Position numbers and translations under genes: made by a program | The notes under the pieces: model-generated | Databases searched by the model: none | What the model was told of the DNA's origin: nothing | What the model saw: only the letters and a program-made list of their open reading frames with translations | Part shown: positions 1 through 64,000 of the stretch, piece by piece | Position numbering within the stretch: the first letter of the stretch is position 1 | How the letters are laid out: each line of letters opens with the position of its first letter | DNA from: Geothrix oryzae | GTDB taxonomy: Bacteria > Acidobacteriota > Holophagae > Holophagales > Holophagaceae | Direction: 5' to 3' | Assembly: GCF_030295385.1 (NCBI RefSeq) | Contig: NZ_AP027079.1 | Span: forward strand, 3,162,001 to 3,226,000 | Length of the DNA stretch: 64,000 nucleotides

Positions 1-111
1 GGCATGGCAGAAGCCGCAGCCACCGTCGTAGAAGAGGCGGGTCGGCCCCGAAGCAAGCTCCAAAGCAGGCTCAGGAGCGGGCCCGGAGGTCAGCCCTTGA
101 TCAGCACCCAC
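1..111 (-). CDS. Thiol-disulfide oxidoreductase, DCC family (5' part only)
   Basis: This is the amino end of a gene that runs off the left edge of the window. Reading leftward, the frame gives LFYDGGCGFCHA at positions 36 to 1. That is the family's signature: a Tyr-Asp-Gly followed by a Cys-x-x-Cys redox pair near the amino terminus. DCC (DUF393) proteins are small thioredoxin-like oxidoreductases of poorly defined role. The frame is open from a GTG at 111, which would overlap the end of the upstream transporter gene, and a TTG at 63 is an alternative start. Neither has a convincing ribosome binding site, so the exact start is open. The motif itself is clear. Confidence 0.6.
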   Translation of the reverse strand, partial: MGADQGLTSGPAPEPALELASGPTRLFYDGGCGFCHA

Positions 112-359
112 AGCCCCACCGCGATGAAGGCGCATCCCGCGGCCCACTTGATGGCGGCCTCCGGGATGTAGCGGAACAGGACGCCGCCCAGGGCCACGCC
201 GATGGCCGTGGCGCAGACCAGGGCCGCGCTGGCGGCGAGGAACACGGTCCAGATCTGGCCGCTGCGCACGGTCGCCGTCATGGCCGCCAGCTGAGTCTTG
301 TCGCCCACTTCCGCGAGAAACACGGTGGCGAAGGTGGTCCAGAAGAGGGAGCGGTTCAT
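90..359 (-). CDS. UPF0016/GDT1-family cation transporter (short form)
   Basis: A small membrane protein of 89 residues with about three hydrophobic helices. Near the amino end it has the family signature E-V-G-D-K-T-Q, which lines the cation path in TMEM165/GDT1 proteins (manganese or calcium export). Many bacterial members have one repeat of this size and work as pairs or homodimers. No second half is visible in the window, so it is either a homodimer or has a partner elsewhere. I chose the internal ATG at 359 (MNRSLFWTTF) because family members begin just ahead of this helix; an in-frame ATG at 389 would add ten residues. It is divergent from the RNase D gene. Confidence 0.75.
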   Translation of the reverse strand: MNRSLFWTTFATVFLAEVGDKTQLAAMTATVRSGQIWTVFLAASAALVCATAIGVALGGVLFRYIPEAAIKWAAGCAFIAVGLWVLIKG

Positions 360-414
360 GAGGCCTCGCAGATCGTGACGAAGGATCATGGTACCGGACT
401 GCCATACTGGCCGG

Positions 415-1362
415 ATGGTGCTCGATCACTTCGACCTTCCCACGACCTTCGTGGACACGCCCGAGAAGCTGCAGGAGGCCCTCCCTCTGTGGCACGCGGC
501 CGGCGTGCTGTCCGTGGACATTGAGTGCAGCCTCACGGGCATGCACCACTGCGTGCTGGCCCTCATGCAGGTGGCCACGCACGACCAGGCCTGGCTGGTG
601 GATCCCCTGGCCCTCGATGACCTCATGCGGCCCGCCCTGCAGGCCATGGCCCAGGTGCCTTGGATCGTCCACGACTTCTCCGGCGACGGCATCGTGTTCA
701 AGCGGATCTACGATGTGGTGCCCGACAGCATCTTCGACACCATGCTGCTGTCCCGCGCGCTCGGCTATCCGCAGCCCGGCCTCAAGACCATGGCCAAGCT
801 CAAGCTGGGCCTGGACATCCCCAAAGAGGAGCAGGACTCCAATTGGATGCTGCGCCCCCTGCGGGACGCCCAGATCAGCTACGCCAGCCGCGATGCGGCC
901 CTGCTCTTGCCCCTGCTGCGCATCCTGGCCGACGAGGCCGACGCGCAGCGGGAGCACCCGGAGATCGGCCCCCGGCTCGCCAGCCTGCCCAAGGAGATGC
1001 GGCACCTGCTGAAGCGCGTGCGGGCCTATGTGCCTCCCAAGCACGACCCCGTGGTGGACAAGGTCAGGTACCTGGGCGAGCTGGCCGTGGAACGGGCCAA
1101 GAAGCTCACGGCCCTGCGCTGGGCCTGGGGCAACGAGGGCGATGTGGCGGCCGTCATGGAGCTGGGCAACCGCTGGCTCACGGCTCGCCTGGCGCATCCC
1201 CCGGCCACCAGGGAGGCCCTGGAGCGCACCATCCCCAACCCGCGTTTCCGCCGCAAACGCGCGGAAGCTCTCTGGGAGGTCTTCCGCGAGGGGGGACTTG
1301 AAACTCAGGAGGACGCTGATTCGTCCGATGGATTGATCTGGAACAACACCGAGCGACCATGA
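415..1362 (+). CDS. rnd: Ribonuclease D-like 3'-5' exonuclease with HRDC domain
   Basis: A 315-residue DEDD-family exonuclease that would trim structured RNA 3' ends such as tRNA precursors. The exonuclease motifs are visible in order: VDIEC (D-x-E, about residue 36), HDFSGDG (about 84), FDTMLLSRALG (about 105) and YASRDA (about 160), the last giving the Y-x-x-x-D of motif III. An HRDC-like helical region follows from about residue 205. Against the classical D-T-E-F, motif I reads D-I-E-C, a mild deviation. I chose ATG 415 because the alternative at 388 overlaps the divergent gene and adds no conserved sequence. The stop overlaps the fliW start (ATGA), so it probably leads the fliW-csrA transcript. 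Confidence 0.85.
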   Translation: MVLDHFDLPTTFVDTPEKLQEALPLWHAAGVLSVDIECSLTGMHHCVLALMQVATHDQAWLVDPLALDDLMRPALQAMAQVPWIVHDFSGDGIVFKRIYDVVPDSIFDTMLLSRALGYPQPGLKTMAKLKLGLDIPKEEQDSNWMLRPLRDAQISYASRDAALLLPLLRILADEADAQREHPEIGPRLASLPKEMRHLLKRVRAYVPPKHDPVVDKVRYLGELAVERAKKLTALRWAWGNEGDVAAVMELGNRWLTARLAHPPATREALERTIPNPRFRRKRAEALWEVFREGGLETQEDADSSDGLIWNNTERP

Positions 1363-1760
1363 CCACGACCGATGACGGCATCCTCCTCACCTTTCCCAAG
1401 GGCCTCCTGGGCTTCCCCCAGCTGACGACCTTCCGGCTCTTCGAGCCCCGGGACGGCTATCCCCTGAAGTTCCTCCAGTCCGTGGAGTCTCCGGAGATCG
1501 CCTTCACCTGCCTGGATCCGGCCGGCATCCAGGAGGACTACGCCGTGCCCCTGGGCGACGAGGACGCCGAGGCCCTGGGCCTCGAGGTCCCGGAGGACGC
1601 CTTGATCCTGACCCTCGTGGTGATTCCCGAGGATCCCCGGCGCATGACCACGAACCTGGCCGGGCCCCTGGTCGTCAATGTGAAGACCCGCGTGGGCTTC
1701 CAGATCGCGCTGAACGCTGAGAAATACCCCCTGCGATTCCCGATCCTCCCCCAGGACTGA
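1359..1760 (+). CDS. fliW: Flagellar assembly factor FliW
   Basis: FliW (133 residues) binds both flagellin and CsrA. It releases CsrA when flagellin accumulates, which ties flagellin translation to assembly. The family pattern is clear: the FPKGLLGFP start, F-R-L-F, the central acidic loop and the N-L-A-G-P-L-V-V-N stretch near the end. Start and stop overlap the RNase D gene by four bases, and csrA follows after six bases, so the three are very likely translated from one message. Adjacency to csrA is the usual arrangement for this regulatory pair and implies a flagellated organism, although no flagellin gene is in the window. Confidence 0.95.
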   Translation: MTTTDDGILLTFPKGLLGFPQLTTFRLFEPRDGYPLKFLQSVESPEIAFTCLDPAGIQEDYAVPLGDEDAEALGLEVPEDALILTLVVIPEDPRRMTTNLAGPLVVNVKTRVGFQIALNAEKYPLRFPILPQD

Positions 1761-1766
1761 CCCACC

Positions 1767-2018
1767 ATGCTCGTCATCACGAGGAAGCCGGATCAATCCA
1801 TCGTCATCGGGGGCGAGGTGGAGGTCATCGTCCTGGGCATCACGAAGGAAGGCGTCCGCCTGGGTATCAAGGCCCCTCGAAGCGTCCAAGTTCATCGACG
1901 CGAGGTATTTGAAGCCATCGCAGCCGAGAACAAGGCCGCCACCGAGGCCCGGACCCCGGTCCAGGATGCCGCGGCCCTCCTCCGGGCGGCTCAAGTCCGC
2001 AAGCCAAGGGTCCGATAA
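1767..2018 (+). CDS. csrA: Carbon storage regulator CsrA
   Basis: An RNA-binding translational regulator that blocks ribosome access at GGA motifs. This copy has 83 residues, with the conserved MLVITRK start, I-x-I-G, V-R-L-G-I-x-A-P and V-x-V-H-R-x-E-V-F segments. The extended carboxyl tail beyond residue 60 is of the type FliW recognises in FliW-dependent CsrA proteins. It lies six bases after fliW and 17 bases before a small YjfB-like motility gene, so a flagellin-related role is likely. Confidence 0.95.
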   Translation: MLVITRKPDQSIVIGGEVEVIVLGITKEGVRLGIKAPRSVQVHRREVFEAIAAENKAATEARTPVQDAAALLRAAQVRKPRVR

Positions 2019-2035
2019 GGCCCACTGAGGTTCCC

Positions 2036-2209
2036 GTGGACATCACCCTCGCCGCCATCTCCGCCCAGAAGCAGCTCCAGACCCAGAACGAGGTCGTGGT
2101 CAGCGTGCTCAAGAAGGTCATCGACATCCAGGCCGAGCAGGGGGCCGACATGGCCAAGCTGGTGGCCCAGGCGGGCGGCACCGGTCAGCGGGTGGATCTC
2201 TACGCCTGA
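2036..2209 (+). CDS. YjfB-like putative motility protein (57 residues)
   Basis: A short gene just after csrA that starts with GTG at 2036, behind a GAGG ribosome binding site at 2027-2030. The product begins MDITLAAISAQKQLQTQNEV, continues with VSVLKKVIDIQAEQGADM and ends RVDLYA. The pattern of M-D-I at the start, a central K-K-x-x-D-x-Q-x-x-Q and a short Gly-rich tail ending in a hydrophobic x-Y-A matches the YjfB motility-associated family. Its biochemical role is unknown. Its place in the rnd-fliW-csrA string supports a flagellar connection. It is easily missed because of its size and GTG start. Confidence 0.7.
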   Translation: MDITLAAISAQKQLQTQNEVVVSVLKKVIDIQAEQGADMAKLVAQAGGTGQRVDLYA

Positions 2210-2234
2210 ATTCCAGGCCTAAATTCCAGGCCTA
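2209..2234. repeat. Two perfect tandem copies of a 13-mer
   Basis: AATTCCAGGCCTA occurs twice in succession (2209-2221, 2222-2234), starting at the stop codon of the YjfB-like gene and lying in the short gap before the convergent uvrA. It looks like a recent slippage duplication. I see no hairpin terminator in it. Confidence 0.8.
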
Positions 2235-2261
2235 GAGCCCAGGCCTGCAGGGCCCAGGGGG

Positions 2262-5093
<2,832 letters not shown>

Positions 5094-5150
5094 GGTCATT
5101 CCAGTTTACGCCATTTTTTCGCTTTCGCGATTTGTGTCTAGAATCATGGG

Positions 5151-6059
5151 ATGCACCCAGCCGAACTGGCGATCCTGCTCCACCGGGCCCTGGAGGTCCG
5201 GCTGGCGGGGCTGCAGGCGCTGCTGGCCCCGGCGGACTGGGCCGAAAACATGGAACAGCTGCACCAGGTGCGCGTCTCCGCCCGGCGCCTCGGCGCGGTG
5301 CTCGACCTGGTGGATGCCGAGGCCTACCCCGGCCACAAGAGCCGGCGCCGGGCCCTGAAGGATCTGGTGGATGTCCTCGGCCTGCCCCGCGAACTCGATG
5401 TCCACGCGGACGACCTGAGGGCCCGGCTCCTCGAAGCCCGGAACCCGGTTCAGGCCGCCGCCCTCGAACACCTGCTGGAGGGGATGGACCGCGCCCGCGC
5501 CAAGGCCCGCCGGGCCATGCGCCGGGAGCTGGAGCACCTCCGCCTGCCGGATCTGCAGCGCCTGCTGGAGGTCCCGGCCCTGCGCGACCCCTTCCAGCAG
5601 ATGTCACTCCAGGAGGCCGCCTGGGCCTGCCTGGGACCCCGCGTGGAGGCCGCGCTCGGGGATCTGGCCCCCCTGGCCGCCCAGGAGGATGCCCCGGCCC
5701 TGCACAAGGCGCGGGTGCGGATCAAGAAGCTGCGCTACGCGCTGGAGGCCCTGGAGAGCGCCTTCGCCGCGCCGCCCGAGGCCCTCTTGAAGGAGCTGCG
5801 CGGCCTCCAGACCGCCCTGGGGGACCACCACGACCTCGCCACCCTCGAAGCCCTGCTCTGGGAGACGGAGGCCGGACTCCGCAGCCGGGACCGTGGCACC
5901 CTCCGCGGGGGCGTGCTGGAACTCCTGGGCGAGGTGGCCGAAGCCCGCCGGGCCGCCTTCGACCGCTTCACCGCGCTGGCTCCGAGGCAGGGCTCCGCCG
6001 CCTTCTCCCGGGCGCTGCGCGAGGCCCTGGGGCTCCCACCTGCCGACGGCTCCCTGTGA
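5151..6059 (+). CDS. CHAD domain protein
   Basis: A 302-residue, almost entirely alpha-helical protein. It has the two conserved CHAD repeats: LHQVRVSARRLGAVLD near residue 40 and LHKARVRIKKLRYALE near residue 185, then LGDHHDLATLE. The paired His and Arg/Lys residues form a basic pore that binds polyphosphate in the characterised CHAD proteins, and many are found on polyphosphate granules. There is no CYTH (triphosphate tunnel) domain attached. Its stop overlaps the ATG of the sensor kinase, so the two are co-translated. A functional link to that kinase is possible but not established. Confidence 0.85.
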   Translation: MHPAELAILLHRALEVRLAGLQALLAPADWAENMEQLHQVRVSARRLGAVLDLVDAEAYPGHKSRRRALKDLVDVLGLPRELDVHADDLRARLLEARNPVQAAALEHLLEGMDRARAKARRAMRRELEHLRLPDLQRLLEVPALRDPFQQMSLQEAAWACLGPRVEAALGDLAPLAAQEDAPALHKARVRIKKLRYALEALESAFAAPPEALLKELRGLQTALGDHHDLATLEALLWETEAGLRSRDRGTLRGGVLELLGEVAEARRAAFDRFTALAPRQGSAAFSRALREALGLPPADGSL

Positions 6060-7678
6060 TGCTGCGGCGCGTGCGGATCCGCCCCCTGGCCTGGCTGCGC
6101 AGCGTCCACGCCAAGCTCTTCCTCCTGCTGGGTCTGGTCACCAGCCTGCTCACCGTGGCCGTGGCCTATTCCATCACCCGCAACAGCCGCCGCGAGCTGG
6201 AGAACTATTCCCGCAAGCTGGTGATCGAAGCCGCGGGCACCGTCGAGACCGACATCGTAGAGCGGGATCCCGGCTTCAAGGACCCCGACAAGCTCGATCA
6301 GCTGCTGGACAGCATCGCGGGCCCGGACCGCAGCATCTTCCAGATCGATGTCTTCAAGCGGGTCGGCAAGAGCAACGAGGTGGAGCTGGTGCGCTCCTCG
6401 GGAGACGAGGTGAATGTGGAGTGGGGCCCGGAGATCGGCTCCTACCTCTCGATCACCAAGCCCCAGGCCGAGCTGGTGGATCTCAACACGGGGGGCCGCG
6501 CCTGGAAGGTGTACCAGCCCATCCACAACCACAAACCCGGCCAGCCGCCCATCGGCCTCGTCCGCGCCTACTGCGATCTGGAGCGCTGGGAGGTGGTCTG
6601 GAGCAACAACTTCAACAAGACCCTGCACACCCTGCCCGGCGTTCTGCTGGGCGAGTTCATCCTGCTGTGGCTGATCCTGCGGGTGCTCATCAGCGATCCC
6701 ATCGAGGCCATGGTGCTGGCCATGCAGCAGCTGGAGCGCGGCGAAGCCCAGGCCCGCGTGCCCATCAAGCGCAGCGACGAACTGGGCCTCATCGCCGCGC
6801 GCTTCAACGAGATGGCCGTCCAGCTCCAGCGCGCGGGCGAGGAGCGCGAGGCCCTGATCCGCGAGATCCGGGGCCTGAACGCCAACCTGCAGGACCGCAT
6901 CGACGCCGCCCTGTCCGAGCTGCAGGCCAAGAACGCCGAACTCGCCGCCATGGCCGAGCGCATGGCGCTCCTGCGGGAGGAACTCAGCGGCCAGGAGCGG
7001 CTCGCCGTGGCCGGCCAGCTCGCGGCCACTTTCGCCCACGAGGTGGGCACGCCCCTCAACCTGGTGAACGGCCACCTCCAGCTCATGGATGCCCAGCCGG
7101 ACCTGCCGGACCGCCTCCGCGAGCGCCTCCATGTGATCCACGCCCAGATCCAGCGCGTGGGCGACATCGTGCGCCGCATGCTCGACCTCACCCGGAGGCC
7201 CCAGCTGCACCGGGAGCCCCAGGCCTTCACCGACCTCCTGGACGACCTCCAGCAGCTGTGGACGCCCACCCTGACCTCGCACGGCATCACCGTGGAAACC
7301 GAGGTCCCCGCCGATTGCCGCCTGGATGTCGACCGCAAGCAGATGGAACAGCTCTTCCTCAACCTCATGAAGAACGCCGTGGACGCCATGCCCGCCGGCG
7401 GGACCGTGCGCCTTGCGGCGGGGCCCGCCGAGGACAGCACCCCCAACGGCCCCTGGTGGGAGCTGCGGTTCTCCGATTCGGGCCAGGGCATTCCCGCGGA
7501 CCTGCTGAGCCAGGTCTTCCGCCCCATGTTCACCACCAAGCCCGAGGGCAAGGGCACCGGCCTCGGCCTCAGCATCTGCCGCGAGATCGTCCGCAACCAC
7601 GGGGGCGATATTCGCCTCGACAGCACCGAAGGCAAGGGCACCTGCGTGGTATTCACCCTGCCCGGCGCGGTGGCCTGA
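6059..7678 (+). CDS. Membrane sensor histidine kinase (HAMP, HisKA, HATPase)
   Basis: A 539-residue two-pass membrane kinase. Helix one lies near residues 17-38 and helix two near 195-215, with a periplasmic sensor region between them. A HAMP linker follows (SDPIEAMVLAMQQLERG to about 265), then a coiled coil, and the phosphoacceptor His in LAATFAHEVGTPLNLVNG near 327. The ATP site has an N box (NLMKNAVDAMPAGG, about 430), a G box (DSGQGIP) and GKGTGLGLSICREIVRNHGG. No response regulator is adjacent, so its partner is encoded elsewhere. Codon overlap with the CHAD gene indicates one transcript. The signal it senses is unknown. Confidence 0.9.
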   Translation: MLRRVRIRPLAWLRSVHAKLFLLLGLVTSLLTVAVAYSITRNSRRELENYSRKLVIEAAGTVETDIVERDPGFKDPDKLDQLLDSIAGPDRSIFQIDVFKRVGKSNEVELVRSSGDEVNVEWGPEIGSYLSITKPQAELVDLNTGGRAWKVYQPIHNHKPGQPPIGLVRAYCDLERWEVVWSNNFNKTLHTLPGVLLGEFILLWLILRVLISDPIEAMVLAMQQLERGEAQARVPIKRSDELGLIAARFNEMAVQLQRAGEEREALIREIRGLNANLQDRIDAALSELQAKNAELAAMAERMALLREELSGQERLAVAGQLAATFAHEVGTPLNLVNGHLQLMDAQPDLPDRLRERLHVIHAQIQRVGDIVRRMLDLTRRPQLHREPQAFTDLLDDLQQLWTPTLTSHGITVETEVPADCRLDVDRKQMEQLFLNLMKNAVDAMPAGGTVRLAAGPAEDSTPNGPWWELRFSDSGQGIPADLLSQVFRPMFTTKPEGKGTGLGLSICREIVRNHGGDIRLDSTEGKGTCVVFTLPGAVA

Positions 7679-7708
7679 TCCCATCGGGGCGCCTTGGATG
7701 GAGCGGAT

Positions 7709-8818
7709 TCAGAACAGCTTGCCCCGAATGCGCTCGAAGGCCTCGGTCCCGGGCCGGTAGGTTTCCGAGGCCATGCCCGGCAGGTCCGAGAGGTGGTAGC
7801 AGAAACGATCGACCCCGATCTCCCCGGCCAGCCTTTCCGCCTCAGCCAGGTCCTCGTCACGGTCGTTCCATGGGAACAGGATGTAGCGCCACAGGATCCT
7901 CGGCCGCAGCAGCCCCGCCCGGTCCCGCTCTTCCCTCAGCAGGCGCATGCCCCGAAGGATGTCCTCGAACCGGCCCCCGCGCCGATAGACCTCGTAGGTG
8001 GCCTGGCTGGCGCCATCCACGGACACGATGAGCTCATCCAGGCCCGAGGCCAGCAGCCCGGCCCGAACGCCCGGGTCACCGAGCCTGCTTCCGTTCGTGC
8101 TGGTGGTGATGATGGAGGACGGGCAGCGCTCCCTCATCAGGCGGCACATCGCGCTGAATTCCGGATGGAGGAGCGGCTCGCCGTAGTTGTAGAAGCAGAT
8201 CTTGTCGATGGGCAGGTCGATGGCGTCGACCAACCGCCGGAAGAGATCCATCGGCATGAAAGTCACTTGGCGGGCCGAGACGGGCTGTTTCGACCTCGGG
8301 AAGCTGTGCCCGCAGATGGTGGGGCAGTCGAAATTGCACACGGCCGTGGGTTCGATCAGCAGCTGATGGATCCGCGGCGCCCCTCCCCCATTCGAGGTCT
8401 GTTCTTCCTCCGACAGCGGCTCGAAGCCCGGACACTGGTACAGCTGACACCCCTGGCAGGCGCTCCGGTCCCCCGCCAGCATGCGGGCCCGCATGGACCG
8501 GAAGGCTTCGCCCTCCCAGATCCCCGTCAGGCCGACGGGTTCAGCGCCCTCGATCAAGGCCTCCAGGATCGGGGCTTGGGCGGTCGAGCCGCAGGCCACC
8601 GTCCCGTCGCAGTTGATGACCATTTCCCGAAAGGGGATGGGACAGGGGAGCGCCCCGGTCTTGGGATTCCGGGCGGACCCTGGGCGGGTCCACCGATGCA
8701 CCTTGTGGAAGAACTTGGCCACCTTCAGCAGGGGATAGGCCCACACCTGGCCCTGCTCACGCCGCCGCGCGAAGTGGAGCCGAGCTCTCAGGAGGCGAAC
8801 CCCCGCCAGTCCCTTCAT
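7709..8818 (-). CDS. Radical SAM protein with amino-terminal SPASM-like region
   Basis: A 369-residue radical SAM enzyme of unknown substrate. The expected iron-sulfur motif sits mid-protein as C-N-F-D-C-P-T-I-C, a Cys spacing of 3 and 3 rather than the usual C-x3-C-x2-C. YGEPLLHPEF and TSTNGS follow as in the AdoMet fold. The SPASM-type cluster region normally follows the core, but here it comes first: VINCDGTVACGS near residue 67, a W-x-G-x-x-F-x-x-M-R segment, then CQGCQLYQC near residue 120. SPASM members modify peptides or sugars. It stands alone between the kinase and murI. The family call is firm; the domain order and Cys spacing are odd, and the function is unknown. Confidence 0.8.
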   Translation of the reverse strand: MKGLAGVRLLRARLHFARRREQGQVWAYPLLKVAKFFHKVHRWTRPGSARNPKTGALPCPIPFREMVINCDGTVACGSTAQAPILEALIEGAEPVGLTGIWEGEAFRSMRARMLAGDRSACQGCQLYQCPGFEPLSEEEQTSNGGGAPRIHQLLIEPTAVCNFDCPTICGHSFPRSKQPVSARQVTFMPMDLFRRLVDAIDLPIDKICFYNYGEPLLHPEFSAMCRLMRERCPSSIITTSTNGSRLGDPGVRAGLLASGLDELIVSVDGASQATYEVYRRGGRFEDILRGMRLLREERDRAGLLRPRILWRYILFPWNDRDEDLAEAERLAGEIGVDRFCYHLSDLPGMASETYRPGTEAFERIRGKLF

Positions 8819-8862
8819 CCCGCCCCCTCAACCTCCGATGATACGGTCGGGCTGGGCCTGGA

Positions 8863-9654
8863 TTAAATCTCCACGACCTCGACATCCCCCAGCGCCTCTT
8901 CCAGAAAGCGGCTGCCCACTTCCTTCAGGCGACTGCTGGCATCGGTGAGCTGGACGCGGAGGCTGCCGCGGGCGCCGGCGGTGCGGTAGCCGAGGGTGCC
9001 CTGCAGCATCCGGTCCACGGCCTTGGCGGTGACGCGGCCGCTATCGATCCAGCGGGTGCCGGGACGGCTGCGCTCCAGGCTCGTCATCAGCGTCGGATAG
9101 TGGGTGCAGCCCAGCACCACGGTCTTCACCTCGAAGGGCAGCTCGTTCATGTAGCGGCGGCAGATGCTGTCGGTGACCGGATCATCGAACCAGCCCTCCT
9201 CCGCCAGGGGCACCAGCAGGGGACAGGCCACGCTGTGGATGACCTTGCCGGGGTCGCGGCGCCGGATGGCGAGCTCGTAGGCCGCGCTGCTCACGGTGGC
9301 CAGGGTGCCGATGATGCCCACGGGGCCTGGAACCTCTGCCGCGGCCTCGGCGCCGGGCTCGATCACGCCGATCACGGGGCAGGGGCTCACGGCCTGCAGG
9401 GCCGGCAGGCCGTGGGCGCTGGCGGTGTTGCAGGCGATGACGATGAGCTTGGGCTCGTGACGCTGCAGCAGCTCGCCCATCTGCAGCGTGTAGCGCTCGA
9501 TGGTGCGGTGGCTCTTGGTGCCGTAGGGCAGCCGGGCCGTGTCGCCGAGGTAGACCAGATCCTCCTGGGGCAGCAGCTGGCGCAGGGCATGGATGACCGT
9601 GAGCCCGCCGATGCCCGAGTCGAAGATGCCGATCGGACGGTCCGCGCGGCTCAT
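8863..9654 (-). CDS. murI: Glutamate racemase
   Basis: MurI makes D-glutamate for peptidoglycan. The 263-residue product has both catalytic cysteines in their usual contexts: VIACNTASAHGLPAL near residue 75 and VLGCTHYPTL near residue 183. It also has the amino-terminal IGIFDSGIGGLTV and LGDTARLPYG. I chose the ATG at 9654 (MSRADRPIGI), which overlaps the prmA stop as ATGA; an upstream in-frame ATG at 9684 lies inside prmA and adds no conserved residues. prmA and murI therefore form a translationally coupled pair downstream of the sigma-54 activator gene. Confidence 0.95.
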   Translation of the reverse strand: MSRADRPIGIFDSGIGGLTVIHALRQLLPQEDLVYLGDTARLPYGTKSHRTIERYTLQMGELLQRHEPKLIVIACNTASAHGLPALQAVSPCPVIGVIEPGAEAAAEVPGPVGIIGTLATVSSAAYELAIRRRDPGKVIHSVACPLLVPLAEEGWFDDPVTDSICRRYMNELPFEVKTVVLGCTHYPTLMTSLERSRPGTRWIDSGRVTAKAVDRMLQGTLGYRTAGARGSLRVQLTDASSRLKEVGSRFLEEALGDVEVVEI

Positions 9655-10517
9655 GATGCCCGCACCGCCAGCACGGCGATCCACTCGCCTTCCGTCCGCA
9701 CCTTCTCGGGCTTGAACCCGTGGGAGACGAGGCTCACCAGGGCTTCGTCCGTGCGCTCGGCCAGGATGCCGCTGGCGATGAGCCAGCCTCCGGGGGCGGC
9801 CACTTCCGCCATGCGGGGCAGCAGCTCCTGGATGGTCTCCAGCAGGATGTTGGCCAGCAGGCCCGGGTAGGGGCCCTGCACGCGCGGGTGATCCAGCGTG
9901 CCGACGAAGCTGTCGTAGGGCTTCGCGCCCTTCAGCAGGTGCGCATTGAGCGATATGAACTCTTCCATGGCGGGCCCGCAGTCGGGGTCGTTGTCGAAGG
10001 CCGTGAGGTCGCGGCCCCCCAGCAGGAAGGCGGCCAGCGACAGGATGCCGGTGCCCGCGCCGATGTCGAGGACCGGCCCCTTCAGGCGGCCCGCCGCGGC
10101 GAGCTCCTCCAGCAGTTCGATGCAGAGGCGGGTGGTCTCGTGGCCGCCGGTGCCGAAGGCCAGGCCGGGGTTCACCACGAGGTCGAAGCGGTCCGCCGGG
10201 GCGGGCGTCTCGTCCCAGAGGGGCCGCACATGGAAGCGCGCGCCCACTTCGAAGGCGCCGAAGCCCTCCCGGCTCTTGGCCAGCCAGTCCTCGTCCCCGA
10301 AGGTCTCAGTCTCGAGCAGACGCACGCCGGGAAACGCGGCCAAACCGCCCGCTTCAGGGGGCGCCTGGTCCGGCGGGAAGTAGGCGTAGCAGGCCCGCGG
10401 CGGATCGGCTTCGCGATAGAAGGCGGAGGAACCCGCCCCTTCCAGCCAGGCGCAGAGCCCTTCTTCCTGGGGGTCCGGGACTTCCAATTTCCATCTCAGG
10501 TGCGTCGCGTTCGCCAT
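9651..10517 (-). CDS. prmA: Ribosomal protein L11 methyltransferase
   Basis: A 288-residue SAM-dependent methyltransferase that modifies ribosomal protein L11 at several lysines. The SAM motif reads DIGAGTGILSLAAFLLGG. Ahead of it is the family's NPGLAFGTGGHETTRLCIELLE, and after it ANILLETIQELLPRMAEVAAPGGWLIASGIL, split over the usual strands. I chose ATG 10517 (MANATHLRWKL) rather than the upstream 10568, which would overlap the preceding gene. It lies 22 bases after the sigma-54 activator gene, and its stop overlaps the murI start. Confidence 0.9.
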   Translation of the reverse strand: MANATHLRWKLEVPDPQEEGLCAWLEGAGSSAFYREADPPRACYAYFPPDQAPPEAGGLAAFPGVRLLETETFGDEDWLAKSREGFGAFEVGARFHVRPLWDETPAPADRFDLVVNPGLAFGTGGHETTRLCIELLEELAAAGRLKGPVLDIGAGTGILSLAAFLLGGRDLTAFDNDPDCGPAMEEFISLNAHLLKGAKPYDSFVGTLDHPRVQGPYPGLLANILLETIQELLPRMAEVAAPGGWLIASGILAERTDEALVSLVSHGFKPEKVRTEGEWIAVLAVRAS

Positions 10518-10539
10518 GCCCTCAGGGTAGCAGGGGGGG

Positions 10540-12015
10540 TCAGGCCTCAGCCTCGGCGCCGTCTCCATCCTCCAGGTCCAGCCGCTTCATTTTTTCAAGG
10601 AAGGTGGTGCGCTTGAGGCCCAGCAGGTCGGCGGCGCGCTTCTTGTTGCCGCGGGTGATGGCCAGGCTCTGGAGCATGAGCGTCTTCTCCATGTCCGACA
10701 CCACCTGGTTGAGGTCCAGGCCCTCGGGCGGCAGGTCCAGCCCGTAGGCGGCGGCCGGGGGCGGCGCGAAGAGGGCCGAGGAGAAGGCCTGGCCCGCGGG
10801 CGGTGTTCCGGCCTGGAGTTCAGGCCGAGGCGCGCCATCGGCGGGAGTCGCGGCCAGGGACTCGACCGATTCGCCCATGCGCTCCGCGAGGAAGGCGAAG
10901 TCCTCCCGCGTGAGCACCGGGCGGGTGCCCGACAGCACGATGGCGCGCTCGATGGCGTTCTCCAGTTGGCGCACATTGCCGGGCCAGGGCAGGGCCATGA
11001 GCAGCGGATCCACGCTGGGGTGCAGGGCCTTGGGATAGAGGCCATGCTCGCGGGCCTTCCGGTTGAGGAAGTGCTGGGCCAGGAAGGGCACCTCCTCGCG
11101 CCGCGCGCGCAGGGGCGGCATGGTGATGGGCACCACTTCGAGGCGGTAGAAGAGGTCCTCGCGGAAGCTGCCGTCCTTCATCTTCTTCCAGAGGTCCACA
11201 TTGGAGGCCGTCACCACGCGCACATCCACCTTCACGGGCGCGCCACCACCCAGGGGCTGCACCTCGCGCTCCTGGAGCACCCGCAGCAGGCGCACCTGGG
11301 CGCCCAGGGGCATGGTGCCCACTTCGTCGAGGAAGATGGTGCCGCCATGGGCCTCGCGGAACTTGCCCGGTGTGTCCTTGCGGGCATCCGTGAAGGCGCC
11401 CTTGTTGTAGCCGAAGAGTTCGGATTCCAGCAGGTTCTCGGGGATGGCGCCGCAGTGCACGGCCACGAAGGGCTCACCGGCCTCGGCGCTCATGCGGTGG
11501 ATGGCCCGGGCGATGACTTCCTTGCCCGTGCCGCTCTCCCCCAGCAGCAGCACCGTGGCGCGGGTGGCGGCGGCGCTGCGGGCGCGGACCAGCACATCCT
11601 GCATGGCCGGGCTGGTGCTCACCAGGCCGAAGGCCAATGCCTGTGAGGCGCTCAGCTGCGTGGTGGTACCCGAGCGCGGGCGCAGGCCGGGCATGGGCGG
11701 CTCGGGCCCGAGCACGGCCCAGCGCACGGATCCCAGCGAACCCCACTCCCCCAGGGCCTTGGCATCCATGGGCGCCGCATCCGGCCTCAGGCCCAGCAGA
11801 ATGGGCAGGGCCGCCACTTCGGCCATCATGCGGTTCAGTTCCGGCGGGGGCCAGGCGCCCCTGGCGCTGATCACCCACAGGTCCACATCCTTCGGCGCCA
11901 GGGCCGGGGACGCGCCGCGATCCACCGTGACATCCCAAAGGGCGGCCCACCGATGCTCCAGCCCCCCGGTGTCGTCCCCGAGGGTGGACCAGTGAAGGCG
12001 CGGCAGTTGGGTCAT
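10540..12015 (-). CDS. Sigma-54-dependent transcriptional activator (AAA+, Fis-type HTH)
   Basis: A 491-residue enhancer-binding protein that would remodel sigma-54 polymerase. Residues 1-120 are a divergent regulatory domain with no recognisable phosphoacceptor Asp. The AAA+ core spans about 130-370, with Walker A GESGTGKE, Walker [11 protein letters not shown] and the arginine fingers. A Fis-like helix-turn-helix ([20 protein letters not shown]) ends the protein. The sigma-54 contact loop reads GAFTDA rather than GAFTGA, a change seen in some functional members. A strong AGGAG precedes the ATG. Its targets are unknown; flagellar genes are one guess, from the FliW/CsrA setting. Confidence 0.9.
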
Positions 12016-12090
12016 ACACTCCTAATCTGAATTCAGCCTAGATGCAGATGTTTGCGGGTCAAGTCAAAAAAATGACGGCAACTTCCCCGC

Positions 12091-12133
12091 CTGCCCCGCG
12101 GCGTGCGATGGCTTGCCCTGCGGCGTACGATGG
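12091..12133. repeat. Imperfect 21-base tandem duplication before the redoxin gene
   Basis: Two near-identical 21-mers, 12091-12111 and 12113-12133, share TGCC-TGCGGCGT-CGATGG with three differences. They lie between the divergent sigma-54 activator and the thioredoxin-like gene and end just ahead of the latter's ribosome binding site. Their role is unknown; a duplicated promoter or operator segment is possible. Confidence 0.6.
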
Positions 12134-12154
12134 AAGGAGCCCCCGGAGGTTCCC

Positions 12155-12700
12155 ATGGCCCTGACGGAATCCACCATGGTCCCGCTCGGTACGGCCTGCC
12201 CCGACTTCACCCTGCCGGGGGTGGATGGGCGGCTCTGGTCGCTGCACGACTTCCACTGCCCGGCCCTGCTGGTGGTGGTGATGTGCAACCACTGCCCCTA
12301 TGTGCAGTCCGTGGATGACCGCATCAACGCGCTGGCCAAGGCCTATGCCGGCCGCTGCGCCGTGGTGGCCCTCAACGCGAACGATGCCGTGACCTATCCG
12401 GACGACAGCTACGAGGCCATGCGGGCCCGTGCCAGGGCCAAGGGCTTCGTCTTCCCCTACCTCTGGGACGAGGAGCAGACCGTGGCCCGCCGCCTCGGCG
12501 CCGTGTGCACCCCGGACTTCTTCCTCTACGATTCCCACCGCCGCCTCGCCTACCGGGGCCGCCTGGACGACAACTGGAAGGACGCCACCCGGGTCACCCA
12601 CCGGGATCTGAAAGAAGCCATCGACCGCCTGCTGGCGGGCGAGGAGCCCCTGGAAATCCAGCACCCGAGCATGGGGTGCAGCATCAAGTGGAGGTCCTGA
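12155..12700 (+). CDS. Cytoplasmic thioredoxin-fold redoxin (CNHC)
   Basis: A 181-residue thioredoxin-like protein of the AhpC/TSA type with no export signal. The active site reads MCNHCPYVQS, a C-x-x-C pair near residue 48. VCTPDFFLYD supplies the family's cis-Pro region near 118, and the protein ends with GCSIKWR. A GGAGG ribosome binding site precedes the ATG at 12155. The stop overlaps the start of an exported paralogue, so the two are co-translated. The substrate is unknown; peroxide or thiol reduction is the likely chemistry. Confidence 0.8.
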   Translation: MALTESTMVPLGTACPDFTLPGVDGRLWSLHDFHCPALLVVVMCNHCPYVQSVDDRINALAKAYAGRCAVVALNANDAVTYPDDSYEAMRARARAKGFVFPYLWDEEQTVARRLGAVCTPDFFLYDSHRRLAYRGRLDDNWKDATRVTHRDLKEAIDRLLAGEEPLEIQHPSMGCSIKWRS

Positions 12701-13302
12701 TGAGGCGCGGCCTGCGGGCCTTCCTCCTGGTTCCGGCCCTGCTGGCGCCCCCGCTCCGGGCCCAGGCCCCCCAGGCCACCCAGGGGCTGAAGCTGGGCGA
12801 CCCCTGTCCCGCCTTCGCCCTGCCGGGCACGGACGGGCGCACCCATGCCGCCGAGGCGGCGGAGCCCCTGCTCATGGTGGTGTTCCTCAGCACCGAGTGC
12901 CCCTATGTGATGGCCACCCAGGCCCGCATCAACGCCTACGCCAAACGGTACGCGGGCCATGTGGCGGTCCGGGCCATCAACGCCAACGATGTGGAGACCC
13001 ATGGCCGCGAGTCCCTGGCCGACATGCAGGCCCAGGCCAAAGGGCAGGGCTTCGCGTTCCCCTACCTCAAGGATGAACCCCAGGCCGTGACCCGGGCCTT
13101 CGGCGCCGTCTGCACGCCGGACTTCTTCCTGTTCGACCGCGCGCGGAAGCTGGCCTACCGGGGCCGCATGGATGACAGCTGGCGCGACCCGTCGAAGGTC
13201 ACCGTGCGCGACCTGGAGGCCGCCACCGAGGCCCTCCTGGCGGGCCGGCCCGTGGCCGCGGAGCAGGTTCCCAGCCGCGGCTGCAGCATCAAGTGGAAGT
13301 AG
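12700..13302 (+). CDS. Exported thioredoxin-fold paralogue with a single active-site Cys
   Basis: A 200-residue paralogue of the preceding protein with the same landmarks (INANDVETHGRES, VCTPDFFLFD, RGCSIKWK) but an amino-terminal signal peptide ending near AQA. The active-site position reads STECPYV, so the first Cys of the C-x-x-C is replaced and one Cys remains, as in peroxiredoxins. It starts within the stop of its neighbour (ATGA). The pair looks like a duplication followed by relocation to the periplasm and a change from dithiol to monothiol chemistry. Confidence 0.8.
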   Translation: MRRGLRAFLLVPALLAPPLRAQAPQATQGLKLGDPCPAFALPGTDGRTHAAEAAEPLLMVVFLSTECPYVMATQARINAYAKRYAGHVAVRAINANDVETHGRESLADMQAQAKGQGFAFPYLKDEPQAVTRAFGAVCTPDFFLFDRARKLAYRGRMDDSWRDPSKVTVRDLEAATEALLAGRPVAAEQVPSRGCSIKWK

Positions 13303-13841
13303 GCCGGCGGCGCCTCTTCTTCGCCCTGCCCTTGCCACCCCAGCTGCGGGAGGCTCTCGGCCGCTGGCAGGGCCGGTTGTCGGAGGACGCGGGGGAGGGT
13401 GCGCGCTGGTGCAGACCCGAGGGGCTCCACCTCACCCTGGCCTTCCTCGGTGACTGTCCCGAGGAGGCCCTGCCCCGCCTCGGCGCGGTGGGCGAAGCCG
13501 TGGCCGGACGCCGGGACGCCTTCGCCCTCCACACGGCGGGGCTCGGCGGCTTTCCGAGCCTCGGCGCGGCGCGGGTGCTCTGGCTGGGCCTGGAGCCCTC
13601 CCCCGCACTGGAGGCCCTGGCCGCGGACCTGCGCACGACCCTGGGCGCCGCCGGGGAACCCTTCGAGGCCCGACCGTTCCGGGCCCACCTCACCCTGGCG
13701 AGGTTCCGCCGAATCCGATCCCTCGCCGGGTTCCCGGCGCCGCCCCCTGCGGCCTTTGCGGCGGACCGGCTTGCGCTCTTCGAGAGCCGGCCCCAGGGAT
13801 GTTACACGCCGCTGCAGGTCTGGTCCTTGCGGACGGTATGA
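13293..13841 (+). CDS. thpR: RNA 2',3'-cyclic phosphodiesterase (2H family, ThpR/LigT)
   Basis: A 182-residue two-histidine phosphoesterase that opens 2',3'-cyclic phosphates on RNA ends. Both catalytic motifs are visible: HLTLAF near residue 46 and HLTLAR near residue 130, with R-x-L-F-F-A-L-P at the start as is usual for LigT proteins. It begins with a GTG that overlaps the end of the upstream redoxin gene by ten bases, so it belongs to the same transcript. Its physiological RNA substrate is unknown. Confidence 0.88.
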   Translation: MEVGRRRLFFALPLPPQLREALGRWQGRLSEDAGEGARWCRPEGLHLTLAFLGDCPEEALPRLGAVGEAVAGRRDAFALHTAGLGGFPSLGAARVLWLGLEPSPALEALAADLRTTLGAAGEPFEARPFRAHLTLARFRRIRSLAGFPAPPPAAFAADRLALFESRPQGCYTPLQVWSLRTV

Positions 13842-13865
13842 TCGGAGGTTTCGCCGGAGCCCCTG

Positions 13866-14510
13866 ATGCGCCTCGCCCTCCTGCCCCTCTGCCTCGCCGC
13901 CGCCGCGCCCCTCTGCGCCCAGTGGGACCTGCGCCTGGAACTGCCGCGCCCCTCGGGCCAGAACCTGCCCCAGACCCTGATCTCCGGCACGGGCCAGCTG
14001 GCGGCGGGCGACTTCGACACGGGCAAGGGTTTCATCGCCTCCGTGAACCGCCAGATCTTCCAGGTGGGCCCCCTGCTCAAGCTCGAAGGCGGCCTCGAAT
14101 ACTCCCAGTTCACGGCCGACGGCCGCCTGGCCACGGGCGCCACTGCCCAGGGCACGAAGCTGAAGCAGCAGGGCGCCGGCCTCGGCCTGAACGCCCAGCT
14201 GTGGGTGCCCTTCGTGGGGATCGCCGGCGAGATCGGCCTCATCCAGCGCTTCCAGCGCTACACCGTGGACACGGCCGGAGCCGGCAGCGCCAAGGATCTG
14301 AGCCGCACCTGGCTGCGGGTGGGCGCCCGCTGGCGCATCCCCTCCGTGGTGGTGCACCCCTACCTGGCCGCCAGCTACCAGCAGCCCGTCAGCAAGGACC
14401 GCCCCGTGAAGGTGGGCAGCGCCTCGGACCTGACCACCTACTTCGCCGCCCAGGGCAGCGGCCAGGAGTTCGAGCGCCTGTGGACCTTCGGCGTGGGGGT
14501 GTCGTTCTGA
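13866..14510 (+). CDS. Exported protein, probable outer-membrane beta-barrel
   Basis: A 214-residue protein with a signal peptide (cleavage after LCAQ near residue 19). It has alternating-hydrophobicity strands and a terminal aromatic (GVGVSF), a usual end for outer-membrane barrels. No family is recognised. Its stop overlaps the start of the PafA-like phosphatase (TGATG), so the two are probably made together. Confidence 0.65.
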   Translation: MRLALLPLCLAAAAPLCAQWDLRLELPRPSGQNLPQTLISGTGQLAAGDFDTGKGFIASVNRQIFQVGPLLKLEGGLEYSQFTADGRLATGATAQGTKLKQQGAGLGLNAQLWVPFVGIAGEIGLIQRFQRYTVDTAGAGSAKDLSRTWLRVGARWRIPSVVVHPYLAASYQQPVSKDRPVKVGSASDLTTYFAAQGSGQEFERLWTFGVGVSF

Positions 14511-16210
14511 TGCGTGGGTTCCCCGCTTTTCTGACCCTGGTTCCCGTCCTCACCCCGACGCCCCTCCTCGCCCAGAAGTCCCCAGCTCTCGCCCCACCGG
14601 CCCGGCCCCACCTGGTGGTGGTCGTGTCCGTGGACCAGCTCTCCGCCGAGCTGATGCAGACCTACGGCCCGGAGCTGACCGGCGGCCTCGCGCGGCTGCG
14701 CCAGGAGGGCGCCTTCTTCACCGAGGCCTACCACGACCACGGCTTCACGGAGACGGGCCCCGGCCATTCCGTGCTGCTGTCGGGGCGCTTCCCGGCGAAC
14801 ACCGGCATCGTGGAGAACCGCTGGTTCGACCGCGGGACCGGCCGCCTGGTCTACTGCGTCGAGGATGCCGCCGCCCGGCCACTGCCCGCCGCGGGTCCCC
14901 CGGGGTCTTCCTCCGGATCTTCCTGGGGTTCTTCCAACGCCCGCTTCCTGGGCGACGGGCTGGGCGACTGGCTCCAGGCACAGGTGCCCGGCAGCCGGGC
15001 CTTCGCCGTGTCGGGCAAAGACCGGGCCGCGATCCTGATGGCCGGCCGCAAGCCCACCGCCGCCTACTGGTTCAGCGGGGCGGCGGGCTTCGGCACCTCC
15101 ACCACCTACGCCCAGCGCCTGCCCGAGTGGCTGCTGCGCTTCGACGGCGGGCTGCAGGAGCGCTTCGCCACCCGGAGCTGGCTCTGGACCAAGACTCCCG
15201 GCACGCCCGAGGGCCGCGTGGCCACCTGGACCTTCCCGGGCCAGGTGATCCGCAACGGCGCCCTGCCGCGCCTCATCCAGGGCGCGGGCATGCCCCTCGA
15301 CAAGACCTTCGAGGCCCGCTTCCGCAAATCCCCCTTCCTCGACGAGGTCACCCTGGAGGCCGCCGAGGCGCTGATGGACGCCGAGAAGCTGGGCCAGGGC
15401 CCGGCCACGGATCTGCTGGCGGTGAGCTTCTCCGCCACGGACTACATCGGCCACAGCTACGGCATCCTGGGCACGGAGATGCGGGACCAGCTGCACCGCC
15501 TGGACCGCACCCTGGGCCGCCTGCTCGAGGTCGTGCGCCGCCGCGATTCCAGGGCCTGGGTGATCCTCAGCGCCGACCACGGCGGCATGGACCTGCCCGA
15601 GGCCCTGGCGGATCAGGGCTTCCCCGCCCGGCGCGTGAACCCGCCCGTCTTCCTGAACGAGCTGCGCGCCGACCTCAAGGCCGCCTTCAAGGTGGACGCC
15701 GACCTCCTCCTGGAATCGCCCGAGCCCAACTCGCTCTACCTGCGGGAGGGCGCCCTGAAGGCCACGGGCCTCGAGCGGAAGGCGGTGCTGGCGCGGATGC
15801 AGGCCTGGCTGCGGGCCCGGCCCGAAGTGGCCGACGCCTTCACCGCCGAGGATCTGGCCGCCACCGACCCCAGCGCCACCGGAAGCCCCCGCGACACCAG
15901 CCTGCGCGTGCTGCTGCGCCGCAGCTTCCGCGCGGATCGCAGCGGCGATGTGCTGGTGGCCTTCAAGCCCTGGGTGGTCTTCGGCGTGCCCCCCGTCGAA
16001 TGGGCCACGGGCCACGGCACCCCCTACGCCTACGACCGCCGAGTGCCCCTCATCTTCTGGGGCCCCTGGAAGGGCGGCGAACGGCCCGGCCCCGTCCGCA
16101 CCGTGGACCTCGCCCCCACCCTGGCGCGGGAGCTGGGGCTCCAGCCCGGAGCCGTGGACGGCCAGGCGCTCGACCTCGGAAGGGCCGCCACCACCAACCG
16201 CAAAAAATAA
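14510..16210 (+). CDS. Alkaline phosphatase, PafA-like (exported)
   Basis: A 566-residue secreted phosphomonoesterase of the alkaline phosphatase superfamily. A signal peptide ends near LLAQ. The metal-site start VSVDQLSAEL is followed by the nucleophile region TETGPGHSVLLSGRFPANTG, in which Thr near residue 81 matches the Thr nucleophile of PafA enzymes. Other ligands are the Asp/His of SATDYIGHSYG and ADHGGMD, and GHGTPYAYDRRVPLIFWGP near the end. PafA enzymes release phosphate from organic esters in the periplasm without phosphate-starvation control. No Pho-type regulatory site is evident here. Confidence 0.85.
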   Translation: MRGFPAFLTLVPVLTPTPLLAQKSPALAPPARPHLVVVVSVDQLSAELMQTYGPELTGGLARLRQEGAFFTEAYHDHGFTETGPGHSVLLSGRFPANTGIVENRWFDRGTGRLVYCVEDAAARPLPAAGPPGSSSGSSWGSSNARFLGDGLGDWLQAQVPGSRAFAVSGKDRAAILMAGRKPTAAYWFSGAAGFGTSTTYAQRLPEWLLRFDGGLQERFATRSWLWTKTPGTPEGRVATWTFPGQVIRNGALPRLIQGAGMPLDKTFEARFRKSPFLDEVTLEAAEALMDAEKLGQGPATDLLAVSFSATDYIGHSYGILGTEMRDQLHRLDRTLGRLLEVVRRRDSRAWVILSADHGGMDLPEALADQGFPARRVNPPVFLNELRADLKAAFKVDADLLLESPEPNSLYLREGALKATGLERKAVLARMQAWLRARPEVADAFTAEDLAATDPSATGSPRDTSLRVLLRRSFRADRSGDVLVAFKPWVVFGVPPVEWATGHGTPYAYDRRVPLIFWGPWKGGERPGPVRTVDLAPTLARELGLQPGAVDGQALDLGRAATTNRKK

Positions 16211-16221
16211 AAGCGGTTTGC

Positions 16222-16280
16222 CCCAAAGAACACAAAGGGCACAAAGGCGGGCCGACCCTCCTGCTTTTTTGGGTTCTTTG
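16222..16280. repeat. Inverted ACAAAG-rich intergenic repeat
   Basis: The gap after the phosphatase gene holds CAAAGAAC (16224-16231) and its inverse GTTCTTTG (16273-16280), together with several CACAAAGG-type words and a T6 run at 16265-16270. Similar CAAAGAACACAAAGG words are scattered in intergenic DNA of unrelated bacteria. It may act as a weak terminator ahead of the Sir2 gene. It is AT-richer than its surroundings. Confidence 0.5.
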
Positions 16281-16323
16281 TGGCTAAGTCTTTCTTGGCG
16301 GCGTCCTCAAGGTGGAGTTCTCC

Positions 16324-17028
16324 ATGTCTCTTTCCCGCGGCGGTTCCCTCGTGATCCTCACCGGCGCGGGCATCTCCGCGGAAAGCGGGCTGCGGACCTT
16401 CCGCGCGGCGGACGGGCTGTGGGAGAACCACCGGGTGCAGGATGTGGCCACGCCCGAGGCCTTCCACCGGAACCCGGCCCTGGTCTACCGCTTCTACAAC
16501 GAGCGGCGGCGGAGCCTGGCGACGGTCCAGCCCAACGCCGCCCATGAGGCCCTGGCGCGGCTCGAGCGCGCGTGGCCCGGCGAGCTTCTGCTGGTCACGC
16601 AGAATGTGGACGACCTCCACGACCGGGCGGGCTCGCAGAACCTGCTGCACATGCACGGCGAGCTGCTCAAGGCCCGCTGCCTCGCCTGCCGCGCCGTGGT
16701 GGCCTGGCCCGGCGACCTGGATGCCGACGACCACTGCCCGGCCTGCCGGCGCGGCCGGCTGCGCCCCCACATCGTCTGGTTCGGCGAGATGCCCCTGGAG
16801 ATGGAGCGCATCTACCAAGCCCTGGACCGCTGCGCCCTCTTCGCCGCCATCGGCACCAGCGGCCATGTGTACCCCGCTGCGGGCTTCGTGGAGGCCGCAG
16901 CGCCCGGCGCCCGCACTGTGGAGCTCAACCTCGAGCCCAGCCTCGTGGCCGACGCCTTCCAGGAGCAGCGCGTCGGCAAGGCCACGGAGCTGGTGCCCGC
17001 CTTCGTGGCCGAGCTGCTGGGGGACTGA
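16324..17028 (+). CDS. cobB: NAD-dependent protein deacylase, Sir2 family (SIRT5-like)
   Basis: A 234-residue sirtuin that removes lysine acyl groups using NAD. Visible motifs are [16 protein letters not shown] (NAD site), [12 protein letters not shown], the catalytic His in [11 protein letters not shown], two zinc Cys pairs (CLAC, CPAC), and [12 protein letters not shown]. The Y-x-x-R of [10 protein letters not shown] marks class III sirtuins, which prefer succinyl and malonyl groups. I chose ATG 16324 because AAGGTGGAG lies just ahead; a GTG at 16312 is the longer alternative. It is the last chromosomal gene before the AT-rich cassette island. Confidence 0.92.
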
Positions 17029-17139
17029 ACCGGCGAGGGCATTCCGCAGGGCCTTGGGACCGCGAAGGGGAGGATCGAGAAAGCGGCCGTGCTTCAGGCA
17101 TTCCGTCCCTGCCTAGACTCGACGGAGGGCCGTGCCGGA

Positions 17140-17167
17140 GAGGTCCGGGTTGAGCGAAAGGTTAGGT
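17140..17167 (-). other. Half attC site at the distal end of the array
   Basis: On the minus strand ACCTAAC (17167-17161) is followed by a left inner arm CGCTCAACCCGGACC, closely matching GCTCAACTCGGACC in the next attC. No matching right arm or GTTRRRY core is found before the Sir2 gene. The site is therefore truncated or diverged where the array joins the chromosome. The stop codon of the third cassette gene lies inside the core. Confidence 0.6.
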
Positions 17168-18067
17168 AACTGCGCGTAGTCTGGATAGTAATTTGCCTAT
17201 TTGATGTAGATTTAGTCGAGGGAATAATTCTGGTTTAGGAGTGATTTTCGCTGAAAACCTATCCTCCGACCATTGGGGGTTATGGATGTTGAGATATGTC
17301 CAAAACGCCGCCAAATATTTATCCCTGGTGCAGAGACCGACACTAGTGCCAAACAACCCAGATCCGGCTGCCAAATATTCAAGAGAACGGATATCGGAAA
17401 GTGCGTTATATGCCTGTTGATGGGAATATGAGCCTTTTGGCTTGAGCACCCCACGGCCAATCCTTGGCTCGGAGCCATCTTGTGGCTCATAAAGGCATGA
17501 TAATGCTGCAAATAGAACTAAGGAGTTTTTTAGAATATTATATTTAGATGCAAGCTCTAAAATTTGACTTTCTACTCTATTTGTATTTCTTTCAGATACG
17601 CGTGCTGACAAAATTGGAGATACTTCGACCAAAAAATCGACCTCTCGCTGATGCCTCGGTGCTATTGCGGTAATGACTTCATACAATCGTGGATACTCAT
17701 CGTGGTTATGCCAAAAAACATGGGCCTCCGGTAAGCTTTTGGAAAGTAAGATGTTGGTGGAGTTGAGAGCCGTCGAAAATTCATCATAGGAAGGTATTCG
17801 GCCGTATTGGCCTTCGCTTGCTTGAATAAATGAATTTAGTTGATACCGTGAATTATTCAGATAACTAAGCCACCATCTCTCTGCCTCCAAATCCTTGCGG
17901 TCCGGCCGATTAATAAGCTTGGATATAGCTGCCGTTATACACCTATCAACCAAGATGATATTTGCAGATGAAAATGGAAGAGGCAGCCAGCCACCAAGTT
18001 GGAGGACCCAGATAACTACCGGGTGTTCTAGTTCAAGTGTGAGTTCGATAGTCGCAGTTTCGGGCAT
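17162..18067 (-). CDS. Cassette gene 3: unknown protein, possibly PIN-like
   Basis: A 301-residue protein of a family I do not recognise. An amino-terminal strand with an Asp (IILVDRCITAAISKL, near residue 38) and a late segment (NALSDIRSLEYLA ... GLCTRDKYLAAFW, near 225-265) resemble the Asp-bearing ends of PIN-type nucleases. That is only a fold guess. I start at ATG 18067, just past the attC, because a longer frame from 18175 would read through the recombination site. Its TAA stop lies inside the next attC core, as is typical of cassettes. Codon use is AT-rich, unlike the flanking genes. Confidence 0.7.
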   Translation of the reverse strand: MPETATIELTLELEHPVVIWVLQLGGWLPLPFSSANIILVDRCITAAISKLINRPDRKDLEAERWWLSYLNNSRYQLNSFIQASEGQYGRIPSYDEFSTALNSTNILLSKSLPEAHVFWHNHDEYPRLYEVITAIAPRHQREVDFLVEVSPILSARVSERNTNRVESQILELASKYNILKNSLVLFAALSCLYEPQDGSEPRIGRGVLKPKGSYSHQQAYNALSDIRSLEYLAAGSGLFGTSVGLCTRDKYLAAFWTYLNIHNPQWSEDRFSAKITPKPELFPRLNLHQIGKLLSRLRAVT

Positions 18068-18080
18068 AGGACGATGAGTC

Positions 18081-18204
18081 ACCCAACGAAAGAAGTTAAC
18101 CGGCCTCGCCTGCACCGAGGCGCTGAACAAAGCCGAGATAGCGAAATGCTGAGAGAGAGCAAAAGGCAATGCCACCCGGGTCCGAGTTGAGCAGAGGGTT
18201 AGGA
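18081..18204 (-). other. attC recombination site between cassettes 2 and 3
   Basis: On the minus strand the site runs from TCCTAAC (18204-18198) to GTTGGGT (18087-18081), 124 bp. Its inner arms GCTCAACTCGG and GAGGCCGGTTAAC and the central sequence GCTCTCTCTCAGCAT match the other full site. The stop codon of cassette gene 2 (TAA) is embedded in the first core. Confidence 0.85.
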
Positions 18205-18684
18205 GTCGATTTCAGCACTGAATATTAATGTTTGGATATCACCATAAATTGATTCATACTCAATATTCCAGGTAATTTTCGAAGTAGTTGAAAGATAATT
18301 TTTAGCCTGTTCATGTGGTATATGCAAAAGGATGACCGGTTGTTTTGTTAGGATGTAATCTCCTTTTTTGCAATTCCAAGTTGACGCCAAATCAATGACA
18401 CCCCGCGATCTAAGAGTACTTGTGAGTATGGAGATTGATGGAAAGAGAAGTTCATCCTTATCAATTTTAACTAAGAACTTCCTGATGACAGCGGGGCCTG
18501 CACCCGCATTAACTACCTGCCACTTGAATGGATGTCCTTCGAGTGAGAATCGATCTGCGTGTAAATAGGGTCGAACCGATAATTTGTTGTGACTTCTCTG
18601 AACTGCCACTTGCCACAACGAAACCACAAGCGCACAGAGAGCTACCGAGGCGGACCCCAAGGCGATGGATGCTTCTGGGCTCAT
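18199..18684 (-). CDS. Cassette gene 2: small membrane-anchored protein of unknown function
   Basis: A 161-residue protein with one amino-terminal transmembrane helix (about residues 8-27), then SHNKLSVRPYLHADRF and a beta-rich soluble domain. This layout, a helix followed by a short S-x-N-x-L-S-V-R-P-like motif, resembles single-helix proteins often carried in cassettes; I know of no assigned function. The Shine-Dalgarno sequence AGGAG lies in the recombination core just upstream (GTTAGGAG), and the stop is inside the downstream core, so the gene fills the cassette exactly. Confidence 0.8.
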   Translation of the reverse strand: MSPEASIALGSASVALCALVVSLWQVAVQRSHNKLSVRPYLHADRFSLEGHPFKWQVVNAGAGPAVIRKFLVKIDKDELLFPSISILTSTLRSRGVIDLASTWNCKKGDYILTKQPVILLHIPHEQAKNYLSTTSKITWNIEYESIYGDIQTLIFSAEIDS

Positions 18685-18691
18685 TTGAGAC

Positions 18692-18815
18692 TCCTAACGA
18701 ATGAAGCTAAGCGGCCACGCCTGCACCGAGACGATAAGCGGAGCCGAGATAGCGCAATGCTGAGAGAGAGCGGAAGGCAATGCAGGCGGGGCCCAACTTG
18801 AGCGCAAGGTTAGGC
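18692..18815 (-). other. attC recombination site between cassettes 1 and 2
   Basis: On the minus strand the site runs from GCCTAAC (18815-18809) to GTTAGGA (18698-18692), 124 bp. The arms GCCCCGCCTGCA and TGCAGGCGTGGCC can pair with one mismatch, giving the folded hairpin that integron integrases recognise. The centre carries GCTCTCTCTCAGCATTGCGCTATCTCGGCT or close variants in both full sites (18728-18780 here), so the two are members of one attC family. Confidence 0.88.
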
Positions 18816-18816
18816 G

Positions 18817-19926
18817 TTATTTGGATGATTTCATTTTGCGCAGCACACCGAGATATGTCTCGCTTTTTCCACGGTTGTCCCAGGTAGCGGCAATGTGCTC
18901 CTTGAGTGTGGGGATGTCCTTCTCAATGGTTGTTCGCCATAGATTCGCGCTGTATGGAAGAACGCGAAGGACATTATCTACATCGAAGACTCGATCAGTC
19001 CCCTCGGCATGAATAAGCGCTACGGGCTTTTCATTGGCTAGGCGCATTCCAAGTTCGAAGAGTACATTTGGGTTGTGCTCTGTTAGATCACAAATTGCCA
19101 GATCTGCATCAAGGACTTCATTCACAATTGTAGAGTGAATGATCTCGGTTCCCTGACGATTGGCGGTCCGAACTTCAAATCCTGCATCAGTAGCGGCCGG
19201 GATGATGAGGCTATTCAACACCTCCGTAAAGAATCCTTTGGAATATTTTCCGCTGCGCTCTGTGAATGGCATTATGACGAAGCACACCTGTCCGGTTTTG
19301 CGTTTGGGCTGACCGATAACTAAAGAACCAGATGGTTCCTTTGGCTTCGGTACTGATGGATCATTGCTTTCAATGAGGTCGCTTTCAGCGTATTCCGTAA
19401 GTTTCAAATATTCTGTATTTGCCCGAAAAACTTGAGAAAATTCTTCGTGTAATGCCTCAGGCAATCCAAATTGATTGCTAAGGGTATTCCCTAGGTATTT
19501 CAATTCTGGGAGTTGGCTACCTCGATAATGTTCCAGTACACGCTTGAAAACATCTACTGATAGGAATGCCTCTTTTTTAATCTGCTCTTCTTCTGCCTGA
19601 GATCCGGCGTAGGCAAGTCGGCGTCCGAGATCAGTTAAAGCAATACCTTCCGATCGAATAGTTCCGGTCGTAAGTCCAAATTGCGATGCGGCGGAGAGTA
19701 GATATACAAAATCATTATTGGTTGCTGAGAGGCCGCAATACTCAGCTACTAATGAAGGGTCGAGAGGATTACCACCATTCTTGATTTTTACGGCCGCCAT
19801 CACATTTAAAGCTCTCTCTAGTGGAACGCGAGGGTACGGCCTCCGAATTTTTTGGGTCTTCTCTGCCAACTCGGTGCGCTTACTAGCTTTCTTTGGTTTA
19901 CTCGTATTTCGCTTGGGTGTTACCAT
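18817..19926 (-). CDS. Cassette gene 1: winged-helix plus TIR/deoxyribosyltransferase-like protein
   Basis: A 369-residue protein. Residues 1-35 are basic. Residues about 35-190 look like a winged-helix regulatory region (ERALNVMAAVKIKNGGNPLD ... GIALTDLGRRLA). Residues about 215-355 form a Rossmann-like domain with CFVIMPF, AGFEVRTANRQGTEI, ADLAICDLTEHNPNVLFELG and KPVALIHAEG. The NPNVxxELG pattern with its Glu is that of nucleoside deoxyribosyltransferase-like and TIR-like domains, several of which cleave NAD in phage defence. I chose ATG 19926 for its AGGAG at good spacing; an ATG at 19986 is possible. The stop is one base before the attC core. A defence role is inference. Confidence 0.8.
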   Translation of the reverse strand: MVTPKRNTSKPKKASKRTELAEKTQKIRRPYPRVPLERALNVMAAVKIKNGGNPLDPSLVAEYCGLSATNNDFVYLLSAASQFGLTTGTIRSEGIALTDLGRRLAYAGSQAEEEQIKKEAFLSVDVFKRVLEHYRGSQLPELKYLGNTLSNQFGLPEALHEEFSQVFRANTEYLKLTEYAESDLIESNDPSVPKPKEPSGSLVIGQPKRKTGQVCFVIMPFTERSGKYSKGFFTEVLNSLIIPAATDAGFEVRTANRQGTEIIHSTIVNEVLDADLAICDLTEHNPNVLFELGMRLANEKPVALIHAEGTDRVFDVDNVLRVLPYSANLWRTTIEKDIPTLKEHIAATWDNRGKSETYLGVLRKMKSSK

Positions 19927-20126
19927 TGGGGTCTCCTGTTGTTGGTGACTGTTGGTGACGCCTATCTTTGAATTGAGCGAATCCACTCACGATCCGCCTG
20001 GGTTTCAATGAAAAATCCATCAAACCTCGAGCCCAACTCGGGAAATTTGCCCCCATCCTACCCGCGCTGGCGGGAAGGTCGAGTCAAAACGGGGTCCGGG
20101 TCGCTTTTTCGGGGGCCGGGGGCGGC

Positions 20127-21110
20127 CTAGCCCTTCAGCAGCCGCTCTTCGGCCAGGCGCAGCATGTGCTCGCAGGCGAGGACGCCATCCTGGTGGTTCA
20201 TGCGCTGGAAGTGGCTGCGCAGGTGGCGCAGGGTGCGGGGGACGGCGGGGGCGAAGTGGGCCTTGCGGCGGTGCACCAGCTGGTGGCCGAAGGTGCCCAG
20301 GGCCTTGAGGTTCCGCTGGAGGGCGCTGAGGTTCAGCTCCTCCAGGAGCGCCTCGTGGTTCCAGCCCAGCTCGTTCTGGAGGGGCCCCACCAGGAGGCGG
20401 CCGGCCTCCCGGGACCAATCCCAGTAGCCGTCGTAGAGGATGCTGGCCAGGTCGTAGGTGGCGGCGCCACGGCGGGCATCCTGGAAGTCGATCACCACCA
20501 ACCGGTCGCCGTGCACCATGAGGTTGCGCACATGGAAGTCGCGGTGGGCGAAGAAGTGGGCGCGGGTCTCCAGGCTGGCGTGGGCCTCGTCCATCATCCG
20601 TTCCAACCAGCGCGGCGGGTCCTTCTGGAGGAAGTCCTGGAAGAAGTTCTGGCGGCAGTAGTCCCACTCGAACTGGAACTTGGCCTGGTCGAAGACCCGG
20701 CCCATGAAGAAGGCGTGGGGCGGTGCGCCCAGGGTGAGGGGGCCGGCCAGGGTGGCCAGCAGCCAGCCGGCCTGCCGCGCCCAGTGCTGCTCCTCCTCGG
20801 GATGCGCCACCAGCCGGCTTTCCAGCGTGTCGTCCCCCAGGTCCTCCACCAGCAGGCAGCGGTCCTCGTCATCGCAGGCCACGATGGTGGGCACCCGCAG
20901 CACGGGATCTAAGTAAGCCTGCAGGGCCCGGAACTCGAAGTAGGAGTCGTCGCTCTTCCCCGGCGCATCCAGCGGGTGCAGCACCACCAGGGCCGTGCCC
21001 AGCTGCGGGTGGGCCGCGCGGAAGTATTGCCGCGCCCCGACATCCCCCGCCAGGGGCCGGGCATCCGACAGGCTCCAGCGGGCCAGGGCGCGGTCAAGGC
21101 GGGCATCCAT
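20127..21110 (-). CDS. Aminoglycoside phosphotransferase-fold sugar kinase, AmgK-like
   Basis: A 327-residue kinase of the APH fold. The catalytic loop is HRDFHVRNLMVH near residue 192 and the metal-binding DFQD follows near 210. The amino part has the glycine-poor nucleotide loop and an L-L-V-E-D-L-G-D hinge, as in AmgK. AmgK phosphorylates N-acetylmuramate and N-acetylglucosamine at carbon 1 for wall recycling; MurU then makes the UDP sugar. A MurU-like gene lies 1.6 kb away in the same orientation, with a serine hydrolase on the other strand between. The pairing supports the call; a different small-molecule substrate cannot be excluded. Confidence 0.75.
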   Translation of the reverse strand: MDARLDRALARWSLSDARPLAGDVGARQYFRAAHPQLGTALVVLHPLDAPGKSDDSYFEFRALQAYLDPVLRVPTIVACDDEDRCLLVEDLGDDTLESRLVAHPEEEQHWARQAGWLLATLAGPLTLGAPPHAFFMGRVFDQAKFQFEWDYCRQNFFQDFLQKDPPRWLERMMDEAHASLETRAHFFAHRDFHVRNLMVHGDRLVVIDFQDARRGAATYDLASILYDGYWDWSREAGRLLVGPLQNELGWNHEALLEELNLSALQRNLKALGTFGHQLVHRRKAHFAPAVPRTLRHLRSHFQRMNHQDGVLACEHMLRLAEERLLKG

Positions 21111-21277
21111 GCCCCCAGAGTACTCCCGGAAGGCCCGCCGCGCGGAGGCGATCCCGGAGCCGAGCCCGGGGCCGAACCCGGAGCAGAGCCCGAGACGGGG
21201 CCCGAGAGGGGGGACCGGGGACGGGGCTAACCCGAACTACGGAAGCTTTCGTAGGCATGGGATTCCCCGGAGGGTTC

Positions 21278-22696
21278 ATGCGCCTGTCCATGCACTTGGC
21301 CCTGACCTTGGCCAGACACCTGCCCGGCCGCTGGCTGCTCTGCCTGTGGGCCGGCCTCCTGCCCCTCCGGGCCGACGATGCGATCGACGCCTTCATGCGC
21401 CAGCAGATGGACCGGGCCCACATCCCCGGAGCCGCCGTGGCCGTGATCCGGAACGGCCGCATCGAGAAGCTGGCCGCCTATGGCACCGCCAGCCTGGAAA
21501 CCGGTGCCCCGGTGACGCCCGACACGCCCTTCCAGATCGCCTCGGCCACCAAGCTCTTCACGGGCGTGCTGCTCATGCAGCTGGTGGAGGAGGGCAAGGT
21601 GGATCTCGACGCGCCCATCTCCACCTATGTGGGCGAGGTGCCCGCCCCCTGGCGGCCCATCACCGTCCGCCATCTGGCGGCCCACGCCTCGGGCATGACG
21701 CCCAAGATGGTGGGCGATCCCGGCCAGAGCCTCGCCCAGGTGATGAAGGCGGCCCAGGCCCTGCCTCTGGCCGCGGCGCCGGGCGCGGTGTCGGCCTACG
21801 GATCGGATGACTTCTCGGTGCTGGCCCTGATCCTGGAGAAGGCCGGCGGCCGGCCCTTCCCCGACCTGCTGCGGGAGCGCGTGTGGAAGCCCCTGGGCCT
21901 GGGCCACACGGCCTTCGAGGATGTCACCGAAGTCGGGGCGGTGCGCACCGCGGAGGTGATACCCGGACGGGCCAGCGTCTACCAATGGCGGGGCGACCGC
22001 CAGCGCCTGCACTGGTTCCTCTACCCCGTCCACGCCTATGCCGCCGGGGGCGCCTTCGTGAGCCTGCGGGACGAGGCCAGCCTCCTCCTGGCCATCGACC
22101 AGGGGCGCCTGCTCAGTCCCAGGAGCCGGGAGGCCCTGTGGACGCCCTTCCGCCTGAACGACGGCCGGCCCGCGGGCTTCGGCGTCACCTGGAGCACGGG
22201 CACCCTGGCGGGCCGGCCCACCACGGGCCACAGCGGCGGCCCGGCCCTCTCCGATGTGCTCTACCTCCCCAAGGAGCGCCTGGGGGTCATCGTCTTCACC
22301 AACCAGCAGCGCCTCTTCCCCAGCCTGGCCCGCGCCCTGGCCGCGCGCCTGCTTCCGCCCGGACCCTTCGCCGCCGAGGCCGCCCCGGCGGATCCCGAGG
22401 CCCCCCTGACGGCCCGCCACCGCGCCCTGATCGAAGCGCTGGGCCGCGGCCAGGCGGACCCCGCGGCCTTCAGCGGCGAGGCCGCCGCCGCGCTGCCCGA
22501 GGCCCAACCCTGGCTCGATCTCCAGCTGCAGCCCTATGGCCCCCTCACCCGTCTGGTCTTCCAGGCGGAGCGCTCCGAAGGCGGCCATCGCGTGCGCATC
22601 TACCGGGCCTTCCACGAGGGCGGCGCCACGGTGGCCTGGACGCTCACCCTGGAGGGCCAGGGCCGCATCTCGGACTTCGACCTGAAGGAGGAGTAG
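21278..22696 (+). CDS. Exported serine hydrolase, beta-lactamase/penicillin-binding fold
   Basis: A 472-residue class C beta-lactamase-type hydrolase with a signal peptide (cleavage near LRADD). The nucleophile motif is SATK near residue 87. The second motif position reads YGSD near 173, in place of Y-x-N, and HSGG near 317 gives the third motif. The carboxyl 120 residues form an added domain. I chose ATG 21278 because GGAGGG lies just ahead; an ATG at 21257 is weaker. It sits between the AmgK-like and MurU-like genes on the opposite strand, so a role in trimming or sensing wall fragments is plausible, but many such proteins are esterases or peptidases. Confidence 0.82.
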   Translation: MRLSMHLALTLARHLPGRWLLCLWAGLLPLRADDAIDAFMRQQMDRAHIPGAAVAVIRNGRIEKLAAYGTASLETGAPVTPDTPFQIASATKLFTGVLLMQLVEEGKVDLDAPISTYVGEVPAPWRPITVRHLAAHASGMTPKMVGDPGQSLAQVMKAAQALPLAAAPGAVSAYGSDDFSVLALILEKAGGRPFPDLLRERVWKPLGLGHTAFEDVTEVGAVRTAEVIPGRASVYQWRGDRQRLHWFLYPVHAYAAGGAFVSLRDEASLLLAIDQGRLLSPRSREALWTPFRLNDGRPAGFGVTWSTGTLAGRPTTGHSGGPALSDVLYLPKERLGVIVFTNQQRLFPSLARALAARLLPPGPFAAEAAPADPEAPLTARHRALIEALGRGQADPAAFSGEAAAALPEAQPWLDLQLQPYGPLTRLVFQAERSEGGHRVRIYRAFHEGGATVAWTLTLEGQGRISDFDLKEE

Positions 22697-22715
22697 GCCT
22701 CAGAGCCCCAGAGCC

Positions 22716-23570
22716 TCAAAGCCCCAGGCGCACCTGGTTCCCGTCCTCCTCGAACCACAGCGCGTCGGCATCGGTCATGGCCGGATGCGGGGCGGCGCCG
22801 GGGCCAAAAACACAGCGGGTGAGGCGTCCGGCAGATCCCTCCGCGAGCCGGGCCGCGGGGTGGAGGTAGCAGCCGGGCAGGCGGCCTTCCTCCTGCGGGG
22901 CCAGCTCGGCGGCGATCTCGATCAGGGCCCCGGCGGTGCCCACTTCGCGCCAGGGGAAGGGCTCCACCACCACGCCCTGATGGCCCATGGGGAGCGCGGC
23001 CAGCCGGGGCCGCAGGTCGTTCACCTCGCTGGGCCCCTCGGGCAGCAGGGCCAGGGCCTCCGGCGACCAGGCGGCGGCGCCGGTGAAGTGGTAGGGCCCC
23101 CAGGGACCCGCCACGCCCTTCGGCAGCACGCGGCCCTCGTGATCCATCCACACGGGGTTCCAGTCGCCGCCGGGATGGGGCACCAGCAGCCAGCTGAGGG
23201 TGGCCCGCGCCTCGCGGTGCCGCGCCCGCAGAACCTCGAAGGGCACCCCGTCGGCCCAGATGTCGGCGTTCCAGGTGAGGAGCTCCCCGGCCACGCGGCC
23301 CCGCGCGTGCAGCAGGCCCCCGGCGCTGCCCAGCAGCTCGGGTTCGTCGAAGACCTCGAGCCCCTCGGCCACGGTCCGCAGGCGCTCGGGCCACAGGTGT
23401 GCATTGCAGCCGAGGCGTGTCGCACCGGCCTGCCGCAGGGCTTGCGCGCCCCACTGGAGCAGGGCGCGGCCCCGGAGCGTCCAGGCGGGCTTGGGCAGGC
23501 AGCGGCTCAGCGCCCCCATGCGGGTGCCCAGGCCCGCGGCCAGGAGGAAGCCCTCAATCGGTTCCGGCAT
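22716..23570 (-). CDS. Sugar-1-phosphate nucleotidyltransferase, MurU-like
   Basis: A 284-residue nucleotidyltransferase. The signature FLLAAGLGTRMGALSRCLPK binds the nucleotide and catalyses transfer, and LTWNADIWAD near residue 100 supplies the metal-binding Asp. MurU converts MurNAc-1-phosphate to UDP-MurNAc in the recycling route that bypasses de novo synthesis. The AmgK-like kinase in the neighbourhood supports this assignment. The start overlaps the end of the upstream CNNM/CBS gene by 17 bases, so they share a transcript. Other sugar nucleotides are possible substrates. Confidence 0.75.
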   Translation of the reverse strand: MPEPIEGFLLAAGLGTRMGALSRCLPKPAWTLRGRALLQWGAQALRQAGATRLGCNAHLWPERLRTVAEGLEVFDEPELLGSAGGLLHARGRVAGELLTWNADIWADGVPFEVLRARHREARATLSWLLVPHPGGDWNPVWMDHEGRVLPKGVAGPWGPYHFTGAAAWSPEALALLPEGPSEVNDLRPRLAALPMGHQGVVVEPFPWREVGTAGALIEIAAELAPQEEGRLPGCYLHPAARLAEGSAGRLTRCVFGPGAAPHPAMTDADALWFEEDGNQVRLGL

Positions 23571-24870
23571 CGCCGTTCCCGGGGGGCAGGGGCTTCAGCA
23601 GGAACTGGCCCGGCGCCAGCCCGCGCATGGAGAGGACGCGGATGCGCCAGCCCTGCAGCCGCAGCTCGTCGCCCGGACGCAGCACGCGGCCCAGGCGTTC
23701 CTGGAAGAAGCCGCCGAGGCTGACGGAGCCCGCCTCGGCCTGCAGGTCCAGCTGCAGATGATCCACCAGCTGCTCCAGCATCACATTGCCCTGGGCCAGC
23801 CAGGCGCCGCCGCGGGTCTTCCGCAGCTGGATGGCCTCGCGGTCGAACTCGTCCTGGATCTCGCCGACCAGCTCCTCCAGCACATCCTCGAGGGTGACCA
23901 GGCCATCCACGCCGCCGTGCTCGTTCACCACCAGGGCCAGGTGCTGCTTGCGCTGCTGGAACTCCAGCAGCAGGCCCTGGATGAGCTTCATCTCGGGCAC
24001 GAAGAAGGCCGGGCGGGCCAGGGCCCTCAGGTTCACGATGCCGCCGCCGTCCTGCATGGCCCAGAGCAGATCCTTCATGTGGATGACGCCCACCACGCGG
24101 TCCAGGTCGCCCTCCACCAGCGGGAGGCGGGTGTGGACGGTGGTGCGGGCGAGGGCGAGGTTCTCCGCCAGGCTGTGGGCCAGGTCGAAGCACACCACCC
24201 GGGCCCGGGGCACGGCGATCTCCTTCACGGTGCGGCGGCTGAAATCGAACAGGTTCTCGATGAGCTCCTTGCGGTCCAGCTCCAGGCGCCCCTCGGCCTG
24301 GCTGCGCTCGAGCATGCGGCGGAACTCGGCTTCCGAAGGCAGCATGTCCTCGGCGTCGGCCTCGGGGTGGACGCCGAAGATGCGCAGGACCATGTGGCTC
24401 AGCCGGATGAGGACCCAGGTGAGGGGGCGCACGAGGCGGGACCAGGCCAGCAGCGGCCCGGCGGTGCGCAGGGCCCAGGGCACGGCGGCGCGGATGGCCA
24501 GGCTGCGGGGCACCAGCTCGGCCAGCACCACATCCAGGGTGGTCATCACCAGCAGGGCCAGGCCCGAGCTCAGGGGCGCCACCAGGGCAGGCCAGGGCAG
24601 GTGGCCGAAGGCGGCGCGGAAGCCGTGGCTGAACAGTTCCTCGCCCACGGCGCCCAGGGCCAGGGCGCACAGCACGATGCCCGCCTGGATGGAGGAGAGG
24701 TGGTGGCCCAGGTGCCGATGCACCTCCAGGGCGAAAGCCGCCCGGGGATCGGCGTCCACCAGGGCCTCCAGCTGCGTGGACCGCACGCGCACGGCCGCGA
24801 ACTCGGCCATGACGAAGAAGGCGCTGGTCAGGAGGAGGGCGGCGCAGATGAGGGCCGCGGCGAGGTTCAC
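23554..24870 (-). CDS. CNNM/CBS-domain membrane protein, CorC/HlyC type
   Basis: A 438-residue membrane protein. An amino-terminal CNNM domain of about four helices (ICAALLLTSAFFVMAEFAAV onward) is followed near residues 205-330 by a pair of CBS domains with VVNEHGGVDGLVTLEDVLEE. A CorC/HlyC domain ends the protein. Relatives transport magnesium or cobalt, or extrude cations, with the CBS pair sensing nucleotides; some are called hemolysins for historical reasons. It lies six bases downstream of the FrzS-like gene and overlaps the MurU-like gene. Confidence 0.88.
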   Translation of the reverse strand: MNLAAALICAALLLTSAFFVMAEFAAVRVRSTQLEALVDADPRAAFALEVHRHLGHHLSSIQAGIVLCALALGAVGEELFSHGFRAAFGHLPWPALVAPLSSGLALLVMTTLDVVLAELVPRSLAIRAAVPWALRTAGPLLAWSRLVRPLTWVLIRLSHMVLRIFGVHPEADAEDMLPSEAEFRRMLERSQAEGRLELDRKELIENLFDFSRRTVKEIAVPRARVVCFDLAHSLAENLALARTTVHTRLPLVEGDLDRVVGVIHMKDLLWAMQDGGGIVNLRALARPAFFVPEMKLIQGLLLEFQQRKQHLALVVNEHGGVDGLVTLEDVLEELVGEIQDEFDREAIQLRKTRGGAWLAQGNVMLEQLVDHLQLDLQAEAGSVSLGGFFQERLGRVLRPGDELRLQGWRIRVLSMRGLAPGQFLLKPLPPGNGDAGTD

Positions 24871-24875
24871 GGAGG

Positions 24876-26561
24876 TCAGCCCTTCGCGAGGTCAGAGCCG
24901 CGGCGCAGCCGCTCCTGGACTTCCTGGAGCAGGGCGTCGAGGCTCTGGAGGCGCTCGCGGTGCTCGGAGAGCTGGCCGTGGACGGCCTGCTTCTCCTGGG
25001 CCAGGGCGCTGTGCGCGTCCTGCTGGTCCGCCAGGGCCTGGGCCATGCGGCTCAGCTGCGCCTCTTTCTGATCCAAGCCGTTCATCAGCTCCAGGCGCTC
25101 GCCATCGTGCTGGATGGTGGCCTCGTCGAGCCGCTGGCGGAATTCCGCGACCTGGTCCCCCAGCCGGGCGGCCTCCTCCCGGCTGGCCGCCAGCTGCTGA
25201 TCCCGTTCCTGGAGCTGGGCCTGGCTGGCCGCCAGCTCCTCCTCCACCTGCCGGAGGCGGGTGCCGAGCTCGGCGAGGTCCCGGCCCTGGCCGCGCATGG
25301 TGGCCTCCAGCCCCGCCACCTCGAGCTGCAGGACATGGGCCTTCTCCTTGTACCCCGCCACTTCCAGCAGGGCGGCCTGATGGACGCCCTCCAGGGTGGC
25401 GTGCTGGCCCACGAGCCCTTCCAGGGTGGCATTCAGCTGGCCCTGGGCCTCCAGGGCCGCTTCCAGGGCCTGCTGCTTGCCGGCGAGAGCCTCATCCTTG
25501 GCAGCCAGCGCCTCGTCTTTTGCAGCCAGCGCCTCCCGATGGCTGGCGCGGGCGGCCTCCAGCTCCTGGGCCAGCTCCTGCGCCTGGGCGCGGAAGGGCT
25601 CCAGGTCCAGGTTTTCGTGGAGCAGCCGGTCGCGCTCCTTGAGCAGCTCGATGGCGCGCTGGGCCTTGTCGCCCACCTGCTGGTTCAGGGCCTCCACCTG
25701 GGCGATCAGGTCGGCCCGTTCCCCCAGGGCCTCCTTCAGCTGCGCCTTCAGGGACTCGGCCCCCTCGCCCTCCCGGGCCTGGGTTTCCTGCAACTGGCGC
25801 AGGGCCGTCTCCGCTTCCGCCAGCCGCGCCTTCAGGCCTTCGGCCTCCTGGTCCCGGCGGGCCATCTCGTCGAGGTTCAGGGTCACGGAGCCCAGGTGCT
25901 GCTGGAGCTCGCCCTCGGCCTGGCGGAGGCGCTGGTCCTTGGTGCGCAGCTCCTCGCGCAGGGCGGCTACCTCGGTTTCCAGCTGGTGGATCCGGGCGTT
26001 GTCCCGCGGGGCCTCCTGGACGGCCGTCGCCGGGCCGGGAGCCGGGACCGCCGCCGCGGCCGCCGAGGGAGCGAGGGCCGGCTCCGCGGCGGGGGCCGGG
26101 CCGTCCAGGGCGTTCCTCAGGCCATCCAGCCAGTCGTCGCCCAGCTCGGTGTCCACCAGCTCGCCCAGGGGGTTGTCGGGATCGAGGACGCGGCCGGGCA
26201 CCAGGGGCGTGAGCGCGGCCACGAGGGCGCTGGGGGCGATGGGCTTGTGGAGGTAGAGGTCGGCCTTGCCCTTCAGGGTCTGGTGGCGGCGGTATTCCTC
26301 CTCCGTGGCCTTGGCGCTGATGAGGGCCACCTTCAGGCCCTCCAGGGCCGCGTTCTTGCGCAGGCTGGAGCAGAGGGCGTAGCCCTTGTTGTCCGCCACC
26401 TCCACGCAGATGAGCACCGCGGCGAAGTCCCCGCGCTCCAGGCGCGGCACCACGCCCTCCGGGGAGGCCGCCACCTCGAGGTCGAAGGCCGCCTCAAGGC
26501 TGACCTGGTGCTCCTTGAGGAAGCTCCGGTCGCTGTCCACGAGGAGGAGGCGCTGGCCCAT
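24876..26561 (-). CDS. FrzS-like protein: pseudo-receiver plus long coiled coil
   Basis: A 561-residue protein. Residues 1-118 form a CheY-like receiver (LLLVDSDRSFLKEH ... LYLHKPIAPSALV). Where the phosphoacceptor Asp should be it reads LICVEV, so it is a pseudo-receiver. An Ala/Pro linker follows (about 165-190), then an almost unbroken coiled coil to about 550. The layout, length and NKGYALCSSLRKNAAL segment recall Myxococcus FrzS, a polarly localised motility protein with a pseudo-receiver and long coiled coil. That comparison is from memory, not alignment. A role in polar localisation or motility is inference. Confidence 0.7.
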   Translation of the reverse strand: MGQRLLLVDSDRSFLKEHQVSLEAAFDLEVAASPEGVVPRLERGDFAAVLICVEVADNKGYALCSSLRKNAALEGLKVALISAKATEEEYRRHQTLKGKADLYLHKPIAPSALVAALTPLVPGRVLDPDNPLGELVDTELGDDWLDGLRNALDGPAPAAEPALAPSAAAAAVPAPGPATAVQEAPRDNARIHQLETEVAALREELRTKDQRLRQAEGELQQHLGSVTLNLDEMARRDQEAEGLKARLAEAETALRQLQETQAREGEGAESLKAQLKEALGERADLIAQVEALNQQVGDKAQRAIELLKERDRLLHENLDLEPFRAQAQELAQELEAARASHREALAAKDEALAAKDEALAGKQQALEAALEAQGQLNATLEGLVGQHATLEGVHQAALLEVAGYKEKAHVLQLEVAGLEATMRGQGRDLAELGTRLRQVEEELAASQAQLQERDQQLAASREEAARLGDQVAEFRQRLDEATIQHDGERLELMNGLDQKEAQLSRMAQALADQQDAHSALAQEKQAVHGQLSEHRERLQSLDALLQEVQERLRRGSDLAKG

Positions 26562-26604
26562 GATCGATCCTTAGCCTGGGTTGAACCTTCGAGTCTAACT
26601 GAAT

Positions 26605-26637
26605 CAAGAAAGCCCCGGCAGTACCGGGGCTTTCTTG
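26605..26637 (-). terminator. Rho-independent terminator after degP
   Basis: A 14-bp perfect stem (CAAGAAAGCCCCGG pairing with its complement at 26624-26637) closes a five-base loop. It lies between the end of degP and the start of the FrzS-like gene, both on the minus strand. Confidence 0.85.
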
Positions 26638-26653
26638 CTCGAAGGGGCCTCCC

Positions 26654-28156
26654 TCAGCGGGGCGGGATGGCCAGGGTGACCTTCTGGACCCCGTTCGGGG
26701 ACTGGATGAAGAGCAGCAGGGTGCGGCCCGAGGCCTTCTTCACCTGGGCGTTGAACTCGGCGAGGCTGTTCACGGGCTGGCGGCCCACCTCGGTGATGAC
26801 CATGCCCTGGGCCAGGCCCCGGTCCGCGGCCGGGGAGCGGGGATCCACGGAGGTCACCACCACGCCCTTGAGCCGGTTCTTCACATCCAGGGGCTCCACG
26901 GTGAAGCCGTAGGCCTTTTCCAGGTTGATGCTCTTCAGGTCGCCCTGGGGCTTGGGGGCCTGCTCATCCTCGGGCTCCTCGCCGGCCTCGCGGCGGCGCT
27001 GGTCCTCGAGGGCCTTCCGGTCGCCCAGGGTGGCCGTGACGGTGAGGCTCTTGCCGTCCCGCCAGAGGGTGAGCTTGAGGGTCTCCCCCGCGCGGCGGCT
27101 GGAGACCATGGTCACCAGGTCCTCGGGGCTGCGGACGGGCTGGCCATCCAGGGCGGTGATCACATCCAGGCGCTGGACGCCGGCCTTGTCGGCCGCCTGG
27201 CCCTTCTCGACGGTGCTCACCACCACGCCCGCCTTCACGCCCAGGGCGTCCTGGTAGGCCTGATCCAGCTCCAGGGGGCCGATGCCGAGGTAGCCGCGGC
27301 TCACGGGCTTGCCGCTGCGCAGCTCCTTGATGATGCGGTTCACCTGGCTGATGGGCACCGCGAAGCCGATATTCTGGCCCGCGGGGTTGATGGCGGTGTT
27401 GATGCCGACCACCTCGCCCTTCAGGTTCAGCAGCGGGCCGCCGGAGTTGCCCCGGTTGATGGCGGCGTCGGTCTGCAGGAAGGAGCTGACGCCCGTGTCG
27501 AGTTTGCGGCCCTTGGCGCTGATGATGCCCTGGGTGACGGTGTGCTCGAGGCCGAAGGGGTTGCCGATGGCCACCACCCACTCGCCGATGCGCAGCGAAT
27601 CGCTTTCGCCCAGCTTGGCGAAGGGCAGGTGCGCCGCGTCGATCTTGATGAGCGCGATGTCCAGCTCCTTGTCCTTGCCCAGCACGGTGGCCTTGTAGCT
27701 CTTCCCGTCGCTGGTCTTCACCTCCAGGGCGTTGTCGCTGCCGCCCATGCTGGCGATGACATGGTAGTTCGTGAGGATCTCGCCGGCGGGCGAGATGATG
27801 ACGCCCGAGCCGCCGGACACGGCCCGCTGCTCATCCTCCCCCCCCCGGGGCGTGCGCCGCTGCTGGGGCCCGCCGGGGCCGAAGAAGAAATCGAAGAAAT
27901 CCTGGCCGCCCACCTGGGGGTGCTCGAAGCGGCGGTTCTTCACGAAACTGGTGTTGGTGATGGCCACCACCGTGGGATTCAGCTTCTCGGCGACCTCCGC
28001 GATGGGCGGCAGACGGTCCAGCCCCTTCGCGTCGACCACCACCGGCCGTTCCTCCTGGGCCGAGGCCTGCCATCCGTGGCTGAGGCCCATCCCCAGGGCC
28101 ATGCACCCGGCCGCAAATGCCGACAAACCCAGAACCTGCTTCACCTGACGATTCAT
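26654..28156 (-). CDS. degP: Periplasmic serine protease DegP/HtrA
   Basis: A 500-residue Do-type protease/chaperone of the cell envelope. After a signal peptide the trypsin-like domain has all three catalytic residues: His in LTNYHVIA, Asp in ELDIALIKI and Ser in NRGNSGGPLL. Two PDZ domains follow (about 285-370 and 410-495), typical of DegP/DegQ/MucD. A GGAG at good spacing selects ATG 28156. It is divergent from tRNA-His and ends at a strong terminator. Roles in envelope stress are well established for the family. Confidence 0.95.
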   Translation of the reverse strand: MNRQVKQVLGLSAFAAGCMALGMGLSHGWQASAQEERPVVVDAKGLDRLPPIAEVAEKLNPTVVAITNTSFVKNRRFEHPQVGGQDFFDFFFGPGGPQQRRTPRGGEDEQRAVSGGSGVIISPAGEILTNYHVIASMGGSDNALEVKTSDGKSYKATVLGKDKELDIALIKIDAAHLPFAKLGESDSLRIGEWVVAIGNPFGLEHTVTQGIISAKGRKLDTGVSSFLQTDAAINRGNSGGPLLNLKGEVVGINTAINPAGQNIGFAVPISQVNRIIKELRSGKPVSRGYLGIGPLELDQAYQDALGVKAGVVVSTVEKGQAADKAGVQRLDVITALDGQPVRSPEDLVTMVSSRRAGETLKLTLWRDGKSLTVTATLGDRKALEDQRRREAGEEPEDEQAPKPQGDLKSINLEKAYGFTVEPLDVKNRLKGVVVTSVDPRSPAADRGLAQGMVITEVGRQPVNSLAEFNAQVKKASGRTLLLFIQSPNGVQKVTLAIPPR

Positions 28157-28265
28157 GGAACTCCTCACTCGGCCGGATCCCCGGCATGCCCCTTCGATGA
28201 CCGCAGTCCCCCGAAGGTTCCCGCTGGCCTTCCCGGGCCGCCCCGGATACTCTGGATGGTCCAAC

Positions 28266-28343
28266 GGCGGCTGTAGCTCAGTTGGTTAGAGTACTGGATT
28301 GTGATTCCAGGTGTCGCCGGTTCGAGTCCGGTCAGCCGCCCCA
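28266..28343 (+). tRNA. tRNA-His (GTG)
   Basis: A complete cloverleaf with the anticodon GTG in GGATTGTGATTCC. The extra G at position -1 (28266) pairs with the discriminator C, as in all bacterial tRNA-His, and the CCA is encoded (28341-28343). The T arm is CCGGTTCGAGTCCGG. It is preceded by the divergent degP gene. Confidence 0.97.
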
Positions 28344-28380
28344 GATTGAAAAAGGCCCCATCCGGGGCCTTTTTCAATCT
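28343..28380 (+). terminator. Strong terminator at the tRNA-His 3' end
   Basis: A 17-bp perfect stem with a four-base loop starts at the last base of the encoded CCA, AGATTGAAAAAGGCCCC pairing with its complement. T runs on both sides make it usable from either strand. The following 255 bases up to the GGDEF/EAL gene hold the tRNA-tail element and otherwise nothing I can name. Confidence 0.9.
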
Positions 28381-28392
28381 GGAATGGCTGGA

Positions 28393-28485
28393 CTCGAACC
28401 GGCGACAGTGGGCTCGCGGAGACAGCGCGGGGCGCTGTCGGGAGCGAGACCGGCGGACGGCAAAGCCGGACGCGGCCGGTTCGAG
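28393..28485 (+). repeat. tRNA-tail element behind tRNA-His
   Basis: A 93-bp folded element. The outer stem CTCGAACCGGC/GCCGGTTCGAG is an inverted and a direct copy of the tRNA-His T arm. Inside it are CTCGC/GCGAG (28413-28417 with 28444-28448) enclosing the hairpin GACAGCGC-GGG-GCGCTGTC (28421-28439), and a second hairpin CGGC-AAA-GCCG (28458-28468). The core GGAGCGAGACCGGC recurs behind the tRNA-Arg gene and in slightly changed form behind tRNA-Pro. It has no coding potential I believe in. Confidence 0.75.
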
Positions 28486-28634
28486 ACCCCCTGGCTAAAT
28501 CGCCCCCCACCCCCGTCCGGCTCCGGCCTAGGCCCTGGAAGCCCTTCTTTCATTGTTTTTTACTTCCGCGGCCCCATTCTCACTGGCGAAATCCCCCTTC
28601 CACCTTTAGGATTCGGGCAGCATCCGGAGTCTGT

Positions 28635-30146
28635 TTGCCGAACGAGCACCCCAAGGGACTGGACCTCAAGGGCTTCCTGCTCAGGATCGACCGTCTCGAT
28701 GCGATCAGCCGCCTTCAGCAGGCCGAGTCGCGGATCAAGGCGCTGGAATCGCGGGTGGAGGAGCTGAGCCTGATGGAGTCCGCCACCGGACTGCCCAATC
28801 ACCGGCACTTCGCCGACCGCTTGTCGCAGGCCCTGCGCCTGGCCCAGCGCCATGGCCACATCATCAGCGTGCTGCTCGTGGACCTGGACCGCTTCAAGCG
28901 CGTGAACGACCTGCTCGGCCACCAGGGCGGCGACGAGGTGCTGAAGCAGGTGGCGCAGCGCCTCCAGGAGCCGTTGCGCCAGGGCGACACGATCGCCTGC
29001 GTCGGCGGCGGCCGATTCATGGTGCTGCTCCAGGAGATCAAGGACATCATGGCGGCGGCGCGGGTGGGCCAGAAGCTGCTGGAGGCCCTCCAGGCGCCCT
29101 TCCGCGCCGGCGCCCGGGAGCTGGACCTCACCGCCAGCATCGGCGTCTGCGTCTATCCCCAGGATGGCCTGGACGCCCAGGCGCTGGAGGCCCACGCCGA
29201 GTCCGCCATGTACCGCGCCAAGGAGCGCGGCGGCAACCGCATCGAGTGCTTCACCACCACCCTCAACGAGGTCTCCCTCGAGCGCCAGGAGCTGGAGAGC
29301 TGCCTGCGGGAGGCGCTCCAGAACGACGAACTGCAGATGTACTACCAGCCCCAGTTCTTCATGGACGGCCGCCTGGCCGGGGCCGAGGCGCTCCTGCGCT
29401 GGAACCATCCCCTCCTGGGCACGGTCCCCCCCATGAAGTTCATCCCCCTGGCCGAGGAGAGCCGCCTCATCCTGCCCATCGGCGAGTGGGCGCTCCGGGA
29501 GGCCTGCGGCCAGATGGCCAAGTGGCAGGCCATCAGCCCCACCCCCCTGCTCCTCGCGGTGAATGTGTCAGTCCTCCAGTTCGCCAACGGGGACTGGGAC
29601 GCCTGCGTGGCCAAGGCCCTCGCGGACACGGGCCTGGATCCGAAGTGCCTGGAGCTGGAGCTCACCGAGAGCATGGTGATGCGGCAGGACCACGAGGACC
29701 TGGTGCCCCTCCACCGGCTGCGGGAGATCGGCACCCGGATCGCCATCGACGATTTCGGCACGGGATACAGCTCCCTCAGCTACCTCCAGCGCCTGCCCAT
29801 CACGACCCTGAAGCTGGACCAGTCGTTCACGGCGGCCCTGCAGTCCGAGGATCCGCAGACCTCGTCCGAGAACATCGTACGCGCGGTGATCCAGCTCGCC
29901 CACAGCCTGCACCTCACCGTGGTGGCCGAAGGCGTGGAGACCGAGGGCCAGCGGGACATGCTGGAGCTGCTGGGCTGCGACTGCCTGCAGGGATTCCTCC
30001 TGGGCCGGCCCCTGCCGGCGGACGCCTTCGAAGCCCTGCTGGAGTTCATGTCGACCAAGCAGTTCCTCAAGAAGGGGGGCCGGGCCCCGGAGGAAGTCAG
30101 GGTCGTCCGGACCTCCCCCACGGGCCGGAACCGGGGATCCCGCTGA
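28635..30146 (+). CDS. GGDEF/EAL protein, probable c-di-GMP phosphodiesterase
   Basis: A 503-residue cytoplasmic protein: a short amino-terminal coil, a GGDEF domain (about 50-215) and an EAL domain (about 235-485). The cyclase signature is broken: the active-site loop reads GGGRF instead of GGDEF, so cyclic di-GMP synthesis is unlikely. The EAL side looks intact: EALLRWNHP, NVSVLQF, ELTESMV, IDDFGTGYSSLSYL, KLDQSF and AEGVET. It should therefore break down c-di-GMP, perhaps with GTP binding at the dead GGDEF as a regulator. Translation appears to start at TTG 28635, with GGAG five bases ahead. Confidence 0.88.
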   Translation: MPNEHPKGLDLKGFLLRIDRLDAISRLQQAESRIKALESRVEELSLMESATGLPNHRHFADRLSQALRLAQRHGHIISVLLVDLDRFKRVNDLLGHQGGDEVLKQVAQRLQEPLRQGDTIACVGGGRFMVLLQEIKDIMAAARVGQKLLEALQAPFRAGARELDLTASIGVCVYPQDGLDAQALEAHAESAMYRAKERGGNRIECFTTTLNEVSLERQELESCLREALQNDELQMYYQPQFFMDGRLAGAEALLRWNHPLLGTVPPMKFIPLAEESRLILPIGEWALREACGQMAKWQAISPTPLLLAVNVSVLQFANGDWDACVAKALADTGLDPKCLELELTESMVMRQDHEDLVPLHRLREIGTRIAIDDFGTGYSSLSYLQRLPITTLKLDQSFTAALQSEDPQTSSENIVRAVIQLAHSLHLTVVAEGVETEGQRDMLELLGCDCLQGFLLGRPLPADAFEALLEFMSTKQFLKKGGRAPEEVRVVRTSPTGRNRGSR

Positions 30147-30337
30147 CCGACCCCAGGCAGGCGGCCAGCCCGAGCCCAGAGCGCTTGTAAAAAACAATAT
30201 GTGACCCCTGCAGGCCTTGGGTCCGGAAAGGATGGGGGTGCCCCCTGTCCTTTCCGATCCCCGCAGCCACCCATGGTTCCGGAGACCGGCGCTTTTTTTT
30301 AAGCGTTCCCCGGGAGGGCCCACCTGCCGAGGTTTCC
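30147..30337 (+). promoter_or_regulatory. Structured leader ahead of the nucleobase uptake cluster
   Basis: This gap holds a strong hairpin at 30224-30256 (CGGAAAGGA and GGGGG pairing with CCCCC and TCCTTTCCG around a two-base loop, one bulge). It also has a short CCGG-AGA-CCGG stem followed by a T8 run at 30293-30300. The first may end the upstream gene. The second, just before uraA, could be a leader terminator. I looked for purine, PRPP and preQ1 riboswitch features and found no match. Confidence 0.4.
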
Positions 30338-31654
30338 ATGCTGCGCCGCACCATCGACGTCGATGAACGCCTGCCCCTGCTGCAGACCGTGCCCCTGAGC
30401 CTCCAGCACCTGTTCGCCATGTTCGGCGCCACGGTGCTCGTGCCCTTCCTCTTCAAGGTGAACCCGGCCACCTGCCTGCTCATGAACGGCGTGGGCACGC
30501 TGATCTACCTGGTGGTGGCCAAGGGCCGCATCCCCGCCTACCTGGGCTCCAGCTTCGCGTTCCTCTCCCCGGTCTTCGCCGTGCTGGCGGCGGGGTTGAG
30601 CTACTCCGCGGCCCAGGGGGGCTTCATCGTCTTCGGCCTCATCTTCATCCTGGTCTCCCAGGTGGTGCGCGTCGCGGGCACGCGGTGGATCGACATCATC
30701 TTCCCCCCGGCCGCCATGGGCGCCATCGTGGCCATCATCGGCCTGGAGCTGGCCCCGGTGGCCACCAACATGGCGGGCCTCACCGCCGGCCCCGCGGTGC
30801 TGGGCATGCCGCTGCGCCTGGCGCTGGTGGTGTCGCTGTCCACCCTGGCCGTCACCATCCTGGCGTCCATCCTGCTGCGGGGCTTCCTGGCGGTGATCCC
30901 CGTGCTGCTGGGCGTCATCGCGGGCTATCTGATCTCCCTGGGCCTCGGCGTCGTGGACTTCCAGGCGGTGCGCCTGGCTCCCTGGTTCCAGGTGCCCACC
31001 CTCTACGCGCCCACCTTCAACCTGCAGGCCATCCTCATCATCCTGCCGGCCACGCTGGTGGTGCTGGCGGAGCATGTGGGACACCTGGTGGTGACCGGGA
31101 ACATCGTGGGCAAGGACCTCATGAAGGATCCCGGCCTGCACCGCTCCCTGCTGGGCGACGGCCTCTCCAATGTGCTGTCGGGCCTGGTGGGGGCCACACC
31201 CAACACGACCTACGGCGAGAACATCGGCGTCATGGCCATCACCAAGGTCTACAGCGTGTGGGTCATCGGCGGCACGGCCTGCATCGCCATCCTGGTCTCC
31301 TTCTCCGGCAAGCTCGCGGCCCTCATCCGGAGCATCCCGGTGCCCGTCATGGGCGGCGTCTGCATCCTGCTCTTCGGCGTCATCGCGGCCGCGGGCATCC
31401 GCATGCTTATCGAGAAGAAGGTGGACTACACCCAGTCCCGCAACCTGATCCTCACCTCCGTCGTGCTCATCAGCGGCATCAGCGGCGCGGCGGTGAAGGT
31501 GGGCACCGTGGAGCTCAAGGGCATGGCCCTGGGCACGGTGGTGGCCATCGCCCTCAGCCTGCTCTTCTGGGGCCTCGACCAGCTCGGCCTCAGCAACGAC
31601 GCCCCGATCCCCAGCACTGACGCCCAGACCCCCGGCAGCGACACCCAACCCTGA
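30338..31654 (+). CDS. uraA: Uracil permease (NCS2 family)
   Basis: A 438-residue membrane transporter with about 14 helices that imports uracil with protons. The amino end closely follows UraA: an R-R-x-I-x-V-x-E-R-L-P-L-L-Q start, then LSLQHLFAMFGATVLVPFLF, IPAYLGSSFAF and FPPAAMGAIVAIIGLELAPV. Helix 10 carries the substrate-binding Glu region (GATPNTTYGENIGVMA). It heads a set with a purine permease and a Tsx-like porin. Confidence 0.93.
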   Translation: MLRRTIDVDERLPLLQTVPLSLQHLFAMFGATVLVPFLFKVNPATCLLMNGVGTLIYLVVAKGRIPAYLGSSFAFLSPVFAVLAAGLSYSAAQGGFIVFGLIFILVSQVVRVAGTRWIDIIFPPAAMGAIVAIIGLELAPVATNMAGLTAGPAVLGMPLRLALVVSLSTLAVTILASILLRGFLAVIPVLLGVIAGYLISLGLGVVDFQAVRLAPWFQVPTLYAPTFNLQAILIILPATLVVLAEHVGHLVVTGNIVGKDLMKDPGLHRSLLGDGLSNVLSGLVGATPNTTYGENIGVMAITKVYSVWVIGGTACIAILVSFSGKLAALIRSIPVPVMGGVCILLFGVIAAAGIRMLIEKKVDYTQSRNLILTSVVLISGISGAAVKVGTVELKGMALGTVVAIALSLLFWGLDQLGLSNDAPIPSTDAQTPGSDTQP

Positions 31655-31670
31655 TTCAAAGGAGCTCGGC

Positions 31671-33089
31671 ATGGAACGGTTCTTCAACCTCAAGGGAAGG
31701 GGCACGACCGTGGCCACGGAGGTGCTCGCGGGTACCACCACCTTCATCTCCATGGCGTATGTGATCTCGCTGATCCCCAACGCCTTCCTGAAGGTGGCGG
31801 GCATCGCGCCGGCCCAGGGCTTCACGGCCTTCGTGGTGTGCGCCATCCTCTCCACCCTCATCGGCGCCTTCTACGCGAACCTGCCCATCGCCTTCGCCTC
31901 GGGCATCGGCCTCTCGGCCTTCTTCGCGTTCACCGTCTGCGCGCCCGCCAACCAGGGCGGCATGGGCTACACCATCCAGGTGGCGCTCACGGCCCTGCTG
32001 CTGGAGGGCATCGTCTTCATCTTCCTCAGCGCCATGAAGGTGCGGGAAGCCTTCATGGACGCCATCCCCTTCTCGCTGAAGAAGGGCATCTCCGTGGGCA
32101 TCGGCCTCTTCATCGCCATCATCGGCTTCGTGGATTCCGGCGTCACTCAGGTGGGCCTGAAGTTCGACGCGGACACGATCTTCCCCGTGCTGAAGAACGA
32201 CCCCTCGGCCCTATTCGGCCTGCACGATGTGAACAACCTCTTCATCGCGAAGTTCTGGGATCACGGCCATCTCACCCCGGCCTTCTGGTCCGTGGTGGGC
32301 CTCTTCCTCATCGCCGTGCTGGTGGCCAAGCGCGTGAAGGGCGCCATCCTCCTGGGCATCCTCGCCATCACCCTGGTGGGCCTGCTGCCCGTGAGCTGGG
32401 GCGGCGGCTTCACCCACCTGCCCAAGGGCACCCTGTTCCAGATCCCGAGCTGGCCGAAGATGTTCCAGTACGACTGGAGCTGGACCAAGTCCCTGGGCGG
32501 CATGCTGAACATCTTCATCATCCTGTTCACCCTGCTCTTCGTGGACATGTTCGACACCATCGGCACGCTCATGGGCATCGGCGCCCAGGGCAAGCTGCTG
32601 GACAAGGAGGGCAAGTTCCCAGGCGCCTCCAAGGCCTTCATGGCCGACGCCGTGGGCACCACCTTCGCCTCCATGTTCGGCACCACCGCCATCACTGCCT
32701 ACATCGAGAGCGCGTCGGGCGTGGCCGAGGGCGGCAAGACGGGCCTCACGGCCCTGGTGGTGGCCGGCTGGCTGGCCTTGGCGCTCTTCCTGTCGCCCCT
32801 CTTCCTGATGGTGCCCCTGCAGGCCACCGCCCCGGCGCTCATGATGATCGGCTTCTTCATGCTGTCGGAGATCAAGGAGATCCGCTTCGACGATGTCACG
32901 GATGCCATCCCCGCCTACCTCGCCGTGATCGTCATGCCCTTCACCTTCTCCATCGTCAACGGCATCGCCCTCGGCATGATCGCCTACACCGTGCTGAAGG
33001 CCGCGACCGGGCGCTTCAAGGAGATCAACCCGATCATCCTCGTGCTCTCCGTCATCTTCCTGCTCAAGCTTCTCTTCCTGTCCGCCTAG
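31671..33089 (+). CDS. Purine (adenine/guanine/hypoxanthine) permease, AzgA type
   Basis: A 472-residue transporter of the AzgA/PbuG/GhxP branch of NCS2. The amino-terminal signature TEVLAGTTTFISMAYVISLI and the motif MFDTIGTLMGIG in the middle are typical, and IESASGVAEGGKTGLTALV is the substrate-site helix. It imports purine bases with protons. It begins 16 bases after uraA behind a GGAG and is followed 26 bases later by the Tsx-like gene, so the three appear to form one nucleobase uptake operon. Confidence 0.92.
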   Translation: MERFFNLKGRGTTVATEVLAGTTTFISMAYVISLIPNAFLKVAGIAPAQGFTAFVVCAILSTLIGAFYANLPIAFASGIGLSAFFAFTVCAPANQGGMGYTIQVALTALLLEGIVFIFLSAMKVREAFMDAIPFSLKKGISVGIGLFIAIIGFVDSGVTQVGLKFDADTIFPVLKNDPSALFGLHDVNNLFIAKFWDHGHLTPAFWSVVGLFLIAVLVAKRVKGAILLGILAITLVGLLPVSWGGGFTHLPKGTLFQIPSWPKMFQYDWSWTKSLGGMLNIFIILFTLLFVDMFDTIGTLMGIGAQGKLLDKEGKFPGASKAFMADAVGTTFASMFGTTAITAYIESASGVAEGGKTGLTALVVAGWLALALFLSPLFLMVPLQATAPALMMIGFFMLSEIKEIRFDDVTDAIPAYLAVIVMPFTFSIVNGIALGMIAYTVLKAATGRFKEINPIILVLSVIFLLKLLFLSA

Positions 33090-33115
33090 GACCCGCCTTC
33101 CTTCCCGGAGCATCC

Positions 33116-33949
33116 ATGACCAAACTCGCCCTCGCCCTCCTCGCGGCCGCAGCCCTTCCCATCGCCGCCGCCGACTGGAGCGACACCTTCATCGGCTACC
33201 GCACCGGCACGCAGTTCCGCGAGCCTGGCATCGACGGCACTGTGGAGAAGAACATCGTGCAGCTGAGCCATGTCAGCGGCTGGGCCTACGGCTCGAACTT
33301 CTTCAACGCCGACATGCTCATGTCCGACAAGAACGACCCCGCCAACGGCGGGAAGACCGGCGCCAACGAAGTGTATGTGGTCTACCGCGGCTCCCTGAGC
33401 CTGGGCAAGATCCACAAGAAGGATCTCGGCTTCGGCCCCGTGCGCGACATCTCCGTCACCGGCGGGTTCGACTTCAACGCGAAGGACAACGCCTTCGCCT
33501 CCAAGAAGCGCTTCCTCGTCCTGGGCCCCACCCTGAACTTCAAGATGCCCAGCGGCTTCCTGGATCTCGGCGTCTGGGCCTGCCACGAACAGAACTACAA
33601 CGGCATCGTGGGCAAATCCGTGGACTTCAAGACCACCTACCTGATCTCCGCCGCCTGGGGCATCCCCTTCCAGATGGGCACCGTGGGCGCCGAGTTCAAG
33701 GGCTACGCCAACTATGTGGGCGCCAAGGGCAAGGATGGCTTCGGCGTCGAGACCAAGCCCGAGACCCTGGCCAACCTCTCCCTGCTCGTGGACATCAGCC
33801 CCGTCTTCGGCACCAAGGGCAAGGTCTTCGTCGGTGGCGGCTTCGAGTACTGGAACAACAAGTTCGGCGGCCAGAACCACGACGGTCCCGCCCCCCTCAC
33901 CAACAAGCGGGTGACCGCCCCCATGGCCCAGCTGCAGGTCCACTTCTGA
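33116..33949 (+). CDS. Tsx-like nucleoside-specific outer-membrane channel
   Basis: A 277-residue outer-membrane protein with a short signal peptide (LPIAAADWSDTF). It has alternating strands ending in QLQVHF, with the terminal Phe used for barrel assembly. Y-R-T-G-x-x-F-R-E-P-G near the start and Y-G-S-N-F-F-N-A-D-M follow the Tsx/outer-envelope family, which forms 12-strand pores for nucleosides. Position after two nucleobase permeases supports that role. GGAG precedes the ATG. A terminator follows immediately. Confidence 0.78.
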   Translation: MTKLALALLAAAALPIAAADWSDTFIGYRTGTQFREPGIDGTVEKNIVQLSHVSGWAYGSNFFNADMLMSDKNDPANGGKTGANEVYVVYRGSLSLGKIHKKDLGFGPVRDISVTGGFDFNAKDNAFASKKRFLVLGPTLNFKMPSGFLDLGVWACHEQNYNGIVGKSVDFKTTYLISAAWGIPFQMGTVGAEFKGYANYVGAKGKDGFGVETKPETLANLSLLVDISPVFGTKGKVFVGGGFEYWNNKFGGQNHDGPAPLTNKRVTAPMAQLQVHF

Positions 33950-33963
33950 GATCTGTGGAAGGC

Positions 33964-33993
33964 AAAAAGGGGGGCCTCCTGGGCCCCCTTTTT
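33964..33993 (+). terminator. Terminator of the nucleobase uptake operon
   Basis: AAAAAGGGGG with its inverse CCCCCTTTTT forms a stem with a short GC-rich top just after the Tsx-like stop codon. The T run suits the plus strand, and the A run lets it also serve the convergent DUF4337 gene. Confidence 0.85.
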
Positions 33994-34010
33994 CATCTGA
34001 GCGATGAACC

Positions 34011-34613
34011 TCAACCCAGAAGCTTGGCCATCACCTCGGAGTGCAGGTTCCAGTGGAGGAATCCCGCCAGACCGAAGATCAGGCCGATGCTCGCGAAGAC
34101 CCCCGCCACGGCGAAGAGCCACCGCTTCCGGGTGAGGGCCGTGACCCCCGCCAGCGCCACGGCCACACTCAGGCAGGCCTCCGCCAGGTCGAACTGGTCG
34201 TCATGGACATTCATCGCCTCGTAGTCTTTGGCGGCCTGCTCCGCCTCGGCCTTGATCTGCTCCTTTTCCCGTTCGTACTTTTTCGCGGCCGCTTCCTGGG
34301 CGGCGATGCGGGCTTCCACCTTGGCCTGCGCCGCTGGCTTCAATCCGGGGCTCATGTCGAGCTGGACCCTCAGCATCTCCACCGCGTTCTCAGCGATGTG
34401 CTGCTTGGTGCTCTTGCTCTGGTAGTAGGCCCACTGGTCCACCGCTCTGGCCTGGGACTGCTGCATCGCCTGGACGACATTGCCGTCCTTCACATTGCAC
34501 AGGGCCATGAAGGTCGCCACCACGGCCACGAAAAGCGCGATGAACCCGTTCAGGCGGCTGTCGCCCGCATGGTCCTGGACCTCCTCCTGGATCGGATCGA
34601 GGGATTCCGGCAT
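34011..34613 (-). CDS. DUF4337 membrane protein
   Basis: A 200-residue protein with one helix near residues 22-42, a long charged coiled coil (about 55-135, rich in Lys, Glu and Ala) and two helices at the end. The start M-P-E-S-L-x-P-I-Q-E and the A-Y-Y-Q-S-K-S-T-K-Q-H motif near residue 62 match the DUF4337 family. Its function is unknown. It faces the end of the nucleobase uptake operon and is followed, in the divergent direction, by tRNA-Arg. Confidence 0.8.
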   Translation of the reverse strand: MPESLDPIQEEVQDHAGDSRLNGFIALFVAVVATFMALCNVKDGNVVQAMQQSQARAVDQWAYYQSKSTKQHIAENAVEMLRVQLDMSPGLKPAAQAKVEARIAAQEAAAKKYEREKEQIKAEAEQAAKDYEAMNVHDDQFDLAEACLSVAVALAGVTALTRKRWLFAVAGVFASIGLIFGLAGFLHWNLHSEVMAKLLG

Positions 34614-34695
34614 GGGCTCCTCCTGGAAGGCCCCAGTCTAGGGCCATGCCACCGGCAAGGCCCATCCACCCCCGACCCGCTAGACTATCCCTCGC

Positions 34696-34772
34696 GCGCC
34701 TATAGCTCAGGTGGATAGAGCAACGGCCTTCTAAGCCGTAGGTCGCTGGTTCGAGTCCAGCTAGGCGCACCA
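34696..34772 (+). tRNA. tRNA-Arg (TCT)
   Basis: A complete cloverleaf with an ACGGC/GCCGT anticodon stem, loop CTTCTAA and anticodon TCT. The acceptor stem is GCGCCTA/TAGGCGC, the discriminator is A, and CCA is encoded at 34770-34772. The T arm reads GCTGGTTCGAGTCCAGC. No T-run terminator is obvious; the tRNA-tail element follows directly. Confidence 0.96.
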
Positions 34773-34783
34773 AGTGCGCCTGG

Positions 34784-34914
34784 CTGGACTCGGGCCAGCC
34801 CCGGCCGCGCGGACGCGGCCAGGATCCAGCGTCGAATGGGATCGTGGAGGCGCGACTTGATGTCGCGCCGGAGCGAGACCGGCAGACGGCACAGCCGGAT
34901 GCGTTCGAGGCCAG
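34784..34914 (+). repeat. tRNA-tail element behind tRNA-Arg
   Basis: This copy begins with an inverted, slightly worn copy of the tRNA-Arg end (TGCGCCTGGCTGGACTCG, 34775-34792) and ends with TTCGAGGCCAGC, a direct copy of its T arm. CTGGACTCG (34784-34792) pairs with CGAGGCCAG (34906-34914), one mismatch. The core holds the hairpin GGCGCGAC-TTGAT-GTCGCGCC (34849-34869), then GGAGCGAGACCGGC and CGGC-ACA-GCCG (34887-34897). An extra hairpin (GGCCGCG/CGCGGCC, 34803-34820) makes this copy longer. The stretch 34614-34956 contains only this and the tRNA. Confidence 0.7.
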
Positions 34915-34956
34915 CGTGAACCGGATCGGCCTCTCTACCCCTCCGCTGGACTCGAA

Positions 34957-35403
34957 TCAGGCCAGGACATCGAACGCGCCGGTCCTCGCGCTGAGCCCGG
35001 CGCGCGGCCTCCCCTGCGGACCGTAGGAACGCTCGTCGACGGGTGCCTTCCGGGAGGCGGGCCCGAACGGGTCCTCCTTTGGATGGGCCAAGGCGTAGGC
35101 CAGGTCCTCCGCCGGCGAGACCTGGCCGTTGCGATTGGCATCCCGCGGGTCGCTGGCCGCGACCAGGTTGGGCGTCTCCCTGGGACTGTATGGGGTCGAA
35201 GTGGCCGCCTCCGCCCTGGAGGACGAGCGGCCCTCCCGCAGGCGCTTGAGGATCTCCAGCTGTGGGTGCCTCAGGGCGTAGGCCTGATCTTCGGCGGCCG
35301 AAACGACACCGTCCTGGTTGGTGTCCCTCGGGTCATAGGCGAGCGCCTTCAGGGCGCTGGGACCCGAAGTTGTAGAAGCACTCTGGATGCCGCCGATCTG
35401 CAT
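34957..35403 (-). CDS. Small protein with two EF-hand-like calcium loops
   Basis: A 148-residue protein with no export signal from the start chosen. Two loops follow the calcium-binding pattern: DPRDTNQDGVVSAAEDQAYA near residue 25 and DPRDANRNGQVSPAEDLAYA near 85. Each is followed by a similar segment, so the protein is an internal duplication separated by a Ser/Thr/Pro linker. I chose ATG 35403 for a GGGGGG seven bases ahead; starts at 35409, 35463 and 35520 are also in frame. Its role is unknown; a dockerin-like or calcium-sensing use is possible. Confidence 0.6.
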   Translation of the reverse strand: MQIGGIQSASTTSGPSALKALAYDPRDTNQDGVVSAAEDQAYALRHPQLEILKRLREGRSSSRAEAATSTPYSPRETPNLVAASDPRDANRNGQVSPAEDLAYALAHPKEDPFGPASRKAPVDERSYGPQGRPRAGLSARTGAFDVLA

Positions 35404-35496
35404 GCCCATTCCCCCCAGGGGGACGCTCCGAAAGAATAGGTCCCGAAACGCGGTGGCGCCCATCCATCCACCCAGACCCGCTAGACTTTTCCCTCC

Positions 35497-35994
35497 ATGT
35501 CCCCTGATGCCTCCTTCCACCTCGATCCGGAGCTCGTGCGTTTCATGACGAGCGGCATCTCCATGAATGCGGGTTCAGGGAGCGCCGACGGGACGCCCAG
35601 CCAGTGCCGGGTCCTCGGCTGCCGCGTGGATCCCGGAACGGACCTCGTCACAGTCTTCTTCGCCGAGCCCCAGGCCGTCGACCTGCTGCGGGATGTCGCC
35701 CGATCCGGCAAGCTGGCCGTGGTCTTCAGCGACCCCCCCACGCACCGGACGGTCCAGGTCAAGGGCTCCGACGCCCGCCGGGTGCCGCTGGCCGAGGGGG
35801 ACCTGGCGCGGGTGGCCGCCTACCGCACGGCCTTCGTCCAGTGCCTCCTGCCCCTGGGATTCACCGAACCCATGGTCCGCACCTTCCTCGATTGCCCGGA
35901 CGCCGGCCTGGTGGCCCTGACCTTCACGCCGGAAGCCGCCTTCAACCAGACCCCGGGAGCCCCGGCCGGCTCCCCCTGGGCCCCGGGGGCCTGA
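35497..35994 (+). CDS. FMN-binding split-barrel (pyridoxamine oxidase-like) protein
   Basis: A 165-residue protein with the pattern of the pyridoxamine 5'-phosphate oxidase-like split barrel: V-T-V-F-F-A-E-P-Q, then V-A-R-S-G-K-L-A-V-V-F-S-D-P-x-T-H-R-T-V-Q-V-K-G. No catalytic assignment is possible. It is translationally coupled (TGATG) to the larger GAF protein downstream, which begins with another split barrel, so the two may act together, for example in flavin or redox sensing. Confidence 0.65.
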   Translation: MSPDASFHLDPELVRFMTSGISMNAGSGSADGTPSQCRVLGCRVDPGTDLVTVFFAEPQAVDLLRDVARSGKLAVVFSDPPTHRTVQVKGSDARRVPLAEGDLARVAAYRTAFVQCLLPLGFTEPMVRTFLDCPDAGLVALTFTPEAAFNQTPGAPAGSPWAPGA

Positions 35995-37340
35995 TGCTCC
36001 CCACCCGCGCCCTCCGCGACTGCCTCGACGGCGACATCCCCGGCGTGGTCTCCACCTGCGCGGCCGACGGAACGCCCAATGTGGCCTACATGTCCCAGGG
36101 CCAGTACCTGGACCGGAATCACCTGGCCCTGTCCTACCAGTTCTTCAACCGCACCCGCCAGAACATCCTGGCCAACCCCCGGGCCACCCTGGGCCTCATC
36201 CACCCCCAGACCGCCCAGCAGTACCGGGTCCACCTCACCTACCAGCGGACGGAAACGACGGGTCCCGTCTTCGAGTCCATGAAGGCCAAGCTCGCCGGCA
36301 TCGCTTCGCACACGGGCATGAGCGGCGTGTTCCGCCTGTTGGGCTCCGACATCTACCGCATCGAGCGGGTGGAAGTGGTGCCCGGCAGCACGGTGGCGGC
36401 CCCCATCCCAGCCGTGGACGGCCTCTCGGCCCTCAGGGCCTGCATGGAGCGCCTGCCGGCCAGCCCGGATGCCGAGTCCCTGCTCGACGCCCTGCTCGAC
36501 GGCCTCCTGGAGCACTTCGCCATCGAGCACGCCCTGGTCATGATGCTGGATCCAGGCCGGTCCCGGCTCTACACCGTGGCCAGCCGGGGCTACGAGACTT
36601 CCGGCGTGGGCTCCGAGATCCCGCTGGGCGAGGGGGTGATCGGCATGGCCGCCCGCGAACGGGTGCCCATCCGCATCTCGCACATGACCTCCGAGTACGC
36701 CTACGGCCGGGCCATGCGCGAAGGCGCCGAGCAGCGCGGTCTGGGCGATCTCCTGGAGACCGCGATCCCCTTCCCGGGCCTGGCGGCGCCGGGCAGCCAG
36801 CTGGCGGTGCCCATCCCCGGGGCCCGGGAACCCATCGGCGTGCTGTTCGTGGAAAGCCCCGCGGACATGCGCTTCTCCCACGCCGATGAGGATGCCCTCG
36901 TGGCCCTGGCCACCCAGGTGGGGGGCCTCTTCCGCCTGTTCCTGGCCGAGCTGGAGCTGGGGGAGGAGACCCAACCCGCGGCGGGGCAGCCGCCCCACCC
37001 CGAGGGCGCGCCCCTGCGGGTGCGGCACTATCCCGCCAACGACAGCGTCTTCCTGGGCGACGACTACCTCATCAAGGGGGTGGCCGGGAGCATCCTGTGG
37101 ACCCTGCTGAAGGATCATCAGGCCCTGGGGCGCACCCAGTTCAGCAACCGCGAGCTGCGCGCCGACCCCCGGGTGCGCCTGCCGGACCAGAGCGACAACC
37201 TGGAGGCCCGCCTGGTCCTCCTGCACCGCCGCCTGGCGGAACACCAGGCCTGCGTCCAGATGGAGAAGACGGGGCGGGGGCGGTTCCGCCTGGTGGTCGA
37301 CCGGCCCCTGGAACTCGAAGACATGGACCCCGGGGCCTGA
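35994..37340 (+). CDS. Split-barrel, GAF and winged-helix fusion protein
   Basis: A 448-residue protein in three parts. Residues 1-140 are a pyridoxamine oxidase-like FMN barrel (GVVSTCAADGTPNVAYMSQG, FFNRTRQNI). Residues about 160-315 form a GAF domain (LDALLDGLLEHFAIEHALVM ... PLGEGVIGMAARERVPIRIS). Residues about 340-440 are a small helical domain (GVAGSILWTLLKDHQALGRT ... LVLLHRRLAEH) resembling a winged helix or signalling output. This combination suggests a cytoplasmic sensor of flavin or redox state. Its output and targets are unknown. It follows the previous gene with a start/stop overlap. Confidence 0.7.
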   Translation: MLPTRALRDCLDGDIPGVVSTCAADGTPNVAYMSQGQYLDRNHLALSYQFFNRTRQNILANPRATLGLIHPQTAQQYRVHLTYQRTETTGPVFESMKAKLAGIASHTGMSGVFRLLGSDIYRIERVEVVPGSTVAAPIPAVDGLSALRACMERLPASPDAESLLDALLDGLLEHFAIEHALVMMLDPGRSRLYTVASRGYETSGVGSEIPLGEGVIGMAARERVPIRISHMTSEYAYGRAMREGAEQRGLGDLLETAIPFPGLAAPGSQLAVPIPGAREPIGVLFVESPADMRFSHADEDALVALATQVGGLFRLFLAELELGEETQPAAGQPPHPEGAPLRVRHYPANDSVFLGDDYLIKGVAGSILWTLLKDHQALGRTQFSNRELRADPRVRLPDQSDNLEARLVLLHRRLAEHQACVQMEKTGRGRFRLVVDRPLELEDMDPGA

Positions 37341-37485
37341 CCCCCCGACCTGCCCTTTCTTAAAACATCCTTAAAGGCTTGCTAATTCTTCCTTAAGGGT
37401 GGAAAAAAGACATAAACCAATCCGACTTGATGCGATAAACCCCTCATCGGGCTTTGAACCCCCCCGACCCCTGATGAGGTGAATC
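37341..37485 (+). promoter_or_regulatory. AT-rich promoter region before the cytochrome genes
   Basis: A conspicuously AT-rich stretch with repeated CTTAAA-type words (37370-37400: TTCTTAAAACATCCTTAAAG, then CCTTAAGG) lies ahead of the cytochrome gene. CCTCATC (37442-37448) and GATGAGG (37474-37480) can pair just before the start codon. A promoter and a hairpin leader are likely, but I cannot place -35 and -10 boxes with certainty. Confidence 0.45.
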
Positions 37486-38040
37486 ATGTCCCTGACCCGC
37501 CCCTTCGTCCTGGCCCTGCTCGGCGTCGCCCTGGCCCAGGCCGGCACTCCCGGCAAGTCCGTCATCCAGCGCGGGGCCTACCTGGTCTCGATCTCGGGCT
37601 GCCACGACTGCCACACCCCCCTCAAGATGGGTCCCAAGGGCCCCGAGCCGGACATGACCCGCATGCTCTCCGGGCATCCCGAGGGCCTGAAGATGCCCCC
37701 GGCGCCGAAGCTGGCGGAAGGCCCCTGGGGCTGGGTCGGCTCCCTGAGCATGACGGCCTTCACCGGCCCCTGGGGCGTGACCTACACCGCCAACCTCACC
37801 CCCGACAAGGAAACCGGCCTGGGCAGCTGGACCGAGGCTCAGTTCCTCCAGATGGTGCGCACGGGCCGGCACCTGGGCCAGGGCCGCCGCATCCTGCCCC
37901 CCATGCCCATCCAGAACCTCCAGCTCGTCAGCGAGCCGGACCTGAAGGCCATCTTCGCCTACCTGCAGTCCATCCCCGCCATCCACAACCGCGTGCCCGC
38001 CCCCATCGAGCCGGCCGCGACGCCCATCCCCATGCACTGA
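37486..38040 (+). CDS. Exported monoheme cytochrome c
   Basis: A 184-residue periplasmic protein with a signal peptide (cleavage near LAQAG). It has one heme-binding motif, CHDCH, near residue 42, and a candidate axial Met in RRILPPMPIQN. The body matches small c-type cytochromes with the pattern R-G-A-Y-L-V-x-x-x-G-C-H-D-C-H, as found in dehydrogenase or reductase chains. It starts a run with a diheme-type cytochrome and TPP-dependent dehydrogenase subunits, but a direct electron route between them is not shown. Confidence 0.85.
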   Translation: MSLTRPFVLALLGVALAQAGTPGKSVIQRGAYLVSISGCHDCHTPLKMGPKGPEPDMTRMLSGHPEGLKMPPAPKLAEGPWGWVGSLSMTAFTGPWGVTYTANLTPDKETGLGSWTEAQFLQMVRTGRHLGQGRRILPPMPIQNLQLVSEPDLKAIFAYLQSIPAIHNRVPAPIEPAATPIPMH

Positions 38041-38053
38041 GCCGAGTCCGGCC

Positions 38054-39064
38054 ATGCGCGCACTCCTCCTCGCCGCCCTGGCGGCCTTCGGCCTGGTGCC
38101 GGGGGCTGCCCGGACCCTCCCCCGGGCCCTCCCCCAGCCGCCCCGCCTGCTGTCCCAGACCGGCCTCTATGCCGCCTCCGGGGTGGTGGACGCCCGGCAC
38201 CTGGCCTATGCGCCCCAGTACCCGCTATGGACCGATGGCGCCGCCAAGTCCCGGTGGCTCCACCTCCCGGCGGGGACGGCCATCGACGGGCGCGACGAGG
38301 AGGGCTGGGTCCTCCCGGTGGGCACCAAGGCCTGGAAGGAGTTCCGCTTCGGCGGCCGCAAGGTGGAGACGCGCCTGATCTGGAAGACCGGCCCGGCGAC
38401 CTGGGTCTTCGCCAGCTATGCCTGGAACGAGGCCCAGACCGACGCCACGCTCGTGCCCGAGGACGGCCAGCCGGAGGCCGCCGAGATCGCCCCCGGCCTG
38501 CGCCACAGCATCCCCTCCCGGGAGGACTGCCGCGGCTGCCACGGCCGGGAGCAGGTGGAGATCCTGGGCTTCAACGCCCTCCAGCTTTCGCCGGATCGCG
38601 ATCCCGGCGCCCTCCACGCGGAGGCCCTGCAGCCGGGCATGATCACCCTCGACGACCTGGTCGCCCGGCACCTCCTGCGGGGCGCCCGCCCGGACCTGCT
38701 GAGCCGCCCGCCCCGCATCGCCGCGGAAACCCCGGCCGCCCGCACGGCGCTGGGCTACCTCCAGGCCAACTGCGCCGCCTGCCACCGTGCCGACCGGCCC
38801 ATCCCGGGCCTCCAGCTGGACCTCCGCCCCCGGGCCGCCCTCCGCACGACCCTGGATCAACCCGGCTCCTACCGCATTCCCGGTCAGGCGGACTCGCGGA
38901 TCCTGAGCCCCGGCCACCCGGAGCGCAGCACGCTGCTCCACCGCATGGCCTCGCGCCATGCCCTCTCCCAGATGCCCCCCCTGGGCTCGGTCCTGGTGGA
39001 CCAGGCGGCGGTGGACCACCTCCGCCGCTGGATCGCCGACGCACCGCTCCTTCCCTCCCACTGA
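38054..39064 (+). CDS. Exported protein with two c-type heme motifs
   Basis: A 336-residue protein with a signal peptide and two heme motifs, CRGCH near residue 160 and CAACH near residue 240. The amino half (YPLWTDGAAKSRWLHLPAG) resembles exported proteins that carry c-type hemes in a carboxyl domain. The end holds a possible Met ligand (MPPLGSVLVDQ). It follows the monoheme cytochrome by 13 bases. It probably moves electrons in the periplasm; donor and acceptor are unknown. Confidence 0.78.
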   Translation: MRALLLAALAAFGLVPGAARTLPRALPQPPRLLSQTGLYAASGVVDARHLAYAPQYPLWTDGAAKSRWLHLPAGTAIDGRDEEGWVLPVGTKAWKEFRFGGRKVETRLIWKTGPATWVFASYAWNEAQTDATLVPEDGQPEAAEIAPGLRHSIPSREDCRGCHGREQVEILGFNALQLSPDRDPGALHAEALQPGMITLDDLVARHLLRGARPDLLSRPPRIAAETPAARTALGYLQANCAACHRADRPIPGLQLDLRPRAALRTTLDQPGSYRIPGQADSRILSPGHPERSTLLHRMASRHALSQMPPLGSVLVDQAAVDHLRRWIADAPLLPSH

Positions 39065-39085
39065 CCTCCCATCCCCGAGGACGCC

Positions 39086-40048
39086 ATGCACCCCTCCCGA
39101 CCCGCCCCCACCCGCCTCGACCTGCTCGGGGCCATGCTCCGCATCCGGGCCTACGAAGAAAAGATCGTGGCCTTCCATGAACGGGGCCCCTTCCCCCATG
39201 TCTGCACCTCCGTGGGCCAGGAGGCCACCGCCGTGGGCGTGGTCTCCGCCCTCCACCCCGACGACCAGATCCTCACCAACCACCGCAGCGCCGGACACCT
39301 CCTGGCCCGCGGCGCCGATCCGGGCCGCCTCCTGGCCGAGGTCATGGGCCGCAGCACGGGCTACTGCAAGGGCCGCAGCGGCACCCTGCACATCTCCGCC
39401 AAGGAGCTGGGGGTCATCCTCACCTCCACCATCGTGGGCGGGGAGCTCTCCCTGGCCCCCGGCGTGGCGCTCTCGCGCAGCCTGCTCGGCGGCGAGGGCA
39501 TCGTGGTCTGCTTCTTCGGCGACGGCGCCGCCTGCGAAGGCATCTTCCACGAATCGCTGAACCTGGCCTCCGTGTGGAATCTGCCGGTGCTCTATGTCTG
39601 CGAGAACAACCAGTGGCAGGCCTTCGTGCACCGCAAGGAGACCATGGTGGGCGATCACATCGCCCCCTGGGCCGCCTCCTACGGCATGGACAGCCTCACG
39701 GTGGATGGCAACGACGCGGAAGCCGTGCTGGAAGCCGCCACCCGCGCCGCGGCGCAGGTGCGTGCCACCCGCCGCCCCTTCCTCCTGGAAGCCTGGACCT
39801 ATCGCCAGCGGGGCCACATGGAGCCCCATGACCAGTCCTATGTGGATCCCGCCGAGATCCAGACCTGGCTGGCCAAGGACCCCATCGCCCGCCTGGAGGA
39901 GCGCCTCCTGGCCTCCGGCGAGCTGACCCGGGAGGGCCTCGAAGCCCTCCGCGCCGACGCTCGCGCCGCCATGGAAGCGGCCGCGGACTTCGCCACCGCC
40001 TCCCCCTACCCCGATCCCTCTGAACTCACCGCCGGCGTCTACGCCTGA
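39086..40048 (+). CDS. TPP-dependent dehydrogenase E1 alpha subunit
   Basis: A 320-residue E1 alpha subunit of the pyruvate, acetoin or branched-chain 2-oxo acid dehydrogenase family. The thiamine diphosphate motif is FFGDGAACEGIFHESLNLAS ... CENNQWQAF, with the GDG and NN of the family. RSGTLHIS and RQRGHMEPHD are also typical. The best general match is the acetoin or pyruvate type (AcoA/PdhA). E1 beta follows after nine bases. No E2 or E3 gene is nearby, so these two must work with distant partners or as a stand-alone decarboxylase. Confidence 0.85.
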   Translation: MHPSRPAPTRLDLLGAMLRIRAYEEKIVAFHERGPFPHVCTSVGQEATAVGVVSALHPDDQILTNHRSAGHLLARGADPGRLLAEVMGRSTGYCKGRSGTLHISAKELGVILTSTIVGGELSLAPGVALSRSLLGGEGIVVCFFGDGAACEGIFHESLNLASVWNLPVLYVCENNQWQAFVHRKETMVGDHIAPWAASYGMDSLTVDGNDAEAVLEAATRAAAQVRATRRPFLLEAWTYRQRGHMEPHDQSYVDPAEIQTWLAKDPIARLEERLLASGELTREGLEALRADARAAMEAAADFATASPYPDPSELTAGVYA

Positions 40049-40057
40049 GGAGCCCCC

Positions 40058-41041
40058 ATGTCCCTGATGACCGCCCATGAAGCCCTCGACCAGGCCGTAG
40101 CCGAAGAGATGCACCGCGATGCCCGCGTGCTGATGTTCGGCGAAGGCGTCGCCACCAAGCGCAAGCACCTGCTGGACGCCTTCGGGCCCCAGCGCGTGCG
40201 CAACACCCCCCTCGCCGAGGGCATCATCGCCGGCACGGCCGCCGGGGCCGCCGCCACGGGCCTGCGCCCGGTGGTGGACCTGCTCTTCGCGCCCTTCCTC
40301 TGCTTCGCCATGGACGAGATCGTGAACAGCGCCGGCAAGCTGCGCTACATGTCCGGGGGCCAGTTCTCGTTCCCCATGGTGGTGCTCACCATGACCGGCG
40401 GCGGGTGGACCGTGGGCGCCCAGCACAACCACAACCTGGAGGCCTGGTTCGTCCACAGCCCCGGCCTCAAGGTGGTGATGCCCTCCACGCCGGAGGACTT
40501 CAAGGGCCTCATGAAGGCCGCCATCCGCGACGAGAATCCCGTCCTCTTCTTCATGGACATGGCCCTGGCCTTCGTCCCCGGCGAGGTGGCCGAGGGCGAG
40601 GTCTTCGTGCCCCTGGGCCAGGCCGCCATCCGGCGGGAGGGCACGGAGGTCACCCTCATCTCCTACGCCAAGACCGTGCACACCTGCCTCGCCGCCGCCG
40701 AGACGCTGGCGGAGCAGGGCGTCTCCGCCGAGGTCATCGACCTGCGCACCCTGAAGCCCCTGGACGAGGCGACCATCCTCGCCTCCGTCCGCAAGACCGG
40801 CCGGGCCGTGGTGGTGCACGAAGCCAGCCGGCTCTGCGGCGTGGGGGCCGAAGTGACGGCCCTCCTGTCCGAGCAGGCCTTCGACGCCCTCAAGGCGCCC
40901 GTCGTGCGGCTCACCGGTCCCGATGCACCGGCCCCGTCCAGCTACCCGCTGGAGCAGGCCTTCACCCCCCAGGCCGACGCCATCGTCCAGGCCGCGACTC
41001 AGCTGGTGGCGCGGAGCCCCGAGGTCGCCCCGATCTGGTGA
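40058..41041 (+). CDS. TPP-dependent dehydrogenase E1 beta subunit
   Basis: A 327-residue E1 beta subunit that completes the active site of the alpha subunit. The family pattern is clear: A-L-D-Q-A-V-A-E-E-M near the start, FGEGVATKRKHLLDAFG, NTPLAEGIIAGTAAGAAATG, PVVDLLFAPFLCFAMDEIVN, and later VIDLRTLKPLDEATI. It is separated from the alpha gene by nine bases. A hairpin just past the stop is shared with the convergent hemerythrin gene. Confidence 0.88.
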   Translation: MSLMTAHEALDQAVAEEMHRDARVLMFGEGVATKRKHLLDAFGPQRVRNTPLAEGIIAGTAAGAAATGLRPVVDLLFAPFLCFAMDEIVNSAGKLRYMSGGQFSFPMVVLTMTGGGWTVGAQHNHNLEAWFVHSPGLKVVMPSTPEDFKGLMKAAIRDENPVLFFMDMALAFVPGEVAEGEVFVPLGQAAIRREGTEVTLISYAKTVHTCLAAAETLAEQGVSAEVIDLRTLKPLDEATILASVRKTGRAVVVHEASRLCGVGAEVTALLSEQAFDALKAPVVRLTGPDAPAPSSYPLEQAFTPQADAIVQAATQLVARSPEVAPIW

Positions 41042-41061
41042 GGTCGGGGAGCCCCGGATCA

Positions 41062-41099
41062 GATCACTGGAGCGCTTTTCCTCAGGCGCTCCGGTGATC
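41062..41099. terminator. Bidirectional hairpin between E1 beta and hemerythrin
   Basis: GATCACTGGAGCGC (41062-41075) pairs with GCGCTCCGGTGATC (41086-41099) over 14 positions with one mismatch, closing a ten-base loop. The right arm encodes the last residues of the hemerythrin protein, so the terminator is built into coding sequence. Confidence 0.75.
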
Positions 41100-41498
41100 C
41101 TTCAGGTACGCCACATAGGCCAGGTCCGACTCGCAGATGTGGTGATCCAGCCAGGCCCCCAGGAACGCGACCACCTCCAGATCCACCCGCTGCCCCTTGA
41201 GCCGCCGGTACTGGAGGTCGCGGGCCTGGTGGATCAGCTCCAGGTGCTGCTCCGCATGGGCAAGACGCCCGGGGAACCCCATCTCCTTCATGAGGGATTC
41301 CTCGGTCTGGCAGTGCCGGATGATGTGCTGGACGATGAAGGCCAGCTCCTCGTCCACCCGGGATTCATCCCTCCGCCCCTCGGCCGCGGAGCCGAGCGCC
41401 CCGGCCAGCCGGTCCAGGGCCTCGAACAGCCCCCGGTGCTGGGCATCGATGGGCTCCAGCCCGGTCTCGTACTGCTCCCGCCAGCGCTCGGATGGCAT
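41082..41498 (-). CDS. Bacteriohemerythrin
   Basis: A 138-residue oxygen-binding di-iron protein. The ligand set is complete: AQHRGLFE near residue 22, IIRHCQTEESLM near 68 (His and Glu), HAEQHLEL near 86 (two His) and DHHICESDLAYV near 122 (His and Asp). Such proteins carry or sense oxygen. I chose ATG 41498 (MPSERWREQY) because GGAGA lies six bases ahead; an ATG at 41510 is possible. Longer frames run back through the tRNA-Pro region and are not believable. Confidence 0.9.
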   Translation of the reverse strand: MPSERWREQYETGLEPIDAQHRGLFEALDRLAGALGSAAEGRRDESRVDEELAFIVQHIIRHCQTEESLMKEMGFPGRLAHAEQHLELIHQARDLQYRRLKGQRVDLEVVAFLGAWLDHHICESDLAYVAYLKDHRSA

Positions 41499-41601
41499 CA
41501 GGCTCTCCATCGGGACGGGAGGAGATCCGCCCCGGGACAAAAAGAATACTACAGGGTCAATTAACGGCGGCACCTCCGCCTTTCGGACTGCCTCGCCCGG
41601 T

Positions 41602-41699
41602 CGTGATTCGAACTGCGTCTGGCTTCGCCAGCCGCCGGTATCGCTCCAGCGCCACATCAAGTGGCGCCTCCGCGATCCCACTCGAGCGTTCGAATCACG
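41602..41699 (-). repeat. tRNA-tail element behind tRNA-Pro
   Basis: On the minus strand the element starts with CGTGATTCGAAC and ends with GTTCGAATCACG, a perfect 12-bp outer stem made from the tRNA-Pro T arm in both orientations. Inside are ATCGC/GCGAT (41640-41644 with 41672-41676) around GCGCCAC/GTGGCGC (41649-41655 with 41661-41667), and CTGGC-TTC-GCCAG (41619-41631). The core GGAGCGATACCGGC matches the other two copies. The whole 341-base gap between the hemerythrin gene and the next CDS holds only this, a terminator and the tRNA. Confidence 0.75.
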
Positions 41700-41708
41700 G
41701 CTCTTTTT

Positions 41709-41752
41709 CCGACCAAGAAAAGGGGGCCGGAGGGCCCCCTTTTCTTGGTCGG
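41709..41752. terminator. 20-bp terminator stem overlapping the tRNA-Pro 3' end
   Basis: Arms 41709-41728 and 41733-41752 pair perfectly over 20 bp around GGAG. The right arm includes the tRNA's own 3' end with its CCA (41746-41752), so the stem is made in part from an inverted copy of the tRNA tail. T and A runs allow termination in both directions. Confidence 0.85.
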
Positions 41753-41822
41753 AGCGGAGAGATTCGAACTCTCGACCCCCTGCTCCCAAAGCAGGTGCGC
41801 TACCAGGCTGCGCCACGCTCCG
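41746..41822 (-). tRNA. tRNA-Pro (TGG)
   Basis: A complete cloverleaf with a CCTGC/GCAGG anticodon stem, loop TTTGGGA and anticodon TGG. The acceptor stem begins CGGAGCG and CCA is encoded at its 3' end (41746-41748). The T arm is GAGAGTTCGAATCTCTC. Confidence 0.96.
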
Positions 41823-41839
41823 ATGACACCAGTGTACCG

Positions 41840-42967
41840 CTACTTCCCGCTGATCGCGACGCTGCGGAGGTTGAGGCCGGCGCGCTGGAGGTCGAAGATG
41901 CGGCCGGCGAGGCCCACCAGGAGCTGGGTTTCCATCTCCTCGCGGCCGCGCTTGGTGGCGCCGGCGGGGGGGATGGCGGCGATGTCGGCGGCGGTGCGGG
42001 TCTTGGACCAGGCCAGGTCCATGGCGAAGGAGATGCGCTTGTCCTGGCTGGCCAGCTCACCCGCCACATTGGACATGAGGCCGTCGCCGCCGTAGCCCAG
42101 TCGCAGCCAGCCCGGGCCTTCGAAGCCGCGGCTGCTGTTGCCCACATTGACGGACTGGAGCTTGCCTCCGGCGCCGTAGCTGAAGTCCATGCGGGTCTGG
42201 ACGCCCTGCTCGTCGTTGCGGAACTCCAGGCGCTGGGGCAGCTTGGTGGCCTTGTCCACGATCACCTCCAGGCGGCCGCGCTTCCAGAAGCCCAGGCTCT
42301 GCGCCAGGCTCTGCTCGCGCTTCTTCGCGTCCCAGGGCTGGGTGGGGGCGTTGAAGACGATGCGCTGGAGGATGCGGCCCCCGGCGGAGTCCTCACCGGC
42401 CAGGCTGGGCTGGAAGGTGGGGGCGTCCACATAGACGGTGCGGATGTCGTTGAGGGTCTGCCGGAACCAGGTCATGAAAGTCGTGGGGGCATCGGAGGGC
42501 GGCATGTCCACGCGGGTGGTGTAGGCGTTCTGCTCCTTGCTGTAGAGGAAGCCGCGGTTGCCGCGCCGGGTGTAGAGCATGGTCCCGAAGTCGCCGGCCA
42601 GGTCGGTCTTGAAGTCGCCGTTGGCGAAGTAGATGCCCTTGACCCGGAGGTTGGCCTGGCCGCCCTGGCTGTTGCCCTTCACCTGGCCCTGGCTGAGGCT
42701 GTCCACCTTCTGGTTCACGGCGGCGCCGCTGAGGGTCACGCCGAGCGTGCCCTGCATCTGCACGGAGGTGATGCCCTGGTAGGGCTGGCCGAACCAGCCG
42801 GCATCCACCGCATCGAGCACCTGGCGGAAGGCCTGGCGGGCGGCTTCGGCATCGGGATTCGTCTTGGCGGCGGCCTTGGCAGCGGGCTTGGTGGTGGGCT
42901 TGGCCTTGGCACCCTGGGCGGACAGGAGGGTGGCACCGAGCACGAGGGGCAGAAAGATCAGACGCAT
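41840..42967 (-). CDS. Exported protein of unknown function
   Basis: A 375-residue protein with a signal peptide (cleavage near LLSAQG), a Lys/Ala-rich linker and a beta-rich body. ANLRVKGIYFANGDFKTDL and DKATKLPQRLEFRN loosely recall outer-membrane lipoprotein carrier (LolA-like) folds, but I cannot assign it. GGAG lies five bases ahead of ATG 42967. A cytosolic zinc-ribbon gene ends 13 bases upstream in the same orientation, so the two may share a transcript. Confidence 0.7.
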   Translation of the reverse strand: MRLIFLPLVLGATLLSAQGAKAKPTTKPAAKAAAKTNPDAEAARQAFRQVLDAVDAGWFGQPYQGITSVQMQGTLGVTLSGAAVNQKVDSLSQGQVKGNSQGGQANLRVKGIYFANGDFKTDLAGDFGTMLYTRRGNRGFLYSKEQNAYTTRVDMPPSDAPTTFMTWFRQTLNDIRTVYVDAPTFQPSLAGEDSAGGRILQRIVFNAPTQPWDAKKREQSLAQSLGFWKRGRLEVIVDKATKLPQRLEFRNDEQGVQTRMDFSYGAGGKLQSVNVGNSSRGFEGPGWLRLGYGGDGLMSNVAGELASQDKRISFAMDLAWSKTRTAADIAAIPPAGATKRGREEMETQLLVGLAGRIFDLQRAGLNLRSVAISGK

Positions 42968-42980
42968 GAGGACTCCAGGG

Positions 42981-43385
42981 TCAACGACGGGGATGCCCGG
43001 AGGCGGGCTTTGGTTCCGGCCGTTCTTTGGCGTAGCAGGCACGGCACAGGGCCTTCGCGGGATCCTCCGGCACGAAGGGCAGGTATTCCTGGCCCCCGCA
43101 GACGGCACAGGTGATGTGGGTGAGGATGCGGGCCGCGTCCTTGCCGCCCTTCCGCTTGTAGGTGAAGGAGCGCCGGTAGCAGTCGGGGCAGAGGTAGAAC
43201 TTCTGGCCCGTCTCGACCCTGAAGTGCATGCCGCACTCCGCGCAGATCTTCTCCCGGGGGGCTTTGGGATCCGGCGGGGCCACGGCCACCCGCTTGGTCA
43301 GCAGGACCGGGGGCTTCGCCGGGGCGGTTGCGGGAACCGCCTCCCCGGATTCGGGGTCATTGGAGGGTTTCGGCCCTTTGATCAT
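42981..43385 (-). CDS. Small zinc-ribbon protein (four CxxC pairs)
   Basis: A 134-residue protein with a disordered amino third and four Cys pairs: CAEC, CPDC, CAVC and CRAC (with about 17, 35 and 18 residues between them). These can form two zinc ribbons. The first ribbon resembles the probable zinc-binding domain of DUF7487/zf-like proteins with C-x-x-C-G-M-H-F-x-V. No function is known. ATG 43385 is the likely start; an ATG at 43433 would add 16 residues. Confidence 0.65.
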   Translation of the reverse strand: MIKGPKPSNDPESGEAVPATAPAKPPVLLTKRVAVAPPDPKAPREKICAECGMHFRVETGQKFYLCPDCYRRSFTYKRKGGKDAARILTHITCAVCGGQEYLPFVPEDPAKALCRACYAKERPEPKPASGHPRR

Positions 43386-43486
43386 CGTGTTGGTCCCACA
43401 GCGGCCGGGGCCGGAACAATCAGAGTACCGCATCCAGACCCGGGGGGCGAGTTCCGGTCCTGGCGGGGTGCTGGCATGCTGGGCTC

Positions 43487-44425
43487 ATGGCCTCCCCCCT
43501 CGAGCTTCTGGAGCCCCTGCGCCGCGGCGAGCCGCGCGCCGTGGGGCGCGCCATCTCGTGGATGGAGAACGGCCACCCGGGAGCCCGGCCCCTCATGGCC
43601 AGCCTCTGGCCCCACCTGGGCCGGGCAGTCGTGATCGGCATCACGGGTGCCCCCGGCGCCGGCAAGAGCACGCTCACCGACCAGCTGGCCCGCACCCTCC
43701 GCGCCCAGGGCCAGAAGGTGGGCATCCTGGCGGTGGATCCCACCTCGCCCTTCAGCGGCGGCGCCATCCTGGGCGACCGCATCCGCATGCAGCGCATCGC
43801 GGCCGACCCCGGCATCTTCATCCGCAGCATGGCCACCCGGGGCGCCCTGGGCGGCCTGGCCCGCGCCACCCAGGACGCCATCGACATCCTGGATGCCGCC
43901 GGCTTCGGCACGATCCTCGTCGAGACCGTGGGCGTGGGCCAGGACGAGGTCGATGTGGTGGCCTGCGTCCAGACCTGCTGCGTGGTGCTGGTGCCGGGCA
44001 TGGGCGACGAGATCCAGGCCATCAAGGCCGGAATCATGGAAGTGGCCGATCTCTTCGTGATCAACAAGGCCGACCGCGATGGGGCGGACCAGGTGGAACG
44101 GGAGATCGAGGCCATGAAGTCCCTGGCCATGCCCCGGGACTGGGATCCCCCCGTGCTGCGCACGGTGGCCCAGCAGGGCGAGGGCATCCAGGCGCTGCTG
44201 GACCGGGCGGGGGACCACGGCCGCTGGCTGCGGGCCCACGGGGGGCTGGCCGCCAAGGCGAGAGAGCGCGCCCGCCTCCGGTTCGAGTCCCTGCTGGCGG
44301 AGGAGGTCCTGCGGCGGGCCAAGGCCCAGGCGGGGCCGGCCCGCGTGGAGGCCGCCATCCAGGCCATCGCCGACCGGGCCCTGGATCCCTACTCGGCCGT
44401 GGCGGAAATCCTGGGCGAAGCTTGA
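43487..44425 (+). CDS. meaB: Methylmalonyl-CoA mutase-associated GTPase
   Basis: MeaB (312 residues) is a G protein chaperone that loads and protects the B12 cofactor of methylmalonyl-CoA mutase and related enzymes. The P-loop GAPGAGKST is near residue 54, followed by ILAVDPTSPFSGGAILGDRIRM, IRSMATRG, the switch region ETVGVGQDEVDV and the guanine motif NKAD. No mutase gene is in the window. It is followed by a PilZ-like gene in the same orientation with a 30-base gap. Confidence 0.93.
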   Translation: MASPLELLEPLRRGEPRAVGRAISWMENGHPGARPLMASLWPHLGRAVVIGITGAPGAGKSTLTDQLARTLRAQGQKVGILAVDPTSPFSGGAILGDRIRMQRIAADPGIFIRSMATRGALGGLARATQDAIDILDAAGFGTILVETVGVGQDEVDVVACVQTCCVVLVPGMGDEIQAIKAGIMEVADLFVINKADRDGADQVEREIEAMKSLAMPRDWDPPVLRTVAQQGEGIQALLDRAGDHGRWLRAHGGLAAKARERARLRFESLLAEEVLRRAKAQAGPARVEAAIQAIADRALDPYSAVAEILGEA

Positions 44426-44455
44426 GTTGCGGGGCATTCACCCGATAGGCGGGAC

Positions 44456-45628
44456 ATGGGAAGCCGCAGCCTGAACAAGGAAGACCACGAAGCCATCCGC
44501 ATGGTGTTCCAGCGCCTCTGCGAGGCCGAGGACAAGGTGGAGCTGCACTTCGGGGCCTTCAAGGGCGAGTTCCGCGTGCTGGCCGAGGCCTCGGACCGGG
44601 TCATCCTCGGCATCTCGGAGGTGGAGCGGGGCCAGTGGCGCCTGAAACCCGGCTCCCGGCTCACCCTGAACCTGCTGGACCGGGGCCTGCCCTTCGAGGC
44701 CGTGGTGGATTTCCAGGGCCACGGCCGGATCCACGGCGCGGAGGCCTGCCATGTGACCCTGCCTCGCCTGCTGCGGGCCCTGGACACCCACCGGCTTGCG
44801 GATTTCTCCCCGGACCGGCCCGTGCCCTGCGCCTTCGGGGACCAGCAGAACAATGTGCGGGACGGCACGGCCACGGCGTTCGGAGAAGACGGCCTGGAGC
44901 TGGCCCCGCCGGAAGGCACGCGCATCCTGGGCGACATGCTGAGGCTCAACGCCACCTCCACCGTGGAGCTCCGCGCCGCCGTGGGGGACAGCCTGGCCCT
45001 GCCGGTCCGGGTGGCCTACTTCGGCGAGCGGGTCTGGGGCCTGCGCATCCTGGATTCGGCCGACCCGAAGCTGGTGGGACGCTACCGCCAGTGGGTGATG
45101 GAGGCGCGGCACCGCCAGGAACAGAAGGACCGCTCCCGCTTCAACCCGGGAGGTCTGGAGGCCACGCGGATCCCCGGCAAGCCGGATCCCACCCGCGCCT
45201 CCGCCGCCCCCCGCCTGCTTGTGGACAAGGACCCCCTCCTGCTCGTGGTGGCCGAGGACGAGGCCCTCTGCGCCCGGCTGGCGGAGGCCCTGGGCCGCAA
45301 GTACGGTCTGGCCGCCCTGGACGGCAGCCAGGGCCTCCTCAGGCCCAGCCTCGCCTCCCTGGGGGTCGGCGAGCGGGACTGGGGCCGGGTCAAGCTCGTG
45401 ATCATCCACCAGCGGATCCGCGCGGGCACCGCCTCGGAACTGTGCCGGCGGCTGGTCAAGAAGGAAGGCTGCCCCCTGCCCGTCCTCCTCGCCGGCCAGG
45501 AAGAGGACGCCGAACTGAAACGGAACCGTGCCATCGCGGCCGGGGCAGTGGATCATCTGGTGGTGGAACCCTTCCACATCCTGAGCGTGCTCCGCACCCT
45601 CGACGCGACCCTTGCCTTGTTCAACTAG
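44456..45628 (+). CDS. PilZ-like/receiver-like signalling protein
   Basis: A 390-residue cytoplasmic protein. The amino half (KVELHFGAFKGEFRVLAEAS ... GSRLTLNLLDRGLPFEAVV) resembles the YcgR-type flagellar brake amino domain followed by a PilZ-like barrel (about 125-220), but the canonical c-di-GMP-binding R-x-x-x-R is not obvious. Residues about 255-390 look like a degenerate receiver (LLLVVAEDEALCARLAEALG ... IAAGAVDHLVVEPFHILSVL). A c-di-GMP or motility role is plausible but unproven. It lies between meaB and a chemoreceptor. Confidence 0.6.
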   Translation: MGSRSLNKEDHEAIRMVFQRLCEAEDKVELHFGAFKGEFRVLAEASDRVILGISEVERGQWRLKPGSRLTLNLLDRGLPFEAVVDFQGHGRIHGAEACHVTLPRLLRALDTHRLADFSPDRPVPCAFGDQQNNVRDGTATAFGEDGLELAPPEGTRILGDMLRLNATSTVELRAAVGDSLALPVRVAYFGERVWGLRILDSADPKLVGRYRQWVMEARHRQEQKDRSRFNPGGLEATRIPGKPDPTRASAAPRLLVDKDPLLLVVAEDEALCARLAEALGRKYGLAALDGSQGLLRPSLASLGVGERDWGRVKLVIIHQRIRAGTASELCRRLVKKEGCPLPVLLAGQEEDAELKRNRAIAAGAVDHLVVEPFHILSVLRTLDATLALFN

Positions 45629-45682
45629 ATTTCAGAATCCCCCGCCGTCCTCCGATGCGGAGGGGTTGCCCGTTTCGCCCCG

Positions 45683-46879
45683 ATGGAGTTGTCGATGTCC
45701 TGGTCAGATCGCCTGAGTGTGCGCGGTAAACTGCTATTGATGCTTGCCTTGCCGATGGCCGGATACGCATTCTTCAACCTGCATGACACCTGGGGGAACT
45801 ACCAGGAGCTGCGCGCCGCGGGCCTGGTCGAGCAGGGGCTGGACATGGCCCAGCCCCTCTGGCGCTCCTTCGTCTTCAACATCGCCGCCTCCTTCGTCGT
45901 CTGGATCGTTACCTTCCTGGTGGTCTACCGCCTCAGCCTCCGCATCACCCAGCCCCTGAAGGCCCTGGCCGAAGGCCTGCAGCGCAGCGACTTGACCCTC
46001 CAGCTGGCGGTGGCCAGCGAGGACGAGGTGGGCCAGGCCGCCGCGGCCTTCAACGCCTACAACAGCCGCCTGCGGACCATCTTCCGGGACCTCACCGGCT
46101 CCTCGGGCTCCGTGGCCAGCGGCGCCACCCAGCTCTCCGCCTCCAGCGAGCAGATGGCCGCCACCAGCAGCTCCCTCGCCCAGAACTCCGAAGCCCAGCG
46201 CGCCGCGTTCGAGCGGGTGGCCGCGGCCGTCACCGAACTCTCCGCCTCCATCGAGCAGGTGTCCGGCAACATCCGGCGCTCCCAGCAGGAATCCGAGGCC
46301 GCCGTCGCGGCCGTGAACCTGGGCTCCGGGGCGGGCCGCGAAAGCGCCAAGGCCATGGAGGACATCCGGACGGTGGCCGCCACCATGGTGACCGCCGTGC
46401 GCCTCATCCAGGACATCGCCCGGCAGACCAACCTGCTCTCGCTGAACGCCGCCATCGAGGCCGCCAAGGCCGGCGCCATGGGCAAGGGCTTCGCCGTGGT
46501 GGCCGAGGAGGTCCGCAAGCTGGCCGAGCGCAGCGGCGCCGCCGCCCGCGAGATCGGCGAGCTCATCGAGCGCAGCAACGCCTCGGTGGATCAGGGGGCG
46601 CAGATGGTGGCCGCCACCGTGGACGCCCTCGCCACCATCGAGTCGAACATCGAAGGCCTGGCGGCGATGATCCTCGAAGTGGGCGCTGCGGCCGACGAGC
46701 AGGCCCGCACCAGCGCCGAGGTGGCCGAGCAGGTCGACACCAACCTCGAGCGCGTGGCCCACAATGCCACGGCCACCCAGGAGATGGCCCGGACCGTGGC
46801 CGAGGTGGCCGGCACCGCCGCCGAGCTGGCCCGCGTCGCCGACAGCCAGAACCACCTGGTCGGGCAGTTCAAGGTCTAG
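45683..46879 (+). CDS. Methyl-accepting chemotaxis protein, short periplasmic loop
   Basis: A 398-residue chemoreceptor. Two helices (about 18-36 and 63-85) enclose a loop of only about 25 residues, too small for a usual ligand-binding domain. HAMP follows ([20 protein letters not shown]) and then the long signalling coiled coil. The hairpin tip is [20 protein letters not shown] ... [18 protein letters not shown], which binds CheA/CheW. Such short-loop receptors sense internal, membrane or energy cues. It is alone here, with no che genes. Confidence 0.9.
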
Positions 46880-46887
46880 GGATCAGG

Positions 46888-47742
46888 TCAGGGCTTGGCG
46901 ATCAGGCCGTAGAGGTCCGGGCGGCGGTCCCGGAAGAATCCGAACGAGGCGCGGTGGCGCCGGATCTCATCCAGATCCAGGTCCGCCGTGATCACGCCGG
47001 AATCCGCCCGGCCCAACTCGGCCACCTTGTCGCCGCGGTGGTTCGCGATGAAGGAGTGGCCGTAGAAGGTCTGGTCGCCTTCGAGGCCGATGCGGTTGGA
47101 GGCCACCACCGGCACGACATTCGACACGGCATGGCCGACCATGGCCCGCTGCCAGAGATCCTTCGTGTCCAGGCCCGGGTTCTCGGGCTCGCTGCCGATG
47201 GCCGTGGGGTAGAGCAGGATCTCCGCGCCCAGGAGCATCATGGCCCGGGCGCACTCCGGGTACCACTGGTCCCAGCAGATGCCCACGCCCACCTTGCCGA
47301 AGCGGGTGTCCCACACCTTGAAGCCCGTGTTGCCAGGCCGGAAGTAGAACTTCTCTTCGTAGCCGGGGCCGTCCGGAATGTGGCTCTTGCGGTAGATGCC
47401 CAGCAGCGCGCCGTCGGCGTCCACCATGGCCAGGCTGTTGTAGAAGGCGTGGCCATCCCGCTCGAAGAAGGAGACGGGAATCACCACCCCCAGCTCCTTC
47501 GCCAGCGCCTGGAAGCGCGCAATCGTCGGATGTCCTTCGGCGGGCTTGGCCCAGTCGAAGAACTCGTCCTTCTCCTCCCGGCAGAAGTAATAGCCCTCGA
47601 AGAGCTCGGAAGGCAGGATCACCTGGGCCCCCCGGGCGGCGGCCTCGCGCACCAGGGCCTCGACCCGGGCCACATTCTCCTCGAGACTGCCCGTGAAGGC
47701 GCACTGGGTGGCGGCGACGCGGACGCGGGTCGTGGGCTTCAC
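46888..47742 (-). CDS. aguB: N-carbamoylputrescine amidase
   Basis: A 284-residue nitrilase-family enzyme that hydrolyses N-carbamoylputrescine to putrescine, carbon dioxide and ammonia. The catalytic triad is visible: Glu in LPSELFEGYYF, Lys in YRKSHIPDGPGYEEK and Cys in GICWDQWYPE near residue 158. The GTG start at 47742 overlaps the aguA stop (GTGA), with GGAGG ahead. Together with agmatine deiminase it forms the two-step agmatine route to putrescine. Confidence 0.93.
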   Translation of the reverse strand: MKPTTRVRVAATQCAFTGSLEENVARVEALVREAAARGAQVILPSELFEGYYFCREEKDEFFDWAKPAEGHPTIARFQALAKELGVVIPVSFFERDGHAFYNSLAMVDADGALLGIYRKSHIPDGPGYEEKFYFRPGNTGFKVWDTRFGKVGVGICWDQWYPECARAMMLLGAEILLYPTAIGSEPENPGLDTKDLWQRAMVGHAVSNVVPVVASNRIGLEGDQTFYGHSFIANHRGDKVAELGRADSGVITADLDLDEIRRHRASFGFFRDRRPDLYGLIAKP

Positions 47743-48764
47743 AGGACCTCCGGCTGCTGCTGGGTGATGCAATGGAAGGCGCCGCCGCCGCTGAGGATGG
47801 CCCGGGCGGAGCGGCCCAGGACCCGACGGCCCGGAAAGAGCGGCGCCAGGGCGGCCACCGCGGCTTCATCGTAGGGCGTGCCGTAGGTGGGCACCACCAC
47901 GCTGCGATTGCCGATGTAGAAGTTCACGAAGCTGGCGGGCATGAGCCCGCCCTCCTCGTCGAGCACCGCGCCCGGCGAGGGGATGCGGATCACCTGGAGC
48001 CGTCGGCCCTTCGCATCGGTGAAGCCGGCCAGATCCGCGGCCAGGCGGTCCAGGGTGGCGGCATTGGGATCGGCCGGATCCATGGCCTGCATGCACACCA
48101 CCACCCCCGGGGCCACGAAGCGGGCCAGCGTGTCGATGTGGCCATCCGTGTGGTCGTTGAGGAGTCCCTCGTCCAGCCACAGCACCTTTTCCGCGCCCAG
48201 GCCGTCGCGCAGGGCCGCCTCGATCTCGCTCTGGTCCAGGCCGGGATTGCGGTTGGGGTTGAGCAGGCACTGGCGGGTGGTGAGCACGGTGCCCTCGCCA
48301 TCGACCTCCACGGAGCCGCCCTCGAGAACCCAGGCATGGTCGGTGCGCGGAGCGCCGCTGAGGGCCGCCACCCGGCCCGCCACCCGGTCGTCGTCGGGCA
48401 GCAGATACTTCCGGCCCCAGCCGTTGAATCCGAAGCAGGCCGCGTGCAGGGCGCCCCGGCCCTCCTTCACGAAGATCGGCGCCGTGTCCCGCAGCCAGAT
48501 GTCGCCCACGGGCACCCGGTGGAAGCGCGCTTGACCGAGGACCGGAGTCAGGGCGGCGCGGGCCTCGGCCTCGGCGGCGGGATCCTGCACCAGGATGTCG
48601 AGGGCCTCGCCCCCCGCTTCCGCGATGGCCACGCAGAGGGCCGCCCATTCCGCCTGGGCCGGGCCCAGGTTCTCCCGCCAGAGGTGCCCGTGGCCGGGCC
48701 AGGCCAGCCAGCAGGCGCTGTGGCGGTCCCACTCGGCGGGTTGCAGGAAGGATGGCTGGGACAT
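47739..48764 (-). CDS. aguA: Agmatine deiminase
   Basis: A 341-residue guanidine-modifying enzyme that converts agmatine to N-carbamoylputrescine. The family motifs are present: IWLRDTAPIFVKE, LEGGSVEVDGEGTVLTT, NDHTDGHIDTLARF and the catalytic Cys in GGGAFHCITQQQP near the end. It is translationally coupled to aguB. No arginine decarboxylase is in the window, so agmatine must come from elsewhere in the genome or from outside. Confidence 0.95.
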   Translation of the reverse strand: MSQPSFLQPAEWDRHSACWLAWPGHGHLWRENLGPAQAEWAALCVAIAEAGGEALDILVQDPAAEAEARAALTPVLGQARFHRVPVGDIWLRDTAPIFVKEGRGALHAACFGFNGWGRKYLLPDDDRVAGRVAALSGAPRTDHAWVLEGGSVEVDGEGTVLTTRQCLLNPNRNPGLDQSEIEAALRDGLGAEKVLWLDEGLLNDHTDGHIDTLARFVAPGVVVCMQAMDPADPNAATLDRLAADLAGFTDAKGRRLQVIRIPSPGAVLDEEGGLMPASFVNFYIGNRSVVVPTYGTPYDEAAVAALAPLFPGRRVLGRSARAILSGGGAFHCITQQQPEVL

Positions 48765-48932
48765 GGCTCGAAGACCCCGGGGGCTGGATGGGCCCCAGAC
48801 GGAGCCACCCTCCAGTTCAGCAAAAGCCCCTCCCCAGGTCGAGCCTTATTGCTGCGATGACAGGGATCGACTCCGGAATCGCCCAAGAACCCGCGATGCC
48901 GCATACCATGATGCTTCCATCCCGAGGCCCCC

Positions 48933-50846
48933 GTGACCCTGATCCGCGCCCTGCGCGCCACGCTTTCGTCCCTGGTCTTGCCGCTGGTTTTATTGGGCGG
49001 CTTGGTCGGCGCCCGGGCCCAGGAGCCCGGGGCCCCCGATGCCTCGCCGCGCGCGCACTACACCAAACGCGAAGTCCTCATCCCCATGCGGGACGGCGTC
49101 AAGCTCTTCACGGCCATCTACACGCCGAAGGATGCCCGCCGCACCTACCCCATCCTGCTGCAGCGCACCCCCTACAGCGTGTGGCCCTACGGCGAGACCG
49201 CCTTCCCGCCCCACCTGGGCCCCTCGGCCCGGTTCCAGGAAGAGGGCTTCATCTTCGTCTACCAGGATGTGCGCGGCCGGATGATGTCCGAAGGCGAGTT
49301 CGTGAACATGCGGCCCCAGCGCACCGTCAGCGGGGCGGCGGTGGATGAGAGCACGGACACCTTCGACACCCTGGACTGGCTGCTGGCGCACGCGGAGCGG
49401 AACAACGGCCGCGTGGGCCAATGGGGCATCAGCTATCCCGGCTTCTACACCGCCGTGGGCATGCTGTCGGGCCACCCGGCCCTCAAGGCTGTCTCGCCGG
49501 AAGCGCCGATCATGGACTGGTTCACGGGCGACGACTTCCACCGCAACGGCGCCCTCTGGCTGCCCCACGCCTTCAACTTCATGACGAGCTTCGGCCTGCC
49601 CCGCCCGGAGCCCACCCAGAAGTACCCGACGCCCCTCCAGCATGGCACCTCGGACGGCTACGCGTGGTTCCTGCGCCTGGGCCCCACGGCCGCCACCCGG
49701 CAGTACACGAAGGAGGTGGCCTTCTGGAACGAGATGCTGGACCACCCCACCTACGATGCCTTCTGGCAGGCCCGGAACCTCCGGCCCCAGCTGAAGGCCG
49801 TGAAGCCCGCCGTGCTGACCGTGGGCGGCTGGTTCGACGCGGAGAACCTCTACGGCGCCCTCCAGCTGTTCCAGACCGTGAACCGCCAGAGCCCCGCCAC
49901 GGACAACCGCCTGGTCATGGGCCCCTGGTTCCACGGCGGCTGGGAGCGCAGCAAGGGGGATCGCCTGGGGCCCGTGCTGTTCGGTTCCGACACCTCGGAC
50001 TGGTTCCAGGCCGAGGTGCTCTTCCCCTTCTTCATGCACCACCTGAAGCAGGCGAAGGCCCCGGATCTCGCCAAGGCCACGGTCTTCGAGACCGGCGCCA
50101 ACCGCTGGCACCGGCTGGAGGCCTGGCCGCCGAAGCAGGCGAAGGAGGCCAGGCTCTACCTCCAGCCCGGCGGAGGCCTGTCCTTCGCGCCGCCCCCCGC
50201 CGATGGGGGGGCCGATGCCTTCACCTCCGACCCGGCCAAGCCCGTGCCCTTCATCGAACAGGTCGCCATCGGCATGCCCAAGGAGTACATGACCGCCGAT
50301 CAGCGCTTCGCCGGGCGGCGGCCCGATGTGCTGGTCTTCCAGACCGAGCCCCTGACCCAGGATCTGACCCTGGCCGGCCCCCTGCGGCCCGAGCTCTTCG
50401 TGGCCACCACCGGCACGGATGCCGACTGGGTGGTGAAGCTCATCGATGTCTATCCCGATGCCTTCAGGAACCCCGACTTCCATGAGGGCGGCTCGCCCTG
50501 GGATCGCACGCCCAACCCCATGGGCGGCTATCAGCAGCTGGTGCGCGGCGAGGTCATGCGCGGCAAGTTCCGCGACAGCCTCGAGCACCCGGCCCCCTTC
50601 GTGCCCGGCCAGCCCACCCGCGTGGCCTGGTCCATGAACGACATCTTCCACACCTTCAAAAAGGGGCACCGCGTCATGGTGCAGCTCCAGAGCACCTGGT
50701 TCCCCCTGATGGACCGCAATCCCCAGGTCTTCACCAACATCAACGAAGCCAAGGCCGGGGACTACCAGAAGGCCACCCACACCGTGTTCCACGACGCGGC
50801 AAGACCCAGCGGCCTCGGCCTTCTCCGGTGGCCGGAACAACCATGA
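48933..50846 (+). CDS. CocE/NonD-family exported hydrolase
   Basis: A 637-residue secreted alpha/beta hydrolase of the X-Pro dipeptidyl-peptidase/cocaine esterase family. A signal peptide ends near ARAQE. The amino domain starts KREVLIPMRDGVKLFTAIYT and carries the nucleophile motif GISYPG near residue 165. The carboxyl jelly-roll domain is typical of the X-Pro family. The substrate, an ester or a proline-containing peptide, cannot be told. Translation starts at GTG 48933 with GAGG ahead. The 168 bases upstream hold no gene I can see. Confidence 0.88.
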   Translation: MTLIRALRATLSSLVLPLVLLGGLVGARAQEPGAPDASPRAHYTKREVLIPMRDGVKLFTAIYTPKDARRTYPILLQRTPYSVWPYGETAFPPHLGPSARFQEEGFIFVYQDVRGRMMSEGEFVNMRPQRTVSGAAVDESTDTFDTLDWLLAHAERNNGRVGQWGISYPGFYTAVGMLSGHPALKAVSPEAPIMDWFTGDDFHRNGALWLPHAFNFMTSFGLPRPEPTQKYPTPLQHGTSDGYAWFLRLGPTAATRQYTKEVAFWNEMLDHPTYDAFWQARNLRPQLKAVKPAVLTVGGWFDAENLYGALQLFQTVNRQSPATDNRLVMGPWFHGGWERSKGDRLGPVLFGSDTSDWFQAEVLFPFFMHHLKQAKAPDLAKATVFETGANRWHRLEAWPPKQAKEARLYLQPGGGLSFAPPPADGGADAFTSDPAKPVPFIEQVAIGMPKEYMTADQRFAGRRPDVLVFQTEPLTQDLTLAGPLRPELFVATTGTDADWVVKLIDVYPDAFRNPDFHEGGSPWDRTPNPMGGYQQLVRGEVMRGKFRDSLEHPAPFVPGQPTRVAWSMNDIFHTFKKGHRVMVQLQSTWFPLMDRNPQVFTNINEAKAGDYQKATHTVFHDAARPSGLGLLRWPEQP

Positions 50847-50889
50847 GGGCGTTCCGGCCAGAGGGGTCGCCTTCGCCACGGAGTCACCG

Positions 50890-51408
50890 ATGATTCAGAT
50901 CCGTTCCATTCATTACAGGCGGCGCTGGTACTACGCCCTGTGGAGTGCCCTCCTCCTGGCGAGCCTCGCCTTCCTGTGGCGCTGGGAAACCCCGGCCAGC
51001 CAGGGGTCCGCCGAGCTGACCGTCAAAATCCAGGTGCTGAATGCTCCTCCGGAATGCACGGTCCTGTTCTGGACGGGCCCCAAGAAGGCTTGGCCCGGGG
51101 CCAACCAGGAGCCGTCCTTGAACCAGCCCGGGCGGCCGCTCACGGCGGCCGCCGAGGCCATCGGCAGTTTGAAGGCCCGCGTGGCCTACCGCCGCTGGGT
51201 CGGGGATCTCATTCCCCGGCGGACCGATGATCTCCTCATCTTGAAGTTCCAGCCGAAGTCCGAGGCTCCGCGCTTCTTCGCCGTGCCCCTCGACGGGGAT
51301 TGGCAGAGCCGGCTCCTGCGTCCCGGCAGGCGGATGGGCATTTCCGCATCCGTTGACTGGAGCGGCCTCTGGCTGGACCCGAGGTCGGTCCCCAAAAGCA
51401 GCCGATGA
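50890..51408 (+). CDS. Unknown protein with one amino-terminal helix
   Basis: A 172-residue protein with a positively charged start, one membrane helix (YALWSALLLASLAFLW, about residues 15-30) and a soluble domain. No family is recognised. It begins 43 bases after the CocE-type gene and may be co-transcribed with it, but it has no clear ribosome binding site beyond GGAG at 50880. Composition matches its neighbours. Confidence 0.55.
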   Translation: MIQIRSIHYRRRWYYALWSALLLASLAFLWRWETPASQGSAELTVKIQVLNAPPECTVLFWTGPKKAWPGANQEPSLNQPGRPLTAAAEAIGSLKARVAYRRWVGDLIPRRTDDLLILKFQPKSEAPRFFAVPLDGDWQSRLLRPGRRMGISASVDWSGLWLDPRSVPKSSR

Positions 51409-51449
51409 TGCGAGCGGCAAGCCAGGGGGCCGCGACGAGGTAGAGGTCG

Positions 51450-52514
51450 CTACTCGACCCGCCCCTTCCACCCCTCCAGCACCCGGAACCGGCTGCCCAT
51501 CATGTCGGGAAGGGTGAGCTGGAGGAGGTTCTCGGTGCGCTTCATGCGCTCGGGGGCGGGCAGCGTCATCCATTCGGCGCCCCACCGTTCGAGGGGGGCA
51601 TGGGTGCGGATCCACTTGCTCAGCTCCATGTGTGAGAGCTGCGTCATCCCTTCCTGTTCGAGCAGGGTGGCGAGCCGCGTGAAGTCGACATCGGCGGTCA
51701 GGTCGGCCTCACCCAGGTCCTCGTGCCACTTGCCATCCACGCTGTGGGCCTTGTAGCGGCGCAGGTCGGCCCCCTTGGCCAGCAGGCGGTCCGCGGCTTC
51801 GCCGTAGTCCACGGTCAGGAAGAGGCCCGCCTCCAGGGGCGATGCCAACGCATGCACCAGGCCGGGCAGGGCCTCACACCAGATGCTGCCGTCGCGGGGC
51901 TCCAGGCCGTCGGTCCGTGCCGCGAACCAGGCCCCGGCCTCGCCGGGATCCGCCGCCTGCCACTCGGGACCTGCCGGCGTCAGCACCTCGCGCGTCCACC
52001 GCTCGCCATCCCAGCGCCAGGGCTGGGCGGGCAGGGCATCGAAGAGCTCGTTGCTGAAGATGGCGCCGGTGAAGGATTCCAGGGGCTCAGCTTCGGCGGC
52101 GAATCGCGCGCGGTTCGCCGCCAGGAACGGCGCCAGGGCTTCTTCCGCCGCCCGGCGGGCGGCGGGGTTGTCGTCGCGGTGCACATAGATCAGCGCTTCG
52201 GCGAAGGGACCCGAGACGGCGTTCAGCACATCGCGGCCCAGCCAGCCGCGGCCCGCGCCGGGTTCGAGCGCGGTGAAGCGCGCGGGCCGGCCCAGGCGCT
52301 CCCAGGCGGCCTCCAGCCGCAGGGCCAGGGTCTGCCCCAGCAGGGGCCCCAGGTCCAGGGCCGTGTAGTAGTCCTTGCCGTCGAAGCCCCAGGGGCCCTC
52401 CTGGCGCCGGTAGTAGCCGTGTTCCGGGTGGTAGAGGCCCAGGGCCATCACCTCGGCGGCGGGGACCGGGCCCTCGAAAAGTCGGGACTGCAGCAGCTCG
52501 TTCAGCGGATTCAC
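51450..52514 (-). CDS. MidA-family SAM-dependent methyltransferase
   Basis: A 354-residue protein of the MidA/NDUFAF7 family. Members methylate an arginine in a complex I subunit in mitochondria; bacterial roles are less clear. Family marks are ALGLYHPEHGYYRR, the SAM loop ALEPGAGRGWLGRDVL, SNELFDALPAQPW and TVDYGE. Starting at GTG 52514, it overlaps the stop of the RND exporter (GTGA) with GGAG ahead. It is the last gene of the long heat-shock-side string on the minus strand. Confidence 0.85.
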   Translation of the reverse strand: MNPLNELLQSRLFEGPVPAAEVMALGLYHPEHGYYRRQEGPWGFDGKDYYTALDLGPLLGQTLALRLEAAWERLGRPARFTALEPGAGRGWLGRDVLNAVSGPFAEALIYVHRDDNPAARRAAEEALAPFLAANRARFAAEAEPLESFTGAIFSNELFDALPAQPWRWDGERWTREVLTPAGPEWQAADPGEAGAWFAARTDGLEPRDGSIWCEALPGLVHALASPLEAGLFLTVDYGEAADRLLAKGADLRRYKAHSVDGKWHEDLGEADLTADVDFTRLATLLEQEGMTQLSHMELSKWIRTHAPLERWGAEWMTLPAPERMKRTENLLQLTLPDMMGSRFRVLEGWKGRVE

Positions 52515-55078
52515 TTCTTCTCCGGAGGCTTCGTTTCCAGGGGCCACTTCTCCAGCAGCACGGGCAGCAGCCACTGGGTGAGGAGCAGGGCCAGGGCCAC
52601 GCCGCCCAGGCAGGCGAGACCGAGGCCCCGCAGGCCGCGGTAGCCGCTGAACACCATGCCGCCGAACCCGGCGAGGGTGGTGCCCGCGCAGACGGCGTTC
52701 ACGCGGGCCACGCGCTGGGGGGCGTCGGCCTCGCCCCGGGCGCGGTGCAGCAGGTTGAAGGCGGTGTCCACGCTGACGCCCAGCGCGATGGGAATGGCCA
52801 TGAGGGACAGGAAGGTCAGCGGCTCGCCGCCCCAGCCGAGGGCCCCCAGGGCCCCGGCCTGGCTGGCCAGCAGGGGCACCAGGGCGAGGCAGGCGAAGCG
52901 GAGGCTGCGCCCGAACCAGGCGATGACGGCGAAGATGCCCGCCAAGGCCAGCAGCACGGCCTCCCGCACCGCGTCCCGGGCGATGCCCTTCACCACGCGG
53001 AAGAGGGGCTGGGTGCCCACGAACCGCCCCCCGGCCGCTTCCACCACCGGCGTCAGGCGGGTGAGGGAAGCCTCATCCAGGCGGATCGGCACCGTGAGGG
53101 CGGGGGCCAGCGGCGCGGGCTTCCCGCGTCGGCGCAGACTCTCCCACAGATTCCAGCGATGGCTCCCCTCAAGGGGCTGGGCCGCCCTCGGCAGCAGGGA
53201 CTGGAGGGCCCGCACAGGTTGGCCCGGGTCCGCGGCGGCAGCCGCCAGGGCGGAAAGGGGGCCCTCCAGGCCCGCGGGATCCAGCCCCGCCTTGGCCGCA
53301 GCCTCCATGACCTGGTGGCGCCAGGTTTCGGAGCCCAGGACATGGCGCAACTCCGGATCGAGCGTCTTCCAGTCCGGCACCGGCAGACCCGCCTCCCGCA
53401 GGATCGGGCTCAGCTTGTTCCACCGGGCTGGCAGGCGGTCGGGATCATCGAGGGGGATCTGGATGGCCAGGGGCTGGAGGCTGGCGCCGAGGTTCTTGGT
53501 CAGGCGCTCCTGGAGCGTGAGGGCGGGGTTGCCCTGGGCCCGGAAGCGGCGCAGGTCCTCCTCCCAGCGGGTGCGGGGGGCGCCCGCCAGGGCCAGCACC
53601 AGCAGGACCAGGGCAGCCCAGGGGGCCCAGGCCCGGCGGTGTGGCAGGGGCGCCGGCGGACCCGGGGCGAAGGTCCCCCGGCCATGATCCAGGGCCATCA
53701 GCAGGGGCGGCAGCACCAGGAAGGTGGCGGCGAGACAGGCCAGCAGGCCCAGGCCCGTGGTGAGGCCCAGGTCGCGGATGCCGGGGAAGGGGGCGAAGGC
53801 CAGGGCCAGGAAGGCCAGGGCCGTGGCCAAGGCGCCCGCCACCACGCCGGGGCCCGTGCCGAGCAGGGCCGCGCGCAGGGCCCGAGGTTTCGGGCGGCCG
53901 GCCCGGCGCTCTTCGCGATAGCGGCTGAAGAGCAGGATGCCCACATCATCGCCCACGCCCAGCAGCACGGCGCCGAAGCCCGCGGCCATGAGGTTCACGC
54001 GGCCCAGCATCCAGCCCGTGAGGCCCAGGGCCCAGAACATGCCGACCAGGAGGGGCACCATCACGAAGCCGTAGCCCGCCAGGGTGCGGAAGCCCAGCCA
54101 ATAGACCAGGCCGATGAGGATGAAGCTGAGGGCCAGGCTGAGCAGCACCTCGCCCGTGAGCCGGTGGGATTCCCAGGCGGTGATGGCATGCGCCCCCGTG
54201 GCCTGGAGGGGGAAGGCCCGGTCCGCCTGCGGCCCCAGGGCCGCTTCGACCTCCCGGAGGCTGGCGGTGGCGGGCAGGGGGCCTGCGCCGCCGCGCCCCA
54301 GCCAGACCAGCGCGCGGGTGGTGGCCTTCACCTCCGAGGCGGGGAAGCTGGCCACCAGGGGCAGCATCACGAAGCGGCCGTCCTTGGTCTCGAGGTAGCC
54401 GGTGCGCATGCGCAGGGTGAACGCGCGGCCCAGCTCCCGGGCCTTGGCCATGCCCTCGCCGTTCTGGGGCGCGAGGTCCCTCAGGCCGAGGGGATCCAGC
54501 CGCGCCAGCGCCGCGGGCAGCGGCTCCGGGGAGGCCAGGGCCCTGGCCGTGGCCTCCAGGCGGCGCCTCAGCCCATCGGGATCATTCAGGGGGGCGAGGC
54601 GATCCCCCAGCCAGGCCGGAGCCAGCGTGTAGAGCGTTTCCGTGGTGAGGCGGCTGACGGCGGCGTCCCCTTCCGCGATGGCGCCCACGGCCAGCAGGGC
54701 GGGCCAGGGACTCAGGCCGCCCGGGCCCGGCACCGGGACGGGATCCGACAGGCGTCCTTCGGCCACCAGGCCGTTCAGGGGCAGGTTGCCTTCCTGAAGC
54801 AGGCGGTCCACCAGGCCCTCGGCCCAGGCGCGGCGGGCCTCCAGATCGGCCTCGCCACCCTCGGCCACGAGCCAGAGCAGCTCCTGCTGGCCCACGCCCG
54901 CCTCCAGGTTGGCCCGCACGGCCGGATGTTCCGTGGGCAGGAGGCTCATGAGATCCAGGGCCCGCTCCACGCGGAGGGTGCCCAACCCCAGCAGCAGGGT
55001 CAGGCCGGCCGTGAGGAGCCAGAGGCCCGGCGACCGGGAGAGGTGCAGACGAAGCAGGCGGCGCAGCAGCGAGTCCAT
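52511..55078 (-). CDS. RND/MMPL-type exporter
   Basis: An 855-residue membrane protein with about 12 helices in two halves, each preceded by a large periplasmic loop. The transport helices contain G-V-G-D-D-V-G-I-L-L-F-S-R-Y-R in the first half and LGVSVDTAFNLLHR in the second, which match the MMPL/HpnN-type RND exporters of lipids or hopanoids. Its substrate is unknown. It starts three bases after the AAA+ ATPase gene and is coupled to the MidA gene at its end. Confidence 0.85.
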   Translation of the reverse strand: MDSLLRRLLRLHLSRSPGLWLLTAGLTLLLGLGTLRVERALDLMSLLPTEHPAVRANLEAGVGQQELLWLVAEGGEADLEARRAWAEGLVDRLLQEGNLPLNGLVAEGRLSDPVPVPGPGGLSPWPALLAVGAIAEGDAAVSRLTTETLYTLAPAWLGDRLAPLNDPDGLRRRLEATARALASPEPLPAALARLDPLGLRDLAPQNGEGMAKARELGRAFTLRMRTGYLETKDGRFVMLPLVASFPASEVKATTRALVWLGRGGAGPLPATASLREVEAALGPQADRAFPLQATGAHAITAWESHRLTGEVLLSLALSFILIGLVYWLGFRTLAGYGFVMVPLLVGMFWALGLTGWMLGRVNLMAAGFGAVLLGVGDDVGILLFSRYREERRAGRPKPRALRAALLGTGPGVVAGALATALAFLALAFAPFPGIRDLGLTTGLGLLACLAATFLVLPPLLMALDHGRGTFAPGPPAPLPHRRAWAPWAALVLLVLALAGAPRTRWEEDLRRFRAQGNPALTLQERLTKNLGASLQPLAIQIPLDDPDRLPARWNKLSPILREAGLPVPDWKTLDPELRHVLGSETWRHQVMEAAAKAGLDPAGLEGPLSALAAAAADPGQPVRALQSLLPRAAQPLEGSHRWNLWESLRRRGKPAPLAPALTVPIRLDEASLTRLTPVVEAAGGRFVGTQPLFRVVKGIARDAVREAVLLALAGIFAVIAWFGRSLRFACLALVPLLASQAGALGALGWGGEPLTFLSLMAIPIALGVSVDTAFNLLHRARGEADAPQRVARVNAVCAGTTLAGFGGMVFSGYRGLRGLGLACLGGVALALLLTQWLLPVLLEKWPLETKPPEKK

Positions 55079-55081
55079 CGC

Positions 55082-55969
55082 CTAACGACGCTCCATGCGG
55101 TCGATCCAGAACCGGAGGGCGGGCACCATCTCCACGCGCTCGGCGCCGCGGAGGCGCTCCAGGAGGCTGCCGTCCTCGAGGCGGGCCAGTGGATGGTTCT
55201 CCCGGCGATCCAGGGCCTCCGGAGGTCCGGCGGCGGTGAGGATGGTGGGCAGCTCTTCGCTGTAGCGATGGTCGAGGAGCTGCGCCAGGGCCTGGGCGAC
55301 GCGGATGTCGGTGTCCATGCGATCCCAGTCGTCCAGCACGAGCAGGGGCTGGTCCTGAAGCGGCTCGATGAGGTCGCGCACGCTCTGGAAGGCCTGGTTC
55401 TGATAGCTGCGGATGTCGTGGTAGACATCCTTGATGGACTGGCTCAGGGTCCGCAGGGAGACGAAGCGGCCCCCCTTGCCCAGGCGCTCGGTCCAGGCCC
55501 GCAGCGCCGCGGCGGCCAGGGTGCTGCGCCCGCTCTGGGCGGGGCCGTGGATCCACCAGAGCTCCCAGCCGTGGCGGAACTTGTGCTTCCCGCTCAGCGC
55601 CCACTGGGCGAGGGCCTCGGCGCCGGCGGGACGGATGCCGTGCTCCGGTCGCCGCTTGAGGGCTTGCAGCAGCTTGACGAGGTCCTCTCGCCCTTCCAGC
55701 TCGCCCACCTCCTCCGCGGGCCGGGCCAGCAGCTCCTCCAGGTCGCCGACGCGATCGAGCAGGGGGCGGACATGGCTGGCCTGGGCGTTGTTCCACCACT
55801 TCCAGAAGCGGGTGAACTCCGCCTCGCGGTAGCGGGCGGGCAGGCCCAGCGTCTCGACATCCGGCGCCAGGTCCACCGTGCAGCCGCACAGGACCACCGG
55901 CTTCTGCGGATCCGGATCGAAGATGAGGCCTTTCCCCTGGCAGCGGGGGCAGTCGGGACGGCCTTTCAT
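55082..55969 (-). CDS. DnaC/IstB-like AAA+ ATPase with degenerate Walker A
   Basis: A 295-residue protein. An amino-terminal zinc finger (CPRCQGKG ... CGC) resembles the DnaJ or DnaC-type start. The AAA+ core spans about 130-290, with Walker B LLVLDDWDRMD near residue 215. Walker A reads GPAQSGRST, with Arg replacing the catalytic Lys, so nucleotide hydrolysis may be lost or altered. Members of this group load helicases or help transposases. Its start overlaps the sigma factor stop (ATGA), so both are translated together. Its role is unknown. Confidence 0.7.
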   Translation of the reverse strand: MKGRPDCPRCQGKGLIFDPDPQKPVVLCGCTVDLAPDVETLGLPARYREAEFTRFWKWWNNAQASHVRPLLDRVGDLEELLARPAEEVGELEGREDLVKLLQALKRRPEHGIRPAGAEALAQWALSGKHKFRHGWELWWIHGPAQSGRSTLAAAALRAWTERLGKGGRFVSLRTLSQSIKDVYHDIRSYQNQAFQSVRDLIEPLQDQPLLVLDDWDRMDTDIRVAQALAQLLDHRYSEELPTILTAAGPPEALDRRENHPLARLEDGSLLERLRGAERVEMVPALRFWIDRMERR

Positions 55970-56832
55970 GGCTCGTCCCCACCCCAGAGGAAGCCGCCCA
56001 GGATTTCGCGGCGGCGCTCGCGGATGCGCGAGAAGGCGCGCTCCTCCAGCTGGCGCACGCGCTCGCGGGAGATGGGCGGGTCGAACTGCTTGCCGATCTG
56101 CTCGAGGGTCAGGGGATCATGACCGCCCAGGCCGAAGTGCAGGGCGATGATCTTCCGTTCCTTCTCGCTCAGCGTCGCCAGGCTCGCTTCGATCTGCTCG
56201 AGGAAGGCCTCCTGGTCGAGCGTGTGCATGGCGGAGGGCTCCACCTCCTGCTCCAGGCTGTCGCCCACCGTGAGGTCGGAATCCCCCAGGCCCTGCTCGG
56301 TCGATACGGTGGAGGTGGTCTGCTGCAGCACCTGCAGGCGCTGGACCTCGTCCACGCTGAGGTTCGCGGCTTCGGCGATCTCCTTGATCATCGGCGTGCG
56401 GCCCAGGGACTGGCTGAGCTTCTGGGTCACCCGGTTGAGCTGCACCAGGTGGCCCGCCACCTTCTGCGGCAGGCGGATCTTGTTCCCATGCTCGGCCAGG
56501 GCGTGGAAGATGGCCTGCCGCACCCACCAGGAGGCGTAGGTGAGGAACTTGTTCAGCCGCTCGGGATCATAGCGCTTGGCGGCTTCGATCAGGCCCAGGT
56601 TGCCCTCGCTGATGAGGTCCAGCAGATCGAGGCCCATGCCCTCGAACTTGCGCGCCTCCTTCACCACGAAGCGCAGGTTGCCCTCCACCAGCTTGCGCAG
56701 GCCCTCCGGATTGCGGTCGTTCTGCCATAGGCGCCCGTTGATGCGCTCCTCCTCCGCCGTCAGCAAGGGCAGGTGGCGGATGGAGTCGAAGTACTTGTCG
56801 AGCGAACGCTCTTCGAGATGCCGGAGGGGCAC
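55966..56832 (-). CDS. Sigma-70 family RNA polymerase sigma factor, group 2 type
   Basis: A 288-residue sigma factor with regions 1.2 to 4.2. The core SEGNLGLIEAAKRYDPERLN and FLTYASWWVRQAI is region 2, LGRTPMIKEIAEAANLS is region 3, and region 4 ends with ISRERVRQLEERAFSRIRE. It is short at the amino end (no 1.1), like RpoS or other group 2 factors. Placed 62 bases after hspR and before an AAA+ ATPase, it may be controlled with the heat-shock genes, but it lacks the RpoH box, so it is not a classic heat-shock sigma. Confidence 0.88.
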   Translation of the reverse strand: MPLRHLEERSLDKYFDSIRHLPLLTAEEERINGRLWQNDRNPEGLRKLVEGNLRFVVKEARKFEGMGLDLLDLISEGNLGLIEAAKRYDPERLNKFLTYASWWVRQAIFHALAEHGNKIRLPQKVAGHLVQLNRVTQKLSQSLGRTPMIKEIAEAANLSVDEVQRLQVLQQTTSTVSTEQGLGDSDLTVGDSLEQEVEPSAMHTLDQEAFLEQIEASLATLSEKERKIIALHFGLGGHDPLTLEQIGKQFDPPISRERVRQLEERAFSRIRERRREILGGFLWGGDEP

Positions 56833-56894
56833 GGTTCACCTTGGAGGAAGGATCAGCATAGCAAGCGATCCCGGCTCCCAGCGAAGCCTCGCAT

Positions 56895-57275
56895 TCAGCT
56901 GCGCTTGCGCAGCCCGTGGGAAGGCAGCTTCACCAGGCCCGTGGCCGAGGTTCCCGGCTTGGGGATGTCTTTCAGGCCCGCGGCTTCCAGGGCCTGCACC
57001 AGGCGATCCACATCCTCCTGCATGCGGTTCAGCCGGTCCCGCAGGCCCAGCACCACCTCCACGCCCGCCAGGTTCACGCCCAGGTCGCGGGTGAGGTTGA
57101 GGATGAACTCGAGGCGTTCCAGATCCTCGTCGCTGTAGAGGCGGGTCTTGCCCTCGGTGCGGCTGGGCGTCAGCAGGCCCTCCCGTTCGTAGAGCCTCAG
57201 GGTCTGGGGGTGCACGCTGTAGCGCATCGACACCACGCCGATCATGTAGGCGCCCATGCGGGGATCTTTAGCCAT
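56895..57275 (-). CDS. hspR: HspR-type MerR-family repressor
   Basis: A 126-residue MerR-family regulator. The DNA-binding start [20 protein letters not shown], with LYEREGLL, is typical of HspR, as is the coiled-coil tail. HspR represses dnaK operons until DnaK is titrated by unfolded protein. Its start overlaps the dnaJ stop by eight bases, so dnaK, dnaJ and hspR form the usual autoregulated unit. I chose ATG 57275; an ATG at 57308 lies further inside dnaJ. Confidence 0.9.
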
Positions 57276-58335
57276 GATTCGCACTCCGCTGCTCGCGCAC
57301 TTCGGCATCGTTCAGGTCGGCCAGCTCCCGCAGCAGTTCCTTGCTGCGCTCGTCCTGGACCTTGGGGGTCACCACGGCCACCTCGGCGATGAGGTCGCCC
57401 CGCTGGTTGGCCCGCGGGATGGGCATGCCCTGGCCCTTGAGGCGGAGCCTGGCGCCGGTCTGGGTGCCGGGCGGCACCTTGATGGTGGCCTGTCCTTCTG
57501 GCGTGGGCACCTCCACCTTGGCCCCCAGGGCCGCCTCCGAGAAGCTGATGGGCAGGCGCACATACAGGTTCGGGCCCCGGCGCTCGAACCGGGCATCCGG
57601 CTCCATGCTGATCTGCAGGAAGAGGTCGCCGGGGCCGCCGCCGCGCCGGCCGGCCTCGCCCTTCCCCGCCACCCGCAGCCGGGCGCCGTCCTCCACGCCC
57701 GCGGGAATGGCGATGGTGACAGTCTCCTGGCGGGCGTGGCGCCCCGCGCCGCCGCAGTCGGGACAGGCGGGAGCCCGCATGCCGCGGCCCTGGCAGTCCG
57801 GGCAGGTGCGGCCGAAGGACAGGAACCCCGAGCCGCCGCCCAGCTTGCCCTTGCCGTGACAGGTGCGGCAGGGCTCCTGCTTCTTGTGGGCTTCGCCCGT
57901 GCCGTGGCAGGTCAGGCAGGGTTCCGAACGGTTGACGCGCAGGCTGAGACGGGTGCCCTCGAAGGCCTCCCGGAAGCCCAGCCGCACCGCGTGGATGAGA
58001 TCCTCGCCCCGCTCGGGGCCGTGGCGCACGGGGCGGCCCCCGAAGCCCGCGAAGACATCCTCGAAGGAGAAGCCCCCGCCCTGCGGGAAGCCCGGCGGGA
58101 CCTGCGCCCCGGGGCCGTTGGGATCGCCGTGGAGGTCGTAGTTCCTCCGCTTCTCGGGGTCCGACAGCACATCGTTGGCTTCCGAGAGCTTCTTGAACTC
58201 GGCCTCGGCCTTGGCGTCGCCTGGGTTCAGATCCGGATGGTGCTTCCGCGCCAGCTTCCGGTAGGCCTTCTTGATCTCCTCTTCCGAGGCTGATTTCGGC
58301 ACGCCCAGGATCTTGTAGTAGTCGGGGTGGGACAT
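57268..58335 (-). CDS. dnaJ: Chaperone DnaJ
   Basis: A 355-residue type I J protein. The J domain (about 1-68) has HPD in [10 protein letters not shown], then a Gly/Phe-rich linker, and four zinc-binding C-x-x-C-x-G-x-G motifs ([32 protein letters not shown]). The two substrate-binding domains end the protein. It activates the DnaK ATPase. A strong hairpin lies between dnaK and this gene, so part of the transcripts may stop before it. Confidence 0.95.
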
Positions 58336-58373
58336 GAGTTTAGTCTAGAGCACTCAGATTTGTTCCGTGCGCA

Positions 58374-58403
58374 AAAAAGGGGAGCCCTCGGGCTCCCCTT
58401 TTT
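58374..58403 (-). terminator. Intercistronic terminator between dnaK and dnaJ
   Basis: AAAAAGGGGAGCCC (58374-58387) pairs perfectly with GGGCTCCCCTTTTT (58390-58403) over 14 bp with a two-base loop. It would partly end the dnaK message before dnaJ and so make DnaK more abundant than DnaJ. Confidence 0.85.
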
Positions 58404-58413
58404 CGGGTGGGAC

Positions 58414-60312
<1,899 letters not shown>

Positions 60313-60361
60313 GTCGTTCCTCCTGGGGCGAGGCCGGGTGGAACCCGCCCTCGACCTCTTG

Positions 60362-60389
60362 AGGATAGGGGATATGGGGCCCGTGTCAA
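60362..60389 (-). promoter_or_regulatory. Sigma-70 promoter of dnaK
   Basis: On the minus strand TTGACA (60389-60384) and TATCCT (60367-60362) are separated by 16 bases, about 50 bases before the dnaK start. The -10 box is overlapped by CCTCAAG, which resembles one half of the HspR operator. The full CTTGAGT-N7-ACTCAAG palindrome is not present. Confidence 0.65.
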
Positions 60390-60426
60390 TATGATCTTCT
60401 AAAAATTACTCATATTTTCTTCTCGC

Positions 60427-60442
60427 TTGATGTAGACATCAA
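60427..60442. promoter_or_regulatory. Perfect 16-bp palindrome between dnaK and yacG
   Basis: TTGATGTAGACATCAA (7-bp arms, AG centre) lies between the divergent dnaK and yacG-like genes, about 37 bases upstream of the dnaK -35 box. Its symmetry suggests a dimeric regulator site. The spacing does not fit the HspR operator, so its binding protein is unknown. Confidence 0.5.
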
Positions 60443-60449
60443 CCGGGCT

Positions 60450-60650
60450 ATGCTGACCTCCATGACCCTTCGACCCTGCCCCATCTGCCGCACCCCCACC
60501 GCCTGGGAGGGGAACGCCTTCAAGCCCTTCTGCTCGGAGCGCTGCCGCCTCCGGGACCTCGGGGCCTGGTCCACCGAGAGCTACCGCATCCCCGAGAAAC
60601 CCCAGGAGGAGCACGGCGAGGGGTGGAGCGAGGCGATCCCCGAGGAGTGA
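60450..60650 (+). CDS. yacG: DNA gyrase inhibitor/zinc-binding protein YacG
   Basis: A 66-residue zinc protein with RPCPICRTPTAWEGN and FCSERCRLRDLGAWSTE, giving the four zinc cysteines (CPIC, C-x-x-x-C), and an acidic tail ending WSEAIPEE. YacG binds GyrB and blocks DNA binding. The start may be ATG 60450 or ATG 60462 (MTLRPCPIC); the second gives the more typical length. Confidence 0.85.
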   Translation: MLTSMTLRPCPICRTPTAWEGNAFKPFCSERCRLRDLGAWSTESYRIPEKPQEEHGEGWSEAIPEE

Positions 60651-60678
60651 CCCGCCGGAGACCCGCGCCCGGTCGGGC

Positions 60679-61629
60679 CTACTTGGCCTGGTGGACCTTC
60701 TTCACCATGTACCGGGGCCGGTCGCGCACTTCCTGGTAGATGCGGCCGATGTACTCGCCCAGCAGGCCGAAGGCCACGAACTGGCAGCCCACGAAGAAGA
60801 AGAGGATGGCGAACAGGGTGAACACGCCCTGGGCCGTGCCCTCGGGGTGCAGGAAGCGGTAGGCCACCAGGCCCAGGAAGAGCAGGAAGCCGAAGCCCGC
60901 CGTCAGCACCCCGAACACGCTGAGGGCCTGGAGGGGGAGCAGGCTGAAGCTGGTGAGCAGGTCGAACTGGAGGTTGATGAGCTTCCAGAGGCCGTACTTG
61001 CTCTCCCCGGCGGCCCGCTCGGCATGGGCCACGGGCACCTCGGTGATGCGCTTGGCGAAGCTGTTGGCCAGCGCCGGGATGAAGCTCGACCGCTCCTTGC
61101 AGAGCAGCATGGCGTCCACCACATCGCGGCTGTAGGCCCGCAGCATGCAGCCGTAGTCGTGGAGCTTCACCCCCGTGGTCCGGCGGGTGACGGCGTTGAC
61201 GATCTTGCTGGGCATGGTGCGGAAGAAGCTGTCGTTGGCCTGGCGGCCCTGGCGCCAGCCGCCCACCACATCGAAGCCCTCCTCCACCTTCGCCACGAGC
61301 TTGGGGATCTCCTCGGGGGGGTTCTGGAGGTCCGCGTCCAGCGTGACGATGATCTGGCCCTTCGCCTCGGCGAAGGCTCCGAAGATGGCGCTGTGCTGGC
61401 CGTAGTTCCGGTTGAACTCCACCACCTTCACCCGGGGCTCGGCCTTGGCGATGTCGATCAGCATGGCCAGGCTGCGATCCCGGCTGCCGTCGTCCGTGAG
61501 GATGATCTCCCAGGGCTTCGCGGGGTCCGCAAAGTGCTCCGTCATCACCCGGGAGAGGCGCTCCCACAGGGCTGGGATGTTCTCCTCCTCGTTGTAGATG
61601 GGGATGATGATGCTGAGATACGGGTCCAT
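60679..61629 (-). CDS. Polyprenyl-phosphate glycosyltransferase, family 2 (ArnC/DPM-like)
   Basis: A 316-residue membrane-anchored glycosyltransferase. The amino domain has LSIIIPIYNEEENIPALWER, DDGSRDRS, and the metal motif DADLQNPPEE, and ends in a carboxyl pair of helices (about 235-260 and 270-300). Such enzymes move a sugar from a nucleotide to a polyprenyl phosphate. ArnC moves L-Ara4FN; GtrB and DPM1 use other sugars, so the sugar is unsettled. It ends 29 bases from the yacG-like gene (convergent). Confidence 0.85.
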   Translation of the reverse strand: MDPYLSIIIPIYNEEENIPALWERLSRVMTEHFADPAKPWEIILTDDGSRDRSLAMLIDIAKAEPRVKVVEFNRNYGQHSAIFGAFAEAKGQIIVTLDADLQNPPEEIPKLVAKVEEGFDVVGGWRQGRQANDSFFRTMPSKIVNAVTRRTTGVKLHDYGCMLRAYSRDVVDAMLLCKERSSFIPALANSFAKRITEVPVAHAERAAGESKYGLWKLINLQFDLLTSFSLLPLQALSVFGVLTAGFGFLLFLGLVAYRFLHPEGTAQGVFTLFAILFFFVGCQFVAFGLLGEYIGRIYQEVRDRPRYMVKKVHQAK

Positions 61630-61674
61630 GAGCGCTCCGAGGCCCTATTCTAGGAGCCTGACCTGGAGTTTCCC

Positions 61675-62394
61675 ATGCCCGAGCCCAAGATCCTGCTGGT
61701 GGAAGACGAGCTCAGCCTCGCCGAGGGCATCAAGCTCAACCTGGAGCTGGAGGGCCTGGCCTGCACCTGGATCCCCCGAGGCGATCAGGCCCTGAAGCAG
61801 ATCCTGGCCGAAACCTTCGACCTGGTGATCCTCGATGTGATGCTGCCTGGCATGGACGGCTTCACCATCTGCGAAAAGGTCCGCGAGGCCAAGAACTTCA
61901 CGCCCATCCTCTTCCTCACCGCCAAGAACACGGACGACGACCGCGTCCACGGCTTCGAAACCGGGGCCGACGACTACCTGGGCAAGCCCTTCCAGGTGCG
62001 CGAGCTGCTGCTGCGCGTGCGGGCCATCCTGCGCCGCGAGTCCTGGTACAAGAGCCGGGAGATCAGCAGCCGCCAGGTCTTCGGAAGCCACTGGGTGGAC
62101 TTCGACAACTTCTGCGGCGAAGGGCCCCAGGGCCCCTTCCAGCTGGGCGTGAAGGAAAGCATGATCCTCAAGCTGCTCATGGAGCGGCCGGGCCAGGTGG
62201 TGAGCCGCACGGACATCCTGGACAAGGTGTGGGGCGAGGATGCCTACCCCACCAGCCGCACCGTGGACAACTTCATCGTCCGCATCCGCCGCGTCATGGA
62301 GCAGGATCCCCACCATCCCCGCTGGGTCCACACCATCCGCAGCGTGGGCTACCAGTTCGATCCGGAAGGGAAGCAGCGCAAGGGCGAGGAATGA
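61675..62394 (+). CDS. OmpR-family response regulator
   Basis: A 239-residue two-component regulator. The receiver has the acidic pair in LLVEDELSLAEG, the phosphoacceptor in LVILDVMLPGMDGF near residue 56 and the conserved Lys in DYLGKPF near 105. The winged-helix effector spans about 135-235 (SRTDILDKVWGED, TVDNFIVRIRRVM). No kinase is adjacent. The following perfect terminator begins in its stop codon. Confidence 0.93.
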   Translation: MPEPKILLVEDELSLAEGIKLNLELEGLACTWIPRGDQALKQILAETFDLVILDVMLPGMDGFTICEKVREAKNFTPILFLTAKNTDDDRVHGFETGADDYLGKPFQVRELLLRVRAILRRESWYKSREISSRQVFGSHWVDFDNFCGEGPQGPFQLGVKESMILKLLMERPGQVVSRTDILDKVWGEDAYPTSRTVDNFIVRIRRVMEQDPHHPRWVHTIRSVGYQFDPEGKQRKGEE

Positions 62395-62423
62395 AAAACG
62401 GGGCGCGATCGCGCCCCGTTTTT
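62394..62423. terminator. Perfect 30-bp palindromic terminator
   Basis: AAAAACGGGGCGCGA pairs perfectly with its complement (62394-62408 with 62409-62423) and has no loop beyond the centre. It overlaps the response regulator stop codon by one base and serves the convergent gene too. Confidence 0.92.
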
Positions 62424-62437
62424 CCAGACGGGAAGCC

Positions 62438-63571
62438 CTATTTGACTTCGAGTTCCCGGCTGCGGCCCTGCTTCTCGAACGCGGCCATCTGAGCGGCGAG
62501 GGTCGCGGCGGGGGCACCCTGCTTCACCTCGGTGAGCACGGTCCGCTTCTCCTCGCCCTTGGCGAACTTGCTGTCGCCGACCACGGGCTCCAGCGTGGGC
62601 AGCAGCGCCAGTTCCCCGGCGGCGCCTTCGGGAGCCTTGCCCGTGGCCATGTCGCCGGCGTGGGCCAGCAGCCCCATGCCGGGCTCGGCCCCGAGGCGGC
62701 GCAGGTCCATCCAGGCGAAGCCGGGATCCCTCAGCAGGTCCAGGTCCTCGTTCTCCAGCCAGATGAGCAGGCCGTTCAGGGCCTTGGTCTGGGCGGGATC
62801 GGGCAGGCGGCGCATCTTCTTCTCGCCCTTGACCTCGACTTCCTGGGGCGTGTTCTCGATCCAGGCCTGGGCCCGCTTCACCCACAGGGCCGTCACGGCC
62901 TTCTGGGCCGCGAAGCCCTCAGGAGCCTTGGGGCCCTTCGGGGCCTTCTTGCCCTTCTTCCCGGGCGCGGCCGCTTCGGGTTCCGCCCAGACGGGCGCGG
63001 TGGCGTCGACCTTGGGATCGAGGAGCAGCCCCTTCACCTTCAGGAGACGGGCTTCCAGGCCCGGCGCGCCGAGCTTGGCCGCGGCGCGGGCCGAAGCCTG
63101 GAGGTCCTTCCAGGTTCCTTCCAGCAGGACCTTCTTCCCGTCTGCATCGTAGAGGCCATGGTTCGCCCGCAGGCGCCCCAGATAGACCTCTACGCCGGGG
63201 ATGGCCGCCTGGGCCTTTTCGGGCAGGGTGGCCTTGGTCTGCACCAGGGCTTCGAGGACCTCGCGCACCTCCACGGCCTTGGGGTGGCTGCGGTAGTAGC
63301 CCAGCTCGTGGGCCGCCAGGGCCGCGCGCTGAAGGGTGTAGGCCAGCTTCCGCTGGGTGGGACGGAGCTGGTCGAAGGGCTTCGCCTCCCCGACCTTCAG
63401 CACCGGTGCCGCCGGCTTCGGCTCCTCGGGCTTGACCTCCTCAGGCTTGGGCTCGGGGGGCTGGGCGGCCGGCGCCTGGGCCGGCGCGGGAACGGGGGGA
63501 GGTTCGGGAGGGGGCGTCTGGGCCAGGAGGCCCGACCCCACGATGACTGCCAAGACCCAACTGCGCTGCAT
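62438..63571 (-). CDS. Exported Pro/Ala-rich protein, weakly DPP III-like
   Basis: A 377-residue protein with a signal peptide (cleavage near LLAQTP), a long Pro/Glu/Lys linker (about 20-60) and a helical body. RKLAYTLQRAALAAHELGYY and RLRANHGLYDADGKKVL recall segments of dipeptidyl peptidase III-type metallopeptidases, but the H-E-L-L-G-H zinc motif is missing, so it is not a peptidase of that kind. GGAG precedes ATG 63571. The function is unknown. Confidence 0.6.
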   Translation of the reverse strand: MQRSWVLAVIVGSGLLAQTPPPEPPPVPAPAQAPAAQPPEPKPEEVKPEEPKPAAPVLKVGEAKPFDQLRPTQRKLAYTLQRAALAAHELGYYRSHPKAVEVREVLEALVQTKATLPEKAQAAIPGVEVYLGRLRANHGLYDADGKKVLLEGTWKDLQASARAAAKLGAPGLEARLLKVKGLLLDPKVDATAPVWAEPEAAAPGKKGKKAPKGPKAPEGFAAQKAVTALWVKRAQAWIENTPQEVEVKGEKKMRRLPDPAQTKALNGLLIWLENEDLDLLRDPGFAWMDLRRLGAEPGMGLLAHAGDMATGKAPEGAAGELALLPTLEPVVGDSKFAKGEEKRTVLTEVKQGAPAATLAAQMAAFEKQGRSRELEVK

Positions 63572-63632
63572 GGGGGACTCCTCGATGAGGGTGCTGTGGA
63601 GATCGACCCCCATTATGCCGCAGGGGGGACCT

Positions 63633-64000
63633 TCACGCGTCGATCGGAGTCCCTATCAGGCGCTCGAGACTTTGCTTCAGCTGCTTTAGATCGAAAGGTT
63701 TACCCAGGTAGGGGAGCTGGTTGCCCTCGAGGAAGCCGCGGGTCTTGGCGTCGAAGGAATCCCCGGTGGTGTAGAGGATGCGCTTGGTCATGGCGGGCCG
63801 CTGGGTTCTCAGCCAGTCGAACAGCTCGACGCCGGAGAGCCCCGGCATGCGGATGTCGGACACGATCAGGTCGAAGCTCCCCTGCTCCAGCTCCCGGATC
63901 GCCTCGTCGCCCCGCGCGCTGGAGGAAACCTCCATGCCCCAGGCGCCGAGGGCATCCACGAGGCACTCCAGCAGGAAGGTCTCGTCATCCACCACCAGGG
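63633..64000 (-). CDS. Receiver domain at the carboxyl end of a larger protein (partial)
   Basis: The gene runs off the right edge of the window. The visible part is a CheY-like receiver: LVVDDETFLLE, the phosphoacceptor in LIVSDIRMPGLSG, a Thr in ILYTTGDSF and the Lys in YLGKPFDLKQL, followed at once by the stop. The open frame continues past the edge. This fits the end of a hybrid histidine kinase, although a free-standing receiver starting at a GTG at 63995 cannot be ruled out. Confidence 0.75.
   Translation of the reverse strand, partial: LVVDDETFLLECLVDALGAWGMEVSSSARGDEAIRELEQGSFDLIVSDIRMPGLSGVELFDWLRTQRPAMTKRILYTTGDSFDAKTRGFLEGNQLPYLGKPFDLKQLKQSLERLIGTPIDA

Follow-up and report, generated by a model that had tools for sequence, protein, structure and literature searches.

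A cassette island in Geothrix oryzae, probably a worn-out platform of an integron with several attI-headed arrays

The 64-kb stretch of Geothrix oryzae DNA analysed here (the window) contains, between a Sir2-family deacetylase gene and a convergently oriented phosphotransferase gene, an island with a GC content of 41-52%, against about 66-77% around it (500-base windows). The island consists of two 124-bp attC sites, the right half of a third attC and three AT-rich genes on one strand (Table 1). All of these elements had been picked out in a first-pass annotation, as had the absence of a nearby integrase, and all were recovered here; none of the genome's matches to the integron-integrase model (IntI, TIGR02249) is located in the window. 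The promoter-proximal end, initially drawn at 20037, lies instead at about 19961. Gene 1 has zero matches in Pfam, PADLOC, NCBIfam and PDB sequences; gene 2 yields nothing in Pfam or NCBIfam and one marginal match in PADLOC. The C-terminal region of the gene 3 product shows a weak likeness to TIR effectors (PADLOC, E 3.6e-5) and nucleoside deoxyribosyltransferases (Pfam Nuc_deoxyrib_tr, E 0.0026, under the family cut-off), with marginal matches only among PDB sequences. Single-sequence AlphaFold (AF2) models for genes 1 and 3 were unusable (pLDDT 42 and 36, respectively); for both genes the start was set at a later ATG, not at the start of the longest ORF. The flanking phosphotransferase is AmgK-like, its score being far under the AmgK cut-off (NF045759, 85.8 bits vs 550).

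Table 1. Features of the island and its flanks (window coordinates; the plus strand of the window is the bottom strand of the island's attC array).
Feature	Position	Strand	Remarks
Sir2-family deacetylase gene, flanking	16312-17028	+	NF001755 337 bits (cut-off 318); Pfam SIR2
Truncated last attC, right half only	17122-17166	+	Profile positions 78-122 of 122, E 2.6e-5
Cassette gene 1	17162-18067	-	ORF, 301 aa, without assigned family
attC, partly degenerate	18081-18204	+	124 bp; covariance model 108.2 bits, E 8.7e-30
Cassette gene 2	18199-18684	-	ORF, 161 aa; stop codon inside attC core
attC	18692-18815	+	124 bp; covariance model 132.1 bits, E 6.9e-37
Cassette gene 3	18817-19926	-	ORF, 369 aa counted from ATG at 19926
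Degenerate attI-like head CCTATCTTTGAATTGAGCG	19961-19979	+	16/19 bases of the resident integron's attI consensus
CCCATCCTAC	20052-20061	+	Right of island; common to relatives' loci L056, L059, L066 and the window
Phosphotransferase gene (APH family), flanking	20127-21110	-	Pfam APH E 3.3e-18

Searching the window with Rfam at gathering scores returned three tRNAs and zero attC sites. We therefore built an attC covariance model from 36 attC sites of the same genome outside the window, leaving the window sites out. The model finds both 124-bp sites, and its third-best match in the 64 kb scores 10.1 bits. The half site overlaps the stop codon of gene 1 and corresponds to a 44-nt repeat family (D2). 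The core pairs, TCCTAAC/GTTAGGC and ACCCAAC/GTTAGGA, fit only partially the RYYYAAC/GTTRRRY pattern that had been ascribed to them. Likewise, the claim that the arms can pair stands for one site only: 18692-18815 gives an attC-like hairpin, not clearly above shuffles (z about -1.5, 16 of 200 equally stable), and 18081-18204 gives no stable fold (z 0.0 to 0.1), its central-stem pairs being broken. Among the 36 genome sites the hairpin, with its paired R and L boxes and extrahelical bases, is conserved, 93.0% of cells being paired. Covariation in this set is 0.070 against 0.051; the four pairs changed on both sides are matched by 48 of 500 shuffles, and further pair types are not above shuffles (257/500).

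The attI-like head stands out from the rest of the window, where the next-best match to the 19-base consensus, on either strand, reaches 12/19. One in 20000 shuffles of the 226-bp interval attained 16/19. A 62-bp attI profile misses the head; only the 19-base comparison, which followed its being spotted by eye, finds it. Read on the minus strand, the core is altered from GTT to GAT.

A cluster of attC sites with no neighbouring integron-integrase is termed a CALIN in IntegronFinder. The island is one by this usual definition (at least two attC, no neighbouring integrase), as annotated; with no intI beside the array, it does not classify as a complete integron. The organism does have an integron, again as foreseen: a search of the genome identified one full-length IntI (G000:C1:581571-582515; 465.7 bits, TIGR02249 cut-off 265), the sole match over the cut-off and far from the window. 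The attC model gives 83 matches in the genome, including the 36 used for training. The intI gene belongs to array A, a complete integron with an attI-type site 284 bp from IntI, an attC another 660 bp to the left, 35 attC sites and cassette ORFs on one strand. Two further arrays, B and C, lack intI (none within 5 kb of array B, an attI-type head followed by an attC array) and begin with the same attI-type head sequence that lies beside intI in array A. On the expected strand, no head of at least 13/19 was found at array E (2005 kb) or at a lone attC at 915871. The attC sites of the window are 80-93% identical to those of the resident arrays. Given this likeness and the attI-like head, the cassettes need not be foreign, and the outside origin first proposed for them is dispensable.

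Comparison of gene order in relatives showed that the interval between the Sir2 and kinase genes varies widely and that the island is not present there in all of them, so that the first-pass annotation withstands the refuting condition it had named (the L075 and L082 rows, artefacts of partial kinase matches, were excluded; the relatives' locus sets overlap, e.g. L066 and L171). The convergent flanking genes would make a harmless target, and insertion into genomes at attG sites is already known from the accessible text of PMC12901181. The resident IntI might thus have put cassettes into an attG-like site between the two genes, with no attI involved. We regard this as unlikely, for the island opens with a putative attI remnant and the intI-less arrays B and C with attI-type heads, and the sister genome G017 has the same sequence as the window from the head rightwards but different contents. 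Among the corresponding loci of other Geothrix, only two (L056 and L168) score 14/19, 13/19 being a value that also arises by chance. Random off-target insertion had been the first expectation; it was dropped given the heads and the orthologous platforms.

Array B offers the closest view of how such a platform changes. Its flanks are 90-93% identical in G017 and G007, and on the right the conserved sequence sets in again at the attI core. Under strict criteria, none of its 35 cassette segments is common to platform B of G017 and one is common to that of G007; under relaxed criteria the figures are one and one. Single-cassette units bounded by attC cores occur with 100% identity on A and B in the G. 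oryzae genome. In G017, identical units with attC-core ends lie on two intI-less platforms, and on platform B such a unit is duplicated near the intI-less head. This turnover and these identical units are traces consistent with integrase-dependent exchange at array B. The island and these changes could conceivably reflect homologous recombination or rearrangement moving or exchanging a piece of the main array with no integrase action: attC repeats of 80-93% identity suffice to recombine, and swaps of whole platforms between strains could yield different contents within conserved flanks. Nonetheless, each identical block comprises one cassette with its end at a core, and the heads have the form of attI-type sites rather than of severed arrays, making this explanation extremely doubtful.

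Platform B is missing from three relatives, which display the empty site. The core GCCTAAC is exact in one of them only (G009) and reads GCCTAGC in the other two (G005, G001). The empty site leaves room for only the cassettes plus about 220 bp. An ORF-less element of about 215 bp, in which an attI-type site replaces attC, occurs inside arrays, bounded by cores. A pattern search, which returns only sites fitting the pattern, gave ten in-array copies, each then followed by attC or attI. Several copies hold a candidate promoter that would read into cassettes, a consensus match only (TTGCCC or similar, 18 bases, TAAAAT). The heads of platform B align with the in-array element over its full length. 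Eight of 18 platform heads have no match to it past the first part, so that seeding is not demonstrated for those heads. Around platform C, the right flank in ten relatives (L277-L286) shows no attC in about 10 kb and no match to the left flank.

The size of the empty site also bears on whether a complete second integron once occupied the window locus and has since lost intI. Such a loss, proposed as an origin of CALINs (PMC8618304, in part), would leave an attI-like head with no intI, and two Geothrix genomes (G018 and G030) have two over-cut-off IntI genes each. Still, the platform B site accommodates only cassettes and about 220 bp, and no intermediate is seen, since no IntI gene identified in the Geothrix genomes is close to the Sir2 or the kinase gene of the same genome. 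A lost second integron is accordingly quite improbable as the source of the island.

Integrons are not rare in this group: IntI scores over the cut-off in 29 of 47 Geothrix genomes and in 115 of 395 from Acidobacteriota as a whole. An attC model for Acidobacteria has already been published (PMC8352920). The attI pattern has 49 matches in the 47 Geothrix genomes, compared with four for a reversed control. IntI lies within 514 bp of 21 of these matches and in the same array for two, and is missing from the downstream sequence read for the other 26. Wherever the sequence before the match extends for 664 bp or more (40 matches), it contains an attC, 136-747 bp upstream.

Taken together, these comparisons lead us to favour the view that the chromosome carries a scattered integron, with one IntI serving several attI-headed arrays, and that the window island is one of its platforms, now worn out. 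Besides its own attI and array, the single Geothrix IntI would serve the intI-less arrays in trans, excising cassettes at attC sites and inserting them wherever an attI is intact; in this way the arrays would gain, copy and exchange cassettes. Some platforms may have been founded by entry of the ORF-less attI cassette (about 215 bp) into a GTTAGGC-like core in the chromosome. The loss of GTT from its attI core, the damage to one attC and the halving of the last suggest that the window platform is probably fixed and inactive, with its three genes stranded. Geothrix thus seems to keep one IntI and several separate cassette platforms, the window island being an old, decayed one. As to whether integrons in general can be multi-platform, with one IntI maintaining several attI-headed arrays and a mobile ORF-less attI cassette founding new ones at GTTAGGC-like cores, we lean slightly towards it on the strength of these sequence comparisons.

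Array A resembles the sedentary chromosomal integrons of Vibrio and Xanthomonas type (intI, attI, about 35 attC, ORFs on one strand); the Geothrix system differs in that its cassette pool is spread across separate platforms. The window island resembles other CALINs in being an attC cluster with no neighbouring intI; unlike them, arrays B and C carry an attI-type head and the island a putative, degenerate one, and the contents of B vary between relatives. A CALIN with its own attI has been described in the Shewanella prophage M16-3 (PMC9892861), a single prophage case in the part of that paper available, whereas in Geothrix many species of the genus have more than one platform in the genome, and an empty site and traces of cassette exchange are seen. 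Xanthomonas CALINs are likewise intI-less arrays found at the same places across species; an attI head is not described for them in the available part of PMC12444791. The unusual Delta-attI-type cassettes of mobile integrons are also cassette-like units in which attC gives way to an attI-type site, but those in the accessible portion of PMC12901181 combine resistance genes with a short attI remnant, and the Geothrix element, with no evident gene, would head new platforms. In attG insertion, as outlined there, DNA likewise enters the chromosome at a GTT-type core that belongs to neither attI nor attC, except that the entering Geothrix unit would carry attI along, whereby the site would become a lasting platform.

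CALINs are usually regarded as degraded integrons, and one survey counted 2961 of them vs 2760 complete integrons; the standard program, in the text available, does not look for attI outside class 1 (PMC9024848). If the multi-platform reading is true, some arrays filed as dead CALINs would be working outposts. In Geothrix, intI-less arrays have their own attI and share identical cassettes with other arrays, and one of them can be compared with its empty site, which together make the origin and activity of CALINs directly testable. Lineage-specific attI heads provide a search target for other lineages. Some of the cassettes carry anti-phage-type genes, of the Shedu and Mrr families.

The island between the Sir2 gene and the gene for an APH-family phosphotransferase (hereafter "kinase") spans approximately 17122-19980, has a GC content of 41-52% against about 66-77% around it, and carries all three of its genes on the minus strand. 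A covariance model of attC, trained on 36 sites elsewhere in the G. oryzae genome and given a hand-written structure corresponding to the canonical hairpin (paired outer and inner boxes, extrahelical bases, central stem), recovered both attC sites listed in the first-pass annotation, and yielded nothing else above 10.1 bits in the 64-kb window (see Table). The half site claimed there is also present, as an attC right half. Thus, the AT-rich genes and attC sites of the earlier description were borne out, whereas the cores and the right-hand end needed correcting. In the 36-site alignment, 93.0% of cells are paired; shuffles reach 91.8%, and sliding the partners lowers the figure to 20-46%. None of 500 shuffles equalled the covariation score (0.070 versus 0.051); pairs changed on both sides and further pair types are not outstanding (48 and 257 of 500 shuffles as high, respectively). 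Folded singly, neither window site is clearly stabler than its own shuffles. The island is integron-derived. Gene 3 bears a weak likeness to TIR-like effectors; no family could be assigned to genes 1 and 2.

Table. Positions of integron features (attC sites and head of the island in window coordinates, all others in genome coordinates)
Feature	Position	Strand	Remarks
attC	18692-18815		132.1 bits, covariance model search of window
attC	18081-18204		108.2 bits, covariance model search of window; broken pairs
attC, right half only	17122-17166		
attI-like head of island	19961-19979		CCTATCTTTGAATTGAGCG; 35 bases ahead of gene 3 start
Window island			two attC model matches in genome-wide search
Array A	adjoins intI		attC model matches
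Array B	1528-1546.6 kb		attC model matches
Array C	2640.8-2642.3 kb		attC model matches
Array E (locus L287)	2005096-2006581	minus	three consecutive attC matches
Lone attC sites	3245373, 2321772, 915871		attC model matches

The genome is a single contig of 3,265,981 bases, of which the window covers 3162001-3226000. The search for an integrase, named as a check in the first-pass annotation, identified one IntI over cut-off, outside the window (581571-582515; 465.7 bits, cut-off 265). Genome-wide, the attC model gave 83 matches at E ≤0.001, the weakest at 28 bits; 36 of these trained the model and match by construction. Across the phylum, an IntI over cut-off is present in 115 of 395 genomes, and within Geothrix in 29 of 47. 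Three Geothrix genomes, G018, G030 and G011, each show two IntI matches over cut-off. The IntI gene of G032 (contig C1, 774208-775153) appears to be broken, though attC lies nearby: it is in two pieces that overlap and contains an in-frame stop.

Array A starts, beside intI, with CCTAACTTTGAATTGGACG, and the intI-less arrays B and C start with the same sequence or one differing by a single base. The pattern CCTAACWN{3,5}TTGGRCG, run on the 47 Geothrix genomes, produced 49 matches in 21 of them, against 4 for the reversed pattern used as control. Twenty-one matches lie within 514 bp of IntI, two are in the same array as IntI at 1.6-1.8 kb, and 26 have no IntI in the downstream sequence (3 kb or what was fetched: 126 bp once, at least 1239 bp otherwise). 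The last group comprises seven in-array elements, one site truncated at the end of its contig, and 18 heads, distributed over 13 genomes, that have neither attC nor attI in the next 270 bp. An attC is found 136-747 bp upstream in all 40 sites with at least 664 bp of upstream sequence; the other nine, with 442 bp or less, show none. Judging from the flanks, one intI-less platform recurs in six genomes, B in three and another in two.

The window island has an attI-like head of its own, first spotted by eye. It matches 16 of 19 bases of the resident attI consensus; the runner-up on either strand of the 64 kb scores 12, and dinucleotide shuffling of the 226-bp interval reached 16 once in 20000 trials. 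A 62-bp attI profile does not detect it. The core GTT has become GAT, suggesting that the head no longer works; on its 19 bases, it is likely a decayed attI. The Sir2 gene has its nearest relatives in Geothrix or Holophagaceae (best eight 81-86%, all Geothrix). In the sister genome G017 (kinase 99% identical, Sir2 94%), similarity to the right flank starts at the head, and the 1.1-kb Sir2-kinase interval is filled with different AT-rich DNA in which no attC was recognised. A search of 35 loci, which include duplicates and cases lacking the kinase gene, placed attC between the same two genes in six other relatives (L056, L059, L066/L171, L168, L169, L178). The two genes are adjacent in six loci (L065, L067, L071, L076, L081 and L089; gaps -4 to 38 bp); in other relatives unrelated DNA separates them. 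Heads at this place score 14/19 in L056 and L168 only. Likely, the Sir2-kinase place is an old, recurrent platform that has decayed in G. oryzae. In L168, from another Geothrix species, the same interval encodes (9703-10173) a protein 33-34% identical to gene 3. To the right of the island, CCCATCCTAC (20052-20061) is common to L056, L059 and L066, and G017 has a similar stretch.

A 16/19 head lies about 1 kb from the lone attC at 3245373 (locus L288, genome 3244379 and 3245373, minus strand); together they are perhaps another minimal platform, some 18-19 kb past the window end. On the expected strand, no head of at least 13/19 goes with array E or with the attC at 915871. The attC at 2321772 is accompanied by a 13/19 head, a level also reached by chance.

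Platform B could be compared between G. oryzae, G017 and G007 (labelled as the same species as G. oryzae). Its left flank is 90-92% identical and its right flank 92-93%, resuming at the attI core; between them lie 35, 29 and 11 cassette segments, respectively. The G. oryzae B array has none in common with G017 and one with G007 under strict criteria, and one with each under relaxed criteria. Array A, which has intI, behaves similarly (0 of 35 in common with G017 A strictly, 2 under relaxed criteria). Its far end, a stretch of weak attC sites, is still in common. All these counts depend on where attC is detected. Single cassettes, delimited by attC cores, are identical between A and B of G. oryzae (525 and 345 nt) and between two intI-less platforms of G017 (534 nt). 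In G017 B, two internal cassettes (620 and 508 nt) are repeated in reversed order one short unit from the attI head. Such single-cassette units and the reversed repeat are expected from excision and re-insertion at attI, not from replacement of whole platforms by recombination. Sequence comparison lends good support to the view that the window island is one part of the resident IntI's multi-platform system.

The right-flank gene of B was located in other genomes, and none of the ten loci fetched has attC there. The flanks are about 70-120 bp apart in G009, G001 and G005, with a core reading GCCTAAC in the first and GCCTAGC in the others, and 62 bp apart in G008, G014 and G002, where the left-flank match ends earlier; the remaining four have other DNA in between. 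The match to the right flank picks up again 218-230 bp to the right of the attI core, which implies that B gained (or lost) cassettes together with a head of about 220 bp. A like unit without evident gene occurs within arrays in ten copies, nine of 220-225 bp and one of 185 from the attI core through the next attC or attI core (mean pairwise identity 0.82). Five of the 18 platform heads match this attI element over nearly full length (the B heads of three genomes, G014 1970092, G017 845601), five over about 128-156 bases, and eight not beyond its first part. In 18 of the 19 attI sites nearest IntI, the match to the attI element is limited to the first 27-63 bases of the element or is absent; the remaining site, in G003, is itself an attI element. 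The empty site of B, the like unit in arrays and the head matches lead us to propose that IntI may deliver an attI cassette to further cores in the chromosome, seeding new platforms: a good hypothesis, with the head matches covering only some of the platforms. The place of platform C has no attC in ten fetched relatives. C adjoins tRNA-like genes and an adenylosuccinate-synthetase-like gene (L053, genome 2639050-2640122).

We found no description, in the open-licence literature searched, of several attI-headed arrays under one integrase across a genus; a single paper, on sewage, came up for integrons together with Geothrix. Delta-attI cassettes are already known from mobile integrons (PMC12901181), and CALINs at conserved loci from Xanthomonas; according to the authors of the latter work, CALINs are also open to mobilisation in trans (PMC12444791).

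Across arrays A and B, 58 of 70 segments contain an ORF of at least 79 codons, on the same strand in all 58. A set of 51 of the larger cassette proteins includes two matches to cupins and single ones to the Shedu, Mrr, FRG, SnoaL and DinB families. Defence-like families, Shedu and Mrr-type among them, are present in these arrays (L054, L011, L009, L051, L052).
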